A stretch of 64,000 nucleotides of DNA from the NCBI RefSeq assembly GCF_014305095.1, contig NZ_JACRUI010000002.1, positions 248,001 through 312,000 on the forward strand, in the 5' to 3' direction. Source of the DNA: Flavobacterium kayseriense. GTDB taxonomy: Bacteria > Bacteroidota > Bacteroidia > Flavobacteriales > Flavobacteriaceae. Positions 1-64,000 of this stretch are shown piece after piece. The notes below the pieces were generated by a model. It made no database searches, was not told the DNA's origin, and saw only the letters and a list, made by a program, of their open reading frames with translations. Numbering within the stretch: position 1 is the stretch's first letter; each line of letters begins with the position of its first letter. A program made the position numbers and the translations under genes.

Positions 1-360
1 ATCTAAAGCGTTTCGAACCGTATTTAATAAACGGTTTAAATCTGGTGGTTTAGATATATAATCAAAAGCCCCTAATCGCATGGTATTGATGGCCGTTTCC
101 ATGTCACCGTGACCGGAAATCATTACGATTGGAATTTCGGGTTTTATTTTTTTTACGGCTTCTAATAACTCTACGCCATCCATTTTTGGCATTTTGATAT
201 CGCAGAGTACTAAGTCATAATCATTATTCTTTATTTTTTCGAATCCTAAAATACCGTCTTCGGCGTCCTCGACTTGATAGCTATCGTTTTCTTCTGAAAG
301 AATTTTTGTTAATACTCTTCGAATTGCTGCTTCGTCTTCTATGATAAGTATTTTTGGCAT
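1..360 (-). CDS. Response regulator receiver domain, probably NtrC-type (partial, runs off window)
   Basis: The 120 visible residues form a CheY-like receiver domain. It has the acidic pair E9-D10, the phosphoacceptor D54 in the segment VLCDIKMPKMDG, S82 and the conserved K104 in YISKP. The helix text GHGDMETAINTMRLGAFDYI is typical of receivers joined to AAA+ sigma-54 activators (NtrC/AtoC class), but the output domain lies beyond base 1, so that class is an inference. The ATG at 358-360 is the natural start because the receiver fold begins immediately. It would be phosphorylated by a sensor kinase not seen here. A candidate -24/-12 promoter about 4.4 kb away (upstream of grpE) makes a sigma-54 activator of interest, without proof of a link. 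Confidence 0.85.
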   Translation of the reverse strand, partial: MPKILIIEDEAAIRRVLTKILSEENDSYQVEDAEDGILGFEKIKNNDYDLVLCDIKMPKMDGVELLEAVKKIKPEIPIVMISGHGDMETAINTMRLGAFDYISKPPDLNRLLNTVRNALD

Positions 361-429
361 CTTTTTTTGTTTTAATCGTTAGTAGCTGTTATCGAATTGA
401 TTCTCCAAGTACAAAATCATCTTGGCAAT

Positions 430-502
430 CTAGCCCTGATAGAGCCGATATCCTCGCGATCCCGTTCTTTAGCGAGCGTGAGATAAAGGCGAAAGCAGGT
501 AC
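430..502 (+). repeat. Dispersed palindromic repeat, copy A (degenerate)
   Basis: It begins CTAGCCCTGATAG and ends near GCGAAAGCAGG. It shares this head and tail with copies at 15092-15169, 27261-27340 and 53624-53701. The centre can pair through CTCGC and GCGAG. It is the most diverged copy and lies between two minus-strand genes (receiver start at 360, ABC permease stop at 550). No open frame runs through it. Such elements may act as terminators or as REP-like mobile sequence; the function is not known from this sequence. Confidence 0.6.
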
Positions 503-549
503 TTTGTAAATTGACAAAAACCAAGCCATTCGCTCCTAAGCCTTTTGTT

Positions 550-1866
550 TTAATACTGAAGCCATTTATATAACTCTTTCCATGTTGGTTTTTTACCGTA
601 CATTAAAATACCAATACGGTATATTTTAGCTGCAAACCAAACAACAGCAAAAAAGGTAGCAAAAAGTAAAGTTACTGAGATTGCCACTTGCCACAAAGGT
701 ACGCCAAATGGTATTCTCATAAGCATTACAATAGGTGATGTTAGCGGAATCATTGAAAAAACAACTGCAATAGTGCCATGTGGATCATTGACAACACTAA
801 AAAATCCAACATAAACACTTAACATTAAAGGCATAATTACCGGCAATAGAAATTGCTGAGAATCGGTTTGATTGTCGACCGCTGCACCAATAGCAGCATA
901 AAATGAACTATACAAAAAATAACCTCCTATAAAATAGATTAGAAACGAAATAAGGATGGTTGCAATAGGTAAATTCCATAACTCTTTAATATACATCTGG
1001 GCTGTTCCTGCAAAACTGTTTTGCGCTTGTTGCATGGCTTCGGGCGAGATTTTAGCCGTTGGTGATGCGTTGACGCCAAAGAAATAAGAGGCTGCAAACA
1101 TTAAAGAAAGTCCCAACAGAGCCCAAATTAAAAATTGTAAAATTCCAGCTAGTGAGGTTCCTACTATTTTACCAATCATGAGCTGAAAAGGCTTAACCGA
1201 AGAAATAATAATTTCGATAATTCGATTGGTCTTTTCCTCGATTACGGAACGCATAACCATGTTACCATAAATTATAATAAACATCATGATGAGATAACCA
1301 AAACCTCCACCGATAGCAATTTTAATCTCGTTAAGGCCTTTCATACTTTCCTCACCAGAAGCTTTTGTTAAACTAATATTAACTTTTGATTGTGCTTTTT
1401 GAATCGCTAGCGTATCTAAATTAGCGTTTTCGAGATTGAGATTCGTGATTTTTGTAGCTATAACATCTTGGATATTCTCTATAAAGGAAATACTAGGACT
1501 GCTGTTTGATACGAATTGAATTTTAGTTTCAAACTCACTTATAGCTGTCGCCTGAGGTATTATCAATAATCCATCATATCCCTCGCTAATAATACTATCT
1601 TTTAAAAACTTAATATCTACAGCAGATAAATCGAGATAGTTGTAGGCTCCTTTTTTACTATTTTGAGAAGTGAAATTTTTAACAAATAAACCCGATTCGT
1701 CATGAATGACTATTTGCTTTGTATCGGCTTTCATTGAACTTAAATACCCTACAAAGGCTGCGATACCCACAAATAGTAGCGGACTAAGAAAGGTCATGAC
1801 GATGAAAGACTTGTTGCGAACCTTAGCAACAAATTCTCTTTTTATGATTAATGATATAATGCTCAT
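550..1866 (-). CDS. ABC-2 type exporter permease (NatB-like)
   Basis: This 438-residue inner-membrane protein has one N-terminal membrane helix (after the opening segment MSIISLIIKREF), a large extracytoplasmic domain of about 150 residues, then a block of five or so hydrophobic helices from about residue 190 to the end. That is the layout of NatB/YhaP-type ABC-2 permeases that export sodium, antibiotics or other small molecules. The motif VIEEKTNRIIEIIISS after the first C-terminal helix is characteristic of the family. I chose the ATG at 1864-1866; an in-frame ATG ten codons upstream adds a non-conserved tail. The matching ATPase gene lies 67 bp upstream on the same strand, so the pair forms one transporter. 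The substrate cannot be deduced. Confidence 0.85.
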   Translation of the reverse strand: MSIISLIIKREFVAKVRNKSFIVMTFLSPLLFVGIAAFVGYLSSMKADTKQIVIHDESGLFVKNFTSQNSKKGAYNYLDLSAVDIKFLKDSIISEGYDGLLIIPQATAISEFETKIQFVSNSSPSISFIENIQDVIATKITNLNLENANLDTLAIQKAQSKVNISLTKASGEESMKGLNEIKIAIGGGFGYLIMMFIIIYGNMVMRSVIEEKTNRIIEIIISSVKPFQLMIGKIVGTSLAGILQFLIWALLGLSLMFAASYFFGVNASPTAKISPEAMQQAQNSFAGTAQMYIKELWNLPIATILISFLIYFIGGYFLYSSFYAAIGAAVDNQTDSQQFLLPVIMPLMLSVYVGFFSVVNDPHGTIAVVFSMIPLTSPIVMLMRIPFGVPLWQVAISVTLLFATFFAVVWFAAKIYRIGILMYGKKPTWKELYKWLQY

Positions 1867-1933
1867 AATGTTGTTTTTTGAAGTATGAAATCCCAAACTA
1901 AACTATGATGATTGGAATATGTTTGTTTAGGAT

Positions 1934-2857
1934 TTACTTTTCCTGTACGGATTGAATAAAAATATCATTGACGCTAGGAATTTTTTCTAAAAAGTGCGTT
2001 ACTTGACCTCGTTGCGTTAAGATATTTAGTAATTCGTTAGGCATCGAGTTGCCTAATTGAACCTCTAATTTTAGCTCTTTGTTAAGTGATTTAAAGTGTG
2101 CTGGACTTACTGAGAATTTTTGTGTAATATCATACATCAATCCTTCAACATTATCTGACAGAATACCTACTTCGAAGCTATTCGTTCTAAATTGTCTTTT
2201 GACATCGTCTAGTTTCCCTTCGATTAATTTATTCGATTTGTGAATTAAGGCAATATGATCACATAATTCCTCTACGCTTTCCATGCGATGCGTCGAAAAA
2301 ATAATGGTAGCTCCTTCATCACGTAAGGCTAAAATTTCGTCCTTGATTATATTGGCATTGACAGGATCAAAACCTGAAAAGGGTTCGTCAAAGATCAGTA
2401 ACTTAGGTTTGTGTAAAACGCAAACTACAAATTGAATTTTTTGAGCCATTCCCTTAGAAAGTTCTTGAATTTTTTTGTTCCACCAGCCTTGTATTCCTAG
2501 GCGATCAAACCAATACTCTAATTGCTTTTTAGCTTCAGCTTTAGACAACCCTTTCATTTGAGCTAAATACAAGCATTGTTCTCCTACTTTCATACTGGTA
2601 TACAAGCCTCTTTCCTCTGGAAGATAACCTATATATTGAACATGTTTGGATTGTAGTTTTTCGCCATCGAGTATGACTTCGCCACTATCCGGAAGTGTAA
2701 TTTGATTGATAATTCGGATAAGGGAGGTTTTTCCGGCGCCATTAGGACCTAAAAGGCCATAAATACTACCTTTAGGAACGGTTAATGAAACTTCGTTAAG
2801 TGCAACATAATCACCGTACTGCTTAACAACTTTATTGACTTCTAATAGGTTACTCAT
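1934..2857 (-). CDS. ABC transporter ATP-binding protein (NatA-like)
   Basis: This 307-residue cytoplasmic ATPase energises the permease encoded just downstream. Walker A is GPNGAGKT (37-44), the signature is LSKGMAQK (133-140) and Walker B is LLIFDE (153-158), followed by the D-loop SGFD and the H-loop STHRMES. The signature is LSKGM rather than LSGGQ, which is usual for the NatA/CcmA-like branch. A C-terminal extension of about 90 residues resembles the DUF4162 tail of this branch. It is likely transcribed with the permease. It is separated from upstream dnaJ by a terminator hairpin, so it probably has its own promoter in 2858-2950. Confidence 0.9.
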   Translation of the reverse strand: MSNLLEVNKVVKQYGDYVALNEVSLTVPKGSIYGLLGPNGAGKTSLIRIINQITLPDSGEVILDGEKLQSKHVQYIGYLPEERGLYTSMKVGEQCLYLAQMKGLSKAEAKKQLEYWFDRLGIQGWWNKKIQELSKGMAQKIQFVVCVLHKPKLLIFDEPFSGFDPVNANIIKDEILALRDEGATIIFSTHRMESVEELCDHIALIHKSNKLIEGKLDDVKRQFRTNSFEVGILSDNVEGLMYDITQKFSVSPAHFKSLNKELKLEVQLGNSMPNELLNILTQRGQVTHFLEKIPSVNDIFIQSVQEK

Positions 2858-2952
2858 GCTGAATTTTTAAATTTACTTGACAACATTGGCTCTCACATTC
2901 TCTATGCTGTAAAAGTAACTAATTAGTAGCTAAACGGGACTAATTGTTACAT

Positions 2953-2986
2953 AAAAACCCATCTTCCTTTTAAAGAAGATGGGCTT
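2953..2986 (-). terminator. Intrinsic terminator after dnaJ
   Basis: A stem of CCCATCTTC pairing with GAAGATGGG, with a short AT loop, is followed on the minus strand by GGGTTTTTAT. It sits 35 bp past the dnaJ stop codon and would end the grpE-dnaJ transcript. Confidence 0.8.
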
Positions 2987-3020
2987 GTATATTGGCATCA
3001 AATGATCTAATTTTCTTTAA

Positions 3021-4142
3021 TTAAGAGAACATATCTTTTACTTTTTCAAAAAATGATTTGTCTGATTTCTCTGGATTAGGAACAAAGTTCTCATCCGTCA
3101 TATTTTTTTCAAAAAATTGTTTTTGCTCTTTATTCAATGTTTTTGGCGTCCAAACATTTACATGAACTAGTAAATCTCCGTTACCATAACCATTAATACT
3201 TGGAATACCTTTTCCTTTAAGTCTTAAAATTTTTCCAGATTGAATACCTTCTTCTAGTTTGATTCTCACCTTACCATTGATCGCTTCAATATCTTTAGAA
3301 ACACCTAAAACAGCCTCAGAAAAACTAATATATAAATCGTAGTGTAAGTTTTCGCCCTCGCGTTTCAACCACTCGTGCTCTAATTCTTCGATAGCTACAA
3401 TTAAATCTCCGGGAACACTGTTGCCTGGCGCATCGTTTCCTTTATTCGAAACTTTTAATTGCATCCCATCTACTACTCCTGCCGGAATCTTGATCGAAAC
3501 TGTTTCATCTTCTAGTATCATTCCTTGCGAATCTGCTTCGCTTGGTTTTTTGTCTAAAATTTGACCTGATCCTCCACAAGTAGGACAAGTAGATGCAGAT
3601 TGCATTCTGCCTAAAATTGTATTTGTTACACGCATCACCTGCCCTTGCCCGTTACATGTACTACATGTTCTATAGGTAACACCTGGCGCCTGCACCTTAC
3701 GCTTCACTTTTACTTTTTTCTCAACACCGTTAGCGACTTCTTCCAGTGTTAATTTTACTTTGATACGTAGATTACTACCTTTAGTACGACGTTGACCACC
3801 GCCACCGCCACCAAATCCGCCACCACCACCAAAGGCACTACCAAAGATATCACCAAACTGACTAAAGATGTCGTCCATATTCATACCTCCATGACCGCCG
3901 CCACCAAAACCACCAGATCCATCAAATGCTTGATGACCATACTGATCGTATTTGGCTTTCTTGCTAGCATCACTTAAAATCTCATAAGCTTCAGCAGCTT
4001 CCTTAAATTTTTCTTCTGCCGCTTTGTCTCCAGGATTTTTGTCAGGATGATATTCTAATGCTTTCTTTCTGTAGGCTTTCTTAATCGCTGCAGCATCTGC
4101 ACCTTTAGCAACACCTAATATCTCGTAAAAATCTTTCTTCAT
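3021..4142 (-). CDS. dnaJ: Chaperone DnaJ with a reduced zinc finger
   Basis: This Hsp40 co-chaperone stimulates DnaK ATPase and delivers unfolded clients. The J-domain is residues 1-70 with HPD at 32-34, the Gly/Phe-rich linker is about 75-118, and two beta-barrel client-binding domains follow to residue 373. Bacterial type-I DnaJ normally carries four CxxCxGxG motifs; only two are present, at C160/C163 and C186/C189. From their spacing these correspond to motifs 2 and 3, which form zinc site II, so site I is missing. The text between the J-domain and the barrel is otherwise intact, with no sign of a frameshift. The gene lies 52 bp downstream of grpE and is surely co-transcribed with it. Confidence 0.97.
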
Positions 4143-4194
4143 TTTAATTTTTTTCTTTTGATAAGTTGCACTTTATACATGCTTCTCTTGCAAA

Positions 4195-4773
4195 CTATTG
4201 TCCGATTACTACTTTAGGAAAACGAATAATTTTATCTCCTAATTTGTATCCTTTTTCAAGAACATCAACAATTTTACCTTTCATTTTATCATTTGCAGCA
4301 GGGATTTGCGTAATTGCTTCAGCAAAATCAGCATCAAATGTATCACCGGCTTTTACTTCTACTACTTCTAGTCCTTTACCTACTAACGTACTTTTTAATT
4401 TTTCATGAATAAGTTCAACACCTTTAGCCATAACCTCATCTTCAGACTTGGCTATTTCCATGATTGCTCTATCAAAATCATCTAATACTGGCAACATAGC
4501 TAATAAAACTTCTTGATTTGCTGTTTTAAACAATTCAATACGTTCTTTAGTAGTACGTCTTTTATAATTCTCAAACTCAGCAAACAGTCTTAAAAACTTA
4601 TCTTTTTCTTGCGCTAAGTCTTTCGCTAATTGCTCTTCAACAGTTAATTCCTCAACAACAACTTGCTCTCCAGTTGCATTGTTTTCCATCGTTACATCTT
4701 CTACTTTCTGATCGATATCTGTATTTTCAGCAGCCATATTACTTGTATTTTTAAATATATTCTTAAACTTCAT
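4195..4773 (-). CDS. grpE: Nucleotide exchange factor GrpE
   Basis: GrpE releases ADP from DnaK and works with DnaJ encoded just downstream. The 192-residue product has an acidic, unstructured N-terminus, the long coiled-coil (from about residue 65, including the FAEFENYKRR segment) and the C-terminal beta domain ending KLGDKIIRFPKVVIG. The open frame extends upstream to 4827, but a candidate -24/-12 promoter overlaps that extension (4793-4810), so translation must begin later. The ATG at 4771-4773 (MKFKNIFKN) is preferred; the ATG at 4735-4737 (MAAENTD) is also possible and would leave a more comfortable leader. Confidence 0.95.
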   Translation of the reverse strand: MKFKNIFKNTSNMAAENTDIDQKVEDVTMENNATGEQVVVEELTVEEQLAKDLAQEKDKFLRLFAEFENYKRRTTKERIELFKTANQEVLLAMLPVLDDFDRAIMEIAKSEDEVMAKGVELIHEKLKSTLVGKGLEVVEVKAGDTFDADFAEAITQIPAANDKMKGKIVDVLEKGYKLGDKIIRFPKVVIGQ

Positions 4774-4792
4774 TTTTGCACTTTTCTTTGGA

Positions 4793-4810
4793 TGGCAAAA
4801 GTTCTGCCAA
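4793..4810 (-). promoter_or_regulatory. Candidate sigma-54 (-24/-12) promoter of grpE-dnaJ
   Basis: On the minus strand the sequence reads TTGGCAGAACTTTTGCC. The GG at 4808-4807 and the GC at 4796-4795 are separated by exactly ten bases, the invariant spacing of sigma-54 promoters (consensus TGGCAC-N5-TTGCW). The predicted start site is near 4783, ten bases before the chosen grpE ATG. A TGACA-rich stretch lies just upstream (4820-4835). The site matches TGGCA and TTGC and differs from consensus at the sixth base (G for C) and the last base. No experimental support is available here. Confidence 0.5.
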
Positions 4811-5040
4811 ATCTGTAAAAATGTCAAATTGTCACTCTTTTTTCTACAATCAAACGTTTTCTAATTCGCGTGCCGCAAAAGCATAATCACAATGATTTAA
4901 AAAAATTAATAAAATTTTAAGACTTTTGCAGAATAGTTTATTTATGTTTGTTATTGAATGAAGTAAACACTGCGAGTACAAATAGAAAGCAGTTTAATTT
5001 TATTCTTTATAATTATTAATTCGTGATTATCCCATATCAA

Positions 5041-5078
5041 AAAAAGCTTTGTTTCATGAAACAAAGCTTTTTTTTTTG
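5041..5078 (-). terminator. Intrinsic terminator after btuB (perfect palindrome)
   Basis: AAAGCTTTGTTTC pairs perfectly with GAAACAAAGCTTT around a small loop and is flanked by A-runs and T-runs on both sides, so it could work in either direction. It lies 16 bp past the btuB stop. The rest of 4811-5040, between it and the grpE promoter, shows no open frame or recognisable element. Confidence 0.85.
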
Positions 5079-5093
5079 ACTAGCTGTTAAAAT

Positions 5094-7022
5094 TTAGAAA
5101 TTGATATTTAAACCTGCTCTAAAGTTTCGACCTCTAGTACTAAAACCTCTTGCTTCAACAAAATCTTTATCAAGTAAGTTATCTGCCGCTGCAAAAACAT
5201 TTAACCTGTTTTTAATTACCACATAGCGAATAGTTGCATTAACCAATTGGTAGTTTTTTAGGATTTCAGAGTTTAAAACCGGAACGAATGCAGGAGCTGG
5301 ATATGTGGTGTATTCCGTATATCTATCCGACACAAATTGATAGGTCGCACTAAAAGCTAATCGTGTAGTTGCTTGTACATCGATTCCTGCATTGACCTTA
5401 TTTTTAGGATTTAAAATTCTAGATTGTCGCTCTAAATCAGTAAAAGTATAATTAGCATTCAATCGTACTTTGTCACTTAGATCATAAACAATCATGGTTT
5501 CGATTCCTCTAACTTTATTTTTCCCCAAAACATTAAAATATTCGTAAGCGGTCAAATCAAATCCAATAGCATCTACTTCTTCTCTAAAAAAAGCAATTGT
5601 TGTTACTGTAATTTTATTACTGAACAATTTAGCTTCTAAACCTAACTCAAAAGTAGCATCTTTTTGAGGGGCTAATGCTATATCTCCATATTCAGAGTAG
5701 AGCTGATATAAACTAGGTGCAATAAAAGCAGTACTGTAAGAGGCTAGTACTTTTAAAGGCATATTTGGAATTACGTACGACGGATTCAAGTTGTACACTA
5801 GATTATTTCCAAATTGACTATGCATTGTATAGCGTGCACCAACATTAAGATTTAAACCAAAATCAGAATTGTAAACTGCCGTAGCATACGGATCAAACAT
5901 ATTAAACTTAGCCAATTCCTCAGGTATAAAAGCATAATCACTTTTATTTGACATTTCATGAAATTGAAATTGAGCTCCCGTTACAATGAATAATTCTGGA
6001 AGTACATTATACTTATTAAATACATCAGCATTAATATTTCTTGATTTATAATAAGAGAAACTTCCAAAGTTAAAAAGATCTCGTTCAATCGAACTTGCAC
6101 TCGAGTTCATTACAATTTCACCGCCATTGTACTTATACTTTGGTGAAAAACCAATGCGGTACTGCTCAGAAGTAGAAAAATTATCCTTATTATCGGCAAA
6201 AGAACCTGAATCAAATTCATTTCTTAATTTATCATAACTCGCGAAAAAATCTAATGATAATTTCTTATTTGGTGTAAAACCAAATTTCACAATCGAATTT
6301 ACTCTAGAAAAAGCATCTTTCTCAAAAGCGATATTTTCACTAGCAGATTTTGCCTCTGAAATACCCGTTGATTCTGTACTGTTTAAAGCAGCAAAATAAT
6401 TGAACTTATGCGACTTACCATTAAAAGAAAACCCTTGATTAAAATCATTGATAGTATTATTACTTTCCTTGGCAACATTTTGCGTCCCCATGTTCAAATA
6501 AACAGCACCTGCGATAGCTTTTGTGTCTGCCTTTTTTAGGGTAATATTGATCACCCCTGTCGCAGCTCCGGAACCGTAAAGCGTGCTTGATGCTCCTTTC
6601 ATGATTTCGATACTTTCTATCTGATCAACAGGAAGAAGTCGTAAGTCATAAGACAAATCAATTCCTGAAGCATCCGTAACCGGAACACCATCAATCATAA
6701 TTAAAACCTGGTTTCCTCTTCCGCCTCTAATGTACATTCCTAAGTCTTTTCCGTTTCGGCTTTGATTTCCATTAATTTCGACACCTGCAACTGTACTTAA
6801 AATAGAAGCAACTGACTGCCCCGGCCTTTTCTTTAAATCTTCGGCTGTAATTTTAACAATTACTTTTCCTGATTTCTCCTTAGAAAGTGCAAATTTCGAA
6901 TCTGAAATCACAACTTCATTTAATTCGTTTGACACAGGAAGGACAATTCCTTTTTTTTGTGCAAAAGTACAGGCGCTCACTAATAGACATAGCGCACTAA
7001 TACGAACGATTTTTTTGTTCAT
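5094..7022 (-). CDS. btuB: TonB-dependent cobalamin receptor BtuB-like
   Basis: This outer-membrane beta-barrel protein (642 residues) would take up vitamin B12 or other corrinoids using TonB energy. It has a signal peptide (MNKKIVRIS, then a hydrophobic core to CTFAQ), a TonB-box-like stretch NEVVISDS, a plug domain of about 120 residues (key text MIDGVPVTD and MKGASSTLYGSGAATGVINI), and a barrel ending in the aromatic terminus FRAGLNINF. The length fits the short BtuB class rather than 800-residue siderophore receptors. The ATG at 7020-7022 gives the signal peptide; the ATG 18 bp upstream adds six residues before it. The cobalamin riboswitch in the leader and the neighbouring cob genes identify the substrate. 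Confidence 0.92.
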   Translation of the reverse strand: MNKKIVRISALCLLVSACTFAQKKGIVLPVSNELNEVVISDSKFALSKEKSGKVIVKITAEDLKKRPGQSVASILSTVAGVEINGNQSRNGKDLGMYIRGGRGNQVLIMIDGVPVTDASGIDLSYDLRLLPVDQIESIEIMKGASSTLYGSGAATGVINITLKKADTKAIAGAVYLNMGTQNVAKESNNTINDFNQGFSFNGKSHKFNYFAALNSTESTGISEAKSASENIAFEKDAFSRVNSIVKFGFTPNKKLSLDFFASYDKLRNEFDSGSFADNKDNFSTSEQYRIGFSPKYKYNGGEIVMNSSASSIERDLFNFGSFSYYKSRNINADVFNKYNVLPELFIVTGAQFQFHEMSNKSDYAFIPEELAKFNMFDPYATAVYNSDFGLNLNVGARYTMHSQFGNNLVYNLNPSYVIPNMPLKVLASYSTAFIAPSLYQLYSEYGDIALAPQKDATFELGLEAKLFSNKITVTTIAFFREEVDAIGFDLTAYEYFNVLGKNKVRGIETMIVYDLSDKVRLNANYTFTDLERQSRILNPKNKVNAGIDVQATTRLAFSATYQFVSDRYTEYTTYPAPAFVPVLNSEILKNYQLVNATIRYVVIKNRLNVFAAADNLLDKDFVEARGFSTRGRNFRAGLNINF

Positions 7023-7036
7023 TTTGTTAACATTTG

Positions 7037-7057
7037 GCAACAGTTTATAGCTGTTGC
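7037..7057 (-). promoter_or_regulatory. Hairpin next to the btuB start, possible riboswitch expression platform
   Basis: GCAACAG and CTGTTGC are perfect 7-bp inverted arms around a 7-base loop. The hairpin ends 14 bases before the btuB ATG, where it could control ribosome access. It is not followed by a T-run, so it is not an obvious terminator. The link to the riboswitch is inferred from position. Confidence 0.4.
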
Positions 7058-7132
7058 GTGACTAATAAATGGGAGAAAAGCATAGAATGACCCATACCCA
7101 AACCTTTTTTCCCGAAAGTTTGATACTCGATG

Positions 7133-7350
7133 TAGTAGGCAGGTCTCCTGGCTTGCGTCTTGTTGTTCACCTTCTCATTCGCCGTAGCGAACAATGGTTT
7201 AGTAGATAACAACAAGCTTAATAGCTTACAGTTGCGGGTACAGCTTAGGATTTGCGAATTTGGAGCCAAGATTCTAGAGGTAGTACCATCTAAAAATCAA
7301 TTTTCTGTATTCATACACCTAATTCCCTTTTAATGCTCTTTTATAATAGT
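7133..7350 (-). promoter_or_regulatory. Cobalamin riboswitch controlling btuB
   Basis: On the minus strand the leader carries the hallmarks of the B12 riboswitch in order: AAAAGGGAATTAGGTG near 7340-7320, then GCAAATC, the core GCTGTACCCGCAACTGTAAGC-like block (about 7249-7229), a variable stem region, and the B12 box GCCAGGAGACCTGCC at about 7152-7138. An insertion of about 50 bases lies between the GGTG element and the core. Binding of a cobalamin should reduce btuB expression. A consensus-like -7 element lies 25 bp upstream, so the aptamer starts close to the 5' end of the transcript. A 74-codon frame across this leader is not a gene. Confidence 0.95.
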
Positions 7351-7374
7351 AAAAAAGCAACCTCAATACGGCGG

Positions 7375-7382
7375 CAAATATA
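7375..7382 (-). promoter_or_regulatory. -7 promoter element for the btuB leader
   Basis: The minus strand reads TATATTTG, matching the Flavobacterium -7 consensus TAnnTTTG, with a T-rich -33 region about 20 bp upstream. The predicted start near 7369 places the riboswitch at the 5' end of the message. Confidence 0.6.
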
Positions 7383-7454
7383 ACATATAATAAAGAGAAA
7401 ACTAACATTTATTAAGCTGATCGAAAAATAGAATAAAATCTACATTACAGTTAG

Positions 7455-7985
7455 CTACAAGGGTGATAATTCTATTTTAGTAACCGATCCAAAATCGATC
7501 TTACTGTTAAAAGCATCCTTTAATGGCGTATTCGTTTGTTGACACAAAATACTTCTAATAACGCCCGAATGTGTTACAATAACTATTGGTTTCGATTCTT
7601 CAACTAAAAGTTGGTTGCTTAAAAAATCTAGAACACGGTTATGCAAGTTGAGGAAAGACTCGCCGTTAGGTACCGTTTTAGTAACAAAATCAGCCATCCA
7701 AGGATTTAAATCTACCTCAGGAATAGCGTCCCATTTTTGTAATTCCCAATCACCAAAATTCATTTCCATCAAGCGGGAATCAATTAGCACCTCGCTAGAA
7801 AGGTGATTAGCGAGAATTTTACATCTAAGTAAAGGACTGGAATAATAAATCGCATCAGCAGGAAGTTGTTTTTTTATATTATCAAAAACAGGCAAGAAGG
7901 GTTCTATAATACCCACGTCAGTTTGTCCATAACAAACTCCTTTTTCACAAACTGTTTCTGTATGACGCACTAAATAAACTTCCAT
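7455..7985 (-). CDS. cobC: Alpha-ribazole phosphatase (CobC-like histidine phosphatase)
   Basis: This 176-residue protein belongs to the phosphoglycerate-mutase-like histidine phosphatase family. The catalytic motif is LVRHTET with H8 as the phosphorylated histidine, R/H partners occur in YSSPLLRCK, and the second histidine is in VTHSGVIRS. In cobalamin synthesis CobC removes the phosphate from alpha-ribazole 5'-phosphate or from adenosylcobalamin 5'-phosphate. The family is broad, so the assignment rests mainly on context: the gene overlaps cobS by 16 bp and is the last gene of the salvage operon. No terminator is obvious before the riboswitch promoter. Confidence 0.88.
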   Translation of the reverse strand: MEVYLVRHTETVCEKGVCYGQTDVGIIEPFLPVFDNIKKQLPADAIYYSSPLLRCKILANHLSSEVLIDSRLMEMNFGDWELQKWDAIPEVDLNPWMADFVTKTVPNGESFLNLHNRVLDFLSNQLLVEESKPIVIVTHSGVIRSILCQQTNTPLKDAFNSKIDFGSVTKIELSPL

Positions 7986-8767
7986 AATCCAATAATTGAT
8001 AGGTAAAAAATAATCTCACTCACTTGTTGAGTGGCTCCAAGGCAATCTCCAGTATAGCCGTCTATCCATTTTTGAAAATAACGAGCCATGAAAAATCTTG
8101 AAAAAAATACTGGAATCACCACCAAACAAAGTTGCCACTGCCAATAACTTAATACCGCAAGCGGCAGTAGCCCAAAAAACAGCGCACCTACTATCTCTTT
8201 CCACGAATAACTTTGAGCAATAGGCTTGCTTTTGCTCGACGCATCCTCTCGAGAGTAAACATGTGTAAAAACAATTGATATTGCTGCTAAGCGACTTATT
8301 GAATGTGCTGTTACAAAAAGTAATAATCCATAAGTAGCAGCTTGCATATTTCCTACTTGAAATGAGGATAATAATGTAGCAATCGCGGTGAATTTCAATA
8401 TAAGTAATAGTACTACACCTATGGCTCCATAGGCACCAATAGCACTGTCTTTCATGATGAGTAATATTTTGTCCTTGGTCCAACCACCACCAAAACCGTC
8501 ACATACATCAGCAAAACCATCTTCGTGAAAGGCTCCTGTAGTCAAAATGGATATAATCATTGATAGTACAACTGCAATCTCCACATTGAATAAATATGTA
8601 GAAGTATAAAAAGCAGCATAAGCCACTACTCCCACAATCCAACCCACTAGTGGGAAATATCGAGATGCTTTGTTTAAATAATCGGGATTGTGGTCAATAT
8701 TTTTGGGACACGGAATTCGTGTGTAAAACATCAAGGCGGTAAAAAATATATGTAATTCTTTTTTCAT
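7970..8767 (-). CDS. cobS: Adenosylcobinamide-GDP ribazoletransferase CobS
   Basis: CobS is the inner-membrane cobalamin synthase that joins adenosylcobinamide-GDP to alpha-ribazole (phosphate). The 265-residue protein has six or so membrane helices, the acidic Mg-binding loop HEDGFADVCDGFGGG, and the C-terminal text GYTGDCLGATQQVSE, both diagnostic of the family. It starts 12 bp after bluB-cobT and overlaps cobC, so the three are translationally linked. An open frame in another register inside this gene (8016-8483) is a shadow. Confidence 0.95.
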   Translation of the reverse strand: MKKELHIFFTALMFYTRIPCPKNIDHNPDYLNKASRYFPLVGWIVGVVAYAAFYTSTYLFNVEIAVVLSMIISILTTGAFHEDGFADVCDGFGGGWTKDKILLIMKDSAIGAYGAIGVVLLLILKFTAIATLLSSFQVGNMQAATYGLLLFVTAHSISRLAAISIVFTHVYSREDASSKSKPIAQSYSWKEIVGALFFGLLPLAVLSYWQWQLCLVVIPVFFSRFFMARYFQKWIDGYTGDCLGATQQVSEIIFYLSIIGLWKFI

Positions 8768-8779
8768 TGTAATGGGTAC

Positions 8780-10462
8780 TTATTTGTTACTTACACCAGC
8801 GCTTTCAAAACTAGCCATTTCATTTAAAAACGCCACAGCCGACTTAATTATAGGAAAAACAATGGCACAGCCTGTTCCTTCACCCAATCTTAAATCTAAT
8901 TGTAAAACAGGCGACACCTCAAGATATTGAAGTAATTTTTGATGTCCTTTTTCAGCTGATTGATGGCAAAAAATCGCATTTCTAACAATTAAAGGGTTCT
9001 TTTTGAAAGCAATCAAATAAGCAACTGTACTTATAAAACCATCCACTAAAATGATCATATTATTTTGATACCCCTCAAGCATTCCTCCTGCCATTTGTAA
9101 AATCTCAAACCCACCAAAATAAGTTATTAGTGACTCTAGATCTTGCGGACCTTTGTAATTCTCGAGTGCCTCTTTAAGGATGGTTTGTTTTTTTGTGAAT
9201 TGTTGTTCACTGACTCCAGTACCTTTCCCGATGCAATCATCTAAAGTTAAACCAGTAATAACGCTCATTAGTATAGCAGCTGTAGCTGTATTTCCAATAC
9301 CCATTTCTCCAAAACCGATGCAATTACTTCCTTGCCTTGCTATATTAGCCACCACTTCACCTCCTTTTTGCAAACACAATTTCATTTGGCTTCTACTCAT
9401 AGCAGGTCCTCCTAAAAAAGACTGTGTTCCTTTATCAATTTTTGAGGATATCAGTTTAGTGTTAGATGCAAAATCATAGTTTACACCTGCATCTACGATC
9501 GTGATACTAATATTGTTCTGGTCGCAAAAAACATTAATCGCCGCACCGCCTTCGAGAAAATTAGTAACCATTTGCCTGGTAACATCTTGAGGATAAGCAC
9601 TAATCCCATGGTTTGCTATTCCGTGATCTGCAGCAAAAACTACAATAGTTGGTGTGTATATTTGCGGACTCAATGATTGAAAAACGGTACCTATTTGCAA
9701 GGCCATTTTTTCTAAAACACCTAATGACCCTTGTGGCTTTGTTTTTTGATCAATCTTATTTTTTAATTCTTCAATTAGAGTAAAAGAATACTCCAGTGAT
9801 TTAGCTGTTGAAACTGCCACTTTTTCCTTTACGACAACACTTGTAATTTCTGAAACAATGGGTAATTCCTCTTTTTCTTTCCATTTTAATTGCTGCAACA
9901 TCGGTTGGTCTTCATAATTCGTGGCTGGTTGGCCTACGCAAAAATAGCCTAGAGGTTCAATATGATCTGGCAAACCTATTATTTTTTTGAATTCGTAATA
10001 GTTCAAAATCGATACCCAACCCATCGAAAAACCTTGTTCAGTCAGAGATAACCATATATTTTGAGCAGCACAGACCGCACTAAATTTAATTGCCTCAGAA
10101 CTCCCAACGGTTCCAATTGTGAAATTATTGAGAACAGAACGATCATAAGCAATGATCAGACCAAGGGGAGCTTCCTCTATTGCTTCTAATTTTAAAGCTT
10201 TGTATTGTTCTTTTTGGGTGTCATTATCTGTAGCCTCGGTTGCTTTTTTATCATAATCCAGAAACAATTCTTTTATCGCTTTTTTTACTTTTGCCGATTT
10301 AACAATGTAATACCTCGTTGCATCAGTTAAACCAACTGAGGGGGCCCTTTGCCCTGCTAACAAAGCCTTAGTTAAAACTGATTCCGGAACCTGATCATTT
10401 GTAAAATGACGGGTATCGCGACGTGCCTTTATTATTTCGTCTAAGGTTCTTATCTTTTTCAT
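8780..10462 (-). CDS. BluB-CobT fusion: DMB synthase plus DMB phosphoribosyltransferase
   Basis: This 560-residue protein joins two B12 lower-ligand enzymes. Residues 1 to about 205 are BluB, the flavin-destroying nitroreductase-fold enzyme that makes 5,6-dimethylbenzimidazole (DMB). D16 in ARRDTRHF and S151 in GWVSI sit at a constant offset of 16 from the catalytic D32 and S167 of Sinorhizobium BluB. After a short linker, residues about 224-560 are CobT, which activates DMB with nicotinate mononucleotide to alpha-ribazole phosphate. Its motifs are KPQGSLGVLE, FAADHGI, GEMGIGNTATAA and LGEGTG with catalytic-type E528. Fusion would pass DMB directly between active sites. Both halves look intact. 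It is an operon member between the DUF71 gene (15 bp) and cobS (12 bp). Confidence 0.94.
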   Translation of the reverse strand: MKKIRTLDEIIKARRDTRHFTNDQVPESVLTKALLAGQRAPSVGLTDATRYYIVKSAKVKKAIKELFLDYDKKATEATDNDTQKEQYKALKLEAIEEAPLGLIIAYDRSVLNNFTIGTVGSSEAIKFSAVCAAQNIWLSLTEQGFSMGWVSILNYYEFKKIIGLPDHIEPLGYFCVGQPATNYEDQPMLQQLKWKEKEELPIVSEITSVVVKEKVAVSTAKSLEYSFTLIEELKNKIDQKTKPQGSLGVLEKMALQIGTVFQSLSPQIYTPTIVVFAADHGIANHGISAYPQDVTRQMVTNFLEGGAAINVFCDQNNISITIVDAGVNYDFASNTKLISSKIDKGTQSFLGGPAMSRSQMKLCLQKGGEVVANIARQGSNCIGFGEMGIGNTATAAILMSVITGLTLDDCIGKGTGVSEQQFTKKQTILKEALENYKGPQDLESLITYFGGFEILQMAGGMLEGYQNNMIILVDGFISTVAYLIAFKKNPLIVRNAIFCHQSAEKGHQKLLQYLEVSPVLQLDLRLGEGTGCAIVFPIIKSAVAFLNEMASFESAGVSNK

Positions 10463-10477
10463 ATTAAGTACTGCTTA

Positions 10478-11134
10478 TTAATGATACTCGAATTCTTCCC
10501 AAACTAAGAAGCAATAGCTATCGTACGTTTTTTTACTATATTGTGGAAGAACAATTGGCTCAAAAAAAAGAGGACAATTTATTACCATCGTATGAAACTC
10601 ACCATTTTCTCCACAAGGATCTATTCCGAGTTGTTGTAATTCGATTGCCAATTCCTTCGTTAAAATCCTACCTAGATATCCCTCGCCCATGTAGCTATTG
10701 CAAGAAACAATCATGGTTTCAATTCCACGGTCAATCATTTCGTTGACCAGCACAATTCGTTCTTGCTGCCATAAAGGTAAAATTGCTTTTAAGTTTACGG
10801 CTAAACACACTTTATCTTCCCAATCTTTGTGTGCTTGCAAATCGATATCCCCAAAAACTGCGGCATCTAGGTCATAGCTTTCTTTAAGCGTATTTAAAAC
10901 ACCAATAAACTCCTTTTCATAATCAGTCCAACTTGCAGGAATTCCTTCAAGTGGAACTTGCATTTTTGAAGCTTGTTGCTTTAAAATTGATAGTGGCAAC
11001 CCGTGTGAACGAGACACTTTGCCGTTTTCATTCATCATATTGAGCAAAACTTTAGGTGTTAACCCTTGTTCGATGGCCAACATCAAAGCATAGCAACTGT
11101 CTTTCCCTCCACTCCATGAAGTTACAAAATTCAT
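10478..11134 (-). CDS. DUF71/COG2102 PP-loop ATPase (diphthine-ammonia ligase-like) in B12 operon
   Basis: This 218-residue enzyme has the ATP-pyrophosphatase P-loop SGGKDS at 8-13 and the C-terminal family motif GENGEFHTM. In archaea and eukaryotes relatives amidate diphthine (Dph6). Bacteria lack diphthamide, and published comparative genomics proposed a B12-salvage role for bacterial members that cluster with cob genes. The position here, 2 bp from cobU and 15 bp from bluB-cobT, fits that proposal. The reaction is unproven; an ATP-dependent amidation of a corrinoid precursor is the natural guess. Confidence 0.85.
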   Translation of the reverse strand: MNFVTSWSGGKDSCYALMLAIEQGLTPKVLLNMMNENGKVSRSHGLPLSILKQQASKMQVPLEGIPASWTDYEKEFIGVLNTLKESYDLDAAVFGDIDLQAHKDWEDKVCLAVNLKAILPLWQQERIVLVNEMIDRGIETMIVSCNSYMGEGYLGRILTKELAIELQQLGIDPCGENGEFHTMVINCPLFFEPIVLPQYSKKTYDSYCFLVWEEFEYH

Positions 11135-11136
11135 AA

Positions 11137-11646
11137 TTATCCTTTTATCATTACTGGAATTCCAGAAACCATTAGTATTACCTTATTTGCTTTGTTAGCC
11201 AAATATTGATTCATCCATCCTTGCAATTCTGTAAACTTTCTGCCTACTGCTGTGTCAGCGTGCAGTCCCATCCCAATTTCATTCGAAATGATAATAATAG
11301 TCGAATTTTCGTGAAATGCAATGGCGTCAAACTCGGCCTTTGCTTGCTCGAGACACAATTCGACATCGTTTTTAGTATCTACAAAAAAATTAGTAAGCCA
11401 TAAAGTAACACAATCTATCACGGCAACCTTCCCTGAAAAATCAATCTCACTTAGAAACTTTTCTTTTTCAATATTGGTCCATCTTTCATCACGATCTTTT
11501 TGATGGCGATCAATTCGTTTTTGAAAATCAGTATCCCATTTACGAGCAGTGGCAACGTACATTGGATTCGCTGATAATTCTTTAGCTATATTTTCGGCAT
11601 AACTACTTTTACCTGAGCGTTCACCGCCAGTAATAAAATAAATCAT
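11137..11646 (-). CDS. cobU: Adenosylcobinamide kinase / GTP:adenosylcobinamide-phosphate guanylyltransferase CobU
   Basis: CobU phosphorylates adenosylcobinamide and then transfers GMP to it, supplying CobS. The 169-residue protein has a Walker A loop GGERSGKSS (7-15), the guanylylated-histidine region RIDRHQKDRDERW with H48, VIDCVTLWLTN, and ISNEIGMGL followed by the GRKF...MNQ block, all in family order. Its length matches the typical 170-180 residues. It is separated by 1 bp from the upstream Cys-rich gene and by 2 bp from the DUF71 gene, so it is in the same operon. The presence of CobU means the cell can use scavenged cobinamide. Confidence 0.95.
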   Translation of the reverse strand: MIYFITGGERSGKSSYAENIAKELSANPMYVATARKWDTDFQKRIDRHQKDRDERWTNIEKEKFLSEIDFSGKVAVIDCVTLWLTNFFVDTKNDVELCLEQAKAEFDAIAFHENSTIIIISNEIGMGLHADTAVGRKFTELQGWMNQYLANKANKVILMVSGIPVMIKG

Positions 11647-11647
11647 T

Positions 11648-12025
11648 CTAAATGTTTTTTAATTGATAAGGACAATGACGGCAATTGTTACCACAACAAA
11701 AACCTCGTTTGAGATGAAACCATGGCTTAAACACATAATTTCCATTCTCTATGTAATAATCAATATCGTTTATTATAGCGTTTGTTTTAGGCAAGTCTTT
11801 GGCTAGATTTTGGTGTGCATTCTCGGGAGATATTGTTTCGACATACTGCTCAATTTTAAGAATACATTTTGTCTTTAGACAACTAGGGCACAGACAATCC
11901 CTCTCAGATTTGGTGTCAAAAATAAATGGATAATCAAAACACCAACATTGATTCTCACTATCAGTAACCGCACAACCAAAAGTTTTACCACAGCTTGAAC
12001 AATGTTTATCCTTTATTAAACTCAT
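11648..12025 (-). CDS. Cysteine-rich CWC / DUF5522-like small protein
   Basis: This 125-residue protein has an N-terminal zinc-ribbon-like block (CSSCGKTFGC, CWCFDYP, then CLCPSCLKTKC) and a C-terminal block GFCCGNNCRHCPY. That order fits Cys-rich CWC (PF14375) followed by DUF5522. Fourteen cysteines in 125 residues suggest metal binding, probably zinc or an iron-sulfur cluster. It is the first gene of the B12 salvage operon, one base from cobU; no biochemical role is established. A TATCTTTA element at 12030-12037 (minus strand) sits only a few bases before the ATG, so the message could be nearly leaderless. Confidence 0.8.
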   Translation of the reverse strand: MSLIKDKHCSSCGKTFGCAVTDSENQCWCFDYPFIFDTKSERDCLCPSCLKTKCILKIEQYVETISPENAHQNLAKDLPKTNAIINDIDYYIENGNYVFKPWFHLKRGFCCGNNCRHCPYQLKNI

Positions 12026-12092
12026 GAGGTAAAGATAACATTTGTTCAGTTTTTTATCCTAAAAAATAAACAATAAATTTTATATTTTGCTC

Positions 12093-12100
12093 TACCTTTG
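12093..12100 (+). promoter_or_regulatory. -7 element upstream of btuFCD
   Basis: TACCTTTG matches TAnnTTTG and lies 21 bp before the btuF start codon. The 96-bp space between the divergent operons holds no B12-box motif, so these operons are not riboswitch-controlled at this point. Confidence 0.5.
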
Positions 12101-12121
12101 TTTGAGTTTTAAAAAACAGCT

Positions 12122-13264
12122 ATGAAAATATTTTTGCGCAAAATTGTTCTTCTTCTAGCAATACTTCAATTTGCAAGTTGCAAAAATGCAGAAGAAACAG
12201 TTCCTACTAACCAACAATCTAGTTCTAACCAAATTGAATACGCAACTAGTTTATCTATCTACAAACACGAAGGTTATACTATAGTAAAAGTGAATAATCC
12301 TTGGCCAAAAGCCAATAAAAAATTCACTTACATCTTGCAGAAAAATGGTGGTATCGTTCCCGATAGTTTAAAAAAATACAATACAATTAGAGTTCCTCTC
12401 CAATCGATTGTGGTTACTTCTACAACCAATATTCCGTTTTTAGAGATGTTAAAAATAGAAAATCAATTGATCGGTTTTCCACATACAGATTACATATCTT
12501 CAGAAAAAACAAGAAGCTTAATTGCTGCAGGAAAAGTTAAAAATATTGGACAAAATGAACGATTAGATGTAGAGCAACTAATTGATTTGGCACCATCAGC
12601 GATTGTTACCTATGGTATAGACAACAACAATCCTATGATTGATAACTTAGAGAAAAGCGGTTTAAAAGTTATTATTCAAGCAGATTGGATGGAGCAGTCA
12701 CCACTTGGAAAAGCAGAATGGATTAAACTTTATGGTGCGTTATTTGGAAAAGAGGAAGAAGCCAAAACTCAGTTTGATGCTATTGTGAAAAATTACAATG
12801 ACGCAATGCAGCTTGTCTCTAAAACGGAAGCACAAGCAACCGTTTTATATGGCTCCATGTACCAAGATCAATGGTATGTTGCTAATGGCAATAGTTGGGT
12901 TGCACAGTTTATGAAAGATGCTAAGTCCAATTATTTATGGGCTGATATTGCTGGATCAGGAAGTACTCCTTTGTCCTTTGAACAAATACTTGAAAAAGGC
13001 AAATCAGCTAATTACTGGATTACTACTGGATCTTTCAAATCCTACACAGAGATGAGGAGCAAGAACCCACATTACAGTCAATTTGACGCTTTTACTAAAA
13101 AAAATATTTATAGTTTTGAGAGCAAATTAGGAGCAACGGGAGGAACTATTTATTACGAAATAGCGCCAAGTCGTCCCGATTTAGTATTAAAAGATTTCAT
13201 TAAAATTTTCCATCCAGAGGCACTTCCTAACTATTCTTTTACTTTTGCTGAAAAAATAAAATAA
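12122..13264 (+). CDS. btuF: Corrinoid ABC transporter substrate-binding lipoprotein (BtuF-like)
   Basis: This is the periplasmic binding component of a FecCD/BtuCD-type importer, 380 residues. The signal peptide MKIFLRKIVLLLAILQF ends in a lipobox with Cys20 (FASC), so it should be lipid-anchored. The helical-backbone binding fold (PF01497) is visible from about residue 95, with text such as NERLDVEQLIDLAPSAIVTYG and PDLVLKDFIKIFHP. The family covers B12, heme and siderophores. B12 is inferred from the divergent cob operon and btuB nearby. The gene starts a three-gene operon with the permease (6 bp) and ATPase. Confidence 0.87.
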   Translation: MKIFLRKIVLLLAILQFASCKNAEETVPTNQQSSSNQIEYATSLSIYKHEGYTIVKVNNPWPKANKKFTYILQKNGGIVPDSLKKYNTIRVPLQSIVVTSTTNIPFLEMLKIENQLIGFPHTDYISSEKTRSLIAAGKVKNIGQNERLDVEQLIDLAPSAIVTYGIDNNNPMIDNLEKSGLKVIIQADWMEQSPLGKAEWIKLYGALFGKEEEAKTQFDAIVKNYNDAMQLVSKTEAQATVLYGSMYQDQWYVANGNSWVAQFMKDAKSNYLWADIAGSGSTPLSFEQILEKGKSANYWITTGSFKSYTEMRSKNPHYSQFDAFTKKNIYSFESKLGATGGTIYYEIAPSRPDLVLKDFIKIFHPEALPNYSFTFAEKIK

Positions 13265-13270
13265 ACTCCA

Positions 13271-14302
13271 TTGCTAAACAAAAAACGAAATACTATTCTA
13301 TTCCCAGTTCTAACATTAGGGCTAATCGTACTTTTTTTTGTAAATATAAGTTTCGGATCTATTACAATTCCGATTCATGAAATATATACTAGTCTTACGG
13401 GAGGAGAAGCTAGCAAATCTACATGGGAGTATATCATCATAAACTACCGTTTACCTAAGGCCATTACCTCTATACTTGTAGGTATGGGTTTAGCAACTAG
13501 TGGTTTATTGATGCAAACCTTATTTAGAAATCCGCTCGCTGGACCGTATGTATTAGGGTTAAGTTCTGGAGCAAGTTTAGGAGTAGCTTTTGTTATTTTA
13601 GGTGCTGGTTTACTACCTCCTTTTTTATCGTCACTTCTACTTTCTAGTTATGGTGTCGTTCTGGCATCAACACTTGGCAGTTTACTTGTTTTACTAGCGG
13701 TATTATTAGTCTCGTACAAACTTCGTGATACCATGGCTATATTAATTGTTGGACTCATGTTTGGTAGCCTAACGAGTGCCATTGTAGGAACTCTAACTTA
13801 TTTTAGCACGGCCGAACAACTTCAAAAATTCACTTTTTGGTCGATGGGAAATTTAGGTAATCTTTCCTGGACATCAATTGCGATCTTAACCATTTGCGTC
13901 ATTTTAGGTCTTTTATTAAGTTTATTAAGCATAAAGCCACTGAATGCACTTTTACTTGGTGAAAATTATGCACGAAGCCTAGGGTTAAATTATAAGAGAG
14001 CCCGACTAATAATTATTTTTGCAACAAGTATTCTGGCCGGCAGTATCACTGCATTTGCAGGACCCATCGCATTTATTGGCCTTGCTGTTCCTCACATTTC
14101 TAAACTCGTGTTTCAAACAAGTAATCATACTATTTTATTTTGGAGCACACTCCTATTTGGAGCAGGAATTATGCTTATTTGTGATACTATATCACAGGTT
14201 CCAGGTGGAGATTTCACTTTACCAATTAATGCGGTAACCTCCATTTTTGGAGCCCCAATAGTTATATGGTTATTAGTTAGGAAACGTAAAATGATGGGAT
14301 AA
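13271..14302 (+). CDS. btuC: Corrinoid ABC transporter permease (BtuC-like, FecCD family)
   Basis: This 343-residue inner-membrane permease has about ten hydrophobic helices. Family text includes RLPKAITSILVGMGLATSG, QTLFRNPLAGPYVLGLSSG and GPIAFIGLAVPHISK, the last being the coupling region that touches the ATPase. Translation appears to start at a TTG codon (13271), because no ATG or GTG gives the first membrane helix intact. The stop codon overlaps the ATG of the next gene (TAATG), indicating translational coupling with the ATPase. Substrate specificity is inferred from the locus. Confidence 0.9.
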   Translation: MLNKKRNTILFPVLTLGLIVLFFVNISFGSITIPIHEIYTSLTGGEASKSTWEYIIINYRLPKAITSILVGMGLATSGLLMQTLFRNPLAGPYVLGLSSGASLGVAFVILGAGLLPPFLSSLLLSSYGVVLASTLGSLLVLLAVLLVSYKLRDTMAILIVGLMFGSLTSAIVGTLTYFSTAEQLQKFTFWSMGNLGNLSWTSIAILTICVILGLLLSLLSIKPLNALLLGENYARSLGLNYKRARLIIIFATSILAGSITAFAGPIAFIGLAVPHISKLVFQTSNHTILFWSTLLFGAGIMLICDTISQVPGGDFTLPINAVTSIFGAPIVIWLLVRKRKMMG

Positions 14303-15084
14303 TGAGAAATAATATAATTTTACAGACTTGTGATTTAAACATTGGATACTCATCTAAGAATTCCTCCATTGTGATCGCTAAGAATTTGAACATTACCTTA
14401 AAAAAGGGAAAATTAATTGCATTAATTGGAGCCAATGGTGTTGGAAAATCAACCCTTCTACGCACGCTTACCGGTATTCAAAAACCGCTATCAGGAACAG
14501 TTTCTCTCAATCAAAAAAACATTCACGAAATAGATAATTTGACGTTAGCCCAAAATTTAAGTCTGGTCCTAACTGAGAAATTACCTCCAAGTAACTTAAC
14601 TGTTTTTGAGCTGGTAGCACTTGGCAGACAACCCTACACCAATTGGATTGGTAAATTAACCGCTCAGGACTACTCAAAGGTAAATGGTGCTTTGTCGCTC
14701 ACGCAGATAAGTCATTTGGCAACAAAAAAGCATTTTGAAATTAGTGACGGACAGTTACAAAAGGTACTTGTTGCACGCGCTTTGGCACAGGATACTCCTC
14801 TTATCATTCTAGATGAACCCACCACGCATCTCGACTTACTTCATAAAGTAGCCCTTTTTAAACTCTTAAAGAAGCTTACTCAAGAAACACAAAAGTGCAT
14901 TCTGTTTTCGACTCACGATATTGACATGGCAATCCAATTAAGTGATGAAATGATCATCATGACTCCCAAAAAAGTAGAGCAAGACGAACCCTGCAATTTT
15001 ATCAGTAAGGGTAGTTTTAATACTTTATTTCAAGACGAGCATATTTCTTTCGATTCTGAAAAAGGCAAATTTATAATCAAGTAA
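14302..15084 (+). CDS. btuD: Corrinoid ABC transporter ATPase (BtuD-like)
   Basis: This 260-residue ATPase powers the BtuC-like permease. Walker A is GANGVGKST (43-51) and Walker B is LIILDEPTTHLDL, with the H-loop STHDIDMA. The signature is ISDGQLQKV rather than LSGGQ, a permitted variation. The length and the order permease-ATPase with a 1-bp overlap are standard for FecCDE/BtuCD systems. The gene is followed within 8 bp by repeat copy B, which may end the transcript. Confidence 0.9.
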   Translation: MRNNIILQTCDLNIGYSSKNSSIVIAKNLNITLKKGKLIALIGANGVGKSTLLRTLTGIQKPLSGTVSLNQKNIHEIDNLTLAQNLSLVLTEKLPPSNLTVFELVALGRQPYTNWIGKLTAQDYSKVNGALSLTQISHLATKKHFEISDGQLQKVLVARALAQDTPLIILDEPTTHLDLLHKVALFKLLKKLTQETQKCILFSTHDIDMAIQLSDEMIIMTPKKVEQDEPCNFISKGSFNTLFQDEHISFDSEKGKFIIK

Positions 15085-15091
15085 TTATTTC

Positions 15092-15169
15092 AGGAGCTTT
15101 TTCCAGCTATTCGCTGTATCTTTTATTTTTAAAGAAAAAATAAAAGGATGCCGCTGCTATCTGGGCTAG
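15092..15169 (-). repeat. Dispersed palindromic repeat, copy B
   Basis: Read on the minus strand it begins CTAGCCCAGATAGCAGCGGC, then ATCCTTTT, an AT-rich palindromic centre, AAAGATACAGCGAATAGCTGG and ends AGCTCCT. It lies between convergent btuD and trmL, directly past the trmL stop on that strand, where it could form a terminator-like stem for either gene. Copies A, C and D share the same head and tail. Confidence 0.8.
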
Positions 15170-15188
15170 TAGACCATAGGATCACAGA

Positions 15189-15641
15189 CTATTTCAGTGC
15201 TATCTGGCGTTTAGCTTCTCCAATCACGAAAGCAACAGAGTTTGCGATGTTAAAGCTACGAATCAATTTTGACATCGGAATCGTTAAATGATTTTCAAAT
15301 TCAGATAAGACGTCCTGACTTAAACCCACACTTTCTTTACCAAATACCAACCAATCCCCATCCTGAAAATCAGTTTCTAAATAGGATTTTTCGGCATGCG
15401 AACTCATCAAAAAGACTCTCGATTTATCAGGAATTTGGCTAATCCACTCATCAATAGTATCGTATTCCGTTACATCCAAGTGAACCCAATAATCCAATCC
15501 TGAACGCTTCAAGTTTTTATCATTAATAACAAATCCAAAAGGATGAACTAAATGCAACCGACTATCAGTCCCTACACACAACCGACCAATATTTCCTGTA
15601 TTATTAGGGATTTCTGGCTCTACCAAAACAATATTTAACAT
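15189..15641 (-). CDS. trmL: tRNA (cytidine/uridine(34)-2'-O)-methyltransferase TrmL
   Basis: This SPOUT-fold enzyme uses S-adenosylmethionine to methylate the wobble ribose of certain tRNA-Leu. The 150-residue protein shows the family motifs EPEIPNNTGNIGR near the N-terminus, the substrate-region text DYWVHLDV, then FGKESVGL and IPMSKLIRSFNIANSVAF, which form the knotted SAM site. The length matches the minimal single-domain TrmL. It stands alone on the minus strand, with 44 bp to the upstream pseudouridine synthase gene, so the two may be co-transcribed. Confidence 0.95.
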   Translation of the reverse strand: MLNIVLVEPEIPNNTGNIGRLCVGTDSRLHLVHPFGFVINDKNLKRSGLDYWVHLDVTEYDTIDEWISQIPDKSRVFLMSSHAEKSYLETDFQDGDWLVFGKESVGLSQDVLSEFENHLTIPMSKLIRSFNIANSVAFVIGEAKRQIALK

Positions 15642-15685
15642 GGAATAAAATTTTAAATTTAAAGCTTAAAAGCGCAACGATCTTA

Positions 15686-16261
15686 TTAATATGCATCAAA
15701 AAAATTAGTTACCTCTCGCACCTCTCCTGCTTTTAAGTTTTGCAAATGTACTGTTCCTATGCGAACTCGTACTAATCTCAAAGTGGGAAAGCCAACTGCA
15801 GCCGTCATTTTTCGTACCTGCCTAAATTTTCCTTCATTGACCGTAATCGATGCCCACGAGGTTGGACCATGGCGTTCATCCCGAATTTTTTTTCCTCTCG
15901 GTCCAAAATCAGGAATTTCACTAATCAAGCGGGCTTCACATTTCTTAGTCCGGTATTTACCGCCATCAAAACCTATTTCGACTCCGTCTTTCATAAGATC
16001 AATGGCCTCTTGCGTAATTACACCATCTACTTGCACATAATACTCCTTATCTACTTTTTTAGATCTAATTTGTTCACTTACTTTTCCATCGGTAGTTAGT
16101 AACAACAAGCCTTCGGAATCTTCGTCTAGCCTACCAATAGCCATCGTACCTTCAGGAAAATCATGTAATTCCCCCAATAGTTTCTTTTTACGTTTCAATT
16201 CGTAAATAAATTGACTTAAGTAACCGTACGGCTTATGACAGATAAAATGATGATGGGACAT
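15686..16261 (-). CDS. 23S rRNA pseudouridine synthase, RluE/RsuA family
   Basis: This 191-residue enzyme isomerises a uridine in rRNA. It lacks an S4 domain and starts directly with the catalytic fold, as RluE does. The catalytic motif is GRLDEDSEGLLLLT with nucleophile D46; other family text is HKPYGYLSQF near the start and GKFRQVRKMTAAVGFPTLRLVR near the end. The ATG at 16259-16261 is preferred because family members begin close to the HKPYG segment; an upstream ATG adds nine residues. RluE modifies U2457 in E. coli; whether the same site is used here cannot be read from the sequence. Confidence 0.9.
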   Translation of the reverse strand: MSHHHFICHKPYGYLSQFIYELKRKKKLLGELHDFPEGTMAIGRLDEDSEGLLLLTTDGKVSEQIRSKKVDKEYYVQVDGVITQEAIDLMKDGVEIGFDGGKYRTKKCEARLISEIPDFGPRGKKIRDERHGPTSWASITVNEGKFRQVRKMTAAVGFPTLRLVRVRIGTVHLQNLKAGEVREVTNFFDAY

Positions 16262-16426
16262 AGACTTATTTTGATTTAGAAAAGTCAAAGATAATCTACT
16301 TTTATAAACTTCAAAAAACTAAACCATTCCTTAGAAAATCTAAAAAGGATGTTAAACAATTATATATATTTAAATAAAAGTCATAATTTTAAGACAAACA
16401 AATTATAAAATTTAAAACTATATACT

Positions 16427-16801
16427 ATGCAAAACAAAGATAAAAGTACTCATAATGAGCCTGAAGTACCTAGCAACAATAAAGAAGCAAACGGCAAAAT
16501 AAACAATGACAATAAGCAAGACGCTATGCTTAATGAGGAAATAGAGATTGATGCTGAGGGAAAGGAAACAATAGTTAAAAGAGCACATAATGCTGATGGA
16601 AGCGTCGCTCACATCCCTGAAGAAGATCGAACTTGGAACGAAAACGAAAGTTTGAGCCGAGGTGTTACAACAGAGGAAGAAGCTATGAAAACAGTAGAGA
16701 ATGAAGACTTAAACTCAGACATTACTGCAAACCGCTATCCTAACTCTCATCCAGACAATCATAAAGATAGAGGAAACATGAAATTAGGGGACGACGAATA
16801 A
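16427..16801 (+). CDS. Small acidic, probably disordered protein, unknown function
   Basis: The 124-residue product is rich in Asp, Glu, Asn and Lys, has no hydrophobic core, no signal peptide and no cysteine, so it is probably intrinsically disordered and cytoplasmic. The middle text DGSVAHIPEEDRTW is the only patch that looks structured. I do not recognise a family. Support for it being a gene: an ATG preceded by an AT-rich leader of over 100 bases, no overlap with other genes, and a terminator 17 bp past the stop. Its composition resembles stress or desiccation-type disordered proteins, but this is only a compositional remark. Confidence 0.7.
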   Translation: MQNKDKSTHNEPEVPSNNKEANGKINNDNKQDAMLNEEIEIDAEGKETIVKRAHNADGSVAHIPEEDRTWNENESLSRGVTTEEEAMKTVENEDLNSDITANRYPNSHPDNHKDRGNMKLGDDE

Positions 16802-16818
16802 AAACTATCGAAACTTAT

Positions 16819-16862
16819 AAATGAGCCATTACTAACCACAGTTAGCAATGGCTCATTTTTAA
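16819..16862. terminator. Bidirectional intrinsic terminator between convergent genes
   Basis: AAATGAGCCATT and AATGGCTCATTT form a 12-bp stem with a loop that itself pairs (CTAAC/GTTAG). Flanking T-runs (forward) and A-runs (reverse) suit both the acidic-protein gene and the phosphodiesterase gene. Confidence 0.8.
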
Positions 16863-16889
16863 TCTAAAACAAAACTACTCATACATTTT

Positions 16890-18083
16890 CTACTCATCTA
16901 ACATTCTTTTTACTTCTGAAAATTGACCATCTGTTGCTTCAATTTTTAGACCGAGAATATGAGCAATTAAGTTGTAAACGCTTACGTTTTGAAAAGTTGA
17001 CACCTTTTTATTGATTTTAAAATTAGGCCCTTTTGCATAAAAAATAGCATGCATATCCTTTATCTTATTGTCGTAACCATGTGTACCTCCCATTATTTGC
17101 TGGTTAGAATTTTTTACCAAACTATACCCTTTTTTTGCTTCAATAACATAGTCTAAATTTCGCTTATTAGAACCTAAATGCAGTCGTTTAGGGATAGCTT
17201 CCGATTTCCAAAATCGAATGTTTGGCACCCGGGACAATGCCTTACTCACTGAGTCTTTAGCCTCTGCTGTGGTACGAATACTCATAATGGGATTAATGAC
17301 ATCGGCCTGCTCCAGCCAATTCGGTTTTAAATAATCTAGGACAACTATTTTCTTATTATCGCTTATCTCCGTCATCCCGTGATCTGCTACCACAATCAAA
17401 TTTACACGCTTCCCAATTGCTAATGCATCTATTTTTTTTGACAATACACCAATTATGGAGTCCATCTTTTGAACCATAATTCTATTCTCTTGCGATAAAG
17501 GGCCAAAGGTATGTCCTGTATGATCTGGCTCATCAAAATATAATGTGATCAAATGCGGCCTCTCTTGCTCTGGTAATGCAAGCCATTGTAAAACAGTTTC
17601 TATGCGAGCCGTATAAGGTACTGAAGCATCATACGTTTTATAAATACTTGGGCTTTTTTCTCCCGTATCTGATCCTGGCCAGTAAAAAGAGGCTGTTTTT
17701 ACTCCTTGTTCTTCTGCAACATTCCAAATCGGATTTCCACCGTAAAAACTTGCATCCGTTTTAGCACTACTTCCCAATGAAAATTTCTTTTTTGTTGTAG
17801 GGTCATAAAAACTATTATTAACAATTCCATGATGGTCCGGATACAAACCTGTTACAATGCTATAGTGATTAGGAAAAGTCTTTGTTGGATAGGAAGGCTT
17901 CATTGACTTTGCCTTTACTCCGTTTTTAGCCAATTCATCTAAATTAGGTGTTTCAAAATACTTATTATAATCCCATCTAAATCCATCCAATGATACTAGG
18001 ACTACGTACGGTTTTTCATTTTGCTGCGCATAATTTGAAATAGATAACATAATCCCGAACAACATCACTATATATTTCTTCAT
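16890..18083 (-). CDS. Nucleotide pyrophosphatase/phosphodiesterase (ENPP-like, alkaline phosphatase superfamily)
   Basis: This 397-residue secreted enzyme has a signal peptide (MKKYIVMLFG to NYAQ), so it acts in the periplasm or outside. It matches the ENPP family: metal ligand D33 in LVSLDGFRWD, nucleophile T69 in PTKTFPNHYS, then GLYPDHHGIVNN, the metal-binding DEPDHTGHTFGP and VVADHGMTE, and the final histidine in GGTHGYDN. Family members cleave nucleotide pyrophosphates or phosphodiesters; the precise substrate is unknown. The gene stands alone, ending at a shared terminator and divergent from rmuC. Confidence 0.9.
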   Translation of the reverse strand: MKKYIVMLFGIMLSISNYAQQNEKPYVVLVSLDGFRWDYNKYFETPNLDELAKNGVKAKSMKPSYPTKTFPNHYSIVTGLYPDHHGIVNNSFYDPTTKKKFSLGSSAKTDASFYGGNPIWNVAEEQGVKTASFYWPGSDTGEKSPSIYKTYDASVPYTARIETVLQWLALPEQERPHLITLYFDEPDHTGHTFGPLSQENRIMVQKMDSIIGVLSKKIDALAIGKRVNLIVVADHGMTEISDNKKIVVLDYLKPNWLEQADVINPIMSIRTTAEAKDSVSKALSRVPNIRFWKSEAIPKRLHLGSNKRNLDYVIEAKKGYSLVKNSNQQIMGGTHGYDNKIKDMHAIFYAKGPNFKINKKVSTFQNVSVYNLIAHILGLKIEATDGQFSEVKRMLDE

Positions 18084-18252
18084 TTTCTATTTTTTACTTT
18101 TTGGTAAAGATATTATATCCCACGGTTTTTTATTGTTAAGAAACTATAATTAAAATTTGGACAAAACTGACGAAACTACTATTTCTATCCAAAAGATTCC
18201 TCTCACCATTGATATAAATCCTTACTTTTACCTTTTGCAAAAACTCTTATTA

Positions 18253-19623
18253 ATGTCTGACCTTATTTCTTTTTTATTTATCTTCCTCATTGCGCTTGTA
18301 CTTGGTCTTTTTCTTGGAAAATTAATTTTTTCCGCTCGTTTTCAATCTGAAAAAATCAGTTTGGAAGAGAAGCTAATTGCTTTACGGACACAGTTCGAGC
18401 AACAAAAATCACAATTTTTGAATGATAAAAACACTGTGGAAAAACAATTAGAACTATTTAATTCTGAAAAAGAAACTATTCGACGTGAAAAGGATAGTTT
18501 GGCAATACAGCTATCAAAAAAAGAAGTAGATTTTGAAAACCTATGGGAACGCAATAAAGAGCAAAAAGACGAAGTTGAAAAGCTTCAAGAAAAATTCACC
18601 AAAGAGTTTGAAAATTTAGCTAATAAAATTTTAGACGAAAAATCAAATAAATTCACTGAACAGAATAAAGAAAACATGAAAAACATCTTGTCGCCTTTGC
18701 AAGACAAGATTCAATTATTTGAGAAAAAAGTAGAAGACACCCATAAGGAAAGTATTGACTATCATGCGGCTTTGCGTCAGCAAATTTTAGGATTACGTGA
18801 GATGAACATTCAAATGAGCAAAGAAACTATTAACCTTACCAAAGCGTTAAAGGGTGATAGCAAAATGCAAGGGAATTGGGGCGAACTGGTGTTAGAACGT
18901 GTATTAGAAAAATCAGGCTTAGAAAAAGGGCGTGAATACGAAGTACAGCAAGCCTTTACTAGAGAAGATGGCAGCCGCGTATTTCCTGATGTAGTAATTA
19001 ATTTACCTGATGGTAAAAAGATGATTGTCGATTCTAAGGTTTCGTTAACCGCATATGAAAAATATATTAATGAAGAAGATGATGAGATAAAAATTAGCTA
19101 TTTAAAAGAGCACGTAAACTCTATAAAACGTCATGTGGAGCAATTAGGAAACAAAAATTACCAAGATTTGTATCAGATTGAAAGTCCTGATTTCGTTTTA
19201 TTGTTTATTCCTATCGAACCAGCATTTGCGATGGCTTTGAATGAAGACACTACTTTATACAACAAAGCATTCGAAAAAAACATCGTAATTGTAACCCCTG
19301 CTACATTACTTGCTACATTGCGAACTATAGATAGTATGTGGGCAAATCAAAAACAACAAGAAAATGCCTTCGAAATTGCAAGGCAAGCAGGCGCATTGTA
19401 TGATAAATTTGAAGGTTTTGTAACTGATTTAATAAAAATTGGTAAAAAAATTGATGAAAGCAAGACAGAATATAGCAGTGCAATGAATAAATTAGTAGAT
19501 GGGAAAGGAAACCTAATTACTAGTGTTGAAAAATTAAAGAAAATGGGAGCTAAAGCTAAAAAATCGCTTCCAGAGAGTATTATCAATCGAGCCAACAAGG
19601 AGGATAACGAACTATTAAACTAA
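18253..19623 (+). CDS. rmuC: DNA recombination protein RmuC homolog
   Basis: This 456-residue protein has an N-terminal membrane helix (LISFLFIFLIALVLGLFLG), a coiled coil of roughly 150 residues rich in Lys, Glu and Gln, and the RmuC nuclease-like domain. Motifs include GNWGELVLERVLEKSGL, FPDVVINLPDGKKMIVDSKVS and PATLLATLRTIDSMW. RmuC is thought to restrain inversions at short inverted repeats. The frame is open upstream to a TTG at 18157, but the ATG at 18253 places the membrane helix at the very N-terminus, as in the family. The next gene follows after 6 bp. Confidence 0.92.
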   Translation: MSDLISFLFIFLIALVLGLFLGKLIFSARFQSEKISLEEKLIALRTQFEQQKSQFLNDKNTVEKQLELFNSEKETIRREKDSLAIQLSKKEVDFENLWERNKEQKDEVEKLQEKFTKEFENLANKILDEKSNKFTEQNKENMKNILSPLQDKIQLFEKKVEDTHKESIDYHAALRQQILGLREMNIQMSKETINLTKALKGDSKMQGNWGELVLERVLEKSGLEKGREYEVQQAFTREDGSRVFPDVVINLPDGKKMIVDSKVSLTAYEKYINEEDDEIKISYLKEHVNSIKRHVEQLGNKNYQDLYQIESPDFVLLFIPIEPAFAMALNEDTTLYNKAFEKNIVIVTPATLLATLRTIDSMWANQKQQENAFEIARQAGALYDKFEGFVTDLIKIGKKIDESKTEYSSAMNKLVDGKGNLITSVEKLKKMGAKAKKSLPESIINRANKEDNELLN

Positions 19624-19629
19624 ACCATT

Positions 19630-19995
19630 ATGAAAAAATTTATTTACGTGCTTACTGCAGTTGTTCTATTATCAGTAGTAGGTTATTTTACATTTATTTA
19701 CAACGCAACCTACAGCGAAGGGGTTCGCTCAGGCCAACTAATAAAATTTAGTAATAAAGGGATAGTTTTTAAAACTTGGGAAGGTGAAATAAGCCAAGGA
19801 ATTTCTGGAGCACAAATCTTTTCCTTTTCAGTATTAGACAAAGACAAACGAGTCATAACAGATTTGCAAAAATTTGAAGGCAAATACATCAAAGTAAAAT
19901 ATATTGAACGTTATAAAACTTTTGCTTGGTGGGGCGATTCAAAATATTTTATTATCGATGTAAAAGAAGAAGACTCTCCTTACCGCTTTAAATAA
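19630..19995 (+). CDS. Small membrane-anchored protein of unknown function
   Basis: This 121-residue protein has one N-terminal membrane helix or signal anchor (to about residue 27) and a soluble domain rich in beta-prone residues, with text YSEGVRSGQLIKFSNKG and KYIKVKYIERYK. I know of similar Bacteroidota proteins, sometimes labelled 6-phosphogluconate dehydrogenase in databases, but nothing in this sequence supports that enzyme (no Rossmann motif, far too short). The GVRSGQL...FSNKG pattern recalls a small beta-barrel. It is tightly spaced between rmuC (6 bp) and the thioesterase gene (5 bp), so the three form an operon. Confidence 0.75.
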   Translation: MKKFIYVLTAVVLLSVVGYFTFIYNATYSEGVRSGQLIKFSNKGIVFKTWEGEISQGISGAQIFSFSVLDKDKRVITDLQKFEGKYIKVKYIERYKTFAWWGDSKYFIIDVKEEDSPYRFK

Positions 19996-20000
19996 ATAAT

Positions 20001-20549
20001 ATGACAAATAATTATAAAACGGTTGAATCATCAGATATCACCATTTCAGAGCTAATGCTTCCCTCTCACACTAACTTTAGTGGTAAAATTCATGGAGGTT
20101 ACATTTTATCACTGCTAGATCAAATCGCTTTTGCCTGTGCTTCTAAATTCTCAGGCAACTATTGTGTAACTGCCAGTGTAGATACGGTAGATTTTCTCAG
20201 TCCTATAGAAGTAGGTGAATTAGTAACAATGAAAGCTAGCGTAAACTATGTAGGTAATAGCTCTATGATTGTAGGTATTCGAGTTGAATCAGAGAATATC
20301 CAGACTGGCGCTAAAAAGCATTGTAATTCCTCCTACTTCACGATGGTATCTAAAGATGCGCAGGGAAATAACGCCAAAGTACCGGGTTTAATACTTTCTA
20401 CTGAAAAGCAAGTAAGACGTTTTATTAATTGTCTAAAACAAATATCATTGAAGAAAGAAAAAGATCGACATGAGGAACACTATGATTATGGTAGTAAGGA
20501 AGCAATAGACAATTTAGCCCAATATCGGGTTTCTGTTCAAATACATTAA
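20001..20549 (+). CDS. Acyl-CoA thioesterase, hotdog fold
   Basis: This 182-residue cytoplasmic hotdog protein is probably a broad acyl-CoA hydrolase. The motif HTNFSGKIHGGYILSLLDQ carries the helix-capping HGG and catalytic-type aspartate of the YciA/BFIT-like branch, followed by CVTASVDTVDFLSPIEVGE, the characteristic central strand pair. The C-terminal 35 residues are charged and extend beyond a single domain. Thioesterases of this type adjust acyl-CoA pools. The gene is the last of the rmuC cluster. Confidence 0.88.
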   Translation: MTNNYKTVESSDITISELMLPSHTNFSGKIHGGYILSLLDQIAFACASKFSGNYCVTASVDTVDFLSPIEVGELVTMKASVNYVGNSSMIVGIRVESENIQTGAKKHCNSSYFTMVSKDAQGNNAKVPGLILSTEKQVRRFINCLKQISLKKEKDRHEEHYDYGSKEAIDNLAQYRVSVQIH

Positions 20550-20662
20550 GAATAAAAAAGTGGTGACTTATATTGAGCTTTAGAGGGGTGTTTTTTCAGT
20601 AAAAAATTAGAAAATAACCTTATTTTTTCGTAACTTTAGTAGTGGACTAAAAAGCTAAGAAA

Positions 20663-21199
20663 ATGAAAAAAACACTACTCCTCCTCTTGCTTAGTTTCAT
20701 TACTGTTGGTGCTCAAGAAAAATGGAGCACAGATAAAGCTTTGGTATCTTTTGAAGCTTCAGTTCCTTTTTTTGAACCTATACAAGCTAAAAGCAGTACC
20801 ACACATTGTCTTTTAAACATAAAAAAAGAAACAATTGTTTTTGTGGTTTACGTAAAGGATTTTCGTTTTGAAAGATCACTGATGCAACAACATTTTAACG
20901 AAAACTATTTAGAGACTAAGAGGTATCCAAAAGCCATCTTCAAAGGAACAATATTGAAATTTGATTTATCTAAAATTAACAATTTCCAAAGTACATATGT
21001 AGTTGAAGGTACCATTACAATACATGGTAAGTCCAAAAAAATGCGAGTTCCCGCTTATTTTAAAAAAATTGGAAACAAATTAGAATTGGCAACTAGTTTT
21101 AACCTGAATACAGATGACTTTAATATTCAAATACCGTATCTCGTTCGTGATAAAATCGCAAAAAATGTACACGTAAGTTTGGTGGCAATGCTAGAATAA
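20663..21199 (+). CDS. YceI-family periplasmic protein
   Basis: This 178-residue protein has a signal peptide (MKKTLLLLLLSFITVGAQ) followed by a YceI-like lipocalin-shaped domain. Typical features are WSTDKALVSFEAS near the start, the segment HFNENYLETKRYPKAIFKG, and the closing pattern VEGTITIHGKSKKMRVP. Members bind polyisoprenoids or other long lipids in the periplasm. A TAACTTTA -7-like element lies at about 20651. The gene ends 4 bp before the convergent epimerase gene, with no terminator visible between them. Confidence 0.88.
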   Translation: MKKTLLLLLLSFITVGAQEKWSTDKALVSFEASVPFFEPIQAKSSTTHCLLNIKKETIVFVVYVKDFRFERSLMQQHFNENYLETKRYPKAIFKGTILKFDLSKINNFQSTYVVEGTITIHGKSKKMRVPAYFKKIGNKLELATSFNLNTDDFNIQIPYLVRDKIAKNVHVSLVAMLE

Positions 21200-21203
21200 A
21201 TAT

Positions 21204-22112
21204 CTATACACACGACCTTATTGCGTCCTCTAATTTTTGCCATTTGAATGTGAAACCTACTGACTTTATCTTTTCGTTTGACACTCTTCTGCCGGTTAAA
21301 AGCAGTTTTGCCATTTCCCCGAGTGCTAATTTCATTAAAAAAGCGGGTACATTAGGTAGCCAAATTTTATATCCATAAACGCTAGCAAAGGTATCTGAGA
21401 AGCTAGCATTTGTAGTATCATCAGTAATAGCAGCATTATAAGCACCACTCATATCTGTATTTTCTAGTGCTTCAAGGTAAATAGCACACAAATCATCAAT
21501 ATGAATCCAAGGCATGTATTGTGAACCTGAACCTAAAGCCGCACCCAGTTTGTATTTGAATATTGGCTTCAGTTTTTCAAGAAAACCATCATTTTTACCT
21601 AAAACTAATCCGGTCCGAACTTTTACAGTGCGGATACCTTCTCTTTGAAATTCATTTGCTACGGCCTCCCATTTTTGACAAGTTAAACCCAAGAAGTCAT
21701 TAGCAGGTTTCTGCTCTTCGACACAAATAGCCTGCCCATTAATCGCTCCATATATACCTACTCCGGATGCAGATATAAATGCCTCTAGTTTTTTACTATG
21801 TTTTTTTACCACACCATAAATAAGTTGCGCAGACTGTTCTCTACTATTAATGATAGCTTCCTTACGTTCTTTTGTCCAGCGCTTGCCAGCTATGTTTTCG
21901 CCAGCTAGATGAATAATGTAGTCAGCTTTAAGGACTGACTCTTTATCGATAACCTGCTTTTTAACATCCCATGTGTAATAAAATACGGAATCTGTATTAT
22001 TTTTTTTTGTCCTACTTAAGATCGAAACACTGTATCCATTTTCCAATAACAAATCTGTTAAATGCCTCCCAACAAAGCCCGTACCTCCCGTAATCAAAAC
22101 ATTTTTTTTCAT
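21204..22112 (-). CDS. TIGR01777-family NAD(P)-dependent epimerase (YfcH/SDR39U1-like)
   Basis: This 302-residue extended short-chain dehydrogenase has the N-terminal Rossmann motif TGGTGFVGRHL, the segment ADYIIHLAGENIAGKRW that is specific to the TIGR01777 group, and the C-terminal DUF1731-type region (from about residue 255) ending SVGFTFKWQKLEDAI. No substrate is known for the group. It diverges from the TetR-type gene across a spacer of about 110 bp that contains a strong inverted repeat, so the two may share regulation. Confidence 0.88.
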   Translation of the reverse strand: MKKNVLITGGTGFVGRHLTDLLLENGYSVSILSRTKKNNTDSVFYYTWDVKKQVIDKESVLKADYIIHLAGENIAGKRWTKERKEAIINSREQSAQLIYGVVKKHSKKLEAFISASGVGIYGAINGQAICVEEQKPANDFLGLTCQKWEAVANEFQREGIRTVKVRTGLVLGKNDGFLEKLKPIFKYKLGAALGSGSQYMPWIHIDDLCAIYLEALENTDMSGAYNAAITDDTTNASFSDTFASVYGYKIWLPNVPAFLMKLALGEMAKLLLTGRRVSNEKIKSVGFTFKWQKLEDAIRSCV

Positions 22113-22159
22113 AACTTTATTGTTTAAATTCTACTCAGGTAAAGATACAAAATAAATTT

Positions 22160-22189
22160 TGTTTAACTTTACCGAATAATTGTTAAACA
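22160..22189. promoter_or_regulatory. Inverted-repeat operator candidate at the divergent TetR promoter
   Basis: TGTTTAAC and GTTAAACA are perfect 8-bp inverted arms with a 14-base spacer. A TATCTTTA -7-like element follows within a few bases, so bound protein would block or shape transcription of the rightward operon. Autoregulation by the TetR-type product is the simple reading; the MerR/B12 regulator is an alternative. Confidence 0.5.
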
Positions 22190-22224
22190 TTTATTATCTT
22201 TATACTCTAAATAAACAAGAAAAA

Positions 22225-22884
22225 ATGGCAACCAAGAAATCTAAAATAACAAAAGAATCTATTGTGTCTATGTATATGAACTACACTTTAGAACATAATG
22301 AGAAGCCTAAGTCAGTATATCTCTTTACTAAAATGAATGATTTTACCGAAGCTGAATTCTACAGTTTTTTTGGTAATCTAGAAAATATTGAGACAATAGT
22401 ATACGATATGTTTTTTGAAAAAACAGTCGAATTGATTCATACTGATGCGAACTACGAGACCTATGACATGAAAAGTAAATTACTCAGTTTTTACTTTACA
22501 TTCTTCGAATTGTTAACAGCTAACCGTAGTTATGTTTTGATGAGTTTGCAACAAAACAAAAATCAACTCAAAAACTTGATGCAACTATCAAGCTTACGAA
22601 CAAGTTTTAAAAATTACATTGCTGAAATTACTACAGATGAAATTTTAATTGAGCAGGAAAAAATACAAGAATTACAAGAGAAAGCAATTCAAGAAAGTGC
22701 ATGGGTACAATTCCTCTTCACTTTGAAATTCTGGATGGAAGATGGATCGGCAGCCTTTGAGAAAACAGATATTTACATTGAGAAATCAGTAAAATTAAGT
22801 TTTGACTTAATGAATATCGCGCCAATCAACAGCCTTATTGACTTTGGGAAATTTATTTTCAAAGAAAAAACACAAAAAAAATAA
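22225..22884 (+). CDS. TetR/AcrR-like transcriptional regulator
   Basis: The 219-residue helical protein begins MATKKSKITK and has a TetR-like N-terminal helix-turn-helix region (about 8-60; FTKMNDFTEAEFYSFFGNLENI), then an all-helical ligand domain. The recognition helix is atypical and there is no textbook TetR signature, so detection relies on overall layout. The frame is open back to 22180, but the candidate operator and -7 element occupy that stretch, favouring the ATG at 22225. The next gene begins directly after the stop codon, giving tight coupling to the UbiB-like kinase. Confidence 0.72.
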   Translation: MATKKSKITKESIVSMYMNYTLEHNEKPKSVYLFTKMNDFTEAEFYSFFGNLENIETIVYDMFFEKTVELIHTDANYETYDMKSKLLSFYFTFFELLTANRSYVLMSLQQNKNQLKNLMQLSSLRTSFKNYIAEITTDEILIEQEKIQELQEKAIQESAWVQFLFTLKFWMEDGSAAFEKTDIYIEKSVKLSFDLMNIAPINSLIDFGKFIFKEKTQKK

Positions 22885-24183
22885 ATGAAAACAATCGATT
22901 ATATTCCAACCTCAAAAATTGAACGAGCTACAAAACTCGTGCAAACAGGAGCAAAAGTGGGTGTGAATTATTTAAAATATTACGGAGAGAAAATCGTTAA
23001 TTCTGATTTAACTCGTGATAAACTGAATGAAAGCAATGCCGAAGACATATATGACGGACTTAAAAGCTTAAAAGGTAGCGCCTTGAAAGTAGCTCAAATG
23101 TTAAGCATGGATAAGAATTTCTTGCCGCAAGCTTATGTTGAGAAGTTTTCATTGTCACAATTCTCAGTTCCACCACTCTCAGCTCCGTTAGTGCTAAAAA
23201 CATTCAAAAATAATTTTGGGAAAACTCCTTATGAGATATTTGATGAATTTAATCCTAATTCAGTTAACGCTGCGAGCATTGGTCAAGTTCACTTAGCAGT
23301 TAAAAACAACAAAAAGTTAGCAGTTAAAATTCAATACCCGGGAGTTGCTAACAGCATTTCATCTGACCTCGCTTTAGTTAAACCTATAGCTATCAGAATG
23401 TTTAACTTACAAGGAAAAGACTCTGATAAATATTTTAAAGAAGTTGAAGACAAATTAATTGAAGAAACGAATTACTTATTAGAATTAAAGCAAAGCCAAG
23501 AAGTTGTGGCGGCTTGTAAAAAAATAGAAAATTTAGTTTTTCCAGAATACTATCCTGAATTTTCATCAGAGAAAATTATCACTATGGATTGGATGTCAGG
23601 TGTACATTTATCTGAATTTAAAAATTCTGATCCTATCGTGGCAAATAAAGTAGGTCAAGCATTGTGGGATTTTTATATGTATCAAATACACATACTTAAA
23701 AAAGTTCACGCTGATCCACATCCAGGAAATTTTTTGATTAACGAAAAAGATGAACTAGTTGCATTAGATTTTGGATGTATGAAAACTATCCCTAACGACT
23801 TCTACGTTCCTTATTTTGAATTAATTGACAAAAACGTAATCGATAATAAAGCACTGTTCAAAGAAAAGCTATTTAATTTAGAGATTTTGAGAACAGATGA
23901 CACTAAAGAGGAGATTGCATATTTCACGCAAATGTTTCATGACTTACTTTCTTTATTCACGCAACCTTTCCAATCAGAGACTTTTGATTTTTCTGATGAA
24001 GTATTCTTTGAAAATATTGCTAAACTAGGAGAACGTTTTGCAAATGATACTAATTTGAAAAAAATGAATGGTAACCGAGGATCTAAACATTTTATCTATA
24101 TCAATCGAACTTTCTTTGGTTTGTACAACCTTATGTTCGATTTGAAAGCGGAGATAAAAGTAAATGATTATTTAAAATATTAG
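22885..24183 (+). CDS. ABC1/AarF/UbiB atypical kinase family protein
   Basis: This 432-residue protein of the UbiB/COQ8 atypical kinase family has the Ala-rich nucleotide loop NAASIGQVHLA, the lysine in LAVKIQYPG, the catalytic HADPHPGNFL and the metal-binding LDFGCMK. The N-terminal family motif KxGQ appears as K68-V-A-Q71, with alanine in place of glycine. There is no C-terminal membrane helix of the proteobacterial UbiB type. Members support quinone or other lipid metabolism. In this context (carotenoid and photolyase genes nearby) a role in isoprenoid or membrane stress is plausible but unproven. It abuts the TetR-type gene. Confidence 0.87.
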   Translation: MKTIDYIPTSKIERATKLVQTGAKVGVNYLKYYGEKIVNSDLTRDKLNESNAEDIYDGLKSLKGSALKVAQMLSMDKNFLPQAYVEKFSLSQFSVPPLSAPLVLKTFKNNFGKTPYEIFDEFNPNSVNAASIGQVHLAVKNNKKLAVKIQYPGVANSISSDLALVKPIAIRMFNLQGKDSDKYFKEVEDKLIEETNYLLELKQSQEVVAACKKIENLVFPEYYPEFSSEKIITMDWMSGVHLSEFKNSDPIVANKVGQALWDFYMYQIHILKKVHADPHPGNFLINEKDELVALDFGCMKTIPNDFYVPYFELIDKNVIDNKALFKEKLFNLEILRTDDTKEEIAYFTQMFHDLLSLFTQPFQSETFDFSDEVFFENIAKLGERFANDTNLKKMNGNRGSKHFIYINRTFFGLYNLMFDLKAEIKVNDYLKY

Positions 24184-24186
24184 CAA

Positions 24187-24468
24187 ATGGTGGCAGCACA
24201 TTTAACTAATTTAGAAAAAGACCGCGTCATTGAAATGGCTTGGGAAGACCGTACCACTTTTGAAGCAATTCATTTACAGTTTGGTTTAAAAGAGCAAGAG
24301 GTGATCGATTTGATGCGAGCTGAAATGAAGCCTTCTAGCTTTAGAATGTGGAGAGCTCGTGTACAAGGTCGAAAAACCAAGCACGAAAAGCTACGTAACT
24401 TTACTGAAGGACGCTTTAAATGCACAATGCAAAGACAAATAAATAACAATAAAATATCCAAGCGCTAG
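24187..24468 (+). CDS. TIGR03643/DUF2805 family protein
   Basis: This 93-residue basic protein has the family text DRVIEMAWEDRTTFEAIHLQ followed by GLKEQEVIDLMR and SSFRMWRARVQGRKTKHEKLR, an HTH-like helical arrangement that could bind nucleic acid. The family is uncharacterised and often occurs beside photolyase/cryptochrome and SDR genes, as here. It lies 3 bp after the UbiB-like gene and is clearly in the same operon. Confidence 0.88.
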   Translation: MVAAHLTNLEKDRVIEMAWEDRTTFEAIHLQFGLKEQEVIDLMRAEMKPSSFRMWRARVQGRKTKHEKLRNFTEGRFKCTMQRQINNNKISKR

Positions 24469-24493
24469 TCGATTGGCTCATAAAAAATCAATT

Positions 24494-25177
24494 ATGAAAA
24501 ACATAGTTATAGTAGGTGGTAGTAAAGGCATAGGTAGCGCTATTTTATTACAACAGTTAGAAAATAATTACATTTATAACATTAGCAGAAATGCACCAGA
24601 AATTACGCATCCTAACTTGAAACATTTTCCATTAGACATCTTACAAGATTCACTTCCGGAAATTGAAAATGTAGATACCTTAATTTATTGCCCAGGATCT
24701 ATTAACCTAAAACCAATCGGTAATTTGAGCATTGATGATTTCAGAAATGACTTTGAAATCAATGTTATTGGAGCGGTTAAAACGATTCAAAAATACTTAC
24801 CTGCCTTGAAAAAAGGAACCAATCCATCGATTGTACTTTTTAGTACCGTTGCAGCAAAACTAGGTATGCCTTTTCATGCGAGTATCGCGACAGCAAAAGC
24901 GGGTGTAGAAGGTTTAGTAAAATCATTAGGAGCAGAACTAGCAGCGACGATTAGAATCAACGCTATTGCTCCAACTATTACGGAGACTTCTTTATCTGCA
25001 AACATCTTAAGAAATGATAGAATGAAAGACATGATGATAGAACGCCATCCCATGAAAGGATATCTAAAACCATCTGAAGTGGCAGATATGGCTGACTTCT
25101 TAATCTCAGACAAAGCAAAATCAATTTCAGGACAAGTTTTTGAAATGGACTACGGAATTGTAACTTTTAAAATATAA
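24494..25177 (+). CDS. Short-chain dehydrogenase/reductase
   Basis: This 227-residue SDR has the N-terminal cofactor motif [10 protein letters not shown], a catalytic-region serine in [11 protein letters not shown] and the usual helix after it. The YxxxK catalytic pair is not typical: the expected tyrosine position reads [10 protein letters not shown], with histidine before the lysine helix. It may therefore be an atypical or non-dehydrogenase member. The C-terminus [10 protein letters not shown] is standard. The frame is open to a TTG at 24473, but the ATG at 24494 is directly before the cofactor fold. It lies in the light-stress-type operon. Confidence 0.85.
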
Positions 25178-25206
25178 TTATCACTCAATACAGCAGAAGC
25201 AAGCAC

Positions 25207-25818
25207 ATGATCAAAGAAATGAAAAACTACGAAAAAAAAGAGCAATATAACGCAGAGACAACCGCTTTATTAGCCGAAAATTATAAAACCATTATTCACG
25301 GTTTAGGAGAAGATGTAACTAGAGAAGGTTTAGAGAAAACGCCTGAAAGAGTTGCAAAAGCTATGCAGTTTCTAACACATGGATACGCATTAGACCCACT
25401 AGAAATATTAAAAGGAGCCCTTTTTACTGAAGATCATAGCCAAATGATTGTCGTAAAAAACATCGAACTCTATTCTATGTGTGAACACCACATGCTTCCA
25501 TTTTTTGGAAAAGCACACGTTGCCTACATACCAAACGGGAAAATCGTTGGACTAAGTAAAATCCCAAGAATTGTTGATGCTTTCGCTAGAAGAATGCAAG
25601 TACAAGAGCGATTAACAGACCAGATTAAAGATTGTATCCAAGAAGCGCTTGAACCACTTGGTGTCGCTGTTGTAATTGAAGCGCAACACATGTGCATGCA
25701 AATGCGTGGTATTGAAAAACAAAATTCTTTCACAACTACATCGTCTTTCACAGGTGCGTTTGAAAAAAATAAGACAAGAAAAGAATTCATAAGCTTAATT
25801 TCGAACAAATTGAGCTAA
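25207..25818 (+). CDS. folE: GTP cyclohydrolase I FolE
   Basis: FolE converts GTP to 7,8-dihydroneopterin triphosphate, the first step of folate and of several pterin or deazapurine routes. The 203-residue enzyme keeps the zinc ligands C92 and H95 ([11 protein letters not shown]) and C163 (QHMCMQMRG), each at a constant offset of 18 from the E. coli residues C110, H113 and C181. [15 protein letters not shown] and the C-terminal EF text are canonical. Placement in this operon, near a photolyase, suggests it may supply the folate antenna of that enzyme in addition to, or instead of, housekeeping folate. Confidence 0.96.
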
Positions 25819-25836
25819 AACTTAAAACATAGAACG

Positions 25837-27255
25837 ATGAAAATTCTCTTAACAGGCGCAACAGGCTATATCGGAAAAAGACTATTACCCATTTTAATAG
25901 ATCAAGGTCACGATATTGTATGTTGCGTAAGAGATTTGAATCGCTTTTTTGTTCCACTTCCATTCAAGGATCTGGTTTCAGTTGTAGAAGTAGACTTTTT
26001 AAAAAAAGAGACACTACAAGCCATACCATCAGACATAGATGCTGCCTATTATCTTATTCACTCCATGTCAAGTTCTGCCGATAATTATGACAAACTAGAA
26101 AAAGAATCTGCACTAAACTTTGTCTCCCAAATCAATAAGACTAAAGCGCAGCAAGTAATATACCTTAGCGGAATTATTAATGACGACACGCTGTCTAAGC
26201 ATCTATCATCCCGAAAAAAAGTAGAAGAAACATTAAATACGGGTACCTATGCTATGACAACCTTAAGAGCAGGAATTATTGTAGGCTCTGGTAGCGCCTC
26301 ATTCGAAATCATTAGGGATTTAGTAAATAAACTACCCGTAATGATTACTCCCAAATGGCTTAATACACGTTGCCAACCAATTGCAATTACAGATGTGCTT
26401 GAGTTTTTATCAAAATCCTTACTTAATCGTGCTACATACAATCAAAGTTTCGACATTGGAGGACCGGATATATTAACTTATAAAGAAATGCTTTTAGGTT
26501 TTGCTAAAGCTAAAAATCTAAAACGTTGGATATTTACTGTTCCGGTAATGACACCAAAACTTTCCTCCTACTGGCTCTATTTTGTTACTTCAACGTCCTA
26601 TAAATTAGCAAGTGCTTTAGTAAGTAGTATGAAAGTAGAGGTTGTTTGTCGAGACACTAGAATTAACGAACTTTTAGGTGTAACTCCTATGTCCTATGAT
26701 CTAGCACTATCAAGGGCATTAAGTAAAATTGAAAGCGATACCGTTGCCTCTAGCTGGAAAGACTCGCTAGTTAGTGGCCGATTTAAGACTAACATCTCTT
26801 CCTATTTAAAAGTACCTAAGAAAGATTGTTACATTGACCGTCGCAAAAAAGAAATCATTGATAGAGACTACACCATCAAACAAATATGGTCTATAGGTGG
26901 AGAAACCGGATGGTATTATGGCGATTGGTTATGGGATTTAAGAGGTTTTCTAGATAAACTTTTTGGTGGTGTTGGCTCTCGAAGAGGGCGAACCAATAAA
27001 CATGAAATACATGCTGGAGATTCTTTGGACTTTTGGCGCGTACTTTACGCTGATAAGGAAGTAGGTAAGATAGTGCTGTTTGCTGAAATGAAACTACCTG
27101 GAAAAGCATGGTTGGAGTTTAAAATAATAGGAAATACACTGTATCAATCTGCTACATTCCAACCTAGAGGAATTTGGGGAAAATTATATTGGTATTCCGT
27201 CTTGCCGTTTCATGGATTTATATTCAAAGGAATGCTGAATAAGTTGATTAAATAG
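25837..27255 (+). CDS. NAD(P)-binding epimerase-like protein with DUF2867 domain
   Basis: This 472-residue two-part protein has residues 1 to about 300 as an atypical SDR/NmrA-like Rossmann domain (TGATGYIGKRLLP; YLIHSMSSS; TTLRAGIIVGSGSASFEI), and residues about 310-472 as a DUF2867-type domain with text WSIGGETGWYYGDWLW and LPGKAWLEFKI. The combination is widespread beside photolyase and stress genes but has no assigned reaction. It is the last gene of the rightward operon and is followed at once by repeat copy C. Confidence 0.88.
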   Translation: MKILLTGATGYIGKRLLPILIDQGHDIVCCVRDLNRFFVPLPFKDLVSVVEVDFLKKETLQAIPSDIDAAYYLIHSMSSSADNYDKLEKESALNFVSQINKTKAQQVIYLSGIINDDTLSKHLSSRKKVEETLNTGTYAMTTLRAGIIVGSGSASFEIIRDLVNKLPVMITPKWLNTRCQPIAITDVLEFLSKSLLNRATYNQSFDIGGPDILTYKEMLLGFAKAKNLKRWIFTVPVMTPKLSSYWLYFVTSTSYKLASALVSSMKVEVVCRDTRINELLGVTPMSYDLALSRALSKIESDTVASSWKDSLVSGRFKTNISSYLKVPKKDCYIDRRKKEIIDRDYTIKQIWSIGGETGWYYGDWLWDLRGFLDKLFGGVGSRRGRTNKHEIHAGDSLDFWRVLYADKEVGKIVLFAEMKLPGKAWLEFKIIGNTLYQSATFQPRGIWGKLYWYSVLPFHGFIFKGMLNKLIK

Positions 27256-27260
27256 TTTTA

Positions 27261-27340
27261 AGGAGCACTTTCCAGCTATCCACTATATCTTTCCTTTTTT
27301 AAAGAAAAAAAGCAAAGGATGCCGTTACTATATGGGCTAG
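27261..27340 (-). repeat. Dispersed palindromic repeat, copy C
   Basis: Read on the minus strand it begins CTAGCCCATATAGTAACGGC, continues ATCCTTTG, an AT-rich palindromic centre, AAAGATATAGTGGATAGCTGG and ends TGCTCCT. Like copy B it lies between convergent genes (the DUF2867 gene and photolyase). The remaining 27341-27515 shows no gene or clear signal. Confidence 0.8.
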
Positions 27341-27515
27341 AAAAATGAAATTATCATAAAAATATACTCTAAATTCACAAACTAATTCTCATGAATTAAA
27401 ATGAGATAAATAAGCCACTTAGTACCTTACGCTTTTCTTAGAATTTTTATCAAAGTCAACTTTAGTTCCTTTCTGTGAGTATAAGTAACGTACAACTGCT
27501 CCCTCACTCTAGGTA

Positions 27516-28811
27516 TTACTTCAGTATACCAGCTTTGTAAGTTGCGATTGCCCTATCACGTGCAAAAGCATGTTCTACCATAGGAGCACAGTACCCTAAG
27601 TCAAACTCAGGAATCCATTTACGAATGTATCTTCCTTTTTCGTCAAACTTTTTAAGTTGAATTTCAGGATTAAATACTCTAAAATAAGGAGCAGCATCAC
27701 AACCTGTACCAGCTGCCCACTGCCAGTTACCAACATTAGCAGACAAATCGTAATCTAATAATTTTTGAGCAAAATAAGCTTCGCCCCATTGCCACTGAAT
27801 CATGAGATGCTTAATTAAAAAACTAGCCACTACCATGCGTACGCGGTTGTGCATATATCCAGTCTCATTGAGCTGACGCATTCCAGCATCAACCATTGGA
27901 TAGCCTGTTTTTCCTTCACACCATCTTTTAAAATCGGCCTCATTATTGCGCCACTCTATTCCGTCATAAGCTGATTTAAAATTGTGAGTGACCACTTTTG
28001 GAAAACTAAAAAGTATCTGCATAAAAAATTCACGCCAAATCAATTCACTTAAAAAAACACCGTTTGATTGCGCAGCATAATTGACCATTTTACGAATACT
28101 TACCGTACCAAAGCGTAAGTGAGGTGATAAATAAGATGTGGAATCTACAGCAGGAAAATCACGTGTTTCTTCGTAATTAGAAACTCCTTTAAAAGTATAA
28201 GGTTTCACTTTTATTTTACTTTCAACAAAACCAATATCTTCAAGAGTTAGTAAAGAAGAAGAACTTTTAAAGAAATTACTATAAAACGCTGTACCATTGT
28301 ATTCTTGTACTGGTGCAGTACTTTTATAATTCTCTAACCACTTGTTTTTATAAGGAGTATAAACGGTATAAGGTAAACCATCAGCTTTGGTAATCTCTTT
28401 TTCTTCAAAGATAACTTGATCTTTAAAAGAATAAGAAATTATATTATTATGATCTAAGAATTCACAAATCGCTTCGTCTCTTTTGATCGCGTATGGCTCG
28501 TAATCTTTATTAAAAAAGACTTCTTTAATGTCGTACTCATCTACTAGAGACTGCCATACTTCTTTAGTACTTCCGTTTTTCACCAACAATGAGCTGCCAA
28601 TTGATTGTAATTCTTTATGGATCGTTGTTAAGTTTTCATGTATAAAAGTAACCCGAGCATCATCTTTAGGCAGTTTATCTAAAATATCTGTATCGAAAAT
28701 AAACAATGGAATAATAGGAAAATCACTCTTTAAAGCATGAAATAAACCAATATTATCCTCTAGTCTTAAATCGCGTCTAAACCAAAAAAAGGAAACCGCT
28801 ACTCTACTCAT
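27516..28811 (-). CDS. phrB: Deoxyribodipyrimidine photolyase (class I CPD type)
   Basis: This 431-residue light-driven DNA repair flavoprotein has the N-terminal antenna domain starting VSFFWFRRDLRLEDN and a C-terminal FAD domain with GYPMVDAGMRQLNETGYMHN, WRE near LSELIWREFF, and NVGNWQWAAGTGCDAAPYFR. The last contains the tryptophan of the electron-transfer chain and the asparagine near flavin N5 typical of class I CPD photolyases. The length is that of a photolyase without a cryptochrome tail. It shares a TAATG overlap with the SRPBCC gene, so the pair is translationally coupled and probably light- or stress-controlled. Confidence 0.94.
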   Translation of the reverse strand: MSRVAVSFFWFRRDLRLEDNIGLFHALKSDFPIIPLFIFDTDILDKLPKDDARVTFIHENLTTIHKELQSIGSSLLVKNGSTKEVWQSLVDEYDIKEVFFNKDYEPYAIKRDEAICEFLDHNNIISYSFKDQVIFEEKEITKADGLPYTVYTPYKNKWLENYKSTAPVQEYNGTAFYSNFFKSSSSLLTLEDIGFVESKIKVKPYTFKGVSNYEETRDFPAVDSTSYLSPHLRFGTVSIRKMVNYAAQSNGVFLSELIWREFFMQILFSFPKVVTHNFKSAYDGIEWRNNEADFKRWCEGKTGYPMVDAGMRQLNETGYMHNRVRMVVASFLIKHLMIQWQWGEAYFAQKLLDYDLSANVGNWQWAAGTGCDAAPYFRVFNPEIQLKKFDEKGRYIRKWIPEFDLGYCAPMVEHAFARDRAIATYKAGILK

Positions 28812-29275
28812 TATTTTATATTAAACATTTTGTCAACTGCTTTTTCTCTAAAATCAAAAATCTCTTTTAATTTATTCTCAACTACTAATGTGTTCATAAT
28901 ACGTCCTAAAAAACCAAGCGGTAAACCGTAGTGAACTACATCAGTCATCTTGACACCACCATCTGGAGTTGCCTCAAAAAAGTGTTTGTGGTGCCATAAA
29001 GAATATGGCCCGAAGCGCTGCTCATCTATGAAATAACTATTTTCCTTTACCGCAGTGATTACCGTCATCCACGACAAGGTAATACCTAATAATGGTCGCA
29101 CTTTGTATTGTATAACTTGGCCTGGATAAACTGTTTTGCCATCATAATCGGTTATTTCAAAACCCATATCTGATGGCGTAATTTTTTGTAAATTTCGTGG
29201 GCTAGAGAAAAATGACCAACATTCCTCCAAACTAGCAGTAACGTGTTGAACAGATTCTTTTTTATATATTTTCAT
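28811..29275 (-). CDS. SRPBCC-family (polyketide cyclase/START-like) protein
   Basis: This 154-residue START-like lipid-binding fold shows the text LEECWSFFSSPRNLQKITPS near the N-terminus and RFGPYSLWHHKHFFEATPDGG in the middle, which match small SRPBCC proteins that often neighbour photolyase genes and are sometimes named cell division inhibitor without evidence. The ATG at 29273-29275 (MKIYKKESVQ) is preferred; the longer frame to 29350 runs into repeat E. The stop overlaps the photolyase ATG. The ligand is unknown, possibly a hydrophobic isoprenoid. Confidence 0.85.
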   Translation of the reverse strand: MKIYKKESVQHVTASLEECWSFFSSPRNLQKITPSDMGFEITDYDGKTVYPGQVIQYKVRPLLGITLSWMTVITAVKENSYFIDEQRFGPYSLWHHKHFFEATPDGGVKMTDVVHYGLPLGFLGRIMNTLVVENKLKEIFDFREKAVDKMFNIK

Positions 29276-29315
29276 CAGAGATGTTATTTGATATTTGAAT
29301 TGCATACGCTGCGTC

Positions 29316-29440
29316 GCGTGAGGGATTGCAACGGAGCTCTTTATAAACACGACTTTTTAGTCGTGTTTATAAAAGCGGGAGTATAAAGCCCGACCTATTT
29401 ATAAATCGATTTTCGGATTTATAAATAGATCACGCCCTAC
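29316..29440 (-). repeat. Repeat element with two perfect hairpins (copy E, related family)
   Basis: This non-coding element lies between crtZ and the SRPBCC gene. Hairpin 1 has a perfect 14-bp stem (29341-29354 with 29359-29372) and a TTTT loop. Hairpin 2 has a perfect 13-bp stem (29395-29407 with 29416-29428). Between and around them lie AAAGCGGGAGTATAAAGCCC, GGGATTGCAACGGAGCTC and CACGCCC. The head and the AGCCCGACC tail recall the CTAGCCC/GATAGCAGCGG text of copies A-D, so this may be a sister family. It could attenuate read-through from the carotenoid genes into the photolyase pair. Confidence 0.65.
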
Positions 29441-29445
29441 TATTA

Positions 29446-29886
29446 TTACATTTTATAATATTTGAAAGGAACGAATAGCATTCCGAATACCCTACTGTCT
29501 TCCTTGCCCATATTTTTATGGTGTACTTTGTGTCCTTTACGTAAACCAATCAAGTACTTATTATTCGTATTCTTGAACCATTTAAAACGTTGATGAATCA
29601 GGACATCGTGAATCATAAAATAACTAAGACCATAGGCAAAAATACCTAACCCAATAAAAAACAGATAATTGAAACCTGCCTCAGCACCAAAATAAAACAA
29701 AGCTATTGACGGTATGGCAAAAATCACGAAAAATATGTCATTGCGCTCAAAGGGGTGCTCGTATTTTGGCTGATGGTGATCTTCATGAAAATACCACATA
29801 AAGCCGTGCATCACGTACTTATGTGTTAGCCAAGTAACGCACTCCATAATAAGGAAAACCGCTAAAAAAATCAAAAAGGATATCAT
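29446..29886 (-). CDS. crtZ: Beta-carotene hydroxylase CrtZ-like (fatty acid hydroxylase superfamily)
   Basis: This 146-residue di-iron membrane enzyme would hydroxylate the beta-ionone ring to give zeaxanthin. All four histidine clusters are present in order: HKYVMH, HEDHH, HDVLIH and HKVHH. About four hydrophobic helices surround them. Length and motif spacing match bacterial CrtZ. It is the third gene of crtI-crtB-crtZ (27 bp after crtB). A lycopene cyclase (crtY) is not in the window, so the substrate must be made by a gene elsewhere. Confidence 0.93.
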   Translation of the reverse strand: MISFLIFLAVFLIMECVTWLTHKYVMHGFMWYFHEDHHQPKYEHPFERNDIFFVIFAIPSIALFYFGAEAGFNYLFFIGLGIFAYGLSYFMIHDVLIHQRFKWFKNTNNKYLIGLRKGHKVHHKNMGKEDSRVFGMLFVPFKYYKM

Positions 29887-29913
29887 TGTATTTAATTTTT
29901 AATTGTATTGTAT

Positions 29914-30756
29914 TTACTGAACTAAACGTAATTTATAGGTAACAAAAGACTGTGCTAAGAGCCCCGCTTTTGTATAATTAGAGACGCGTATACGAGAATT
30001 ACCTATCTCGTGATATGGCGTGTTTTTTAGTTTGGTTAATAACTTTTTGTAATAAACATAAGCCGTATAAACCCCAAATTTAGCTTCCATTGGCAACTTA
30101 ACTATTCCTTGGTAAGCGACTCTAAAGTCTTCTTCGATTTCTGTGATAATAGCCGTTTTAGCATTTTCATCAAAAGATTTAAGGTCAACACCTGGGAAGT
30201 AGTTTCGATTTAAAAGTAGATTGTCGTCCTTTAAATCGCGCAAGAAGTTCACTTTTTGGAAAGCAGATCCAAGACGCATTGCCTCCCCTTTTAATGCTTC
30301 GTATCGATCATCGTGACCAGAAACAAAAACTCTTAAACACATTAATCCTACTACATCAGCAGAACCATATATGTATTCTTCATATTCTTCTTGACTGTTA
30401 TAATCAGATTTTACTAAATCTAATTTCATACTTTTCAAGAATGACTGTATCATATCATCCGTTATATTATATTCTTTCACAGTTTGTTGAAAAGAATTTA
30501 ATATTGGATTTAAACTTATGCCTAAGTTATAAGCTTTATAATATTCTTTTTCGAAATCATCAATCAGGACTTCCTTGTCAAAACCATGAAACGAATCTAC
30601 AATTTCGTCAGCAAAACGTACGAAACCATAGATGCTGTAAATAGCATCCCTTATACTTGGCGACAGCATGTAAACTGCCAATGAAAATGAAGTAGAATAG
30701 TTTTTAGTTACTAATTTACTACACTTAAAAGAAACATCGTCAAATAATTGCTTCAT
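29914..30756 (-). CDS. crtB: Phytoene synthase CrtB
   Basis: CrtB condenses two geranylgeranyl diphosphates to phytoene, the first committed carotenoid step. The 280-residue helical enzyme has two acidic Mg-diphosphate motifs, DEIVD in RFADEIVDSFHG and the second in NFLRDLKDDNLL, and the conserved YxxGSADVVGLMCLRVF block. Its start codon is one base away from the crtI stop, so synthesis is coupled to the desaturase, the usual bacterial arrangement. Confidence 0.95.
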   Translation of the reverse strand: MKQLFDDVSFKCSKLVTKNYSTSFSLAVYMLSPSIRDAIYSIYGFVRFADEIVDSFHGFDKEVLIDDFEKEYYKAYNLGISLNPILNSFQQTVKEYNITDDMIQSFLKSMKLDLVKSDYNSQEEYEEYIYGSADVVGLMCLRVFVSGHDDRYEALKGEAMRLGSAFQKVNFLRDLKDDNLLLNRNYFPGVDLKSFDENAKTAIITEIEEDFRVAYQGIVKLPMEAKFGVYTAYVYYKKLLTKLKNTPYHEIGNSRIRVSNYTKAGLLAQSFVTYKLRLVQ

Positions 30757-30757
30757 A

Positions 30758-32227
30758 TTATTTTTGTAAAAATTGTTTATTAATCAAATCCGACACTAAT
30801 TTACCCGAAATTAATGCAGGAGGTACTCCAGGGCCAGGAACCGTTAATTGCCCGGTAAAATATAAGTTACGAACTTTTTTACTTTTTAGTTTAGGGCGAA
30901 GAAAAGCAGTTTGCAACAAGGTGTTTGCCATTCCATATGCATTCCCTTTGTAGGAGTTGTATTCCGAAACAAAATCGTTCTTGCAAAATGACTTTTTAAA
31001 TATAATATTTTTTTTGACATTTTGTTTAGTAACCGACTCAAATCGATTCATTATTTTTTCAAAGTACTCTTCTCTTAAGTCCTCACTGTCATTAATTCCA
31101 GGTGCTAACGGAACTAAAAAGAAAGCAGATTCCATTCCTTCTGGAGCAGCACTCTTATCCGTAACAGAAGGGAAATTAGCGTAGAACAACGGCTCATCTG
31201 GCCACTTTGGTTCATCATAAATATCTCTTGCATGTTGATAAAAATCAGTGTCAAAAAACAACGCATGATGCGACATATTTTCTATTTTTTTATCAAAACC
31301 AACATAAAAAAGTAAGGAAGAAGGTGCAAAAACACGACTGTCCCAGTACTTTTCAGAATACGCACGGTGCTCTTGATCCAATAATGTTTCGGTATGATGG
31401 TAGTCTGCACCGCTTAATACTAAATCAGAATCGATTCTTTCACCATTTACTACAATGGCTTTCGCTGTTTTATTTTCGACAATTATTTTCTCGATATTTG
31501 AGTTGGTGTGAAAAACAACTCCAAGCTCTTCGGCTAGGCTTTTCATGGCACGCACTACGTCAAACATCCCCGTTTTTGGATGCCAAGTTCCAAGTCCAAA
31601 GTCGGCATAATTCATAAAACTATAAAAAGAGGGCGTATCAGAAGGTTTTGCTCCCAAAAAGAGAACTGGAAATTCTAATATTTGAATCAATTGCTCATTC
31701 TTGAATTTTTTGCGAACATCGCGACTTATATTACTAAAAAACTCACCCACTTTTTTCGCTGTTTCTACCGTAACTAATTCTAGTGGAGAAACGCCTGGAC
31801 GGTATACTAAATCTTTAATGGCAATGTTGTAATTACTTTGAGCTTCCATCATGAAATCATGTAAGACAGCACCGCTCCCTTTTTCTATTTTTTCAAATGT
31901 TGCTTCTATTTCACGTAAATTATCAGCGATCGCTATAAACTCATCCACACCAAAATAAACTCTGTAGGCCGGAGATAGCTTTATCAACTCATAATAATCA
32001 GTTGTTTTCTTACCAAAATCAGCAAAAAAACGATCAAAAACATCAGGCATCCAGTACCAACTTGGCCCCATATCAAAAGTAAAACCATCAATTTTTAATT
32101 GTCGTGCTCTACCTCCTACTGATTCGTTTTTTTCATAAACATGCACGTCATGACCACTTTTAGCTAAATACGACGATGCTGCTAAAGCAGAGAATCCCGA
32201 ACCTATTATTGTAATTCTTTTCTTCAT
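30758..32227 (-). CDS. crtI: Phytoene desaturase CrtI
   Basis: CrtI is an FAD-dependent membrane-associated desaturase that converts phytoene to lycopene. The 489-residue protein has the N-terminal dinucleotide motif GSGFSALAASSYLA, the segment ESVGGRARQLKIDGFTFDMG with GPSWYWMPDVFD, and the C-terminal FAD motif near LYFTGQLTVPGPGVPPALISG. It begins 17 bp after the MerR/B12 regulator stop, with no promoter or terminator between, so it is probably transcribed from the regulator's promoter. Confidence 0.95.
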   Translation of the reverse strand: MKKRITIIGSGFSALAASSYLAKSGHDVHVYEKNESVGGRARQLKIDGFTFDMGPSWYWMPDVFDRFFADFGKKTTDYYELIKLSPAYRVYFGVDEFIAIADNLREIEATFEKIEKGSGAVLHDFMMEAQSNYNIAIKDLVYRPGVSPLELVTVETAKKVGEFFSNISRDVRKKFKNEQLIQILEFPVLFLGAKPSDTPSFYSFMNYADFGLGTWHPKTGMFDVVRAMKSLAEELGVVFHTNSNIEKIIVENKTAKAIVVNGERIDSDLVLSGADYHHTETLLDQEHRAYSEKYWDSRVFAPSSLLFYVGFDKKIENMSHHALFFDTDFYQHARDIYDEPKWPDEPLFYANFPSVTDKSAAPEGMESAFFLVPLAPGINDSEDLREEYFEKIMNRFESVTKQNVKKNIIFKKSFCKNDFVSEYNSYKGNAYGMANTLLQTAFLRPKLKSKKVRNLYFTGQLTVPGPGVPPALISGKLVSDLINKQFLQK

Positions 32228-32244
32228 TTGTCTAGCAAATATAA

Positions 32245-33159
32245 TTAATCGTTAAACAAGTTTTCAATATTATCTGTTAATTCTTTAATAGAATTATAGA
32301 TCGTTATCTGTTCTGACAGGCCTTTGCGATCTAAAAACTCAACTAATCTTCCAGTGAGCCACAATTCAGTTTTATCATCAAGCAAAACATCAGTCATTTC
32401 CTGAACGTATTCATCTATAACAGTTCGGTCTGGCTGGACGGTAAAGAAGGAAACAAAAATAATAGATTCAAAATGTTTTTTAAGTTCCTTTAAACTTTCA
32501 ATTGGCATACTTTCGCCCAAGTATATACTTTTGTATCCACTAAGCAGTATCTCATAATGTAAATACATTAGTCCTAACTCGTGGATTTCATTCATAGGAA
32601 GTGACAAAACAAAAACCTTCCCTTTTTTTGTAGCTTCTACCTGTTGCAATTTCTCTGAGTTTACCAATAACTTCTGTTTGATAAGATAACTTACAAAATG
32701 TTCATGAGCAGGAGATATTGTATCTGTTTGCCATAACAATCCTAACTCATTTAACAATGGAATAAAGACTTGATGAAAAATTTCTTTGAAAGATTTCTCT
32801 TCAATTAGCCAGTTATATGTGTTCAAGAAAAGTTCCTGATCAAAGTTCATCATTGCCATCTTAAACGCACTAATAGCATGACTTTTAGCATTTTTAGACG
32901 AAACAATCTCGCGTACTAATGATGGGATTTTGTCCTCAGGATAAGAAGCAATTTTGGATATTTTATAGCCGTATTCATGTAGCAAGGTGATGTTTAACAA
33001 TTTCTGTAAGCTTGCTAAGTCATACAATCTAATGTTAGTATCTGTTCGCATAGGTTGTAATACATTGTATCTTTTTTCCCAGATACGAATAGTATGTGCT
33101 TTGATCCCTGAAAGGTTTTCAAGATCCTTGATACTAAAGACATTTTTTACATTGTTCAT
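32245..33159 (-). CDS. MerR-family regulator with cobalamin-binding domain (CarH/LitR-like photoreceptor candidate)
   Basis: The 304-residue protein has an N-terminal MerR winged HTH (about 8-77; FSIKDLENLSGIKAHTIRIW), a helical B12-cap domain with the W-x9-E-H motif (W143, E153, H154), and a C-terminal cobalamin-binding Rossmann domain with E-I-H-E-L-G (lower-ligand His193). These are the motifs by which CarH/LitR bind adenosylcobalamin and release DNA in light. The residue after the motif Trp is Gln144; as I recall, Thermus CarH has a histidine there (His132) that ligates cobalt after illumination, so photochemistry may differ. The ATG at 33157-33159 is chosen because the promoter overlaps the longer frame. 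It lies directly upstream of crtI and is likely autoregulated. Confidence 0.88.
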   Translation of the reverse strand: MNNVKNVFSIKDLENLSGIKAHTIRIWEKRYNVLQPMRTDTNIRLYDLASLQKLLNITLLHEYGYKISKIASYPEDKIPSLVREIVSSKNAKSHAISAFKMAMMNFDQELFLNTYNWLIEEKSFKEIFHQVFIPLLNELGLLWQTDTISPAHEHFVSYLIKQKLLVNSEKLQQVEATKKGKVFVLSLPMNEIHELGLMYLHYEILLSGYKSIYLGESMPIESLKELKKHFESIIFVSFFTVQPDRTVIDEYVQEMTDVLLDDKTELWLTGRLVEFLDRKGLSEQITIYNSIKELTDNIENLFND

Positions 33160-33173
33160 CGTTTTTCCGTATT

Positions 33174-33221
33174 TGATAAACAAATGTAAAACAAAATATA
33201 GTGAAAACAGCTAAAACTGTT
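33174..33221 (-). promoter_or_regulatory. Promoter and operator candidate of the CarH-like/crt operon
   Basis: A TACATTTG -7 element lies at 33181-33188 (minus strand). Two adjacent 11-bp direct repeats, TGATAAACAAA (33174-33184) and TGTAAAACAAA (33185-33195) on the plus strand, share 9 of 11 bases and place ACA exactly 11 bp apart across the -7 element. Just upstream AACAG-N6-CTGTT (33206-33221) forms an inverted repeat. MerR-type B12 photoreceptors are known to use tandem 11-bp direct repeats, so this is a plausible binding site. The predicted start site is near 33174. Confidence 0.5.
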
Positions 33222-33234
33222 AAAAATAATTATT

Positions 33235-34197
33235 TTAAGGTAACGGAACAAAATCAAATTCGTTTAGTTTATCTAGGTATAACACTGTTTTTGAGTTATC
33301 TACACTTCTTGCATACATGGGCTTAAACTTAGCACCATACACAACTTCATCAAAAGTGTAAGAAGATCTTGTAGCTACTGTTGTACTAAACATGTCATCA
33401 AAGGTTTTTATAAAAACTAATATTTCACCATGAATCGATTGAAAATCACTTTCGGTAAGTTGATACAAAGGACTTTCGGCTGTGATAGGATGCACTAAAG
33501 TCCAACTTAAAGTTAACGCACTGATTTGAGCTAATTCTAAATCCAACTGATAAAATTTATTAGCCATGATACCATTTTCCATTATACTCATCCCCAAAGT
33601 CATTTGCGCTTCGGCATCAGTAAAGTTAGTATTTTTAAAAGGAGACAACCGAACCATTAAGGCTGTCCCGCTGCCGTAAGGAGCAATAATCGCATTCTCT
33701 GAAAATTTTAAAAAAGCGGTTGGCTTACTGAAGCGTCCAAAAAATAATCCCGTAGCAATAGCAAAGCTAAGTAAACCCATTAAAGCCTCAGCAGCTGATA
33801 ATGCGCTTGTTAAAAATCCCGTAGGACTTATATGTCCATAACCAACTGTGGTGAAAGTTTGTGCGCTAAAAAAATACGCTTGTCCAAACTTGACCACTTC
33901 ACTATCAGTGCTTGTGATACCATCAAGATGCTCTATGCCAATGATATAATAGATTACAGCAAAAACAAAATTGATAGTAATGTAGAAACTCAAAATAATA
34001 AACATAAATCTCCACGTGTTCATATCAATCATAGTATGGTACCAACTCGTTCTACGAAAAAGGTGCATTCCCACTTTTTCTACATTAGCTTTTCCGTCTT
34101 TATTTATAAATCGACCACCATAGCTACTAGAATTTGTACCAAATCCCGAGTTTTTATCTGCTTTTGCGTTTAGATTAATTTTTTCTACGTTCTCCAT
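33235..34197 (-). CDS. KirBac-type inward-rectifier potassium channel
   Basis: This 320-residue channel has two membrane helices around a pore loop (about 64-87 and 130-155), the selectivity filter T-V-G-Y-G at 117-121, and a C-terminal immunoglobulin-like cytoplasmic domain of about 160 residues beginning near FGRFSKPTAFLKFS, as in KirBac1/3. The N-terminal slide-helix region (SWYHTMIDMNTWRFM) is recognisable. KirBac channels conduct potassium and are gated by lipid or pH. It lies upstream of the B12 regulator, with a 75-bp gap containing the regulator's promoter, so co-transcription is uncertain. Confidence 0.93.
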   Translation of the reverse strand: MENVEKINLNAKADKNSGFGTNSSSYGGRFINKDGKANVEKVGMHLFRRTSWYHTMIDMNTWRFMFIILSFYITINFVFAVIYYIIGIEHLDGITSTDSEVVKFGQAYFFSAQTFTTVGYGHISPTGFLTSALSAAEALMGLLSFAIATGLFFGRFSKPTAFLKFSENAIIAPYGSGTALMVRLSPFKNTNFTDAEAQMTLGMSIMENGIMANKFYQLDLELAQISALTLSWTLVHPITAESPLYQLTESDFQSIHGEILVFIKTFDDMFSTTVATRSSYTFDEVVYGAKFKPMYARSVDNSKTVLYLDKLNEFDFVPLP

Positions 34198-34400
34198 TAA
34201 TTTTCAATATCTGCAGTAAAAATAGTCAAATTGATCTAATAATAAGAGGTGAAGCTATAACTGCTAAAACAATAATGGAATTCATTACCGCAGTAAAAAA
34301 GAGAAATCAGTACGGTACATTAATTTTTTATCAAAATCATAACTTCACTTATTATTGACGTAAATAAACTTATATTTGAATATATAAAAAAGCAAGAAAA

Positions 34401-35084
34401 ATGTCCGTAAAAAAATTGATTGACAATCATCCTTATATCAGTTACAGCAAACCCATTCTCTCGGACGAAGAAATGCTGCAAAGAGCACAATCTTTTTATA
34501 AAAACATGGATAGTCGTAGATCAGTTAGAGAATTCTCCGATCGCGCAATTGAAAGGGCAGTGATTGAGAACATCATAAGAACGGCCTCGACGGCTCCATC
34601 AGGCGCACACAAACAACCATGGACTTTTTGTGTAATAGCTAATCCCGAGATAAAAAAACAAATACGAAATGCCGCAGAAGAAGAAGAGCGCGCAAGCTAT
34701 GAATCACGTATGTCCAGCGAATGGTTAGATGATTTAAAACCCCTTGGTACTGATTGGCAAAAGCCTTTTCTTGAAATCGCACCCTACCTCATCATTGTCT
34801 TTAGGCGCATTTATGAATTTGGAGAAGATGGAAAAAAGAAAAATAACTATTACGTACAGGAAAGCGTGGGTCTTGCAACAGGATTTTTACTTGCAGCCAT
34901 ACATGATGCAGGATTGGTTTCCTTAACTCACACGCCAAGCCCAATGAATTTCATTAGTAAAATTCTCAATCGTCCTGAAAATGAGAAACCATTTTTACTA
35001 ATCCCTGTTGGATATACAGCAGAAGAGTGCTGGGTTCCGGATTTAGAGCGAAAAGATATCGAAGATATTTGTGTTTTTTATTGA
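34401..35084 (+). CDS. Iodotyrosine deiodinase-like nitroreductase-fold flavoprotein
   Basis: This 227-residue FMN enzyme resembles iodotyrosine deiodinase (IYD) more than generic nitroreductases. FMN-binding text RRSVREFS and TASTAPSGAHKQPWTF is present, and the three residues that bind the halotyrosine zwitterion in human IYD (E157, Y161, K182) are matched with exact spacing by E96, Y100 and K121. The C-terminal VPDLERK also matches. Prokaryotic IYD homologs are known. The reaction would be reductive dehalogenation of halogenated tyrosine, inferred here. A TATATTTG element at 34371-34378 lies 22 bp before the ATG. It stands alone on the plus strand, with 34198-34370 otherwise empty. Confidence 0.85.
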   Translation: MSVKKLIDNHPYISYSKPILSDEEMLQRAQSFYKNMDSRRSVREFSDRAIERAVIENIIRTASTAPSGAHKQPWTFCVIANPEIKKQIRNAAEEEERASYESRMSSEWLDDLKPLGTDWQKPFLEIAPYLIIVFRRIYEFGEDGKKKNNYYVQESVGLATGFLLAAIHDAGLVSLTHTPSPMNFISKILNRPENEKPFLLIPVGYTAEECWVPDLERKDIEDICVFY

Positions 35085-35163
35085 AATATTTTCAACAGAA
35101 CAAGCAAAACTAATAAAAAAGGCACTTTTTAATCAAAAAAATAAACATTAAACAAAAAAATAT

Positions 35164-36027
35164 ATGGCCTCAGGATTTTTCGCATTATTAGACGATATTG
35201 CAGCACTTATGGATGATGTTGCGGTTTTAAGTAAAATAGCAACTAAAAAAACAGCTGGAATCTTAGGTGATGACTTAGCTGTTAATGCCGAAAAAGCATC
35301 TGGATTTGTTTCCTCACGAGAAATACCCGTTTTATGGGCTATCACAAAAGGGTCATTGTTAAATAAAATAATAATTTTACCTTTTGCTTTTTTGTTAAGC
35401 TCCTTTGCACCTATTGCAATAACGGTAATTTTAATCGTCGGTGCGCTCTACCTTGCTTATGAAGGGGTTGAAAAAATCTACGAATATTTCGTTCCTCATG
35501 ACCATTCAGAAAACAAAGTAGCTCTTGAACCGCTAACTGAAGATCAAATCTTATTAATGGAGAAGGATAAAATAAAAGCAGCAATTGTAACTGATTTTAT
35601 TCTGTCGGTAGAAATTGTAATCATCGCATTAGGAACGGTAATAGAGGAACCGCTACTAAATCAGATACTCGTGGTGACTTTTATCGCAGTACTAGCAACA
35701 GTAGGTGTGTACGGAATCGTAGCATTAATCGTAAGAATGGATGATACAGGTATTCTTTTACAAACTAAAAAAAGCGGTTTACTTCAAAGAGTTGGAGGTG
35801 TTTTAATTTTAGCGTTACCAAAAGTAATTAAAGCTTTAGCCTTTATAGGAACAATAGCTTTATTACTAGTAGCTGGTGGAATATTCGCTCACAAAGTTTC
35901 ATTTTTACATCATACATTTGTTGATTTACCAGATGTGGTGCGAGAAGCCATATTTGGATTGATTGGTGGTGCAATTACCTTGGTGGTTGTATTAGTCTTT
36001 AAAAAAGTATTTAAAAAAAATAAATAG
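35164..36027 (+). CDS. DUF808 family membrane protein (YedI-like)
   Basis: This 287-residue inner-membrane protein begins with the diagnostic soluble segment MASGFFALLDDIAALMDDV, followed by KIATKKTAGILGDDLAVNA and GFVSSREIPVLWAITKGS, then six or so membrane helices. The family is broadly distributed and has no assigned function. It is expressed from its own start about 80 bp after the IYD-like gene. The next gene starts 21 bp downstream, and the two may be co-transcribed. Confidence 0.92.
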   Translation: MASGFFALLDDIAALMDDVAVLSKIATKKTAGILGDDLAVNAEKASGFVSSREIPVLWAITKGSLLNKIIILPFAFLLSSFAPIAITVILIVGALYLAYEGVEKIYEYFVPHDHSENKVALEPLTEDQILLMEKDKIKAAIVTDFILSVEIVIIALGTVIEEPLLNQILVVTFIAVLATVGVYGIVALIVRMDDTGILLQTKKSGLLQRVGGVLILALPKVIKALAFIGTIALLLVAGGIFAHKVSFLHHTFVDLPDVVREAIFGLIGGAITLVVVLVFKKVFKKNK

Positions 36028-36048
36028 AATGAAATAACTAGTCTTGCT

Positions 36049-37239
36049 ATGCTTAAATTGAAAGTACTAAAGAACAATTGGCACCTATTGCTTGTATTAC
36101 TCTCGTTTGCTTGCAATGCGCAAAAAGTGACTCTCAATCAAGGAAACACATTAGAACAAAAATACTACTCCGAGATTCCGTTTGAATACGTAAATGGTAA
36201 AATTATCATTCCGGTTGTCATTCAAGACAAAACATATCGGTTCTTGTTAGATACAGGAGCTCCAAACTGCATTTCTTTACATCTTAAAAAAGAATTGAAC
36301 ACCACAGTTGTTCAGCAGCTTCCTGTAACAGATGCCAATAATACGAAGTCAATGATGGATATTGTTACTTTACCGGAACTATCTATTGGGGGAATCACAT
36401 TCCAAAATTCAGTAGCCTTAGCCTACACGGAGGATAAAAATATAATTTTTGACTGCTTTGAGATTGATGGCTTTATTGGTAGTACTCTTTTAAGGAATTC
36501 GATCCTGCAAATTGACACGAAAAATAAGGTCATCCGAATCACTACTGATCTTGAAAAAGTAGTGATCGATAAAAAAAGAGGTACTAAAGTTGCTTTAAAA
36601 GGAAATCAAAGTAGTCCATTTATCTGGATCAAAATCACTAGTAAAAAGTCAGCTAAAGAACAAGTACTCTTAGACACTGGTATGAAAGGGTTTTATGACT
36701 TATCTACTAGAGCGTACAGTATCTTTAAAGATAAAACAGAAATTAGATTGTTAAATACAGGTAATGGTTCTGCATCTTTAGGTATGTTCGAAAACACAAA
36801 GAGCGACAATACGTTTAGAGTACTGGTGCCTGAAGTAACAATAGCTAAAGCTAAATTTACAAATATTACTACAACAACTACTAGTGATAACAACTCAAGA
36901 ATAGGGATGGATTTTCTAGAAAACGGAATTGGAACGCTCGATTACAAAAACAAAAAATTTTACTACACAGCTTACAAAGACACTACGGATTTAAGCGAAT
37001 TAGTACTGCCTTTTACACCTACAATAGTAAACAACAAACTTTCTATCGGTATTGTATGGGACGAAACTTTGAAAGCCAAAATTACTACTGGTGATGAAAT
37101 CCTTGAAATCAATGGCGTCAATTATGAGCAATATCTAATTTGCGATTTGATTACTAAACCTTCTGTTTTTAAAAATATTGTTATCAAGGAGCTTCTAATA
37201 AAAAAAGCAGATAATACAATTATAAAAATCAATTTATAA
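36049..37239 (+). CDS. Retropepsin-like aspartyl protease with PDZ-like tail
   Basis: This 396-residue exported protein has an N-terminal hydrophobic signal (to about residue 23, LLLVLLSFAC with a possible lipobox Cys22) and two tandem aspartic-protease halves, each with a D-T-G catalytic motif at 68-70 (FLLDTGAPN) and 209-211 (VLLDTGMKG). It ends in a PDZ-like module containing TGDEILEINGVNY. Two halves could form a complete retropepsin active site in one chain. The target is unknown; envelope protein processing is plausible. Confidence 0.87.
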   Translation: MLKLKVLKNNWHLLLVLLSFACNAQKVTLNQGNTLEQKYYSEIPFEYVNGKIIIPVVIQDKTYRFLLDTGAPNCISLHLKKELNTTVVQQLPVTDANNTKSMMDIVTLPELSIGGITFQNSVALAYTEDKNIIFDCFEIDGFIGSTLLRNSILQIDTKNKVIRITTDLEKVVIDKKRGTKVALKGNQSSPFIWIKITSKKSAKEQVLLDTGMKGFYDLSTRAYSIFKDKTEIRLLNTGNGSASLGMFENTKSDNTFRVLVPEVTIAKAKFTNITTTTTSDNNSRIGMDFLENGIGTLDYKNKKFYYTAYKDTTDLSELVLPFTPTIVNNKLSIGIVWDETLKAKITTGDEILEINGVNYEQYLICDLITKPSVFKNIVIKELLIKKADNTIIKINL

Positions 37240-37360
37240 CCTTTATAGTTACTATACTAATAACAAATCATTGATATAAAAGTTTAGATCTCCTAAAAAA
37301 AATGCTCAGACCTTGATCCAATCAGGTTACTTCCATTTTATGGTGTTTTTCGGTTTAGTA

Positions 37361-38530
37361 CTAATAAAGAATTGACTCTTTAGTAGGGTTGGTAAATCGC
37401 TGGGGATAATAGCTTGAATATATTGCTTTATCAAGCATTTTATCTACGCGATACAGTTGCCATCTGAGTTTTTCCTGTACACCTTCCCAGTCTTTGATTT
37501 GTTGGTATGGAAATATCGCTTGTGGCTGATTAACATATTGCACTAAAAAATCAATAGCTTTCAAGATACTCCTTCCATCTTTAGATTTCTGATGAAGCAA
37601 ATCAATATTGAGCGATTTTGACATTTGCGCCATATCTAAAAAATGAGTCAAATTAAACGTAGAGTATCCCAAAGCAGTTGTTCTTACTAATTCTAGCGGT
37701 TGGGATCCGTCGGGTTCAATTTGTGTAAATAATCTATTCTCTGCAAACTGATTAATTATGCTTTTAGCTAATTCATAGTCACCAATAAAAAGAGCATAAC
37801 GTGTTAATTGTACATCAAATGCAGTTCCGTGATTATTTTTTGCTTGTTGTTCTTCAGCTGCTACAGGAGCAGATTGCAACCAACTAACATACGTTTTAAA
37901 CCAATCTTCTATTGCTATTTGATCTTGCGTCGAGAATGCTTTTGATTTCTTAAGGATTTCGATAGCATCTAACATTTCGAAAAAAGAATACGTATCCAGA
38001 ATCCCTTCTCCTCTACCCAATCCGTTTCTGACACCAGGAATAGTTTGCCCGTAGTTCATATTCGGATTCATTTTTGTAGCATCATTTATGAACCAAATTC
38101 TTAAGTTTCTTACCGCTTTTTGCGCGTATTTTTCATCTAATGTTAGGTAAAACGCTAAAGAAAGGGTTTCTATACTTTGAGCAAAATTACTCAAAGGGTA
38201 TCGATCTAACTTTTCAATTTCGGGATTAGACTGACCGTCTTTCCTAATATAAGGCAAACCGTCAGTCTTCGTAGGATCTGGCCACCAATAACGCCCCATA
38301 CTCATATAATCGTGCTTGTCTCCACTAGATGGAGTCATCTCTTTATCAACTACAGAAACTAAAGCTTGTTTCAACTTTTTATCAGCTTCTTTTATAATAG
38401 TGCTTACTTCTGTAGTTTTTTTTGTTTTAGCTTCATCTAAATTTTTCATATTCCAAACACGCAATTGGGCTTGCACATTCACAACAGCGAAAAGAGTAAA
38501 TATAATAATTATCAAATTTGTTTTAATCAT
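37361..38530 (-). CDS. Alginate lyase family protein (PF05426-like)
   Basis: This 389-residue secreted protein has a signal peptide (MIKTNLIIIIFTLFAVVNVQA) and an alpha-helical toroid fold of the alginate-lyase superfamily. Family text is DYMSMGRYWWPDP with PYIRKDGQSNPE, then GQTIPGVRNGLGRGEG, NNHGTAFDVQ (Asn-His active-site pair) and EPDGSQPLE. Members cleave alginate or related uronans, but many cluster outside known PL families, so the substrate is open. No SusC/SusD pair, sugar transporter or uronate catabolic gene lies beside it, unlike typical polysaccharide utilisation loci. Confidence 0.85.
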   Translation of the reverse strand: MIKTNLIIIIFTLFAVVNVQAQLRVWNMKNLDEAKTKKTTEVSTIIKEADKKLKQALVSVVDKEMTPSSGDKHDYMSMGRYWWPDPTKTDGLPYIRKDGQSNPEIEKLDRYPLSNFAQSIETLSLAFYLTLDEKYAQKAVRNLRIWFINDATKMNPNMNYGQTIPGVRNGLGRGEGILDTYSFFEMLDAIEILKKSKAFSTQDQIAIEDWFKTYVSWLQSAPVAAEEQQAKNNHGTAFDVQLTRYALFIGDYELAKSIINQFAENRLFTQIEPDGSQPLELVRTTALGYSTFNLTHFLDMAQMSKSLNIDLLHQKSKDGRSILKAIDFLVQYVNQPQAIFPYQQIKDWEGVQEKLRWQLYRVDKMLDKAIYSSYYPQRFTNPTKESILY

Positions 38531-38637
38531 CTTCTATAAATTTAAATCGAATGTAATAAAAAAATGTTTTAACTCACTATTGGTTTACCAATTCACAATA
38601 ATAATACAAATAATCAACTTATCCAGACGTAGTTTAC

Positions 38638-38669
38638 ACAAAAAAAGTACCAACCAAGGTACTTTTGTA
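38638..38669 (-). terminator. Terminator-like hairpin beyond the carB remnant
   Basis: AAAAGTACC and GGTACTTTT pair around a short loop and are followed on the minus strand by a T-run. It sits just past the decayed carB stop codon. No intact gene ends here, so it is probably a relic. Confidence 0.55.
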
Positions 38670-38683
38670 TATAAAGTTGGAGA

Positions 38684-38785
38684 TTATTTACTCCAATATA
38701 TTTTTCTTCTAGAGTACTATTTGTAAGACTGATCGACTTGAAAGTCATCAGTAAATACAATACTTTCTCTTGTAGATTATTTTTC
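38684..38785 (-). pseudogene. Decayed duplicate of the carB 3' end
   Basis: Translated on the minus strand, the 33 codons before a TAA stop align without gaps to the last 33 codons of the intact carB at 40312-43164. Twenty of 33 residues are identical, including YSRRK and the ending Y-x-S-K, but the fragment carries two in-frame stops. DNA similarity continues about 25 bases past the stop. Upstream, similarity fades before about 38830, where no further CarB text can be read. The spacer 38531-39126 otherwise holds AT-rich sequence without a gene. This is a dead remnant of a duplication or rearrangement. Confidence 0.85.
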
Positions 38786-39043
38786 TGGTTATGATACAAG
38801 TTGGGATCAAAGATTTTTGAATAAAAAAGGCAGAAATCAAATTGAAAAAAAATATATTTTTTTGTAATAAAGTACAAAATTCGCAAGTCAAAAATAATTT
38901 TCAATTGGAGAATTCATTAATCCAATAGTACCGATAACTATAATATGAATTTCCAATGTTAAAATAGCTAAAATATAGAAACATTAAAAAATAAGAGAAG
39001 CAATAAACATAGATGCTTTCGATAATACTTACACAAAATAGCG

Positions 39044-39051
39044 TACATTTG
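39044..39051 (+). promoter_or_regulatory. -7 element upstream of the alcohol dehydrogenase gene
   Basis: TACATTTG matches TAnnTTTG and gives an AT-rich leader of about 70 bases before the ATG at 39127. Confidence 0.4.
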
Positions 39052-39126
39052 AATATAAGTGTAAAATACTGATTAACAAATATATAGTATATTAGAATAA
39101 TCATTAAATCTTAAAAAAGAAATAAG

Positions 39127-40167
39127 ATGAAAGCATTAGTTTATTATGGCGATCATAAGATTGCTTTAGAAGAAAGACCTAAACCAATTATTGTAAAACC
39201 AACAGATGTAATTGTAAAAGTATTAAAAACCACGATATGCGGAACAGACTTGGGTATTTATAAAGGGAAAAATCCCGAAATCGAAAGCGGACGTATCCTT
39301 GGACATGAAGGCGTAGGTATTATTGAAGAAGTTGGCGCCAGTGTATCGCAATTTAAGAAGGGTGAAAAAGTTCTAATTTCGTGTATTACTTCTTGTGGCT
39401 CTTGCGAATATTGTAAAAAACAAATGTATGCTCATTGTACAGATGGAGGCTGGATTTTAGGATATATGATCGATGGGGTCCAAGCTGAATATGTCAGAAT
39501 TCCTCATGCTGATAACAGCTTACATAGAATACCAGAAAGTATTGATGATGAAATCGCTGTCTTGTTAAGCGATATTTTACCTACTGGCCATGAAATAGGT
39601 GTGCAATACGGAAAAGTAAAACCGGGAGATGAAATTGCTATTGTTGGAGCGGGCCCGGTTGGGATGTCTGTACTTTTAACAGCACAATTCTACTCTCCTT
39701 CTAAAATAATCATGATTGACTTAGATGATAACCGACTTAAATTAGCAAAAGAATTAGGCGCTACACATACTATTAATTCTGAAACTACAAACGTGGAAGA
39801 AGCTGTTAAAGAAATAGTGGGTGGTGATGGTGTAGACGTTGCTATTGAAGCAGTTGGAATTCCTACAACTTGGGATATTTGTCAAAAAATAGTTAAACCA
39901 GGAGCCCACATTGCTAATGTAGGAGTTCATGGCGTAAAAGTAGATTTTGATATCCAAAAACTTTGGATTAAAAACTTAACCATAACTACTGGATTAGTAA
40001 ACACAAATACAACTCCAATGCTATTGAAAGCAGTTTCTGCTAATCATATGGACTTAAAGAAAATGATCACTCATCGTTTTCCGCTTTCAGAACTTGAACA
40101 TGCTTACCAAGTTTTTTTGAATGCTGCGGAAGAAAAAGCGTTAAAAATTATTATAACTACTGAATAA
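39127..40167 (+). CDS. Zinc-dependent alcohol dehydrogenase (MDR family)
   Basis: This 346-residue medium-chain dehydrogenase has catalytic zinc ligand C38 (TTICGTDLG), H60-E61 in LGHEGVG, a structural zinc lobe with C90, C93, C96 and C104 (TSCGSCEYCKKQM), and the nicotinamide-binding GAGPVGMSVL. It likely oxidises or reduces a small alcohol or aldehyde. The gene sits between intact carB and the decayed carB fragment, which suggests it arrived or was rearranged there. It is convergent with carB, and a terminator hairpin lies between them. Confidence 0.93.
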   Translation: MKALVYYGDHKIALEERPKPIIVKPTDVIVKVLKTTICGTDLGIYKGKNPEIESGRILGHEGVGIIEEVGASVSQFKKGEKVLISCITSCGSCEYCKKQMYAHCTDGGWILGYMIDGVQAEYVRIPHADNSLHRIPESIDDEIAVLLSDILPTGHEIGVQYGKVKPGDEIAIVGAGPVGMSVLLTAQFYSPSKIIMIDLDDNRLKLAKELGATHTINSETTNVEEAVKEIVGGDGVDVAIEAVGIPTTWDICQKIVKPGAHIANVGVHGVKVDFDIQKLWIKNLTITTGLVNTNTTPMLLKAVSANHMDLKKMITHRFPLSELEHAYQVFLNAAEEKALKIIITTE

Positions 40168-40237
40168 ATAAAAAGTAAAAGATAGTAATTGCATTAGTTT
40201 TATCGTTTATCAAATCATATTTTACTTTTCTTTCCAT

Positions 40238-40275
40238 AAAAAATGCCCCAAATAGTGTCTAACTTTTTGGGGCAT
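40238..40275 (-). terminator. Intrinsic terminator after carB
   Basis: ATGCCCCAAA pairs with TTTGGGGCAT around a central AT-rich loop. The minus strand continues with a run of T. It is placed 37 bp past carB and could also serve the convergent dehydrogenase gene. Confidence 0.85.
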
Positions 40276-40311
40276 GTTCATTACGGGGCTTTTTTATATC
40301 TAAAATTAAGA

Positions 40312-43164
40312 TTATTTACTCAAATACATTTTTCTTCTAGAGTACAACTCATAGAACTGATCGTCTTTTAAATCATCAATAAACAAGATACTTTCTCCTG
40401 TTGATTTCATCTCTGGTCCCAATGCTTTGTTTACATTATGAAACTTACTGAAAGAGAAAACAGGTTGCTTGATTGCAAATCCTTTTAACTGTGGGTTAAA
40501 AGTAAAGTCAGTTACTTTATTATGTCCTAACATTACTTTAGTAGCATAGTTCACATAAGGCTCTCCGTATGCTTTTGCAATAAACGGAACCGTACGAGAC
40601 GCTCTAGGGTTTGCTTCGATAATATAAACAGTGTCGTCTTTGATAGCGAACTGAATGTTGATTAATCCAACCGTTTTCAAGCCTAACGCTATTTTTTTTG
40701 TGTGATCTTTAATTTGCTGCATTACAAACTCACCTAAATTAAACGGAGGCAAAGTGGCATTACTATCTCCAGAGTGTACTCCACAAGGTTCGATATGCTC
40801 CATTATCCCTATAATGTACACATTTTCTCCATCACAAATAGCGTCTGCTTCGGCTTCAATCGCACCATCAAGATAATGATCTAACAATAATTTATTTCCA
40901 GGAATCGTTTTTAATAAGTTTACAACGTGTTCCTCTAGCTCTTGCTTGTTAATTACAATTTTCATTCCCTGACCTCCTAATACATATGAAGGACGGATCA
41001 ATAATGGAAAGTCTAAAACATCTGCTAAAGCGGAGGCTTCGTCAGCAGTTTCGGCAATTCCAAATTGTGGGAAAGGAATTTCTAACTCTGTTAACAAGTC
41101 AGAGAAACGACCTCTATCTTCAGCTAAATCTAAAGCGTCAAAGCTCGTCCCTATAATTTTTACACCATATTTAGATAGCTTTTCAGCCAATTTCAAAGCC
41201 GTTTGACCACCTAGCTGAACAATTACACCTTCTGGTTTTTCATGCTGAATGATATCATAGATATGTTCCCAGAAAACAGGCTCGAAGTATAATTTATCAG
41301 CCGTATCAAAATCCGTAGAAACTGTTTCAGGATTACAGTTGATCATGATGGTTTCGTAACCACACTCTTTTGCAGCCAATACTCCGTGAACGCAAGAGTA
41401 ATCAAACTCGATTCCCTGTCCGATTCTATTTGGCCCTGAGCCAAGAACAATAATTTTCTTTTTATCGGTAACGATACTTTCGTTATCTACGTAGCGAGTA
41501 CCATCTGCTTTTTCAATTTCAGCCTCGAAAGTAGAGTAATAGTACGGTGTTTTAGCTTTGAACTCAGCCGCACAAGTATCTACTAATTTAAACACACGGT
41601 TAACATTCATATCCATACGCTTGGTATGTACCGCACTTTCTAAACAACCCATCATGTGTGCGATTTGTCTATCAGCAAAACCTTTTTGTTTCGCTTCAAG
41701 CAAAAGCTCTTTAGGTAAAGTTTCTACTTTAAAGTTAGAAATTTCCTTCTCTAAAGTATATAATTCTTCATATTGTTTTAGGAACCACATATCGATTTTT
41801 GTGATTTCATGAATGCGGCTCAATGGAATACCCATAGCAATTGCATCATAAATTACAAAAACACGATCCCAACTTGCAAAAGTTAGTTTCTCTATGATTT
41901 GTTCATAATTGGTATAACCTTTACCATCTGCTCCTAAGCCGTTTCTTTTTATTTCTAGTGATTGAGTCGCTTTGTGCAATGCTTCTTGGAACGAACGTCC
42001 AATACCCATTACTTCACCTACGGATTTCATTTGAAGTCCTAATGTTCTATCAGCTCCTTCAAATTTATCAAAATTCCAACGTGGTATTTTTACAATCACA
42101 TAATCCAAAGTTGGTTCGAATAAAGCCGAAGTTGATTTGGTAATTTGATTTTGTAGCTCGTCAAGGTTATACCCTAAAGCTAGTTTAGAGGCGATTTTTG
42201 CAATTGGGTATCCTGTTGCTTTAGATGCTAGTGCAGAAGAACGAGATACGCGTGGATTAATTTCAATTGCCACAATATCTTCCTTCTCGTCAGGTGAAAC
42301 TGCGAACTGCACGTTACACCCTCCTGCAAAGTTCCCAATGCTTCTCATCATTAATATAGCATAATCACGCATTCTTTGAAAAGTAGTATCAGACAAAGTC
42401 ATTGCTGGTGCCACCGTGATTGAATCTCCAGTATGAATTCCCATTGGGTCCATGTTTTCGATCGAACAAATAATGACAACATTGTCGTTCTTATCTCTTA
42501 ACAATTCTAATTCATACTCTTTCCATCCCATCAAAGCTTTATCAATTAAAACCTCATGAATTGGTGACGCTTCTAAACCTCTTGTCAAAAGTTCATCAAA
42601 ATCTTCTTTCTTGTATACAATTGCGGCTCCTGTACCTCCAAGAGTAAAAGAAGGACGAATTACTAATGGAAAACCATATTCCTGGGCAATCTCTTTACCT
42701 CTTAAATAAGAAGTACAAATTTCAGCTGGAGCTGATGGTACATTTATCTTTTTAAGCAGCTGCTTGAATTGCTCTCTGTCTTCAGTAATATTGATCGCAT
42801 TTACATCAACACCAATCATTTTTACATTAAAATCAGCCCAAATTCCTTTTTCCTCCGCTTCAAGACACAAGTTTAATGCCGTTTGTCCTCCCATTGTAGG
42901 TAGTACCGCATCAATTTGTGGGTGCGCTTTCAGAATTTCAATAATTGATTTTGTTGTCAAAGGCTTCAAATAAATATGATCGGCCATAGAAGGATCGGTC
43001 ATAATAGTTGCTGGATTTGAATTGATCAAAATAACCTCAATTCCCTCTTCACGTATAGAACGTGCTGATTGTGATCCTGCATAATCGAATTCGCATGCTT
43101 GACCAATAACTATAGGTCCTGAGCCTATAATTAAAACGGATTTAATGGATAAGTCTTTTGGCAT
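40312..43164 (-). CDS. carB: Carbamoyl-phosphate synthase large subunit CarB, lacking the C-terminal regulatory domain
   Basis: CarB makes carbamoyl phosphate for arginine and pyrimidine synthesis from bicarbonate, ATP and ammonia supplied by CarA. The 950-residue protein has two homologous synthetase halves; GSGPIVIGQACEFDYAG opens the first and GSGPNRIGQGIEFDYSC the second, with ATP-grasp motifs in each. The E. coli enzyme (1073 residues) continues after EVKSTGEV with an MGS-like allosteric domain. Here the chain stops about 30 residues past EMKSTGES, ending YSRRKMYLSK, so the domain that binds ornithine and UMP is absent. The stop codon is clean and the terminator follows, so this is not a sequencing break. 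carA is not adjacent. Confidence 0.97.
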   Translation of the reverse strand: MPKDLSIKSVLIIGSGPIVIGQACEFDYAGSQSARSIREEGIEVILINSNPATIMTDPSMADHIYLKPLTTKSIIEILKAHPQIDAVLPTMGGQTALNLCLEAEEKGIWADFNVKMIGVDVNAINITEDREQFKQLLKKINVPSAPAEICTSYLRGKEIAQEYGFPLVIRPSFTLGGTGAAIVYKKEDFDELLTRGLEASPIHEVLIDKALMGWKEYELELLRDKNDNVVIICSIENMDPMGIHTGDSITVAPAMTLSDTTFQRMRDYAILMMRSIGNFAGGCNVQFAVSPDEKEDIVAIEINPRVSRSSALASKATGYPIAKIASKLALGYNLDELQNQITKSTSALFEPTLDYVIVKIPRWNFDKFEGADRTLGLQMKSVGEVMGIGRSFQEALHKATQSLEIKRNGLGADGKGYTNYEQIIEKLTFASWDRVFVIYDAIAMGIPLSRIHEITKIDMWFLKQYEELYTLEKEISNFKVETLPKELLLEAKQKGFADRQIAHMMGCLESAVHTKRMDMNVNRVFKLVDTCAAEFKAKTPYYYSTFEAEIEKADGTRYVDNESIVTDKKKIIVLGSGPNRIGQGIEFDYSCVHGVLAAKECGYETIMINCNPETVSTDFDTADKLYFEPVFWEHIYDIIQHEKPEGVIVQLGGQTALKLAEKLSKYGVKIIGTSFDALDLAEDRGRFSDLLTELEIPFPQFGIAETADEASALADVLDFPLLIRPSYVLGGQGMKIVINKQELEEHVVNLLKTIPGNKLLLDHYLDGAIEAEADAICDGENVYIIGIMEHIEPCGVHSGDSNATLPPFNLGEFVMQQIKDHTKKIALGLKTVGLINIQFAIKDDTVYIIEANPRASRTVPFIAKAYGEPYVNYATKVMLGHNKVTDFTFNPQLKGFAIKQPVFSFSKFHNVNKALGPEMKSTGESILFIDDLKDDQFYELYSRRKMYLSK

Positions 43165-43280
43165 TTTTTTTGTAATTATGGTGTGATGAAGTAGTTACTT
43201 ATTTTTGAAAATACATCCTTAAAAACGATACAACTAGCTTAAAATGTACTATTTAGCTTTGTTTTGTCCCGACAAGGTAT

Positions 43281-43316
43281 AAAAAAAGGCGATACTAAAA
43301 AAAGTAACGCCTTAAA
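43281..43316 (-). terminator. Intrinsic terminator after rpmH
   Basis: GGCGTTAC pairs with GTATCGCC (one G-T or mismatch pair) around a T-rich loop, and on the minus strand seven T residues follow. It is about 17 bp after the rpmH stop and would separate rpmH from carB. Confidence 0.75.
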
Positions 43317-43332
43317 TATGTTCATTCAAACA

Positions 43333-43494
43333 TTATTTTTTGTGTCTTGGTTCACTAGAAACAGTCAACTTATGTCTTCCTTTAGCTCTTCTACGCGCAA
43401 GAACTTTTCTTCCATTAGCAGAAGCCATTCTGTCCATAAATCCGTGCTTATTTCTTCTTTTTCTTTTCGATGGTTGAAATGTTCTTTTGCTCAT
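43333..43494 (-). CDS. rpmH: 50S ribosomal protein L34
   Basis: The 53-residue basic protein begins [20 protein letters not shown] and continues [19 protein letters not shown], which is the unmistakable L34 sequence, with the usual Bacteroidota C-terminal extension ending EPRHKK. The start is the ATG at 43492-43494. The gene is too short to stand out among longer frames, and a 93-codon frame on the opposite strand over it is a shadow. L34 is part of the large ribosomal subunit. Confidence 0.97.
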
Positions 43495-43630
43495 TGCTTT
43501 GTATCTTTAAAATCTTGTTTATATGACTATCTACTTTTGAGATAACTGTTACCTCAAAACCGAGTGCAAATATACAAAGACTTTTTTTTCATGCAAGTAG
43601 TTTTATAAAAATATTTTTAATTCCTTTTAC

Positions 43631-43638
43631 TATCTTTG
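43631..43638 (+). promoter_or_regulatory. -7 element upstream of the TPR-like gene
   Basis: TATCTTTG matches TAnnTTTG exactly, with a TTTT-rich -33 region about 19 bp upstream. It lies 22 bp before the ATG at 43661. Confidence 0.55.
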
Positions 43639-43660
43639 CAATCTTAAATAATCACATACC

Positions 43661-44176
43661 ATGTTAAACAAAAATATCAAACTTATTATTGCGGGACTTA
43701 TTGTAATCGTTAGCATTTGGCAATTTACAGAGAACAATATTGGTAACGGAATTTTCCTTCTATTATTGACTGCTTTTCCCATCTTCTTGTATTTTAAAAA
43801 TGAATTCATCCTATTAGCCTTCTTAAAATTAAGAAAACAAGATTTTGAAGGTGCAAAAAAATGGTTATCATTCATCAAAAAACCAGAAACAGCTTTAGTG
43901 CAAAAGCAACAAGGGTACTATAACTACTTACATGGAATCATGCTAGCGCAAACAAATATTAACCAAGCAGAGAAATATTTTAAGAAGGCAATTCAATTAG
44001 GTTTGTCTATGGATATGGACTTAGCAGTAGCTAAATTAAATCTTGCCGGTGTTGCGATGTCAAGAAGAAGAAAATTAGAAGCAACAGCATTGCTTAATGA
44101 GGCTAAAAAACTCGACAAACAAAATATGTTAAAAGAGCAAATCACGATGATGAAAGATCAGATGAAAAAAATATAA
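43661..44176 (+). CDS. Membrane-anchored TPR-like protein
   Basis: This 171-residue protein has two short hydrophobic helices at the N-terminus (about 8-20 and 30-43) followed by a helical domain with tetratricopeptide-like repeats: LKLRKQDFEGAKKWLSFI, GIMLAQTNINQAEKYFKKAI and AGVAMSRRRKLEATALLNEA. The repeats face the cytoplasm by the positive-inside rule (inference). No specific partner is known. It is a single-gene transcript with a clear -7 element upstream and a perfect terminator palindrome downstream. Confidence 0.82.
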   Translation: MLNKNIKLIIAGLIVIVSIWQFTENNIGNGIFLLLLTAFPIFLYFKNEFILLAFLKLRKQDFEGAKKWLSFIKKPETALVQKQQGYYNYLHGIMLAQTNINQAEKYFKKAIQLGLSMDMDLAVAKLNLAGVAMSRRRKLEATALLNEAKKLDKQNMLKEQITMMKDQMKKI

Positions 44177-44180
44177 AGTA

Positions 44181-44214
44181 AAAAGGGCAAAATGATATCA
44201 TTTTGCCCTTTTTA
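44181..44214. terminator. Intrinsic terminator (perfect palindrome)
   Basis: AAAGGGCAAAATGATATC is an inverted repeat of itself with the following ATTTTGCCCTTT, giving a long perfect stem flanked by A and T runs. It ends the TPR-like transcript and may also serve the convergent transglycosylase gene. Confidence 0.85.
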
Positions 44215-44256
44215 ATTATGACTTACTAATTTTAAAATTCAGAAAACTAGTGTGTT

Positions 44257-45165
44257 TTAAATTCCGCTTAAAGGAATTTCAATAACATACTTCTTTCTTG
44301 AAGGATTCTCTAATTTCGTGCCTCGCAACCAAGGGTTGTAAACTTTCAATATCTTATAATTAGTCCCTTGTCTTTTTGCAAATGTTACCAAATTGTTTAT
44401 CGAGGTAGAAACGGTTACTTTTTTTGTTTCAATCAATTTATACTTGTCTTGTAGATCGATTTTAAATCCAAATTTATCAGGGTTTTCCATAATCTCCTTC
44501 AGTGCCATAATCCTAAAAAGATAGCGCCCTGTTTCCTCATTCATATATAAATCATAGTAACTACCTTCCTTTTGAAAATTAAGCAAGTTTTGCACTCCTA
44601 CTAAACCCCTATTGTAAGAAGCAGCAGCTAATGTCCAAGAACCAAATTTAGCTTTTGCTTTTAGTAAAAAATCGCAAGCTGCTTGAGTCGACTTAGCTAA
44701 ATCATATCTTTCATCTACGGTATTGCTAATTTCTAATCCCATATCCTTTGCTGTTTCAGGCATGAACTGCCATACTCCTCTAGCTCCTGCCTTTGATACT
44801 ACATTAACTAATCCGCTTTCGATCACAGCTAAGTACTTAAAATCATCTGGTACTCCATTTTTTTTCAGAATGGGCTCAATAACCGGAAAAGATCTATTTG
44901 CCCTTTTTATGGCAAGAATCGTATAGGAATGATAGTTTCTGTTAACAATTAACTCCCGATCCAAACGCTCCTTAACATCTTCAATTTCTATAGGTGCTTG
45001 TTCACCTGCAAAATTAATTTTACTCGGGAAATAATGCAGCTCTTTCTCTTTTTGAGGCAACACTTTCTCAATCTCTTCTTTTTCAGCTTTACCACAAGAA
45101 ATAGCTAAAATCATTAACAAGAGTACCAATACAGCATTACTTGTTTTCTTATTGTATATTTTCAT
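44257..45165 (-). CDS. Lytic transglycosylase, lipoprotein (MltD/SLT-like)
   Basis: This 302-residue envelope enzyme cleaves peptidoglycan between MurNAc and GlcNAc, forming 1,6-anhydro ends. The N-terminus has a lipoprotein signal with lipobox cysteine C24 (LAISCGKAE). The SLT domain contains the catalytic E116 (YLAVIESGL), GARGVWQFMPETAKDMGL and AAASYNRGL, the standard motif trio. The C-terminus reads like one LysM-type carbohydrate-binding repeat (KVYNPWLRGTKL...YVIEIP). The gene follows the alpha/beta-hydrolase gene by 36 bp on the same strand. Confidence 0.92.
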   Translation of the reverse strand: MKIYNKKTSNAVLVLLLMILAISCGKAEKEEIEKVLPQKEKELHYFPSKINFAGEQAPIEIEDVKERLDRELIVNRNYHSYTILAIKRANRSFPVIEPILKKNGVPDDFKYLAVIESGLVNVVSKAGARGVWQFMPETAKDMGLEISNTVDERYDLAKSTQAACDFLLKAKAKFGSWTLAAASYNRGLVGVQNLLNFQKEGSYYDLYMNEETGRYLFRIMALKEIMENPDKFGFKIDLQDKYKLIETKKVTVSTSINNLVTFAKRQGTNYKILKVYNPWLRGTKLENPSRKKYVIEIPLSGI

Positions 45166-45201
45166 TCTTAAATTTACTATTACAATCCTTTAATTAATTT
45201 T

Positions 45202-45858
45202 TTAATTTAAAATAATCTGTGGCAAATGTGCATTCAACCATTTGTACTTACTAAGAATCAAAATATGTGTTGCTCCTTTTACAACTATACAATTTTTGAT
45301 GTTTTTTATTGGAAAAACATCGTCTAAATCACCATGAATATGAACTACGCTTTCATCTATTTCTGTTCGATCCCATAAAATTACTTTTTCTACAGCCCAC
45401 TCTAAATAGCCAATATCTCTAACTGATAAAAACTTTTCATATAACTTTAGTCGTTGGTTTATTTTTTCTCCAAAAGAGAACTTCGCCAAATTCTCTAAGT
45501 TGAGAATTAAAGTCATTGGAATCAACTTATACGCTTTGGTTGTTTTTGCTAATTTAAGCCTTCGAGGAAACTCCAAATTACTTCTAACACTGGATATAAT
45601 AATTACTTTTCTAGCTTTGATATGTACCGCTATCTCTTGCACTAAGATGCCACCAAAAGAAACACCAATTAAAACAGGCATTTTATGAGTGATTTTATCA
45701 GCAATCCTTTTTGCATAATCAGACAATGACTCCTGAGGTAAAGGAATCTCCCATTCTAGTAAATGTATTTCAAATGCCTCTTCAGGAAGTTCAATTCTTT
45801 CAAATATCGCTGAACTCGCCGCCAAACCGGGCATAAAATAAACGTGGACTTTATTCAT
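45202..45858 (-). CDS. Alpha/beta hydrolase of unknown substrate
   Basis: This 218-residue alpha/beta-hydrolase has the nucleophile elbow G-V-S-F-G-G and a catalytic-acid region VVHIHGDLDDVFP near the C-terminus, with the final histidine in VVKGATHILILSK. The N-terminus HVYFMPGLAASSAIFERI places the oxyanion loop. No export signal is seen, so it acts in the cytoplasm. The substrate is not predictable. It is likely co-transcribed with the transglycosylase gene downstream. Confidence 0.85.
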   Translation of the reverse strand: MNKVHVYFMPGLAASSAIFERIELPEEAFEIHLLEWEIPLPQESLSDYAKRIADKITHKMPVLIGVSFGGILVQEIAVHIKARKVIIISSVRSNLEFPRRLKLAKTTKAYKLIPMTLILNLENLAKFSFGEKINQRLKLYEKFLSVRDIGYLEWAVEKVILWDRTEIDESVVHIHGDLDDVFPIKNIKNCIVVKGATHILILSKYKWLNAHLPQIILN

Positions 45859-46311
45859 AACTACTTCTCTCTTTTCAATTATCTGTATTCTATTTTACAG
45901 CAAATTCTTGATAAAATTAATTCTTTTATTATCAATTATGCTTTTGAATACGCTATAATATTCATAAATATTTTGAACCTTAAATCTTTTACGCATCAGT
46001 ACCGTAAGTTCATTTTTTTTTATTCATACTAATACAATTCTCAATCTACAGCAAACCACTTTTTATATGCGAAACTCAAAATAATCTATAAAACATTCCT
46101 TACCATGGTAACTGACTTGCACTTAAACCTAAAAAGAATTTGATATTGATAAGCAAATCAATATCTTTGTTTTACACTTTTAAACCGCTCTAACAAAGTT
46201 ATTTATTTACTACTTACTAGCAAAAAAATCAACTGTAAACAACCACAAAATAGCACCACATCAAACTTTCTCTAAAGCAATTTTAATAAATTACACTGAC
46301 GAATCACAACA
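45859..46311. other. AT-rich intergenic spacer
   Basis: No credible gene, RNA or repeat was found. A TATCTTTG -7-like element at 46162-46169 (plus strand) could start transcription towards the acetyltransferase gene, giving a leader of about 140 bases. Short frames on the plus strand have no coding character. Confidence 0.5.
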
Positions 46312-46596
46312 ATGGAAATTAAAGACAACACATTTGCACGACAGTTTGAAACAACAACAGAAGAAGATCTCATATCAGTTGAGTACTCTTTTCAAGAAAA
46401 GAAAATATTTCTGACCAAAATAAACACGCCTGAAACTTTTACAAACGAAGCATTTATTGATTCCTTTTTAAAAGAAATCATGGAAATAGCCGAAGAGCGA
46501 AAACTCAAAGTAGTTCCCATACTTCCACGAATAGTATTATTTTTTAAAAAGAATCCCGTTTATAAAGAATTACTGCCACCAGGAATACGATTATAA
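46312..46596 (+). CDS. Small GNAT-like N-acetyltransferase (YjdJ family)
   Basis: This 94-residue single-domain protein of the YjdJ-type GNAT group shows FTNEAFIDSFLKEIMEIAEERKLKVVPILPRI in two runs, followed by FFKKNPVYKELL, matching the short family that lacks the full acetyl-CoA loop set. The function and substrate are unknown. It is followed by a strong terminator, so it is monocistronic. Confidence 0.8.
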   Translation: MEIKDNTFARQFETTTEEDLISVEYSFQEKKIFLTKINTPETFTNEAFIDSFLKEIMEIAEERKLKVVPILPRIVLFFKKNPVYKELLPPGIRL

Positions 46597-46602
46597 AAGC
46601 AA

Positions 46603-46639
46603 AAAGAGCATTTGATGTATCCAAATGCTCTTTTTTTTT
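46603..46639. terminator. Bidirectional intrinsic terminator
   Basis: AAAGAGCATTTG pairs with CAAATGCTCTTT and is flanked by runs of A and T. It ends the small acetyltransferase gene and the convergent ABC-F gene. Confidence 0.88.
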
Positions 46640-46658
46640 GTTACCAATTTAGCTTATA

Positions 46659-48293
46659 TTATTTTTCAATTTCGCGCATACTTTCCATCTTTTTGTTAGC
46701 CAAAAATCCGGTAATATCCTCAAAGTGCTCGATCACTCTTTTGTTTTTAAATTCAAATACTTTTGTAGCTAATCCATCTAAGAAATCTCTATCGTGAGAA
46801 ACCAAGATTAATGTTCCGTCAAAATCCCTTAAAGCGTCTTTAATAATGTCTTTTGTCTTCATATCTAAGTGATTTGAAGGTTCATCTAATATTAAAAGAT
46901 TAACCGGTTCTAGCAATAATTTTATCATCGCTAGACGAGTTTTTTCACCACCTGACAACACCTTAACCTTTTTGGTAATATCATCTCCGTGAAACATAAA
47001 AGCGCCTAAGATATTTTTAATCTGAGTTCGGACATCACCTACAGCGATATCATCAATAGTTTCAAAGATTGTTGCATTTTCGTCTAATAAAGACGCTTGG
47101 TTTTGAGCAAAATACCCTATTTGCGCATTGTGTCCTATTTCTAAAACACCACCATCAATTTGCAATTCTTTCATAATTGCTTTAATCATAGTCGATTTAC
47201 CTTCTCCGTTTTTACCCACGAAAGCTACTTTCTCTCCTCTTTCAATCACGATATTTGCGTTTTTAAACACAACGTGATCTCCATAAGCTTTATCTAACTC
47301 TTTTACAATGACAGGGTATTGTCCCGAACGTGCTGCAGCAGGAAATTTTAATTTTAAAGCCGAGTTATCTACTTCATCTACTTGAACAATAACTAATTTC
47401 TCGAGCATTTTCACACGTGATTGTACCGCATCAGTCTTAGAGAAAGTTCCTTTAAAACGATCAATAAATGTTCTATTATCCGCAATCATTCGTTGTTGCT
47501 CATCGTACGCTTTTTGCTGATGTAGGCGACGATCTTTACGCAATTCTAAGTAGTGAGAGTACTTCGCTTTATAATCGTAAATACGCCCCATTGTAACCTC
47601 AATTGTACGATTAGTGATATTATCTACAAAAGCTCTATCATGTGAAATTACGACCACTGCTTTAGCTTCGCTAATCAAAAATTCCTCTAACCACTGAATA
47701 CTTTCGATATCCATGTGATTGGTAGGCTCATCTAGCAAGATCAAATCTGGCTTTTGCAAAAGGATTTTAGCTAATTCGATTCGCATTCTCCATCCTCCTG
47801 AAAATTCCGAAGTTTGACGGGTAAAGTCTTCACGTTCGAATCCTAAACCTGTTAATATCTTCTCAACTTCTGCTTCGTAATTAACCTCCTCAATAGCATA
47901 GTATTTTTCGCTTAAATCAGAAACTCTTTCAATCAATTTCATGTAAGCATCGCTCTCATAATCAGTGCGAATGGTTAGCTGCTCATTTATTTGATCGATT
48001 TCAGCCTTCATCCCTAAAATCTCCCCAAATGCTTTTGAAGTTTCCTCCATTACCGTTGCACCATCAGTGGTTAACAAATGCTGTGGTAGGTAAGCAACAA
48101 CTGCCTCTTTAGGCGCAGATACACTTCCTGTTGACGGCTTACTTTGTCCAGCAATAATTTTTAATAGTGTAGACTTCCCAGCGCCATTTTTACCCATAAG
48201 GGCAATTTTATCGTTTTCATTTATTGCAAAAGAAACATCACTAAAAAGCGTTGTACCACCAAAATTTACTGAAATATCGTTAACTGTAATCAT
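46659..48293 (-). CDS. ABC-F family ATPase (YbiT/Uup-like)
   Basis: This 544-residue soluble protein has two ABC domains and no membrane segments, so it belongs to the ABC-F translation factors that bind the ribosomal E site. Domain 1 carries Walker A GKNGAGKST, signature FSGGWRMR and LILLDEPTNHMD; domain 2 carries GKNGEGKST, LSGGEKTRL and LLILDEPSNHLD. The interdomain linker is rich in charged residues, with text KYSHYLELRKDRRLHQQKA. The length is closest to YbiT. It may resolve stalled ribosomes or, less likely, give antibiotic protection. Confidence 0.92.
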   Translation of the reverse strand: MITVNDISVNFGGTTLFSDVSFAINENDKIALMGKNGAGKSTLLKIIAGQSKPSTGSVSAPKEAVVAYLPQHLLTTDGATVMEETSKAFGEILGMKAEIDQINEQLTIRTDYESDAYMKLIERVSDLSEKYYAIEEVNYEAEVEKILTGLGFEREDFTRQTSEFSGGWRMRIELAKILLQKPDLILLDEPTNHMDIESIQWLEEFLISEAKAVVVISHDRAFVDNITNRTIEVTMGRIYDYKAKYSHYLELRKDRRLHQQKAYDEQQRMIADNRTFIDRFKGTFSKTDAVQSRVKMLEKLVIVQVDEVDNSALKLKFPAAARSGQYPVIVKELDKAYGDHVVFKNANIVIERGEKVAFVGKNGEGKSTMIKAIMKELQIDGGVLEIGHNAQIGYFAQNQASLLDENATIFETIDDIAVGDVRTQIKNILGAFMFHGDDITKKVKVLSGGEKTRLAMIKLLLEPVNLLILDEPSNHLDMKTKDIIKDALRDFDGTLILVSHDRDFLDGLATKVFEFKNKRVIEHFEDITGFLANKKMESMREIEK

Positions 48294-48397
48294 TATAGTA
48301 TGAATTTGAAGATTTGGTTATTGATCAATCAAAAACCGGTATATTTAAAAAAATGCAAAGATAGATTAAATAAGTAATTACGCCATTAAAAAAAAAT

Positions 48398-48441
48398 AAT
48401 CCCCCACAAACACCTATTCCTAGCTATTTGTGGGGGATCAT
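48398..48441 (-). terminator. Intrinsic terminator after the alanine symporter gene
   Basis: ATCCCCCACAAA pairs with TTTGTGGGGGAT, a GC-rich 12-bp stem, and the minus strand continues into a long T-run. It lies 22 bp past the stop. Confidence 0.88.
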
Positions 48442-48462
48442 TAACTATAATAAAAAGAATAA

Positions 48463-49935
48463 TTATTTCTTTCTAAGATTTTCTTCTCTAATTTCATCCC
48501 ATATTGGCGTGTTAGTTACACCAATGTCCTTAGGGTCAAAGGTAGGATCTTTACCTTCTTTGCGCTGTCTCTCATAATCTTTAAGCGCAGCTAAAGCTGG
48601 TTTTTGCAATAACAAAATCGCGATAATGTTAAACCAAGCCATCAATCCTACTCCAATATCACCAATCGTCCAAGCTAATTTTGCTGTATTGATACTTCCG
48701 TACACCATAACTGCAATCATTACCCCACGCAATATATAATTATAAACAGGAGACTTTAACTTTCTAGTTAAATACGACACATTGGTCTCTGCGATATAAT
48801 AGTAAGCAAGTATGGTAGTAAATGCAAAGAAAAATAGCGCGACTGCCACAAAGTAAGAACCTACTCCAGGGAATACGGTATCCATGGCACTTTGTGTATA
48901 ACCTGCGCCAGGAGTAACGCTAGCGAGACCACTGTATAAAAACTCTGATGCACCTTGTTTATTTCCGAAATTTGGATTTTGTACATTGTATGTCCCTGTA
49001 ATTAATATCATAAATCCCGTAGCTGAACACACTAGAATAGTATCGATGTACACAGAAAATGCTTGAACCAAACCTTGTTTTGTAGGATGCGATACATTGG
49101 CAGCAGCAGCAATATGCGGAGCTGATCCTTGACCGGCTTCATTAGAATAAATTCCGCGTTTTACACCCCATTGAACGGCTAAACCAAAGACAGCACCAAA
49201 ACCAGCTTCTTGATTAAATGCACTTTTAAAAATTAAAGCGATAATATTAGGAAGTCTATCAAAGTCGATGACTACTATAACTATTGCAGCGATAATATAA
49301 GCAATAGCCATAAAAGGCACAATTAACTCCGTGAACTTAGCAATACGCTTTACTCCTCCAAAAACGATAGCAGCGAATACAGCTGATAAAGCAACGCCTG
49401 TAATCAAAGGATCAATTTGAAAAGCGTTATCTATCCCCTCGGCCACTGAATTCGCTTGTACTCCCGGTAATAAAACTCCCATAGCAATTACGGCAACAAT
49501 AGCAAAGGCAGTAGCAAACCATTTTATATTTAATCCTTTTTCTATATAAAACGAGGGGCCTCCGCGAAGCGACCCTTTATCTTTTTCTTTATAAATTTGT
49601 GCTAAGGTCGCTTCAATAAAAGCGGTACTAGCACCAAAAAAAGCAACAATCCACATCCAAAACAAAGCTCCTGGCCCACCAAAAGCAATCGCAGTAGCAA
49701 CTCCAGCAATATTACCAGTACCTACTCTTCCTGCTAATGACATAGATAATGCTTGAAAAGAAGAAACACCCGAGTCTGAACTTTCTCCGTCAAAGAGCAA
49801 GCGAATCATCTCCTTAATATGACGTACTTGTAAAAAACGTGTTCGGATCGAAAAATAAAGCCCCGAACCTAGGCATAAAATGATTAAAGCATTGCTCCAC
49901 ACTAAATCATTTAACATCCCAATAATCTCTTCCAT
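48463..49935 (-). CDS. Sodium:alanine symporter (AGCS family)
   Basis: This 490-residue inner-membrane transporter has about eleven hydrophobic helices. Family text includes SLAGRVGTGNIAGVATAIAFGGPGA near the start (in two adjacent runs), GVKRGIYSNEAGQGSAPH in the middle and the helix with AETNVSYLTRKLKSP. It imports alanine or glycine with sodium. The start at 49935 fits family alignments. It stands as a single-gene transcript. Confidence 0.94.
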   Translation of the reverse strand: MEEIIGMLNDLVWSNALIILCLGSGLYFSIRTRFLQVRHIKEMIRLLFDGESSDSGVSSFQALSMSLAGRVGTGNIAGVATAIAFGGPGALFWMWIVAFFGASTAFIEATLAQIYKEKDKGSLRGGPSFYIEKGLNIKWFATAFAIVAVIAMGVLLPGVQANSVAEGIDNAFQIDPLITGVALSAVFAAIVFGGVKRIAKFTELIVPFMAIAYIIAAIVIVVIDFDRLPNIIALIFKSAFNQEAGFGAVFGLAVQWGVKRGIYSNEAGQGSAPHIAAAANVSHPTKQGLVQAFSVYIDTILVCSATGFMILITGTYNVQNPNFGNKQGASEFLYSGLASVTPGAGYTQSAMDTVFPGVGSYFVAVALFFFAFTTILAYYYIAETNVSYLTRKLKSPVYNYILRGVMIAVMVYGSINTAKLAWTIGDIGVGLMAWFNIIAILLLQKPALAALKDYERQRKEGKDPTFDPKDIGVTNTPIWDEIREENLRKK

Positions 49936-50244
49936 AAATAAATTTTAAATTAATAATTATCAAAAAATCAGTAAAAACGCATCTTCATCACTAATTTTTT
50001 ATAAAACTAAAACATATGAAGAGAAAAAACTAACCAATATCTATAAAAAAACGTTTTTTACATTGATTCAGAGTAATGACTACACGACAAAACAAAGACC
50101 AATTATTAAAGTAAAAGCAAGTTTTTAAGACTTTCTAATAACTATTTACGAGTAAATACTAAAAATATAAACAAAGAGCATAAAAAAACTGCCATTCTAT
50201 TTTAATTGGGCAGTTTTAATAAATCTAGTAAAAGGTGACGAATA
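49936..50244. other. Intergenic spacer with a terminator for the GlmU-like gene
   Basis: The right half of this 309-bp spacer contains a hairpin at 50182-50218 (AAACTGCC with GGCAGTTT, followed on the minus strand by a T-run) that ends the GlmU-like transcript. The left half should hold the symporter promoter. No gene was seen. Confidence 0.7.
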
Positions 50245-51420
50245 TTATTCTTTTCTCCATTTTTTGGTTTCTTCAAAAACGTGTTCTAATATAGCAGCGT
50301 CTTGCTCATCGAAAATAAGATTTCGACGACTCATTACTATTCTTGCCGTTTCAAAAGCTTTTTTTGTTAAGTAAGTTGTAAAACCAGAAGCACCTCCCCA
50401 TGAAAAACTAGGTACAAAATTACGAGGAAAACCACTACCAAAAATATTAGCACTCACACCAACAACTGTTCCTGTATTAAACATCGTATTGATACCGCAT
50501 TTACTATGGTCTCCCATCATTAAGCCGCAAAACTGCAAACCTGTTTTCGCAAAACCTTCTTTCTCATAGCTCCATAATTTAACTTCTTCGTAGTTATTCT
50601 TCAAATTTGAATTATTACTGTCAGCACCAATGTTACACCACTCCCCTAAAACTGAATTACCTAAAAACCCATCATGTCCTTTGTTAGAATAAGCAGAGAT
50701 TACCGAATTATTAACCTCGCCTCCTACTCTTGAATGAGGACCAACAGTAGTAGGTCCATAAATTTTGGAAGCTAACTTTACAACAGCATTATCACACAGA
50801 GCAAAAGGACCTCTAATTACAGAACCTTCCATAATCTCAGCATCTTTACCAATATAAATAGGACCCGAAGATGCGTTAAGAGTAACGAATTCCAACTTGG
50901 CTCCCGCTTCAATAAAAATATTCTCGGGTGCAATTGTATTAACCGATGCAGGAATGGCTTGCGAAACTCTGTCGGCAGTTAGATATTCAAAATCCTGCTG
51001 AATTGCATCACCGTTCTTAGAAAATATATCCCAAGTATTCATAACTGTAATACACTCTCCTTCATATTCAATAATTTCATAATCATCAAAATCGACTCCT
51101 TCTTGATCTTCTGTGGTATAAAAAGCGACCACATCCTCTCCTTTAAAGATGGCTTGGTTCACTCCTAAATCACACACCATATCCACTAAAACAGCTGTTG
51201 GCAAAAAAGAAGCGTTAATCATAACGTTTTCTTCTAATTCAACCATGGGATATTTTTCAGATAAATATTCCTCTGTCAAGGTTGTTGTTGTAGAACCTAA
51301 ATGCATCTCCCATTTTTGACGTATCGTCACTATTCCAATTAATATATCTGCAACTGGACGTGTAAAAGTAAAAGGTAGTAGCGCATTTCTGGCAGGCCCA
51401 TCAAAAAGTATATAATTCAT
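50245..51420 (-). CDS. Alternative GlmU-like sugar nucleotidyltransferase/acetyltransferase
   Basis: This 391-residue enzyme of the Bacteroidota alternative GlmU group (TIGR03991-like) probably makes UDP-GlcNAc for the cell wall. The N-terminal part starts MNYILFDGPARNALLPFTFTRP (shown in family start position) and has a truncated nucleotidyltransferase fold. From about residue 170 a left-handed beta-helix of hexapeptide repeats appears (IYIGKDAEIMEGSVIRGPFA, VGPHSRVGGEVNNSV). The ATG at 51418-51420 is chosen; the ATG five codons upstream is not at the fold start. Whether it has both activities is not shown by sequence. Confidence 0.88.
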   Translation of the reverse strand: MNYILFDGPARNALLPFTFTRPVADILIGIVTIRQKWEMHLGSTTTTLTEEYLSEKYPMVELEENVMINASFLPTAVLVDMVCDLGVNQAIFKGEDVVAFYTTEDQEGVDFDDYEIIEYEGECITVMNTWDIFSKNGDAIQQDFEYLTADRVSQAIPASVNTIAPENIFIEAGAKLEFVTLNASSGPIYIGKDAEIMEGSVIRGPFALCDNAVVKLASKIYGPTTVGPHSRVGGEVNNSVISAYSNKGHDGFLGNSVLGEWCNIGADSNNSNLKNNYEEVKLWSYEKEGFAKTGLQFCGLMMGDHSKCGINTMFNTGTVVGVSANIFGSGFPRNFVPSFSWGGASGFTTYLTKKAFETARIVMSRRNLIFDEQDAAILEHVFEETKKWRKE

Positions 51421-51571
51421 TTTATAAAGTTTCAAAGTTATGAAGGTCCAAAGTTACAAAGTTTTTGATTGCATTTATGCAGTCTACACAGCCGATTTAC
51501 TTCCAAAAAAAAATAAAATTAATTTACTTCTATTTTCAACAAGAACTACTTACTACTAATTTTACTCCATA

Positions 51572-51600
51572 AAAAAAGCCTCGCAAAATGCGAGGCTTCC
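51572..51600 (-). terminator. Intrinsic terminator after rpmE2
   Basis: AAGCCTCGCA and TGCGAGGCTT form a 10-bp perfect stem with a three- or four-base loop, followed on the minus strand by a run of T. It lies 25 bp past the L31 stop codon. Confidence 0.9.
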
Positions 51601-51624
51601 TGTATATTAAAAAACAAATTAAAA

Positions 51625-51876
51625 TTATTTAATGTGTTTAGCGTATTTAGTTTTGAATTTATCAATACGTCCTGCAGTATCGATAAGTTTGTTTTTACCT
51701 GTGTAAAAAGGGTGAGAAGTTCTAGAGATCTCCATTTTTACAACCGGGTATTCAACACCGTCAACTGTAATTGTCTCTTTAGTATCTGCAGTAGATTTAG
51801 TGATAAAAACTTCTTCATTAGACATGTCTTTAAAAGCAACTAATCTGTAATTTTCTGGGTGTACACCTTTTTTCAT
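51625..51876 (-). CDS. rpmE2: 50S ribosomal protein L31 type B
   Basis: The 83-residue protein starts [20 protein letters not shown] and contains the L31 text [20 protein letters not shown]. It lacks the CxxC zinc pair of type-A L31, so it is the type-B form usually favoured when zinc is scarce. The frame extends upstream to 51993, but that extension has no L31 character; the ATG at 51874-51876 is the family start. It is followed by a strong terminator and forms a single-gene transcript. Confidence 0.96.
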
Positions 51877-52087
51877 CTTGTAATTCTTTTTTATTTGTTT
51901 GGTTATAACTCCTTTTGCGGCTTTCCTTATTGAAGGGAAAGGTATAAATTCACTATAACTTTTTGTTTTAACACTGTTATTTTGAGGATGCAAATTTACA
52001 ATAAAAATTCAATAATCAAATCTTTGTTTCACTTTTTTTTATAATTCTCAAATACAGTATAATATTACCTAATGTAAGATGAATTGT

Positions 52088-52095
52088 TATATTTG
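52088..52095 (+). promoter_or_regulatory. -7 element that fixes the DUF4199 start
   Basis: TATATTTG matches TAnnTTTG. Transcription would begin near 52102, so the upstream ATG at 52079 cannot be used and the ATG at 52121 is the start. Confidence 0.55.
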
Positions 52096-52120
52096 TAATC
52101 TAATATTAAAAAACTTACCA

Positions 52121-52654
52121 ATGATCAACGAAACTATTAAAAAAAACGGAATTACTTTTGGTGTCCTAACGGGACTTTTTTCAATTATACTAACTACAGC
52201 AATTTACGTTATTGACTTGAATTTGTTCACAGCTTGGTGGATTTCAATAATCAATATTGTTATTTACATCGCGATAGCAATAATTTTATTATCTAAAACC
52301 AAGAAAGAGTTAAACGGTGTTTTCACTTTTAAAGAAGCCTTTACAACCTATTTTATTTCCGCTTTAATCGGTTTAGTATTATCCGTAGGTTTCAATATGA
52401 TACTATTTAATGTTGTTGATCCTGGTGCCCAAGACACTATAAAAGAAATTACAATAAAATACATGGTTAGCACGATGGAGAAATTTAATGCTCCTGCCGA
52501 AACGGTTAACGCTGCGATTAAAGATTTGCAGGAAAACAATCAGTTCTCCGTATTAGGATTACTTAAAGGTCTTTTAACAAATATCATTTTTGTTAGTATC
52601 TTTGGCCTAATTATGGCCGCTTTTTTCAAAAGCAAGCCTTCATCACAAGAATAA
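52121..52654 (+). CDS. DUF4199 family membrane protein
   Basis: This 177-residue membrane protein has four hydrophobic helices (about 11-31, 36-54, 70-92 and 145-167) separated by a soluble loop with text VDPGAQDTIKEITIK. It matches DUF4199, common in Flavobacteriia and often next to a GT2 glycosyltransferase gene, as here (6 bp apart). The function is unknown; the pairing suggests a role in lipid-linked sugar transfer or its regulation. Confidence 0.87.
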   Translation: MINETIKKNGITFGVLTGLFSIILTTAIYVIDLNLFTAWWISIINIVIYIAIAIILLSKTKKELNGVFTFKEAFTTYFISALIGLVLSVGFNMILFNVVDPGAQDTIKEITIKYMVSTMEKFNAPAETVNAAIKDLQENNQFSVLGLLKGLLTNIIFVSIFGLIMAAFFKSKPSSQE

Positions 52655-52660
52655 AAGTCA

Positions 52661-53617
52661 ATGAACTTATCCATTTTAATACCTCTTCTTAACGAAGAAG
52701 AATCGCTTCAAGAACTCTACAACTGGATCATTAAAGTGATGCAAGCCAATAATTACACCTATGAAATCATCTTTCTAGATGATGGTAGCTCTGATGCTTC
52801 CTGGTCTATAATTGAGCGGTTTGCTAGCGAAAACACTAATGTCAAGGGAGTGCGTTTCATTAGAAACTTTGGGAAATCACAGGCATTACACGCAGGATTT
52901 GCAAAAGCGCAAGGTGATGTTATCATTACTATGGATGCTGACTTACAAGATAGCCCGGAAGAAATTCCGGGTTTATATTCTATGATTACTACTCAAAACT
53001 ATGACTTAGTATCGGGCTGGAAAAAGAAACGATATGACTCAGTAGTTGCCAAAAACATTCCGTCTAAATTATTTAATTGGGCAGCCAGAAAAACTTCAGG
53101 AGTACAATTAAATGATTTCAACTGTGGTTTGAAAGCATACAAGAACATTGTGGTCAAAAACGTCGAAGTTTCGGGCGAGATGCACCGTTATATTCCTGTG
53201 CTAGCAAAAAATGCCGGTTTTGGAAAAATAGGCGAAAAAGTAGTACAACATCAGGCTAGAAAATATGGAGAAACTAAATTTGGTATGGAACGATTCGTAA
53301 ACGGTTTCCTTGATCTAATCACCATTTGGTTTTTGTCTCGTTTTGGTAAAAGACCCATGCATTTATTTGGCGCTATGGGTTCATTAATGTTTATTATTGG
53401 GCTGCTGTCTGCCGTTTACATTGGTGTTGCAAAATTATATCATATGTATAACAACATGCGTTACAGTTTAGTTTCTGACAATCCATGGTTTTACATCGCC
53501 TTAACCACAATGGTTTTAGGTACGCAATTATTTTTAGCTGGATTTTTAGGCGAAATAATTTTGAGAACAAAAAACAATGAAGAGCGTTATAAAATTGCAA
53601 AAGAAGTCAATTTATAA
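52661..53617 (+). CDS. GT2 family glycosyltransferase (GtrB/DPM-like)
   Basis: This 318-residue enzyme has an N-terminal GT-A domain beginning LSILIPLLNEEESLQ, the DDGSSD motif (D40-D45), the DxD metal site in MDADLQDSPEEI and FNCGLKAYK further on. Two C-terminal membrane helices follow (about 236-258 and 275-300). This is the layout of polyprenyl-phosphate glycosyltransferases that pass a sugar to undecaprenyl phosphate for envelope glycans. It is translated directly after DUF4199. Repeat copy D follows the stop. Confidence 0.9.
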   Translation: MNLSILIPLLNEEESLQELYNWIIKVMQANNYTYEIIFLDDGSSDASWSIIERFASENTNVKGVRFIRNFGKSQALHAGFAKAQGDVIITMDADLQDSPEEIPGLYSMITTQNYDLVSGWKKKRYDSVVAKNIPSKLFNWAARKTSGVQLNDFNCGLKAYKNIVVKNVEVSGEMHRYIPVLAKNAGFGKIGEKVVQHQARKYGETKFGMERFVNGFLDLITIWFLSRFGKRPMHLFGAMGSLMFIIGLLSAVYIGVAKLYHMYNNMRYSLVSDNPWFYIALTTMVLGTQLFLAGFLGEIILRTKNNEERYKIAKEVNL

Positions 53618-53623
53618 TATCCC

Positions 53624-53701
53624 CTAGCCCTGATAGTAGTGAAAATCCTTTTAGTAGCGACAGCGAATAAAAGATTGCAGCGAATAGCAGGATTAGCTCC
53701 T
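53624..53701 (+). repeat. Dispersed palindromic repeat, copy D
   Basis: It begins CTAGCCCTGATAGTAGTG, then AATCCTTTTA, a centre with TTTTA and TAAAA arms, AAGATTGCAGCGAATAGCAGG and ends TTAGCTCCT. It lies 7 bp past the GT2 stop and 24 bp before phosphoglucomutase, on the same strand as both genes, so it could act as a 3' processing or termination stem. It is best aligned with copies B and C. Confidence 0.8.
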
Positions 53702-53724
53702 TAAAACTATAAAAAATACTAAAA

Positions 53725-55452
53725 ATGGATATCAAACAAAACATTTTAGATGCTGTAAATGAATGGTTAACACCTTCATTTGATACTGAAACGCAAGAGG
53801 CTGTTAAGGCTTTAATTGCAGGTTCTCCAACAGAATTAGAGGAAAGTTTTTATAAAAATTTAGAGTTTGGTACCGGTGGTATGCGCGGTGTCATGGGCGT
53901 GGGAAACAATCGCATCAATAAATATACACTAGGAAAAAGTACGCAAGGACTAAGTGATTATTTGCATAGTTCGTTTCCAAACCAACCGTTGAAAGCGGTA
54001 ATTGCGTTTGATTGTCGTCATAATAGCAAATCATTAGCTAAGGTTGTTGCTGATGTTTTCTCTGCCAATGGAATACAAGTCTATTTATTTTCAGATTTAA
54101 GACCTACACCAGAACTATCATTTGCTCTTAAATATTTAGGTTGCCAATGCGGAATCGTACTCACAGCATCACATAATCCGCCAGAATACAACGGATACAA
54201 AGTGTACTGGCAAGATGGTGGACAAATTGTTCCGCCAGAGGACAAAGGTATTATTGCCGTTATCGAAAAGTTAAATTACAACCAAATCAAGTTTGATGCT
54301 AACGAGGACTTGATTCAATATATTGATACAGAAGTTGATGAAGCTTTTATAAAATCGACTATCGAAAACGCAAGTTTTAATACACCTACGGTTGCCAAAG
54401 AAGATTTGAATATTGTATTCACATCACTACACGGTACATCAATAACTATTATTCCTGAAACATTTAAACGCGCGGGATACACAAATTTTCAAGTTGTTGC
54501 AGAACAAGCGGTGCCAAACGGAGATTTCCCTACGGTAAAATCACCTAATCCAGAGGAACCAGAAGCATTAACAATGGCTCTTGCGCAAGCAGAAAGAACG
54601 AATGCCGATATTGTGGTAGGAACGGATCCTGACTGTGATCGTTTAGGAATAGCAGTTCGAGATAATAATGGCAAAATGACATTATTAAACGGAAATCAAA
54701 CAATGGTTTTGATGACTGCCTTTTTGCTTGAACAATGGAAAAAAGCGGGCAAAATCAACGGAAAACAATTTGTGGGTTCTACGATCGTCTCTACTCCTAT
54801 GATGATGGAATTAGCTACTAATTATGAGGTAGAATGTAAAGTTGGACTAACAGGCTTTAAGTGGATTGCAAAAATGATTAAAGATTTTCCAGAACTAGAC
54901 TTCATTGGAGGTGGTGAGGAAAGCTTTGGTTACATGGTAGGAGACGCAGTGCGTGACAAGGATGCTGTTGCGGCAACCTTACTAGTTTGCGAGATTGCTG
55001 CTCAAGCTAAAGCCAATGGTAGCACTGTTTACCAGGAACTAATCAAGTTGTATGTTGATAATGGTTTTTACAAAGAACATTTAGTTTCTATTACTAAAAA
55101 AGGAATGGAAGGCTTACAACAAATTAGCCAAATGATGATAGACCTACGTGAAAACCCACTTAAAGAAATTAATGGCGAACGTATAATTATGGTTGAAGAT
55201 TACCAATCCTCGATTGCTAAAAACTTATTGGACGGATCAGAGTCTGAAATGACAATTCCGAAATCGAATGTACTGATTTATTACACTGAAGATGGATCAA
55301 AAATATGTGCTAGACCTAGTGGAACAGAACCAAAAATAAAATTCTACATCAGTGTTAACACAACACTTGACAATGTTGAAGATTTTAGTGAAGTACAAGA
55401 TATACTTGATCAGAAAATACAAAATATCATTGCCTCGATGCAATTGAATTAA
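53725..55452 (+). CDS. Phosphoglucomutase/phosphomannomutase
   Basis: This 575-residue cytoplasmic mutase of the alpha-D-phosphohexomutase superfamily carries [10 protein letters not shown] (start of fold), the phosphoserine loop [13 protein letters not shown], the Mg loop DPDCDRLG, the sugar-binding loop [10 protein letters not shown] and the phosphate-binding [12 protein letters not shown]. The length matches PgcA-type enzymes of Firmicutes and Bacteroidota. It supplies hexose-1-phosphates for nucleotide sugars, in line with the adjacent GT2 and MsbA-type genes. Confidence 0.93.
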
Positions 55453-55477
55453 AAGCTATAAAGCAGCAACAAATTAC

Positions 55478-55512
55478 AAGACCCGACCGTTTTTAAAAAG
55501 CTGTCGGGTCTT
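55478..55512 (+). terminator. Hairpin between phosphoglucomutase and the MsbA-type gene
   Basis: AAGACCCGAC pairs with GTCGGGTCTT around an AT-rich loop. The trailing T-run is weak, so termination may be partial and the next gene could receive read-through. Confidence 0.6.
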
Positions 55513-55526
55513 AATACTAGTACACC

Positions 55527-57353
55527 ATGAATAATTTTAAAAGAATATTCTCCTTTATCATTCCGTATAAAAAGTATGCTTACTTAAACATATTTTTCAA
55601 TGTTTTGTACGCGTTATTTAGTACGCTTTCCTTTATGTCATTGATCCCAATGATGCAAGTGTTATTTGACCAAACAAAAAGAAATACAGTAGAGCCAGTT
55701 TATACTGAAATTTGGCAATTAAAAGAATATGCGGAGAATTATATTAGTTACTTTATTACCCATGCTACTGATACTTATGGCGTAGGTTACACGCTATCAG
55801 TAATGGTGGCACTAATAATCACAATTTTTTTATTAAAAAATGTGAGTGACTACTTAGCCATGTTTTTCATTACTTTTTTGCGAAATGGTATTTTAAGAGA
55901 CATGCGAAACGCGATGTACAAAAAAACACTAGAATTACCTCTAGCCTTTTTCTCAGAAAAAAGAAAAGGAGATGTTATTGCTAGAATTTCTGCTGATGTA
56001 AATGAAGTACAAAACTCCTTTTTATCAATACTGGAACTAATTGTAAAAGAGCCATTAACGATAATTTTCACCATCATAGCAATGCTAACGATTAGCGTTG
56101 ACTTAACTTTGTTTGTCTTTATTTTTATCCCGATTTCAGGTTATGTGATTTCCCTAATTGGAAAACAACTTAAAAAGCAATCTACCAAAGCACAAGAAGA
56201 GCAAGGTATCTTTTTATCTACTATCGAAGAAACATTGGGCGGATTAAAAGTGGTAAAAGGATACAACTCTGAAAGGTACTTTAATACTGTATTTCAAGAA
56301 TCAACACAGCGCTTTTTCAAGTTATCTAATAGTATAGGAAATAGACAAAATCTAGCTTCACCAACTAGTGAATTTATGGGAATCATGGTTATTGCTATTT
56401 TACTATGGTATGGAGGGAATATGGTATTAATCGAAAAAACCTTAAACGGAGCTTCGTTTATTGCCTACATGGGTTTAGCTTATAATATTCTTACACCAGC
56501 AAAATCAATTTCTAAAGCCACCTATGCCGTAAAGAGAGGAAACGCAGCTGCAGAGCGAGTTCTAGAAATTCTAGATGAGCAAAATCCAATTACATCAAAA
56601 GCTGATGCTATTAATAAATCAGATTTTGATTCCACAATTAGTATCAAAAATATCAATTTCAAATACGAGGAGGAAAATGTTTTAAAAGACTTTTCGTTAG
56701 AAGTTAAAAAAGGACAAACGATTGCACTAGTGGGGCAGTCCGGAAGTGGTAAGAGTACGATTGCAAACTTACTCACTCGTTTTTATGACGTTCAAGAAGG
56801 AACGGTTGCTATAGACAACACTAACATCAAGGACATGAATCTGCAATCTTTGCGTGGTTTGATGGGACTTGTTACCCAAGATAGTATTTTATTTAATGAT
56901 ACCATCAAAGCTAACATTGCATTAGGAAAACTAGACGCTAGCGATGACGAAATTATTGCTGCGCTTAAAATTGCTAATGCTTATGAATTCGTCAAAGATT
57001 TACCTCAAGGAATATACACCAATATTGGAGATAGCGGAAACAAGCTTTCTGGTGGACAAAAACAGCGTCTTTCGATTGCCAGAGCTGTACTAAAAAACCC
57101 TCCTATTATGATTCTTGATGAAGCGACATCAGCGTTAGATACCGAGAGTGAAAAGTTTGTGCAAGTGGCACTAGAGAACATGATGCAAAATAGAACATCA
57201 ATTGTAATAGCGCACCGTTTATCTACAGTCCAAAAAGCAGATGTTATTATTGTGATGCAAAAGGGAACAATTGTAGAAAAAGGAACGCACGAAGAACTAA
57301 TTGCAATGAAAGGAACCTATAACAAATTGGTTACTATGCAATCATTAGAATAA
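55527..57353 (+). CDS. MsbA-type ABC exporter (fused permease/ATPase)
   Basis: This 608-residue half-transporter has six membrane helices in residues 15-310 and an ATPase domain from about 365. Walker A is GQSGSGKST, the signature is LSGGQKQRLSIARA, Walker B is IMILDEATSALD and the H-loop is IAHRLSTV. The Q-loop reads GLVTQDSILFNDTI. A homodimer would flip a lipid or lipid-linked oligosaccharide; MsbA-like lipid A export is possible, given the glycosyltransferase nearby, but drug export cannot be excluded. Confidence 0.9.
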   Translation: MNNFKRIFSFIIPYKKYAYLNIFFNVLYALFSTLSFMSLIPMMQVLFDQTKRNTVEPVYTEIWQLKEYAENYISYFITHATDTYGVGYTLSVMVALIITIFLLKNVSDYLAMFFITFLRNGILRDMRNAMYKKTLELPLAFFSEKRKGDVIARISADVNEVQNSFLSILELIVKEPLTIIFTIIAMLTISVDLTLFVFIFIPISGYVISLIGKQLKKQSTKAQEEQGIFLSTIEETLGGLKVVKGYNSERYFNTVFQESTQRFFKLSNSIGNRQNLASPTSEFMGIMVIAILLWYGGNMVLIEKTLNGASFIAYMGLAYNILTPAKSISKATYAVKRGNAAAERVLEILDEQNPITSKADAINKSDFDSTISIKNINFKYEEENVLKDFSLEVKKGQTIALVGQSGSGKSTIANLLTRFYDVQEGTVAIDNTNIKDMNLQSLRGLMGLVTQDSILFNDTIKANIALGKLDASDDEIIAALKIANAYEFVKDLPQGIYTNIGDSGNKLSGGQKQRLSIARAVLKNPPIMILDEATSALDTESEKFVQVALENMMQNRTSIVIAHRLSTVQKADVIIVMQKGTIVEKGTHEELIAMKGTYNKLVTMQSLE

Positions 57354-57411
57354 AATGTACTTTGCTACAATTGAGTAGGCAAAAAGAACACTTTGGTATT
57401 AAATAAAAAAC

Positions 57412-57451
57412 AGGTTGAGTGATATATAATATATTTACTCAACCTTTTTTA
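57412..57451 (+). terminator. Intrinsic terminator after the MsbA-type gene
   Basis: AGGTTGAGT pairs with ACTCAACCT and is followed by TTTTTT. The loop is AT-rich and 16 bases long. Confidence 0.85.
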
Positions 57452-57467
57452 ATAAAAATCAAATAAC

Positions 57468-58103
57468 TTGAATTTTAAACTTATTTTATTACTGCACATC
57501 GTTTTCGGATCTACTGGACTACTTTTAGGTACCTTTATCTTAAGTCGAAAAAAAGGCGATCGCTTACACAAAAATCTCGGCAAAATCTTTACAGTAGCAA
57601 TGGTAGGCACCGGACTTGCCGCCTTTTATCTTTCCTATGTACATCCCAACCTTTTTTTATTTATCGTTGGCATTTTTACCTTTTATCTTTCCGTATCTGG
57701 ATATCGTATGATACAATTAAAACAGGCACACATGGGTCAGAAACCAAAAATAGGTGACACAATCTTGACCGCATTAATGTTTGCCTCTTCCCTACTTTTT
57801 TTCTTTATTACTTACAAATACGCCGTACAAAAACAACTTTTTGGAATCGTTTTTTTCCTTTTTGGAGTGCTAAGTTTTCGCATGTGCTACATAGATTACA
57901 AAGGGTACACCAATAAAGTTACTGATACATTATACGGATTAAAAAATCATATCGGGAGAATGACTGGTTCTTACATTGCTGCTTTTACAGCTTTCCTAGT
58001 AGTAAACAACACTTTTTTACCGCCAATAGTAGCATGGAGTTTACCTGGACTTATTGGAGGTCTTTTTATTAGTAGAACGATTCGTAAGTTTAACAAGCAA
58101 TAA
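57468..58103 (+). CDS. Multi-pass membrane protein of unknown function
   Basis: This 211-residue protein has about seven hydrophobic segments and short basic loops (SRKKGDRLHKNLGK; DYKGYTNKVTD; LKNHIGRMTGSY). The histidines in LLHIVFG and the segment RLHKNLGKIF recall DUF2306-like membrane proteins, but I am not certain of the family. Translation appears to begin at a TTG codon (57468), with no ATG in the first helix. The gene stands alone behind a terminator. Confidence 0.7.
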   Translation: MNFKLILLLHIVFGSTGLLLGTFILSRKKGDRLHKNLGKIFTVAMVGTGLAAFYLSYVHPNLFLFIVGIFTFYLSVSGYRMIQLKQAHMGQKPKIGDTILTALMFASSLLFFFITYKYAVQKQLFGIVFFLFGVLSFRMCYIDYKGYTNKVTDTLYGLKNHIGRMTGSYIAAFTAFLVVNNTFLPPIVAWSLPGLIGGLFISRTIRKFNKQ

Positions 58104-58117
58104 ATCCTAAAACAAAT

Positions 58118-58291
58118 ATGATGCAGAATGATAGCATAAAACAAGACTATGAAGCACACAACAAAAACTCTTGATCTACCTTAGAAAACTTCAGACAATC
58201 TAAAAATGAATTACTGAGCGACTATAACAGTACAATGCAAACGCATATTAAAGTCAAAAAAAGAGCAAATTTAGTATTGATTATAATTTAA
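58118..58291 (+). pseudogene. Small ORF broken by a single in-frame TGA
   Basis: Starting at the ATG at 58118, a 58-codon frame runs to a TAA at 58289-58291 and is interrupted only by TGA at 58172-58174 (codon 19). The product on both sides has coherent composition: an acidic, hydrophilic segment (QDYEAHNKNS), then a helical one (STLENFRQSKNELLSDYNS) and a basic stretch (KVKKRANLVLIII). A TGG-to-TGA change is enough to explain it. I recognise no family. It lies in a gap of 240 bp between two genes on the same strand. Confidence 0.4.
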
Positions 58292-58343
58292 ATTGCTGAA
58301 CTTTACCTGTACCCTTTAATATGACACTACCAATTTATTTTCT

Positions 58344-59045
58344 ATGTACATCAGTAATACGAACATTACACTTCCAAAAGATCCAAATACTATTGTTTGG
58401 AAATACCTAGACTTATCTAAATTTTTAGATTTGTTGATGTCTAAAAAATTATTTATGTCACGGTCCGACAAATTTGAGGATCAGTATGAAGGTACTTTTA
58501 GCGAACCTACTTTTGAAGAAATAAGAAAGCTTTCAATAGACAATCCTGATTTTTTGCACTATTATAAAACACACCGAGAGAAAGTGGCAATAAGTAGCTG
58601 GCATATCAACGAATACGAATCGTTTGCTATGTGGCAAATATTTACTCAAAATAGTGAAGGGCTAGCCATACAATCTACTATTGGCCGTTTACAAAAGGCA
58701 GTAGAGCCCGAGCAAAATTTTAGGCAATATATCGGGGAAGTGAACTATATCGACTATAAAAAAGAATACATCCCGTTTGACGACATGTTTTTTCCTTTTC
58801 TCTTTAAACGAAAAAGCTTTCAATACGAACGCGAAGTTCGAATCATTACTGATGTTGCTGACACCACGTTGACATTAAATGATGGTTTAAAAATCAATGT
58901 TGAAATTGACCATTTAATCGAGAGAATATATATTCATCCTAAATCAGAGAATTGGTACAAAAACTTAGTCATCGAATTAGTTGAAAAATTGGGATTCGAC
59001 TTTATAATTGAAAAATCAGATTTAGAAAGCGATATCTTAATTTAA
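58344..59045 (+). CDS. DUF2971 domain protein
   Basis: This 233-residue soluble protein shows the DUF2971 pattern: IVWKYLDLSKFLDLLMSKKLFMSRSD (in two runs) near the start, FEDQYEGTF, SSWHINEYESFAMWQIF in the middle and a later KRKSFQYEREVRII. The conserved residues (Arg, Asp, Trp, Glu) suggest an enzyme, but no reaction has been shown. It is found sporadically in bacteria and sometimes with defence or mobile genes; no such neighbour is present here. Confidence 0.88.
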   Translation: MYISNTNITLPKDPNTIVWKYLDLSKFLDLLMSKKLFMSRSDKFEDQYEGTFSEPTFEEIRKLSIDNPDFLHYYKTHREKVAISSWHINEYESFAMWQIFTQNSEGLAIQSTIGRLQKAVEPEQNFRQYIGEVNYIDYKKEYIPFDDMFFPFLFKRKSFQYEREVRIITDVADTTLTLNDGLKINVEIDHLIERIYIHPKSENWYKNLVIELVEKLGFDFIIEKSDLESDILI

Positions 59046-59110
59046 GATCAATCTTATTAGACAACTATTCCAACAATTACAAAACTAGTTTTAATGATCC
59101 TGAAGGATCA

Positions 59111-59833
59111 CTATATCGGATCATAACTTGCCGCAGTCCATTCACCACTTGCAAGATTAACATAGTTGTAATGCACCACATCATTTTTATCAAACTGCCC
59201 GTTTTTATTAGTATCTTCTACGGTTCTAAAATACAAGCGACTGTTTGATTCTATTAAATTCCAATCAATTAACTCCTGAAAATCTGCTGATATTTTTGTG
59301 AATTTTCTTCCACTGATATCACTTAAATATAAAGATTTTATATCGCTTGTATCTAATTTACCATCCCTATTAGTATCAACGTCATACATCGTATATACCA
59401 TTATTTGTTTTTTGTTTCTATTTGAAACTGAGGCAAGGTAGGTGGCTGTTAGAATTAGAGCAGGCTTATCTGTCAGACTACGTATGGAGTCCGAATCTGT
59501 TTTTTGAAATTTTAAGTTTTGTAAATAACCCGTGATTTCATCCTCTCCATAATTAGAGATAGTAAAACTAACGTCAATAACACTCGAAGATCCATATCTT
59601 GATTTTGCTCCTCGCTCATACACTCTTAAATCTCCAACTGGATGAATCAAGTAATCCGTACCTTCCATCTGAATGGGAAGATCAGAAATAGATATTTGTG
59701 CAGAATCAACCTTACCAACTGCTTTTACTTTATTTGCTGCATCATATATTACTCTAGGTTTCTCAACTTCTTCCTTGCAACTCACAAATAATAAAACTGC
59801 GGTACTTAGCAAGGCGATATGTAATTTCTTCAT
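59111..59833 (-). CDS. Lipoprotein with two EF-hand-like calcium motifs
   Basis: This 240-residue exported protein starts MKKLHIALLSTAVLLFVSC with lipobox cysteine C19, so it is probably lipid-anchored on the outer membrane. Two D-x-N-x-[DN]-G-x-[LF]-D loops (DTNRDGKLD and DTNKNGQFD), 60 or so residues apart, look like EF-hand or dockerin-type calcium sites. The rest is beta-rich. The ATG at 59831-59833 gives the signal; the ORF upstream adds nine residues. It lies downstream of a TonB receptor gene and may be its surface partner. The family is not recognised. Confidence 0.78.
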   Translation of the reverse strand: MKKLHIALLSTAVLLFVSCKEEVEKPRVIYDAANKVKAVGKVDSAQISISDLPIQMEGTDYLIHPVGDLRVYERGAKSRYGSSSVIDVSFTISNYGEDEITGYLQNLKFQKTDSDSIRSLTDKPALILTATYLASVSNRNKKQIMVYTMYDVDTNRDGKLDTSDIKSLYLSDISGRKFTKISADFQELIDWNLIESNSRLYFRTVEDTNKNGQFDKNDVVHYNYVNLASGEWTAASYDPI

Positions 59834-59947
59834 ATGATTTAAATATTTAAATATTTCCAAATGTAATCAATTTTAAAAACTCCTTCTTTATTTCACCTCA
59901 ATTTATCAACTTAAATTAGTGTTTAACCTAAAAATAAGTGAATATAT

Positions 59948-62416
59948 TTAAAGCCTTGCATTCAATTTAATATTAAAAACACGTCTTGTCATATAATTAG
60001 GAATCGCATATTCGTTTTTAGAGTAAACATCTCGAACCCATGTATTGGTTATTGCATTTTGATTATTAAAAAGATTAAAAATCTCTAGACCTATGGCTAG
60101 TTCTTTGCAATTACCTAACCATTTATTTTTAGCCAATCCTGAACTATTATCAATTAAAACTTTGGAAAAACCAACATCTACCCTGCGGTAATCATTGAGT
60201 CTGTTTTGGTACAAATAAGGATTTGCATATGCTGGTGAACCTCCTGGAATTCCCGTGTTGTAAACCAAATTCAAATAGACTTTCATAGTAGGAATGTTAG
60301 GCATATAATCTTGAAATAGTATACCAAATTTTAAACGTTGATCAGTCGGGCGAGCGATATAGCCCTGATCGGAACTATTTTCCTCTGTGTTTAAGTAACC
60401 AAAACTAAACCATGATTCTGTACCTGGAACAAATTCTCCGTTCAGTCTTAGATCTAGACCTTGGGCATAGGCTTTTGCATCGTTAGTAGCCGCATATCGT
60501 ATTCTAACATTATCTATTGTGTAGGTATTAACATTAGTCAACGACTTATAGTAAAGCTCTGAAACTAATTTAAATGGCCTGTTCCAGATTTTAAAACTAT
60601 AGTCGTTAGCAAAAACAAAGTGAATTGATTGTTGGGCTTTTACATTTGGCTGTACTTGTCCACTAGCAGCTCTCAGCTCCCTATAAAAAGGAGGCTGATG
60701 ATATAATCCTCCTGAAATTCTAAAAACCATATCATTTTCCCAATCAGGTTTTAAAGCAAATTGCGCCCGAGGACTAATCGTGAACTGTGATTTACCTATT
60801 GTAGTCGCTCCAACAACTTCCCAATTATGAACTCGGATTCCAGCGTTATACCAAACATCAGCAGCTCCTATTTTATCTCGTCTACTCCATTGTGCGTAAC
60901 CTGAAAATCTATTTATGGTATTAAAGTTCTTAGCACGAACAGATTGATACGGAACTAAAGGACCTTCATAAATAGTATAGGGCTCGTCTTTTGTTGCTAA
61001 ATCGATTCGAGGTGGGTTTATGGAGAAACCTGCTGAATCAATTACTTCCCATTCCACTATTCGATCTCTTATCGACTCACGCGTGTATTTCGCACCCCAT
61101 TCGACTACATTCTTTTTCCAATCTAAAAAACCTTTAACTTCTGCATTAACAATGAGTGCGTCTAAATCGTTTCTAGCATGGTTAAATTGAGAACCAATTC
61201 CTTTAGTAAATGAAACATTCCCATACGTTTCAGAACCAATAGTAACATCTACATCACCCAAACGATATTGTGCCAATATATCAAAATACTCTTGTTCTAG
61301 CGTATGAAAAACCGAACCTATAAATTTTAAAGTAAAGATATCTGATACTTTAAATATTGATTTTAATGCTCCAAAATAAGTATTATACTTATCTTTTTCC
61401 TCCCCCTCATAAAAGACAGATAAAGCCATAGGCATATCGATAGTACCAAACTTAGTGACACGCGTCAAAGGAGCGTAATCGTATTTATTTTGAGAAATAT
61501 TTCCTAAAAAACCCCATTGCCATCTCGCCGAAGCTTGATAATTTATATTCGTTTGAACATCTACAAAGGACGGTGTGTAATTTGTTTGGGTATCTTGGCT
61601 ATTCACCAACAAACTATTATTTCGATACCGTACACCAGTAATTGCAGACCACTTTTTATTTCTAGAAACGGCATCTACAGCAAGGCTTCCACCTAGAAAA
61701 CTAGCTTCAAATGTTGCTCCAAATTGTGTGGGATTACGATAGGTAATGTCTAAAACTGAAGATAATTTATCACCAAATTTAGCCTGAAATCCTCCTGCAG
61801 AAAAATCTACATTCAGCACTAAATCAGTATTAGTAAAACTTAATCCTTCTTGCTGCCCTGAACGAATTAAAAACGGTCGATAAATTTCGATTTCGTTTAC
61901 ATATACTAAGTTCTCGTCATAATTACCACCACGAACTGCATATTGTGTACTCAACTCATTATTCGCATTTACGCCTGCTAGTGTTCTTAAAATATTTTCA
62001 ATCCCGGGATTAGCTCCTGGTATTGTCCTAATTATAGCAGGATCAATGCTTGTCAAGCCCTGCACTGACCGTCTGTTGTTCCCGTTTACAACAACTTCTC
62101 CTATTTGCTCAGTCTGGTCATTCATCACTAAATTAAACTCATAATTCTCATTCGCTTGAAGCAAAATAGTAACTGTAGCTTTTTTTAATGAGACATGCGT
62201 AAAAACCAACGTAGTCTTTTGGTCAGCTGGTACTTTGATAATGTAAAATCCATTCTCATTGGAGGTAACGCTTTGGGTGCCACAAGAGACATTCACCCCA
62301 TCTACAGGACGATTCACTTTATCTAGAATAATACCTTTAACGGTTCCTGTTTGAGCTGTAGATACCAAACTCATGACAAATAAAAAACAAACAAAAATTC
62401 TCTTTTTACAGCTCAA
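59948..62416 (-). CDS. TonB-dependent receptor with carboxypeptidase-like N-terminal domain
   Basis: This 822-residue outer-membrane receptor has a signal peptide (to about residue 21, ending VSTAQ), a CarboxypepD_reg-like beta-sandwich (about 25-105; GTVKGIILDKVNRPVDGVNV), a plug domain (about 115-215; TQYAVRGGNYDENLVYVN) and a barrel to the C-terminal aromatic residue. It lacks SusD-type partners, so the cargo is unknown. It is translated 15 bp after the M23 peptidase gene. The barrel ends in an aromatic-rich strand (RVFNIKLNARL). Confidence 0.9.
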   Translation of the reverse strand: MSCKKRIFVCFLFVMSLVSTAQTGTVKGIILDKVNRPVDGVNVSCGTQSVTSNENGFYIIKVPADQKTTLVFTHVSLKKATVTILLQANENYEFNLVMNDQTEQIGEVVVNGNNRRSVQGLTSIDPAIIRTIPGANPGIENILRTLAGVNANNELSTQYAVRGGNYDENLVYVNEIEIYRPFLIRSGQQEGLSFTNTDLVLNVDFSAGGFQAKFGDKLSSVLDITYRNPTQFGATFEASFLGGSLAVDAVSRNKKWSAITGVRYRNNSLLVNSQDTQTNYTPSFVDVQTNINYQASARWQWGFLGNISQNKYDYAPLTRVTKFGTIDMPMALSVFYEGEEKDKYNTYFGALKSIFKVSDIFTLKFIGSVFHTLEQEYFDILAQYRLGDVDVTIGSETYGNVSFTKGIGSQFNHARNDLDALIVNAEVKGFLDWKKNVVEWGAKYTRESIRDRIVEWEVIDSAGFSINPPRIDLATKDEPYTIYEGPLVPYQSVRAKNFNTINRFSGYAQWSRRDKIGAADVWYNAGIRVHNWEVVGATTIGKSQFTISPRAQFALKPDWENDMVFRISGGLYHQPPFYRELRAASGQVQPNVKAQQSIHFVFANDYSFKIWNRPFKLVSELYYKSLTNVNTYTIDNVRIRYAATNDAKAYAQGLDLRLNGEFVPGTESWFSFGYLNTEENSSDQGYIARPTDQRLKFGILFQDYMPNIPTMKVYLNLVYNTGIPGGSPAYANPYLYQNRLNDYRRVDVGFSKVLIDNSSGLAKNKWLGNCKELAIGLEIFNLFNNQNAITNTWVRDVYSKNEYAIPNYMTRRVFNIKLNARL

Positions 62417-62431
62417 GCTCTTTATATATTT

Positions 62432-64000
62432 TTATTTTTGACTTCTAAAAAATTGCGTTTCAAAGGTAGTCGAGTTCCCTACGTTGTCTGTAACGACAAG
62501 TTTCAAACTATTAGCACCTTCGGCTACAATACTATCATCAAAATTATGCGTAATTTTTTTTGTTTTGTGATCATGTTCAAATAAAATCCATTTACCATTT
62601 AGGTAACCATCATAACTTTTAATTCCTGATCCTGAATCTCCTATTGTAAACTGTACTGTTTTTTGTGAACTAATCCATTTCCCCTCAATTTGGCTAGTGA
62701 TAGTAATAGATGGCGCAACTGTGTCTGAAGCTAGAGTGTACTTACCTAATTCACGAGTTCTTGTACTAAAAATATTTCCTTTTATAGTTGTGACATTATA
62801 TCCTTTACGACCCGACTTATCTATATCAGCAATAAACATTTTTCCTTTTTGCGCTGCAGTATATTTATCACTCTCAATGGTTACGGTAAAATAACTATGA
62901 ACAGGCACTGAATCATCATGCAAAAACAACACATCCCCTTTTACATCAAAATTCATATCGAAATCTTCGTAAAAAGTGCCAGCAGGAAAGAAAACTGACA
63001 TATTATCTTTTGCAAAAATATTATCTTTATTAACCTTTACAAAATAATTTGAAGGAACAACTTCCTTATCCACAATTGAGGTAGCAGTATCATAAGTTAT
63101 AGGAATTGACACCACTGTTTTGTTTCCATAAAAATCAGACAATTCAATTCTACAAATTGCAGATAAATTTGGCACAACAGTAACAACTCCATTTGTTTCA
63201 TCCGTTTTTATAATACTTAACTTATAAGGGTTTGCCATAAATAACTTTTGTACTCTTTGATAGGTTTTTTTATATTTAGGATAATCAACTAAAGCATTAA
63301 TATATCGCATATCATCAAAAGAATAGGTATCGAACTGATAACCAAAATTAGGTTTACCATTGATAAAAGACTGCACTTTATAGACTCCATTTTTATTAAA
63401 TGAAACATTATCATAATCTACTGCACTTATACCAAATCCTATTTTACCATTTGCGACAACCTTATTAGCTAAATAAGTTCCATCTTTTTGTAAAACTAAG
63501 TTTAAAAGTAAAGGCCTTTTAGACTGATTCACGACCGTTTTAGCATCTATCGGATAGACATATACAGCTGAAAGCGTTGGCTTTTTAGAATCTTGACTGT
63601 ATTTATCAAAACCAAACAACATTGGGTTGATAATTTTTTCTGTTTTGCTGTCGCGAAATTCAAAATGTAAATGTGGCCCTTCAGACGAACCTGTATTACC
63701 TGAGAATGCAATAACTTGCCCCTTTTTAATTACTAAATCCGTTGCTTTGGGAAACAACTCAATTTCATAGGATTGCTCTTTGTACTGTGCCTTTTTGATA
63801 TATTCATCAATGACCCCATCAGCGTTCTTTAAATGACAATAAACCGTTGTATAACCGTTGGGGTGCGTTATATAAATCGCTTTTCCATTTCCAAAGGAAG
63901 AAATTTTAATTCTTGACACATAACCCTCACCTACAGAGTACACCTTTAAGCCCTCACGCTGTTGTGTTTTGAAATCAAAACCGGCATGAAAATGATTAGG
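62432..64000 (-). CDS. M23 family metallopeptidase (partial, runs off window)
   Basis: At least 523 residues are visible; the N-terminus lies beyond base 64000. The first visible residues carry the zinc ligands of LytM-type peptidases: H and D in HAGFDF (63979-63965), then the catalytic and zinc histidines in GPHLHFEFRD. A long C-terminal part (about 370 residues) of beta-rich domains follows, ending YNGNSTTF-like Ig text near the stop. M23 enzymes cleave peptidoglycan cross-bridges or act as division activators. The gene precedes a TonB receptor by 15 bp, so both belong to one operon. Confidence 0.92.
   Translation of the reverse strand, partial: PNHFHAGFDFKTQQREGLKVYSVGEGYVSRIKISSFGNGKAIYITHPNGYTTVYCHLKNADGVIDEYIKKAQYKEQSYEIELFPKATDLVIKKGQVIAFSGNTGSSEGPHLHFEFRDSKTEKIINPMLFGFDKYSQDSKKPTLSAVYVYPIDAKTVVNQSKRPLLLNLVLQKDGTYLANKVVANGKIGFGISAVDYDNVSFNKNGVYKVQSFINGKPNFGYQFDTYSFDDMRYINALVDYPKYKKTYQRVQKLFMANPYKLSIIKTDETNGVVTVVPNLSAICRIELSDFYGNKTVVSIPITYDTATSIVDKEVVPSNYFVKVNKDNIFAKDNMSVFFPAGTFYEDFDMNFDVKGDVLFLHDDSVPVHSYFTVTIESDKYTAAQKGKMFIADIDKSGRKGYNVTTIKGNIFSTRTRELGKYTLASDTVAPSITITSQIEGKWISSQKTVQFTIGDSGSGIKSYDGYLNGKWILFEHDHKTKKITHNFDDSIVAEGANSLKLVVTDNVGNSTTFETQFFRSQK

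Follow-up and report, generated by a model that had tools for sequence, protein, structure and literature searches.

The DNA analysed here, called the window below, is a stretch of 64,000 nucleotides from Flavobacterium kayseriense. Its minus strand carries a run of genes in the order carH-crtI-crtB-crtZ-SRPBCC-photolyase, with a carH-like gene at the head:

32245..33159, minus strand: carH-like gene, 304 aa, one complete open reading frame (ATG at 33159, stop at 32245)
about residues 8-72 of its product: MerR DNA-binding domain
about residues 91-172: four-helix bundle
about residues 178-303: Rossmann subdomain
32728..32730, minus strand: CAA codon of Gln144, aligned to His132 of Thermus thermophilus CarH (TtCarH)
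30758..32227, minus strand: crtI/crtD-type phytoene desaturase, starting 17 nt after the carH stop
29914..30756, minus strand: crtB, phytoene synthase family (SQS_PSY, Pfam)
29446..29886, minus strand: probable crtZ carotene hydroxylase, no Pfam or NCBIfam match over cut-off
28811..29275, minus strand: probable SRPBCC-type protein, frame open from a GTG at 29350
27516..28811, minus strand: DNA photolyase, overlapping the preceding gene by one base

The preliminary description had placed a CarH/LitR-like protein next to carotenoid genes at 32245-33159, giving no strand, and this observation holds for the minus strand; on the plus strand, frame 1 is interrupted by many stops over the same interval. 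The crtI product reaches 725 bits with the NCBIfam CrtID model, for which the cut-off is 640. Two of the names are assumptions of ours: we take 29446..29886 to be crtZ from its look and position, and 28811..29275 presumably encodes an SRPBCC-type protein, the one profile match being sub-threshold (Polyketide_cyc2, E 0.019).

The carH-like protein matches two MerR profiles of Pfam over cut-off, PF13411 (MerR_1) at 5e-13 and PF00376 at 8.5e-7, as well as the four-helix B12-binding_2 domain at 4e-10, and phmmer pairs it with T. thermophilus CarH/LitR (3whp, 5c8d) at an E-value of about 1e-15. Its key residues are W143, Q144, E153-H154 and E191-I-H193-E-L-G196, so that W-x9-EH (W143, E153, H154) and ExHx2G with its lower-axial His are both present, as is the MerR fold that had been claimed along with them. 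Other CarH features, on which the preliminary description is silent, are lacking. The SxV/T...GG portion of the classical B12 motif is absent, the corresponding residues being S237-F-F-T240 and G270-R271. The Rossmann subdomain has no match to Pfam PF02310, though the predicted fold contains it; this profile detects just 5 of 22 carH family members. The SignatureFinder light signature consists of GxxW, EH, GxxH and GxxxP, and the protein has GLLW, EH and GESMP, but reads N190-E-I-H193 with Asn for Gly at the GxxH element, and so does not carry all four. It also scores 77 bits against the 400-bit cut-off of the NCBIfam CarH equivalog NF052513, which is reached by none of 198 Bacteroidota genomes and none of 14 control genomes; the rows of that search mostly represent generic MerR or B12 domains, so they serve for this count only. 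Because SxV/T...GG and GxxH were both looked for and are both missing, we class the protein as a CarH-like variant and not as a strict CarH.

In an AlphaFold2 model based on 62 family sequences (pLDDT 87, pTM 0.69) the MerR domain is followed by a four-helix bundle and then by an alternating Rossmann domain. The modelled bundle helices cover residues 91-104, 108-121, 124-144 and 150-172, with Q144 at the end of the third. The 12 leading Foldseek matches of the model all come from full-length chains of TtCarH (E 7e-14 to 2e-11), and VIA-align gives the highest Z-score for TtCarH (20.8, over 198 residues at 2.7 A), followed by SasPcob (19.8 dark, 19.7 light), CtMerR (19.0 and 18.9), another photocobilin (8j2y, 17.6) and then MetH (17.2). 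As modelled, the protein has the four-helix bundle plus Rossmann B12-binding fold of the CarH class, and a common fold is by itself no proof of cofactor binding. Judged by its motifs, binding of AdoCbl is plausible. The organism's own genome also encodes a cobalamin adenosyltransferase (PF01923, E 2e-63), a family found in 89 of 100 genomes searched, this one included, and PF02310 finds three other B12-binding frames in it, one of which is a methylmalonyl-CoA mutase (PF01642). The presence of adenosyltransferase and mutase together fits a cell that contains AdoCbl.

The residue that follows the Trp had been singled out as Gln in the place of the cobalt-ligating His of Thermus CarH. The phmmer alignment sets Trp131-His132 of TtCarH, whose identity we confirmed on the Thermus HB8 record, over Trp143-Gln144, and the stretch from Trp to EH aligns without a gap. 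This rules out a shifted His standing in for His132, and one of the results that the preliminary description had named as refuting it, an alignment that puts a His there, did not appear. A one-off error at Gln144 is likewise ruled out: among 167 aligned rows (window excluded) the Gln codon is CAA in 123 and CAG in 32.

What did not survive is the idea that Gln marks an unusual protein. We collected 260 loci with relatives, collapsed identical proteins to 230 and left loci L171-L201, which served other questions, out of the count; the window's genus and family are over-represented in this sample. The Bacteroidota-wide set of 230 distinct proteins has Gln at the 144 place in 167, followed by Leu (18), Arg (8), Met (6), Ile and Lys (5 each) and His (4), with other residues fewer. 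When the Trp, Glu, His and lower His are all required, 221 proteins remain, and these still include the 167 with Gln and the 4 with His. At the level of the window's order (144 distinct proteins) the preference is stronger still, with Gln in 128, Leu in 8, His in 3, Arg in 2, and Ile, Met and Thr in 1 each; beyond the order Gln loses its dominance, and Leu, Ile, Met, Val, Arg, Lys and others become frequent. Gln is thus, in the sequences sampled, the usual residue of the clade, and variation at this position has already been published for other proteins (PMC11796333, PMC10979010). The facts of the preliminary description are correct but less surprising than they appeared.

The surrounding motif is more strictly kept: W143 is conserved in 227, E153 in 230, H154 in 226 and H193 in 221 of the 230 distinct proteins, whereas the Gly of GxxH is present in 44. 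Conservation of the Gln144 column is high but not extreme, since 73 of the 304 columns are at least equally conserved in a 168-row subset. L235, L255 and L257 are examples of proteins that have lost parts of W-x9-EH, with the Trp or the His gone. Three other proteins, L039, L040 (both crt-linked) and L269, have Arg at the Gln place together with Asn or Ser for the lower axial His; these are perhaps B12-independent and CarA-like.

A tree of 143 of the 230 proteins, calculated with the column of the Gln144 place removed, contains a clade of 71 rows (SH-aLRT 82) that holds the window and most Flavobacteriaceae, with Gln in 66, His in 3, Leu in 1 and Thr in 1. Three changes are needed to explain the His label: in Kordia, in a genome of the window's genus (L013) and in a distant family (L282). 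L013 pairs with a row that has Gln, in a set where 12 rows have Gln and 1 has His; the partner of Kordia has Leu, and the larger group around them is dominated by Gln. These placements suggest a direction from Gln to His, although the tree alone does not separate a gain from a loss. For relatives on plasmids we found 59 records, 32 of them from Thermus, and sampled 15, of which 2 are from Thermus. Four of the 15 lack an intact W-x9-EH, two of these from Bacteroidota. The 11 with intact motif all lie outside Bacteroidota and have Gln (3), Ala (3), Glu (2), Arg (1) and His (2), the two His proteins being those from Thermus. The His of TtCarH is therefore the less common state in these samples of Bacteroidota and plasmid-borne relatives. 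Because most relatives lack His132, the bis-His 'lock' may be a special case and not the rule. In the literature searched, from which supplementary files and preprints were excluded, we found no description of Gln in Flavobacteriaceae CarH.

The gene order is conserved well beyond the window. Among 80 named loci from GTDB genomes, crtI lies directly downstream of carH on the same strand in 78 (the exceptions are L102 and L149), crtB lies within 3.5 kb of carH in 77 and a crtZ-like gene within 5 kb in 76; a photolyase within 6 kb is found in 20 and an SRPBCC-like gene in 18. The carH-like gene itself is widespread without being present everywhere: within the genus 52 of 61 genomes (own included) have a strong match, 8 have none and 1 has a weak one, and in a phylum-wide sample 85 of 395 genomes yield a match at 1e-20. 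Genomes G130, G258 and G270 each contain two or three carH-like matches, and some proteins of this kind are the L235, L255 and L257 mentioned above, with the Trp or the His of W-x9-EH lost. The contigs of L102 and L109 bear the titles of Rhizobium sp. and Klebsiella pneumoniae MAGs and carry a Flavobacterium-like carH (66% identity), so these records are likely mis-titled or mis-binned. Just upstream of carH in the window is an inward-rectifier potassium channel gene (33235-34197, minus strand; PF17655, PF01007), a homolog of which occupies this position, on this strand, in several loci of the genus.

Between this gene and the carH start lies a candidate promoter and operator:

33172..33188, minus strand: TACATTTGTTTATCAAA, a Bacteroidota-type -7 box fused to the putative half-site TTTGTTTA
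33188->33181, minus strand: the -7 box TACATTTG, within TACATTTGTTTATCAAA
33179-33184, minus strand: first TTTGTT, 25 nt before the carH ATG, overlapping the -7 box
33190..33195, minus strand: second TTTGTT, exactly 11 bp upstream of the first

We take TACATTTG to be a -7 box from the Bacteroidota consensus. The element recurs across the family. Of 162 distinct crt-linked carH genes, 148 have TAnnTTTGTT no more than 70 nt from the start and 130 have TTTGTTTA there, against means of 2.0 and 2.7 respectively in 100 dinucleotide shuffles (maximum 7). Upstream of other reading frames in the same loci the counts are 82/976 for TAnnTTTGTT and 84/976 for TTTGTTTA, figures from which overlap with the carH promoter was not removed. 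The distance from TTTGTT to the ATG is 25 nt in 98 of the crt-linked genes and 22 nt in 38. Counting distinct boxes, TT follows TAnnTTTG in 146 of 151 carH boxes versus 43 of 188 boxes of other reading frames, and A at +7 is present in 150 of the 151 versus 28 of the 43 that are followed by TT. Given these enrichments, the additional letters of the carH element exceed an ordinary -7 box.

The similarity to known CarH operators, which are 11-bp direct repeats of nAnnTnnACAn (PMC8156234), is partial. The reverse complement of this consensus holds TGTnnA, as does the window element, and three 11-bp operator units can be read upstream of Thermus carH. The last T of this match is not conserved, however. 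The window has its TTTGTT pair at 11 bp, with the nearer copy overlapping the -7 box, whereas the extra upstream copies of relatives lie most often 22 bp away (10 of the 162 genes), followed by 11 bp and 39 bp (6 each). In a thinned set of 122 genes the exact counts are 8 at 22 bp and 4 at 39 bp with a shuffle maximum of 3, and the 11 bp spacing falls outside the ranked list. A 39-bp spacing is not predicted by an 11-bp repeat.

A motif search of the organism's own genome gave 32+42 matches versus 34+27 for the reversed pattern, and because these counts are so close no regulon can be read from it. A possible second target of CarH is a flavin-reductase gene (PF01613, 7e-17). A palindromic TACTTTTGTTAAACAAAACTA lies between this gene and a penicillin-amidase gene (PF01804) at L295:8408-8429 (about 16408-16429 of contig C1 of the same genome), 24 nt before the flavin-reductase ATG. 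TTTGTTTA is found on one or the other strand in the 90 nt upstream of 13 of 14 close relatives (at least 66% identity, own included) and of 1 of 12 more distant ones. In Thermus, too, a flavin reductase lies a few genes from carH. Genome G003, which is 89% complete, has no carH match, yet retains the element before another gene; this counts against CarH as the sole binder. Elsewhere in the window's genome, at L296:6841, two TTTGTT-type copies 21 bp apart stand between fasciclin (PF02469) and CIA30 (PF08547) genes. Before the 10 relatives of the CIA30 gene the motif proved, by eye, not to be kept; a fasciclin gene also adjoins the MerR/B12 gene of Eleftheria.

The closest well-studied counterpart is CarH/LitR of T. 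thermophilus (5c8d, 5c8e, 5c8f, 8c31), which has the same MerR domain, four-helix bundle, Rossmann B12 domain, W-x9-EH and ExHxxG, and whose gene adjoins a phytoene-synthase family gene and a photolyase. The window protein differs in having Gln for His132, Asn for Gly in GxxH and no GG, and is only 17-19% identical over the B12 domain; its gene is also the first of the crt run itself. When His132 of TtCarH is replaced (H132A), AdoCbl binding and the tetramer are kept, the light product is hydroxylated Co(III) with a band at 352 nm, illumination leaves most of the protein tetrameric, and crystals of the mutant tolerate light (PMC10442372, which also mentions an earlier opposite report). For a time-resolved crystallography paper on CarH from 2024 our search returned none; PDB entries 9s06-9s0h (January 2026) exist.

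Among other light-responsive B12 proteins the His132 position varies, with Arg in CtMerR, Gln in SasPcob and Tyr in AbDPcob (PMC11796333). CtMerR of Chloracidobacterium thermophilum (8jbs, 8jbt) resembles the window protein in combining MerR and B12 domains, in having no His at this place and in responding to light, but has Arg, not Gln, is only 11-12% identical to it, and has a DNA-binding domain that diverges from that of TtCarH. It goes from tetramer to monomer in light, and the Glu of its EH motif turns toward cobalt through a water (all PMC11796333). The photocobilin SasPcob (8j2w, 8j2x) shares the Gln, but differs in having a C-terminal biliverdin-binding globin domain and, as far as the source describes it, no MerR domain (PMC11796333). 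It is a monomer in dark and light alike without biliverdin (PMC11796333) and goes from dimer to monomer in light with it (PMC11796333, PMC10979010); the light state is a monomer with water- or hydroxide-ligated Co(III), formed without the large bis-His movement (PMC10979010). Set beside TtCarH H132A, these two proteins show that the effect of an absent His depends on the protein. Closer to the window, it has been published before that a MerR/B12-domain gene leads a flavobacterial crt cluster: Flavobacteriaceae strain GF1 has such a regulator upstream of its zeaxanthin genes, as noted from the gene arrangement (PMC6974559). In our sample the GF1 protein (L132) has Gln at the 144 place and 62% identity to the window protein. 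Chryseobacterium lacus is reported to make carotenoids upon light induction (PMC7064467). CarA of Myxococcus xanthus, too, represses carotenoid genes as a MerR-type protein that has a B12-like domain, but it lacks W-x9-EH and acts without B12; the former is said largely to account for the latter (PMC8156234).

Taken together, we consider it rather probable that the protein represses its own operon, carH-crtI-crtB-crtZ-photolyase, in dependence on AdoCbl and is released by light. The basis from the present analysis is the sequence with its motifs, the predicted fold, the gene order, the conserved promoter element and the clade-wide Gln; from the relatives we infer AdoCbl binding, oligomer state, light response and repression, and we presume that the run from carH to the photolyase forms one transcript. 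In the dark, AdoCbl would be bound base-off/His-on, with H193 below and the adenosyl group capped by W143 and E153-H154, and would hold a head-to-tail oligomer together, whose MerR domains would occupy TTTGTTTA half-sites overlapping the -7 box and so block transcription. Light would break the Co-C bond and the adenosyl cap would leave. Since residue 144 is Gln, the bis-His state of TtCarH could not form, so that light sensing would call for a different route, as the preliminary description had suggested. Cobalt would instead take water or hydroxide, and a shift of the E153-H154 helix would weaken the oligomer and free the promoter. Several observations given above weigh against this account: the missing SxV/T and GG and the NxxH reading, the low yield of PF02310 in the family, the monomeric state of SasPcob without biliverdin, the partial operator match with its favoured 39-bp spacing, the motif counts close to the reversed control and the element kept in G003.

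The behaviour of TtCarH H132A raises the concern that absence of the His could abolish release altogether. The protein would then be a B12-gated repressor with no useful light switching, in which the AdoCbl oligomer represses, the photolysed form stays assembled and the operon reports B12 status. The mostly tetrameric, light-resistant mutant is just what this account expects, but the natural proteins with Arg (CtMerR) and Gln (SasPcob) do respond to light, and a photolyase shares the run with the carotenoid genes here, as one does in the 20 named loci counted above, a set of genes that light control suits better than B12 control. We regard it as unlikely. The loss might alternatively be made good by another residue that takes over from His132 as the upper ligand once light has acted, one candidate being H152, just before the EH motif. 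Of the 167 Gln-144 proteins 127 have H152, and the movement of the CtMerR Glu toward cobalt (PMC11796333) speaks for it as well. Yet the other 40 have Asn (26) or Gln (14), all 4 His-144 proteins have H152 as well, TtCarH has Glu at this place, and the side chain is expected to point away, which together make such a replacement very improbable. A repressor of the CarA type, which binds DNA without AdoCbl and is relieved by some other signal or partner, would account for the absent SxV/T...GG tail and for the lower His having become Asn in the crt-linked L039 and L040; since W-x9-EH, which CarA lacks (PMC8156234), is complete in this protein and hardly varies among its relatives, this too seems improbable, if slightly less so than a substitute ligand. 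The light-released autorepressor remains the reading we prefer.

Work on B12 light sensing takes TtCarH as its model and the bis-His state as the reference mechanism, and light-controlled materials and gene switches make use of this protein. Among the relatives sampled here few have the His, while the switch is otherwise retained and still stands ahead of the crt genes. We tentatively propose, as something a little short of an even bet, that the crt-linked regulators of Flavobacteriaceae, with many other Bacteroidota relatives, form a large branch of B12 photoreceptors free of bis-His ligation, in which Gln is functional and brings about another light state, with water on the cobalt and perhaps a switch that is softer or reversible, and within whose Gln-dominated clades His arose at least twice. 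Because of the Asn in GxxH most of this branch lies outside the published light signature, which suggests that the signature would overlook much of it. Natural orthologs differ in having Gln or His, so the disputed role of His132 can be tested by comparison, and if the proposal is true, the appearances of His inside Gln clades would show, in a comparison that nature has already set up, what the lock contributes.
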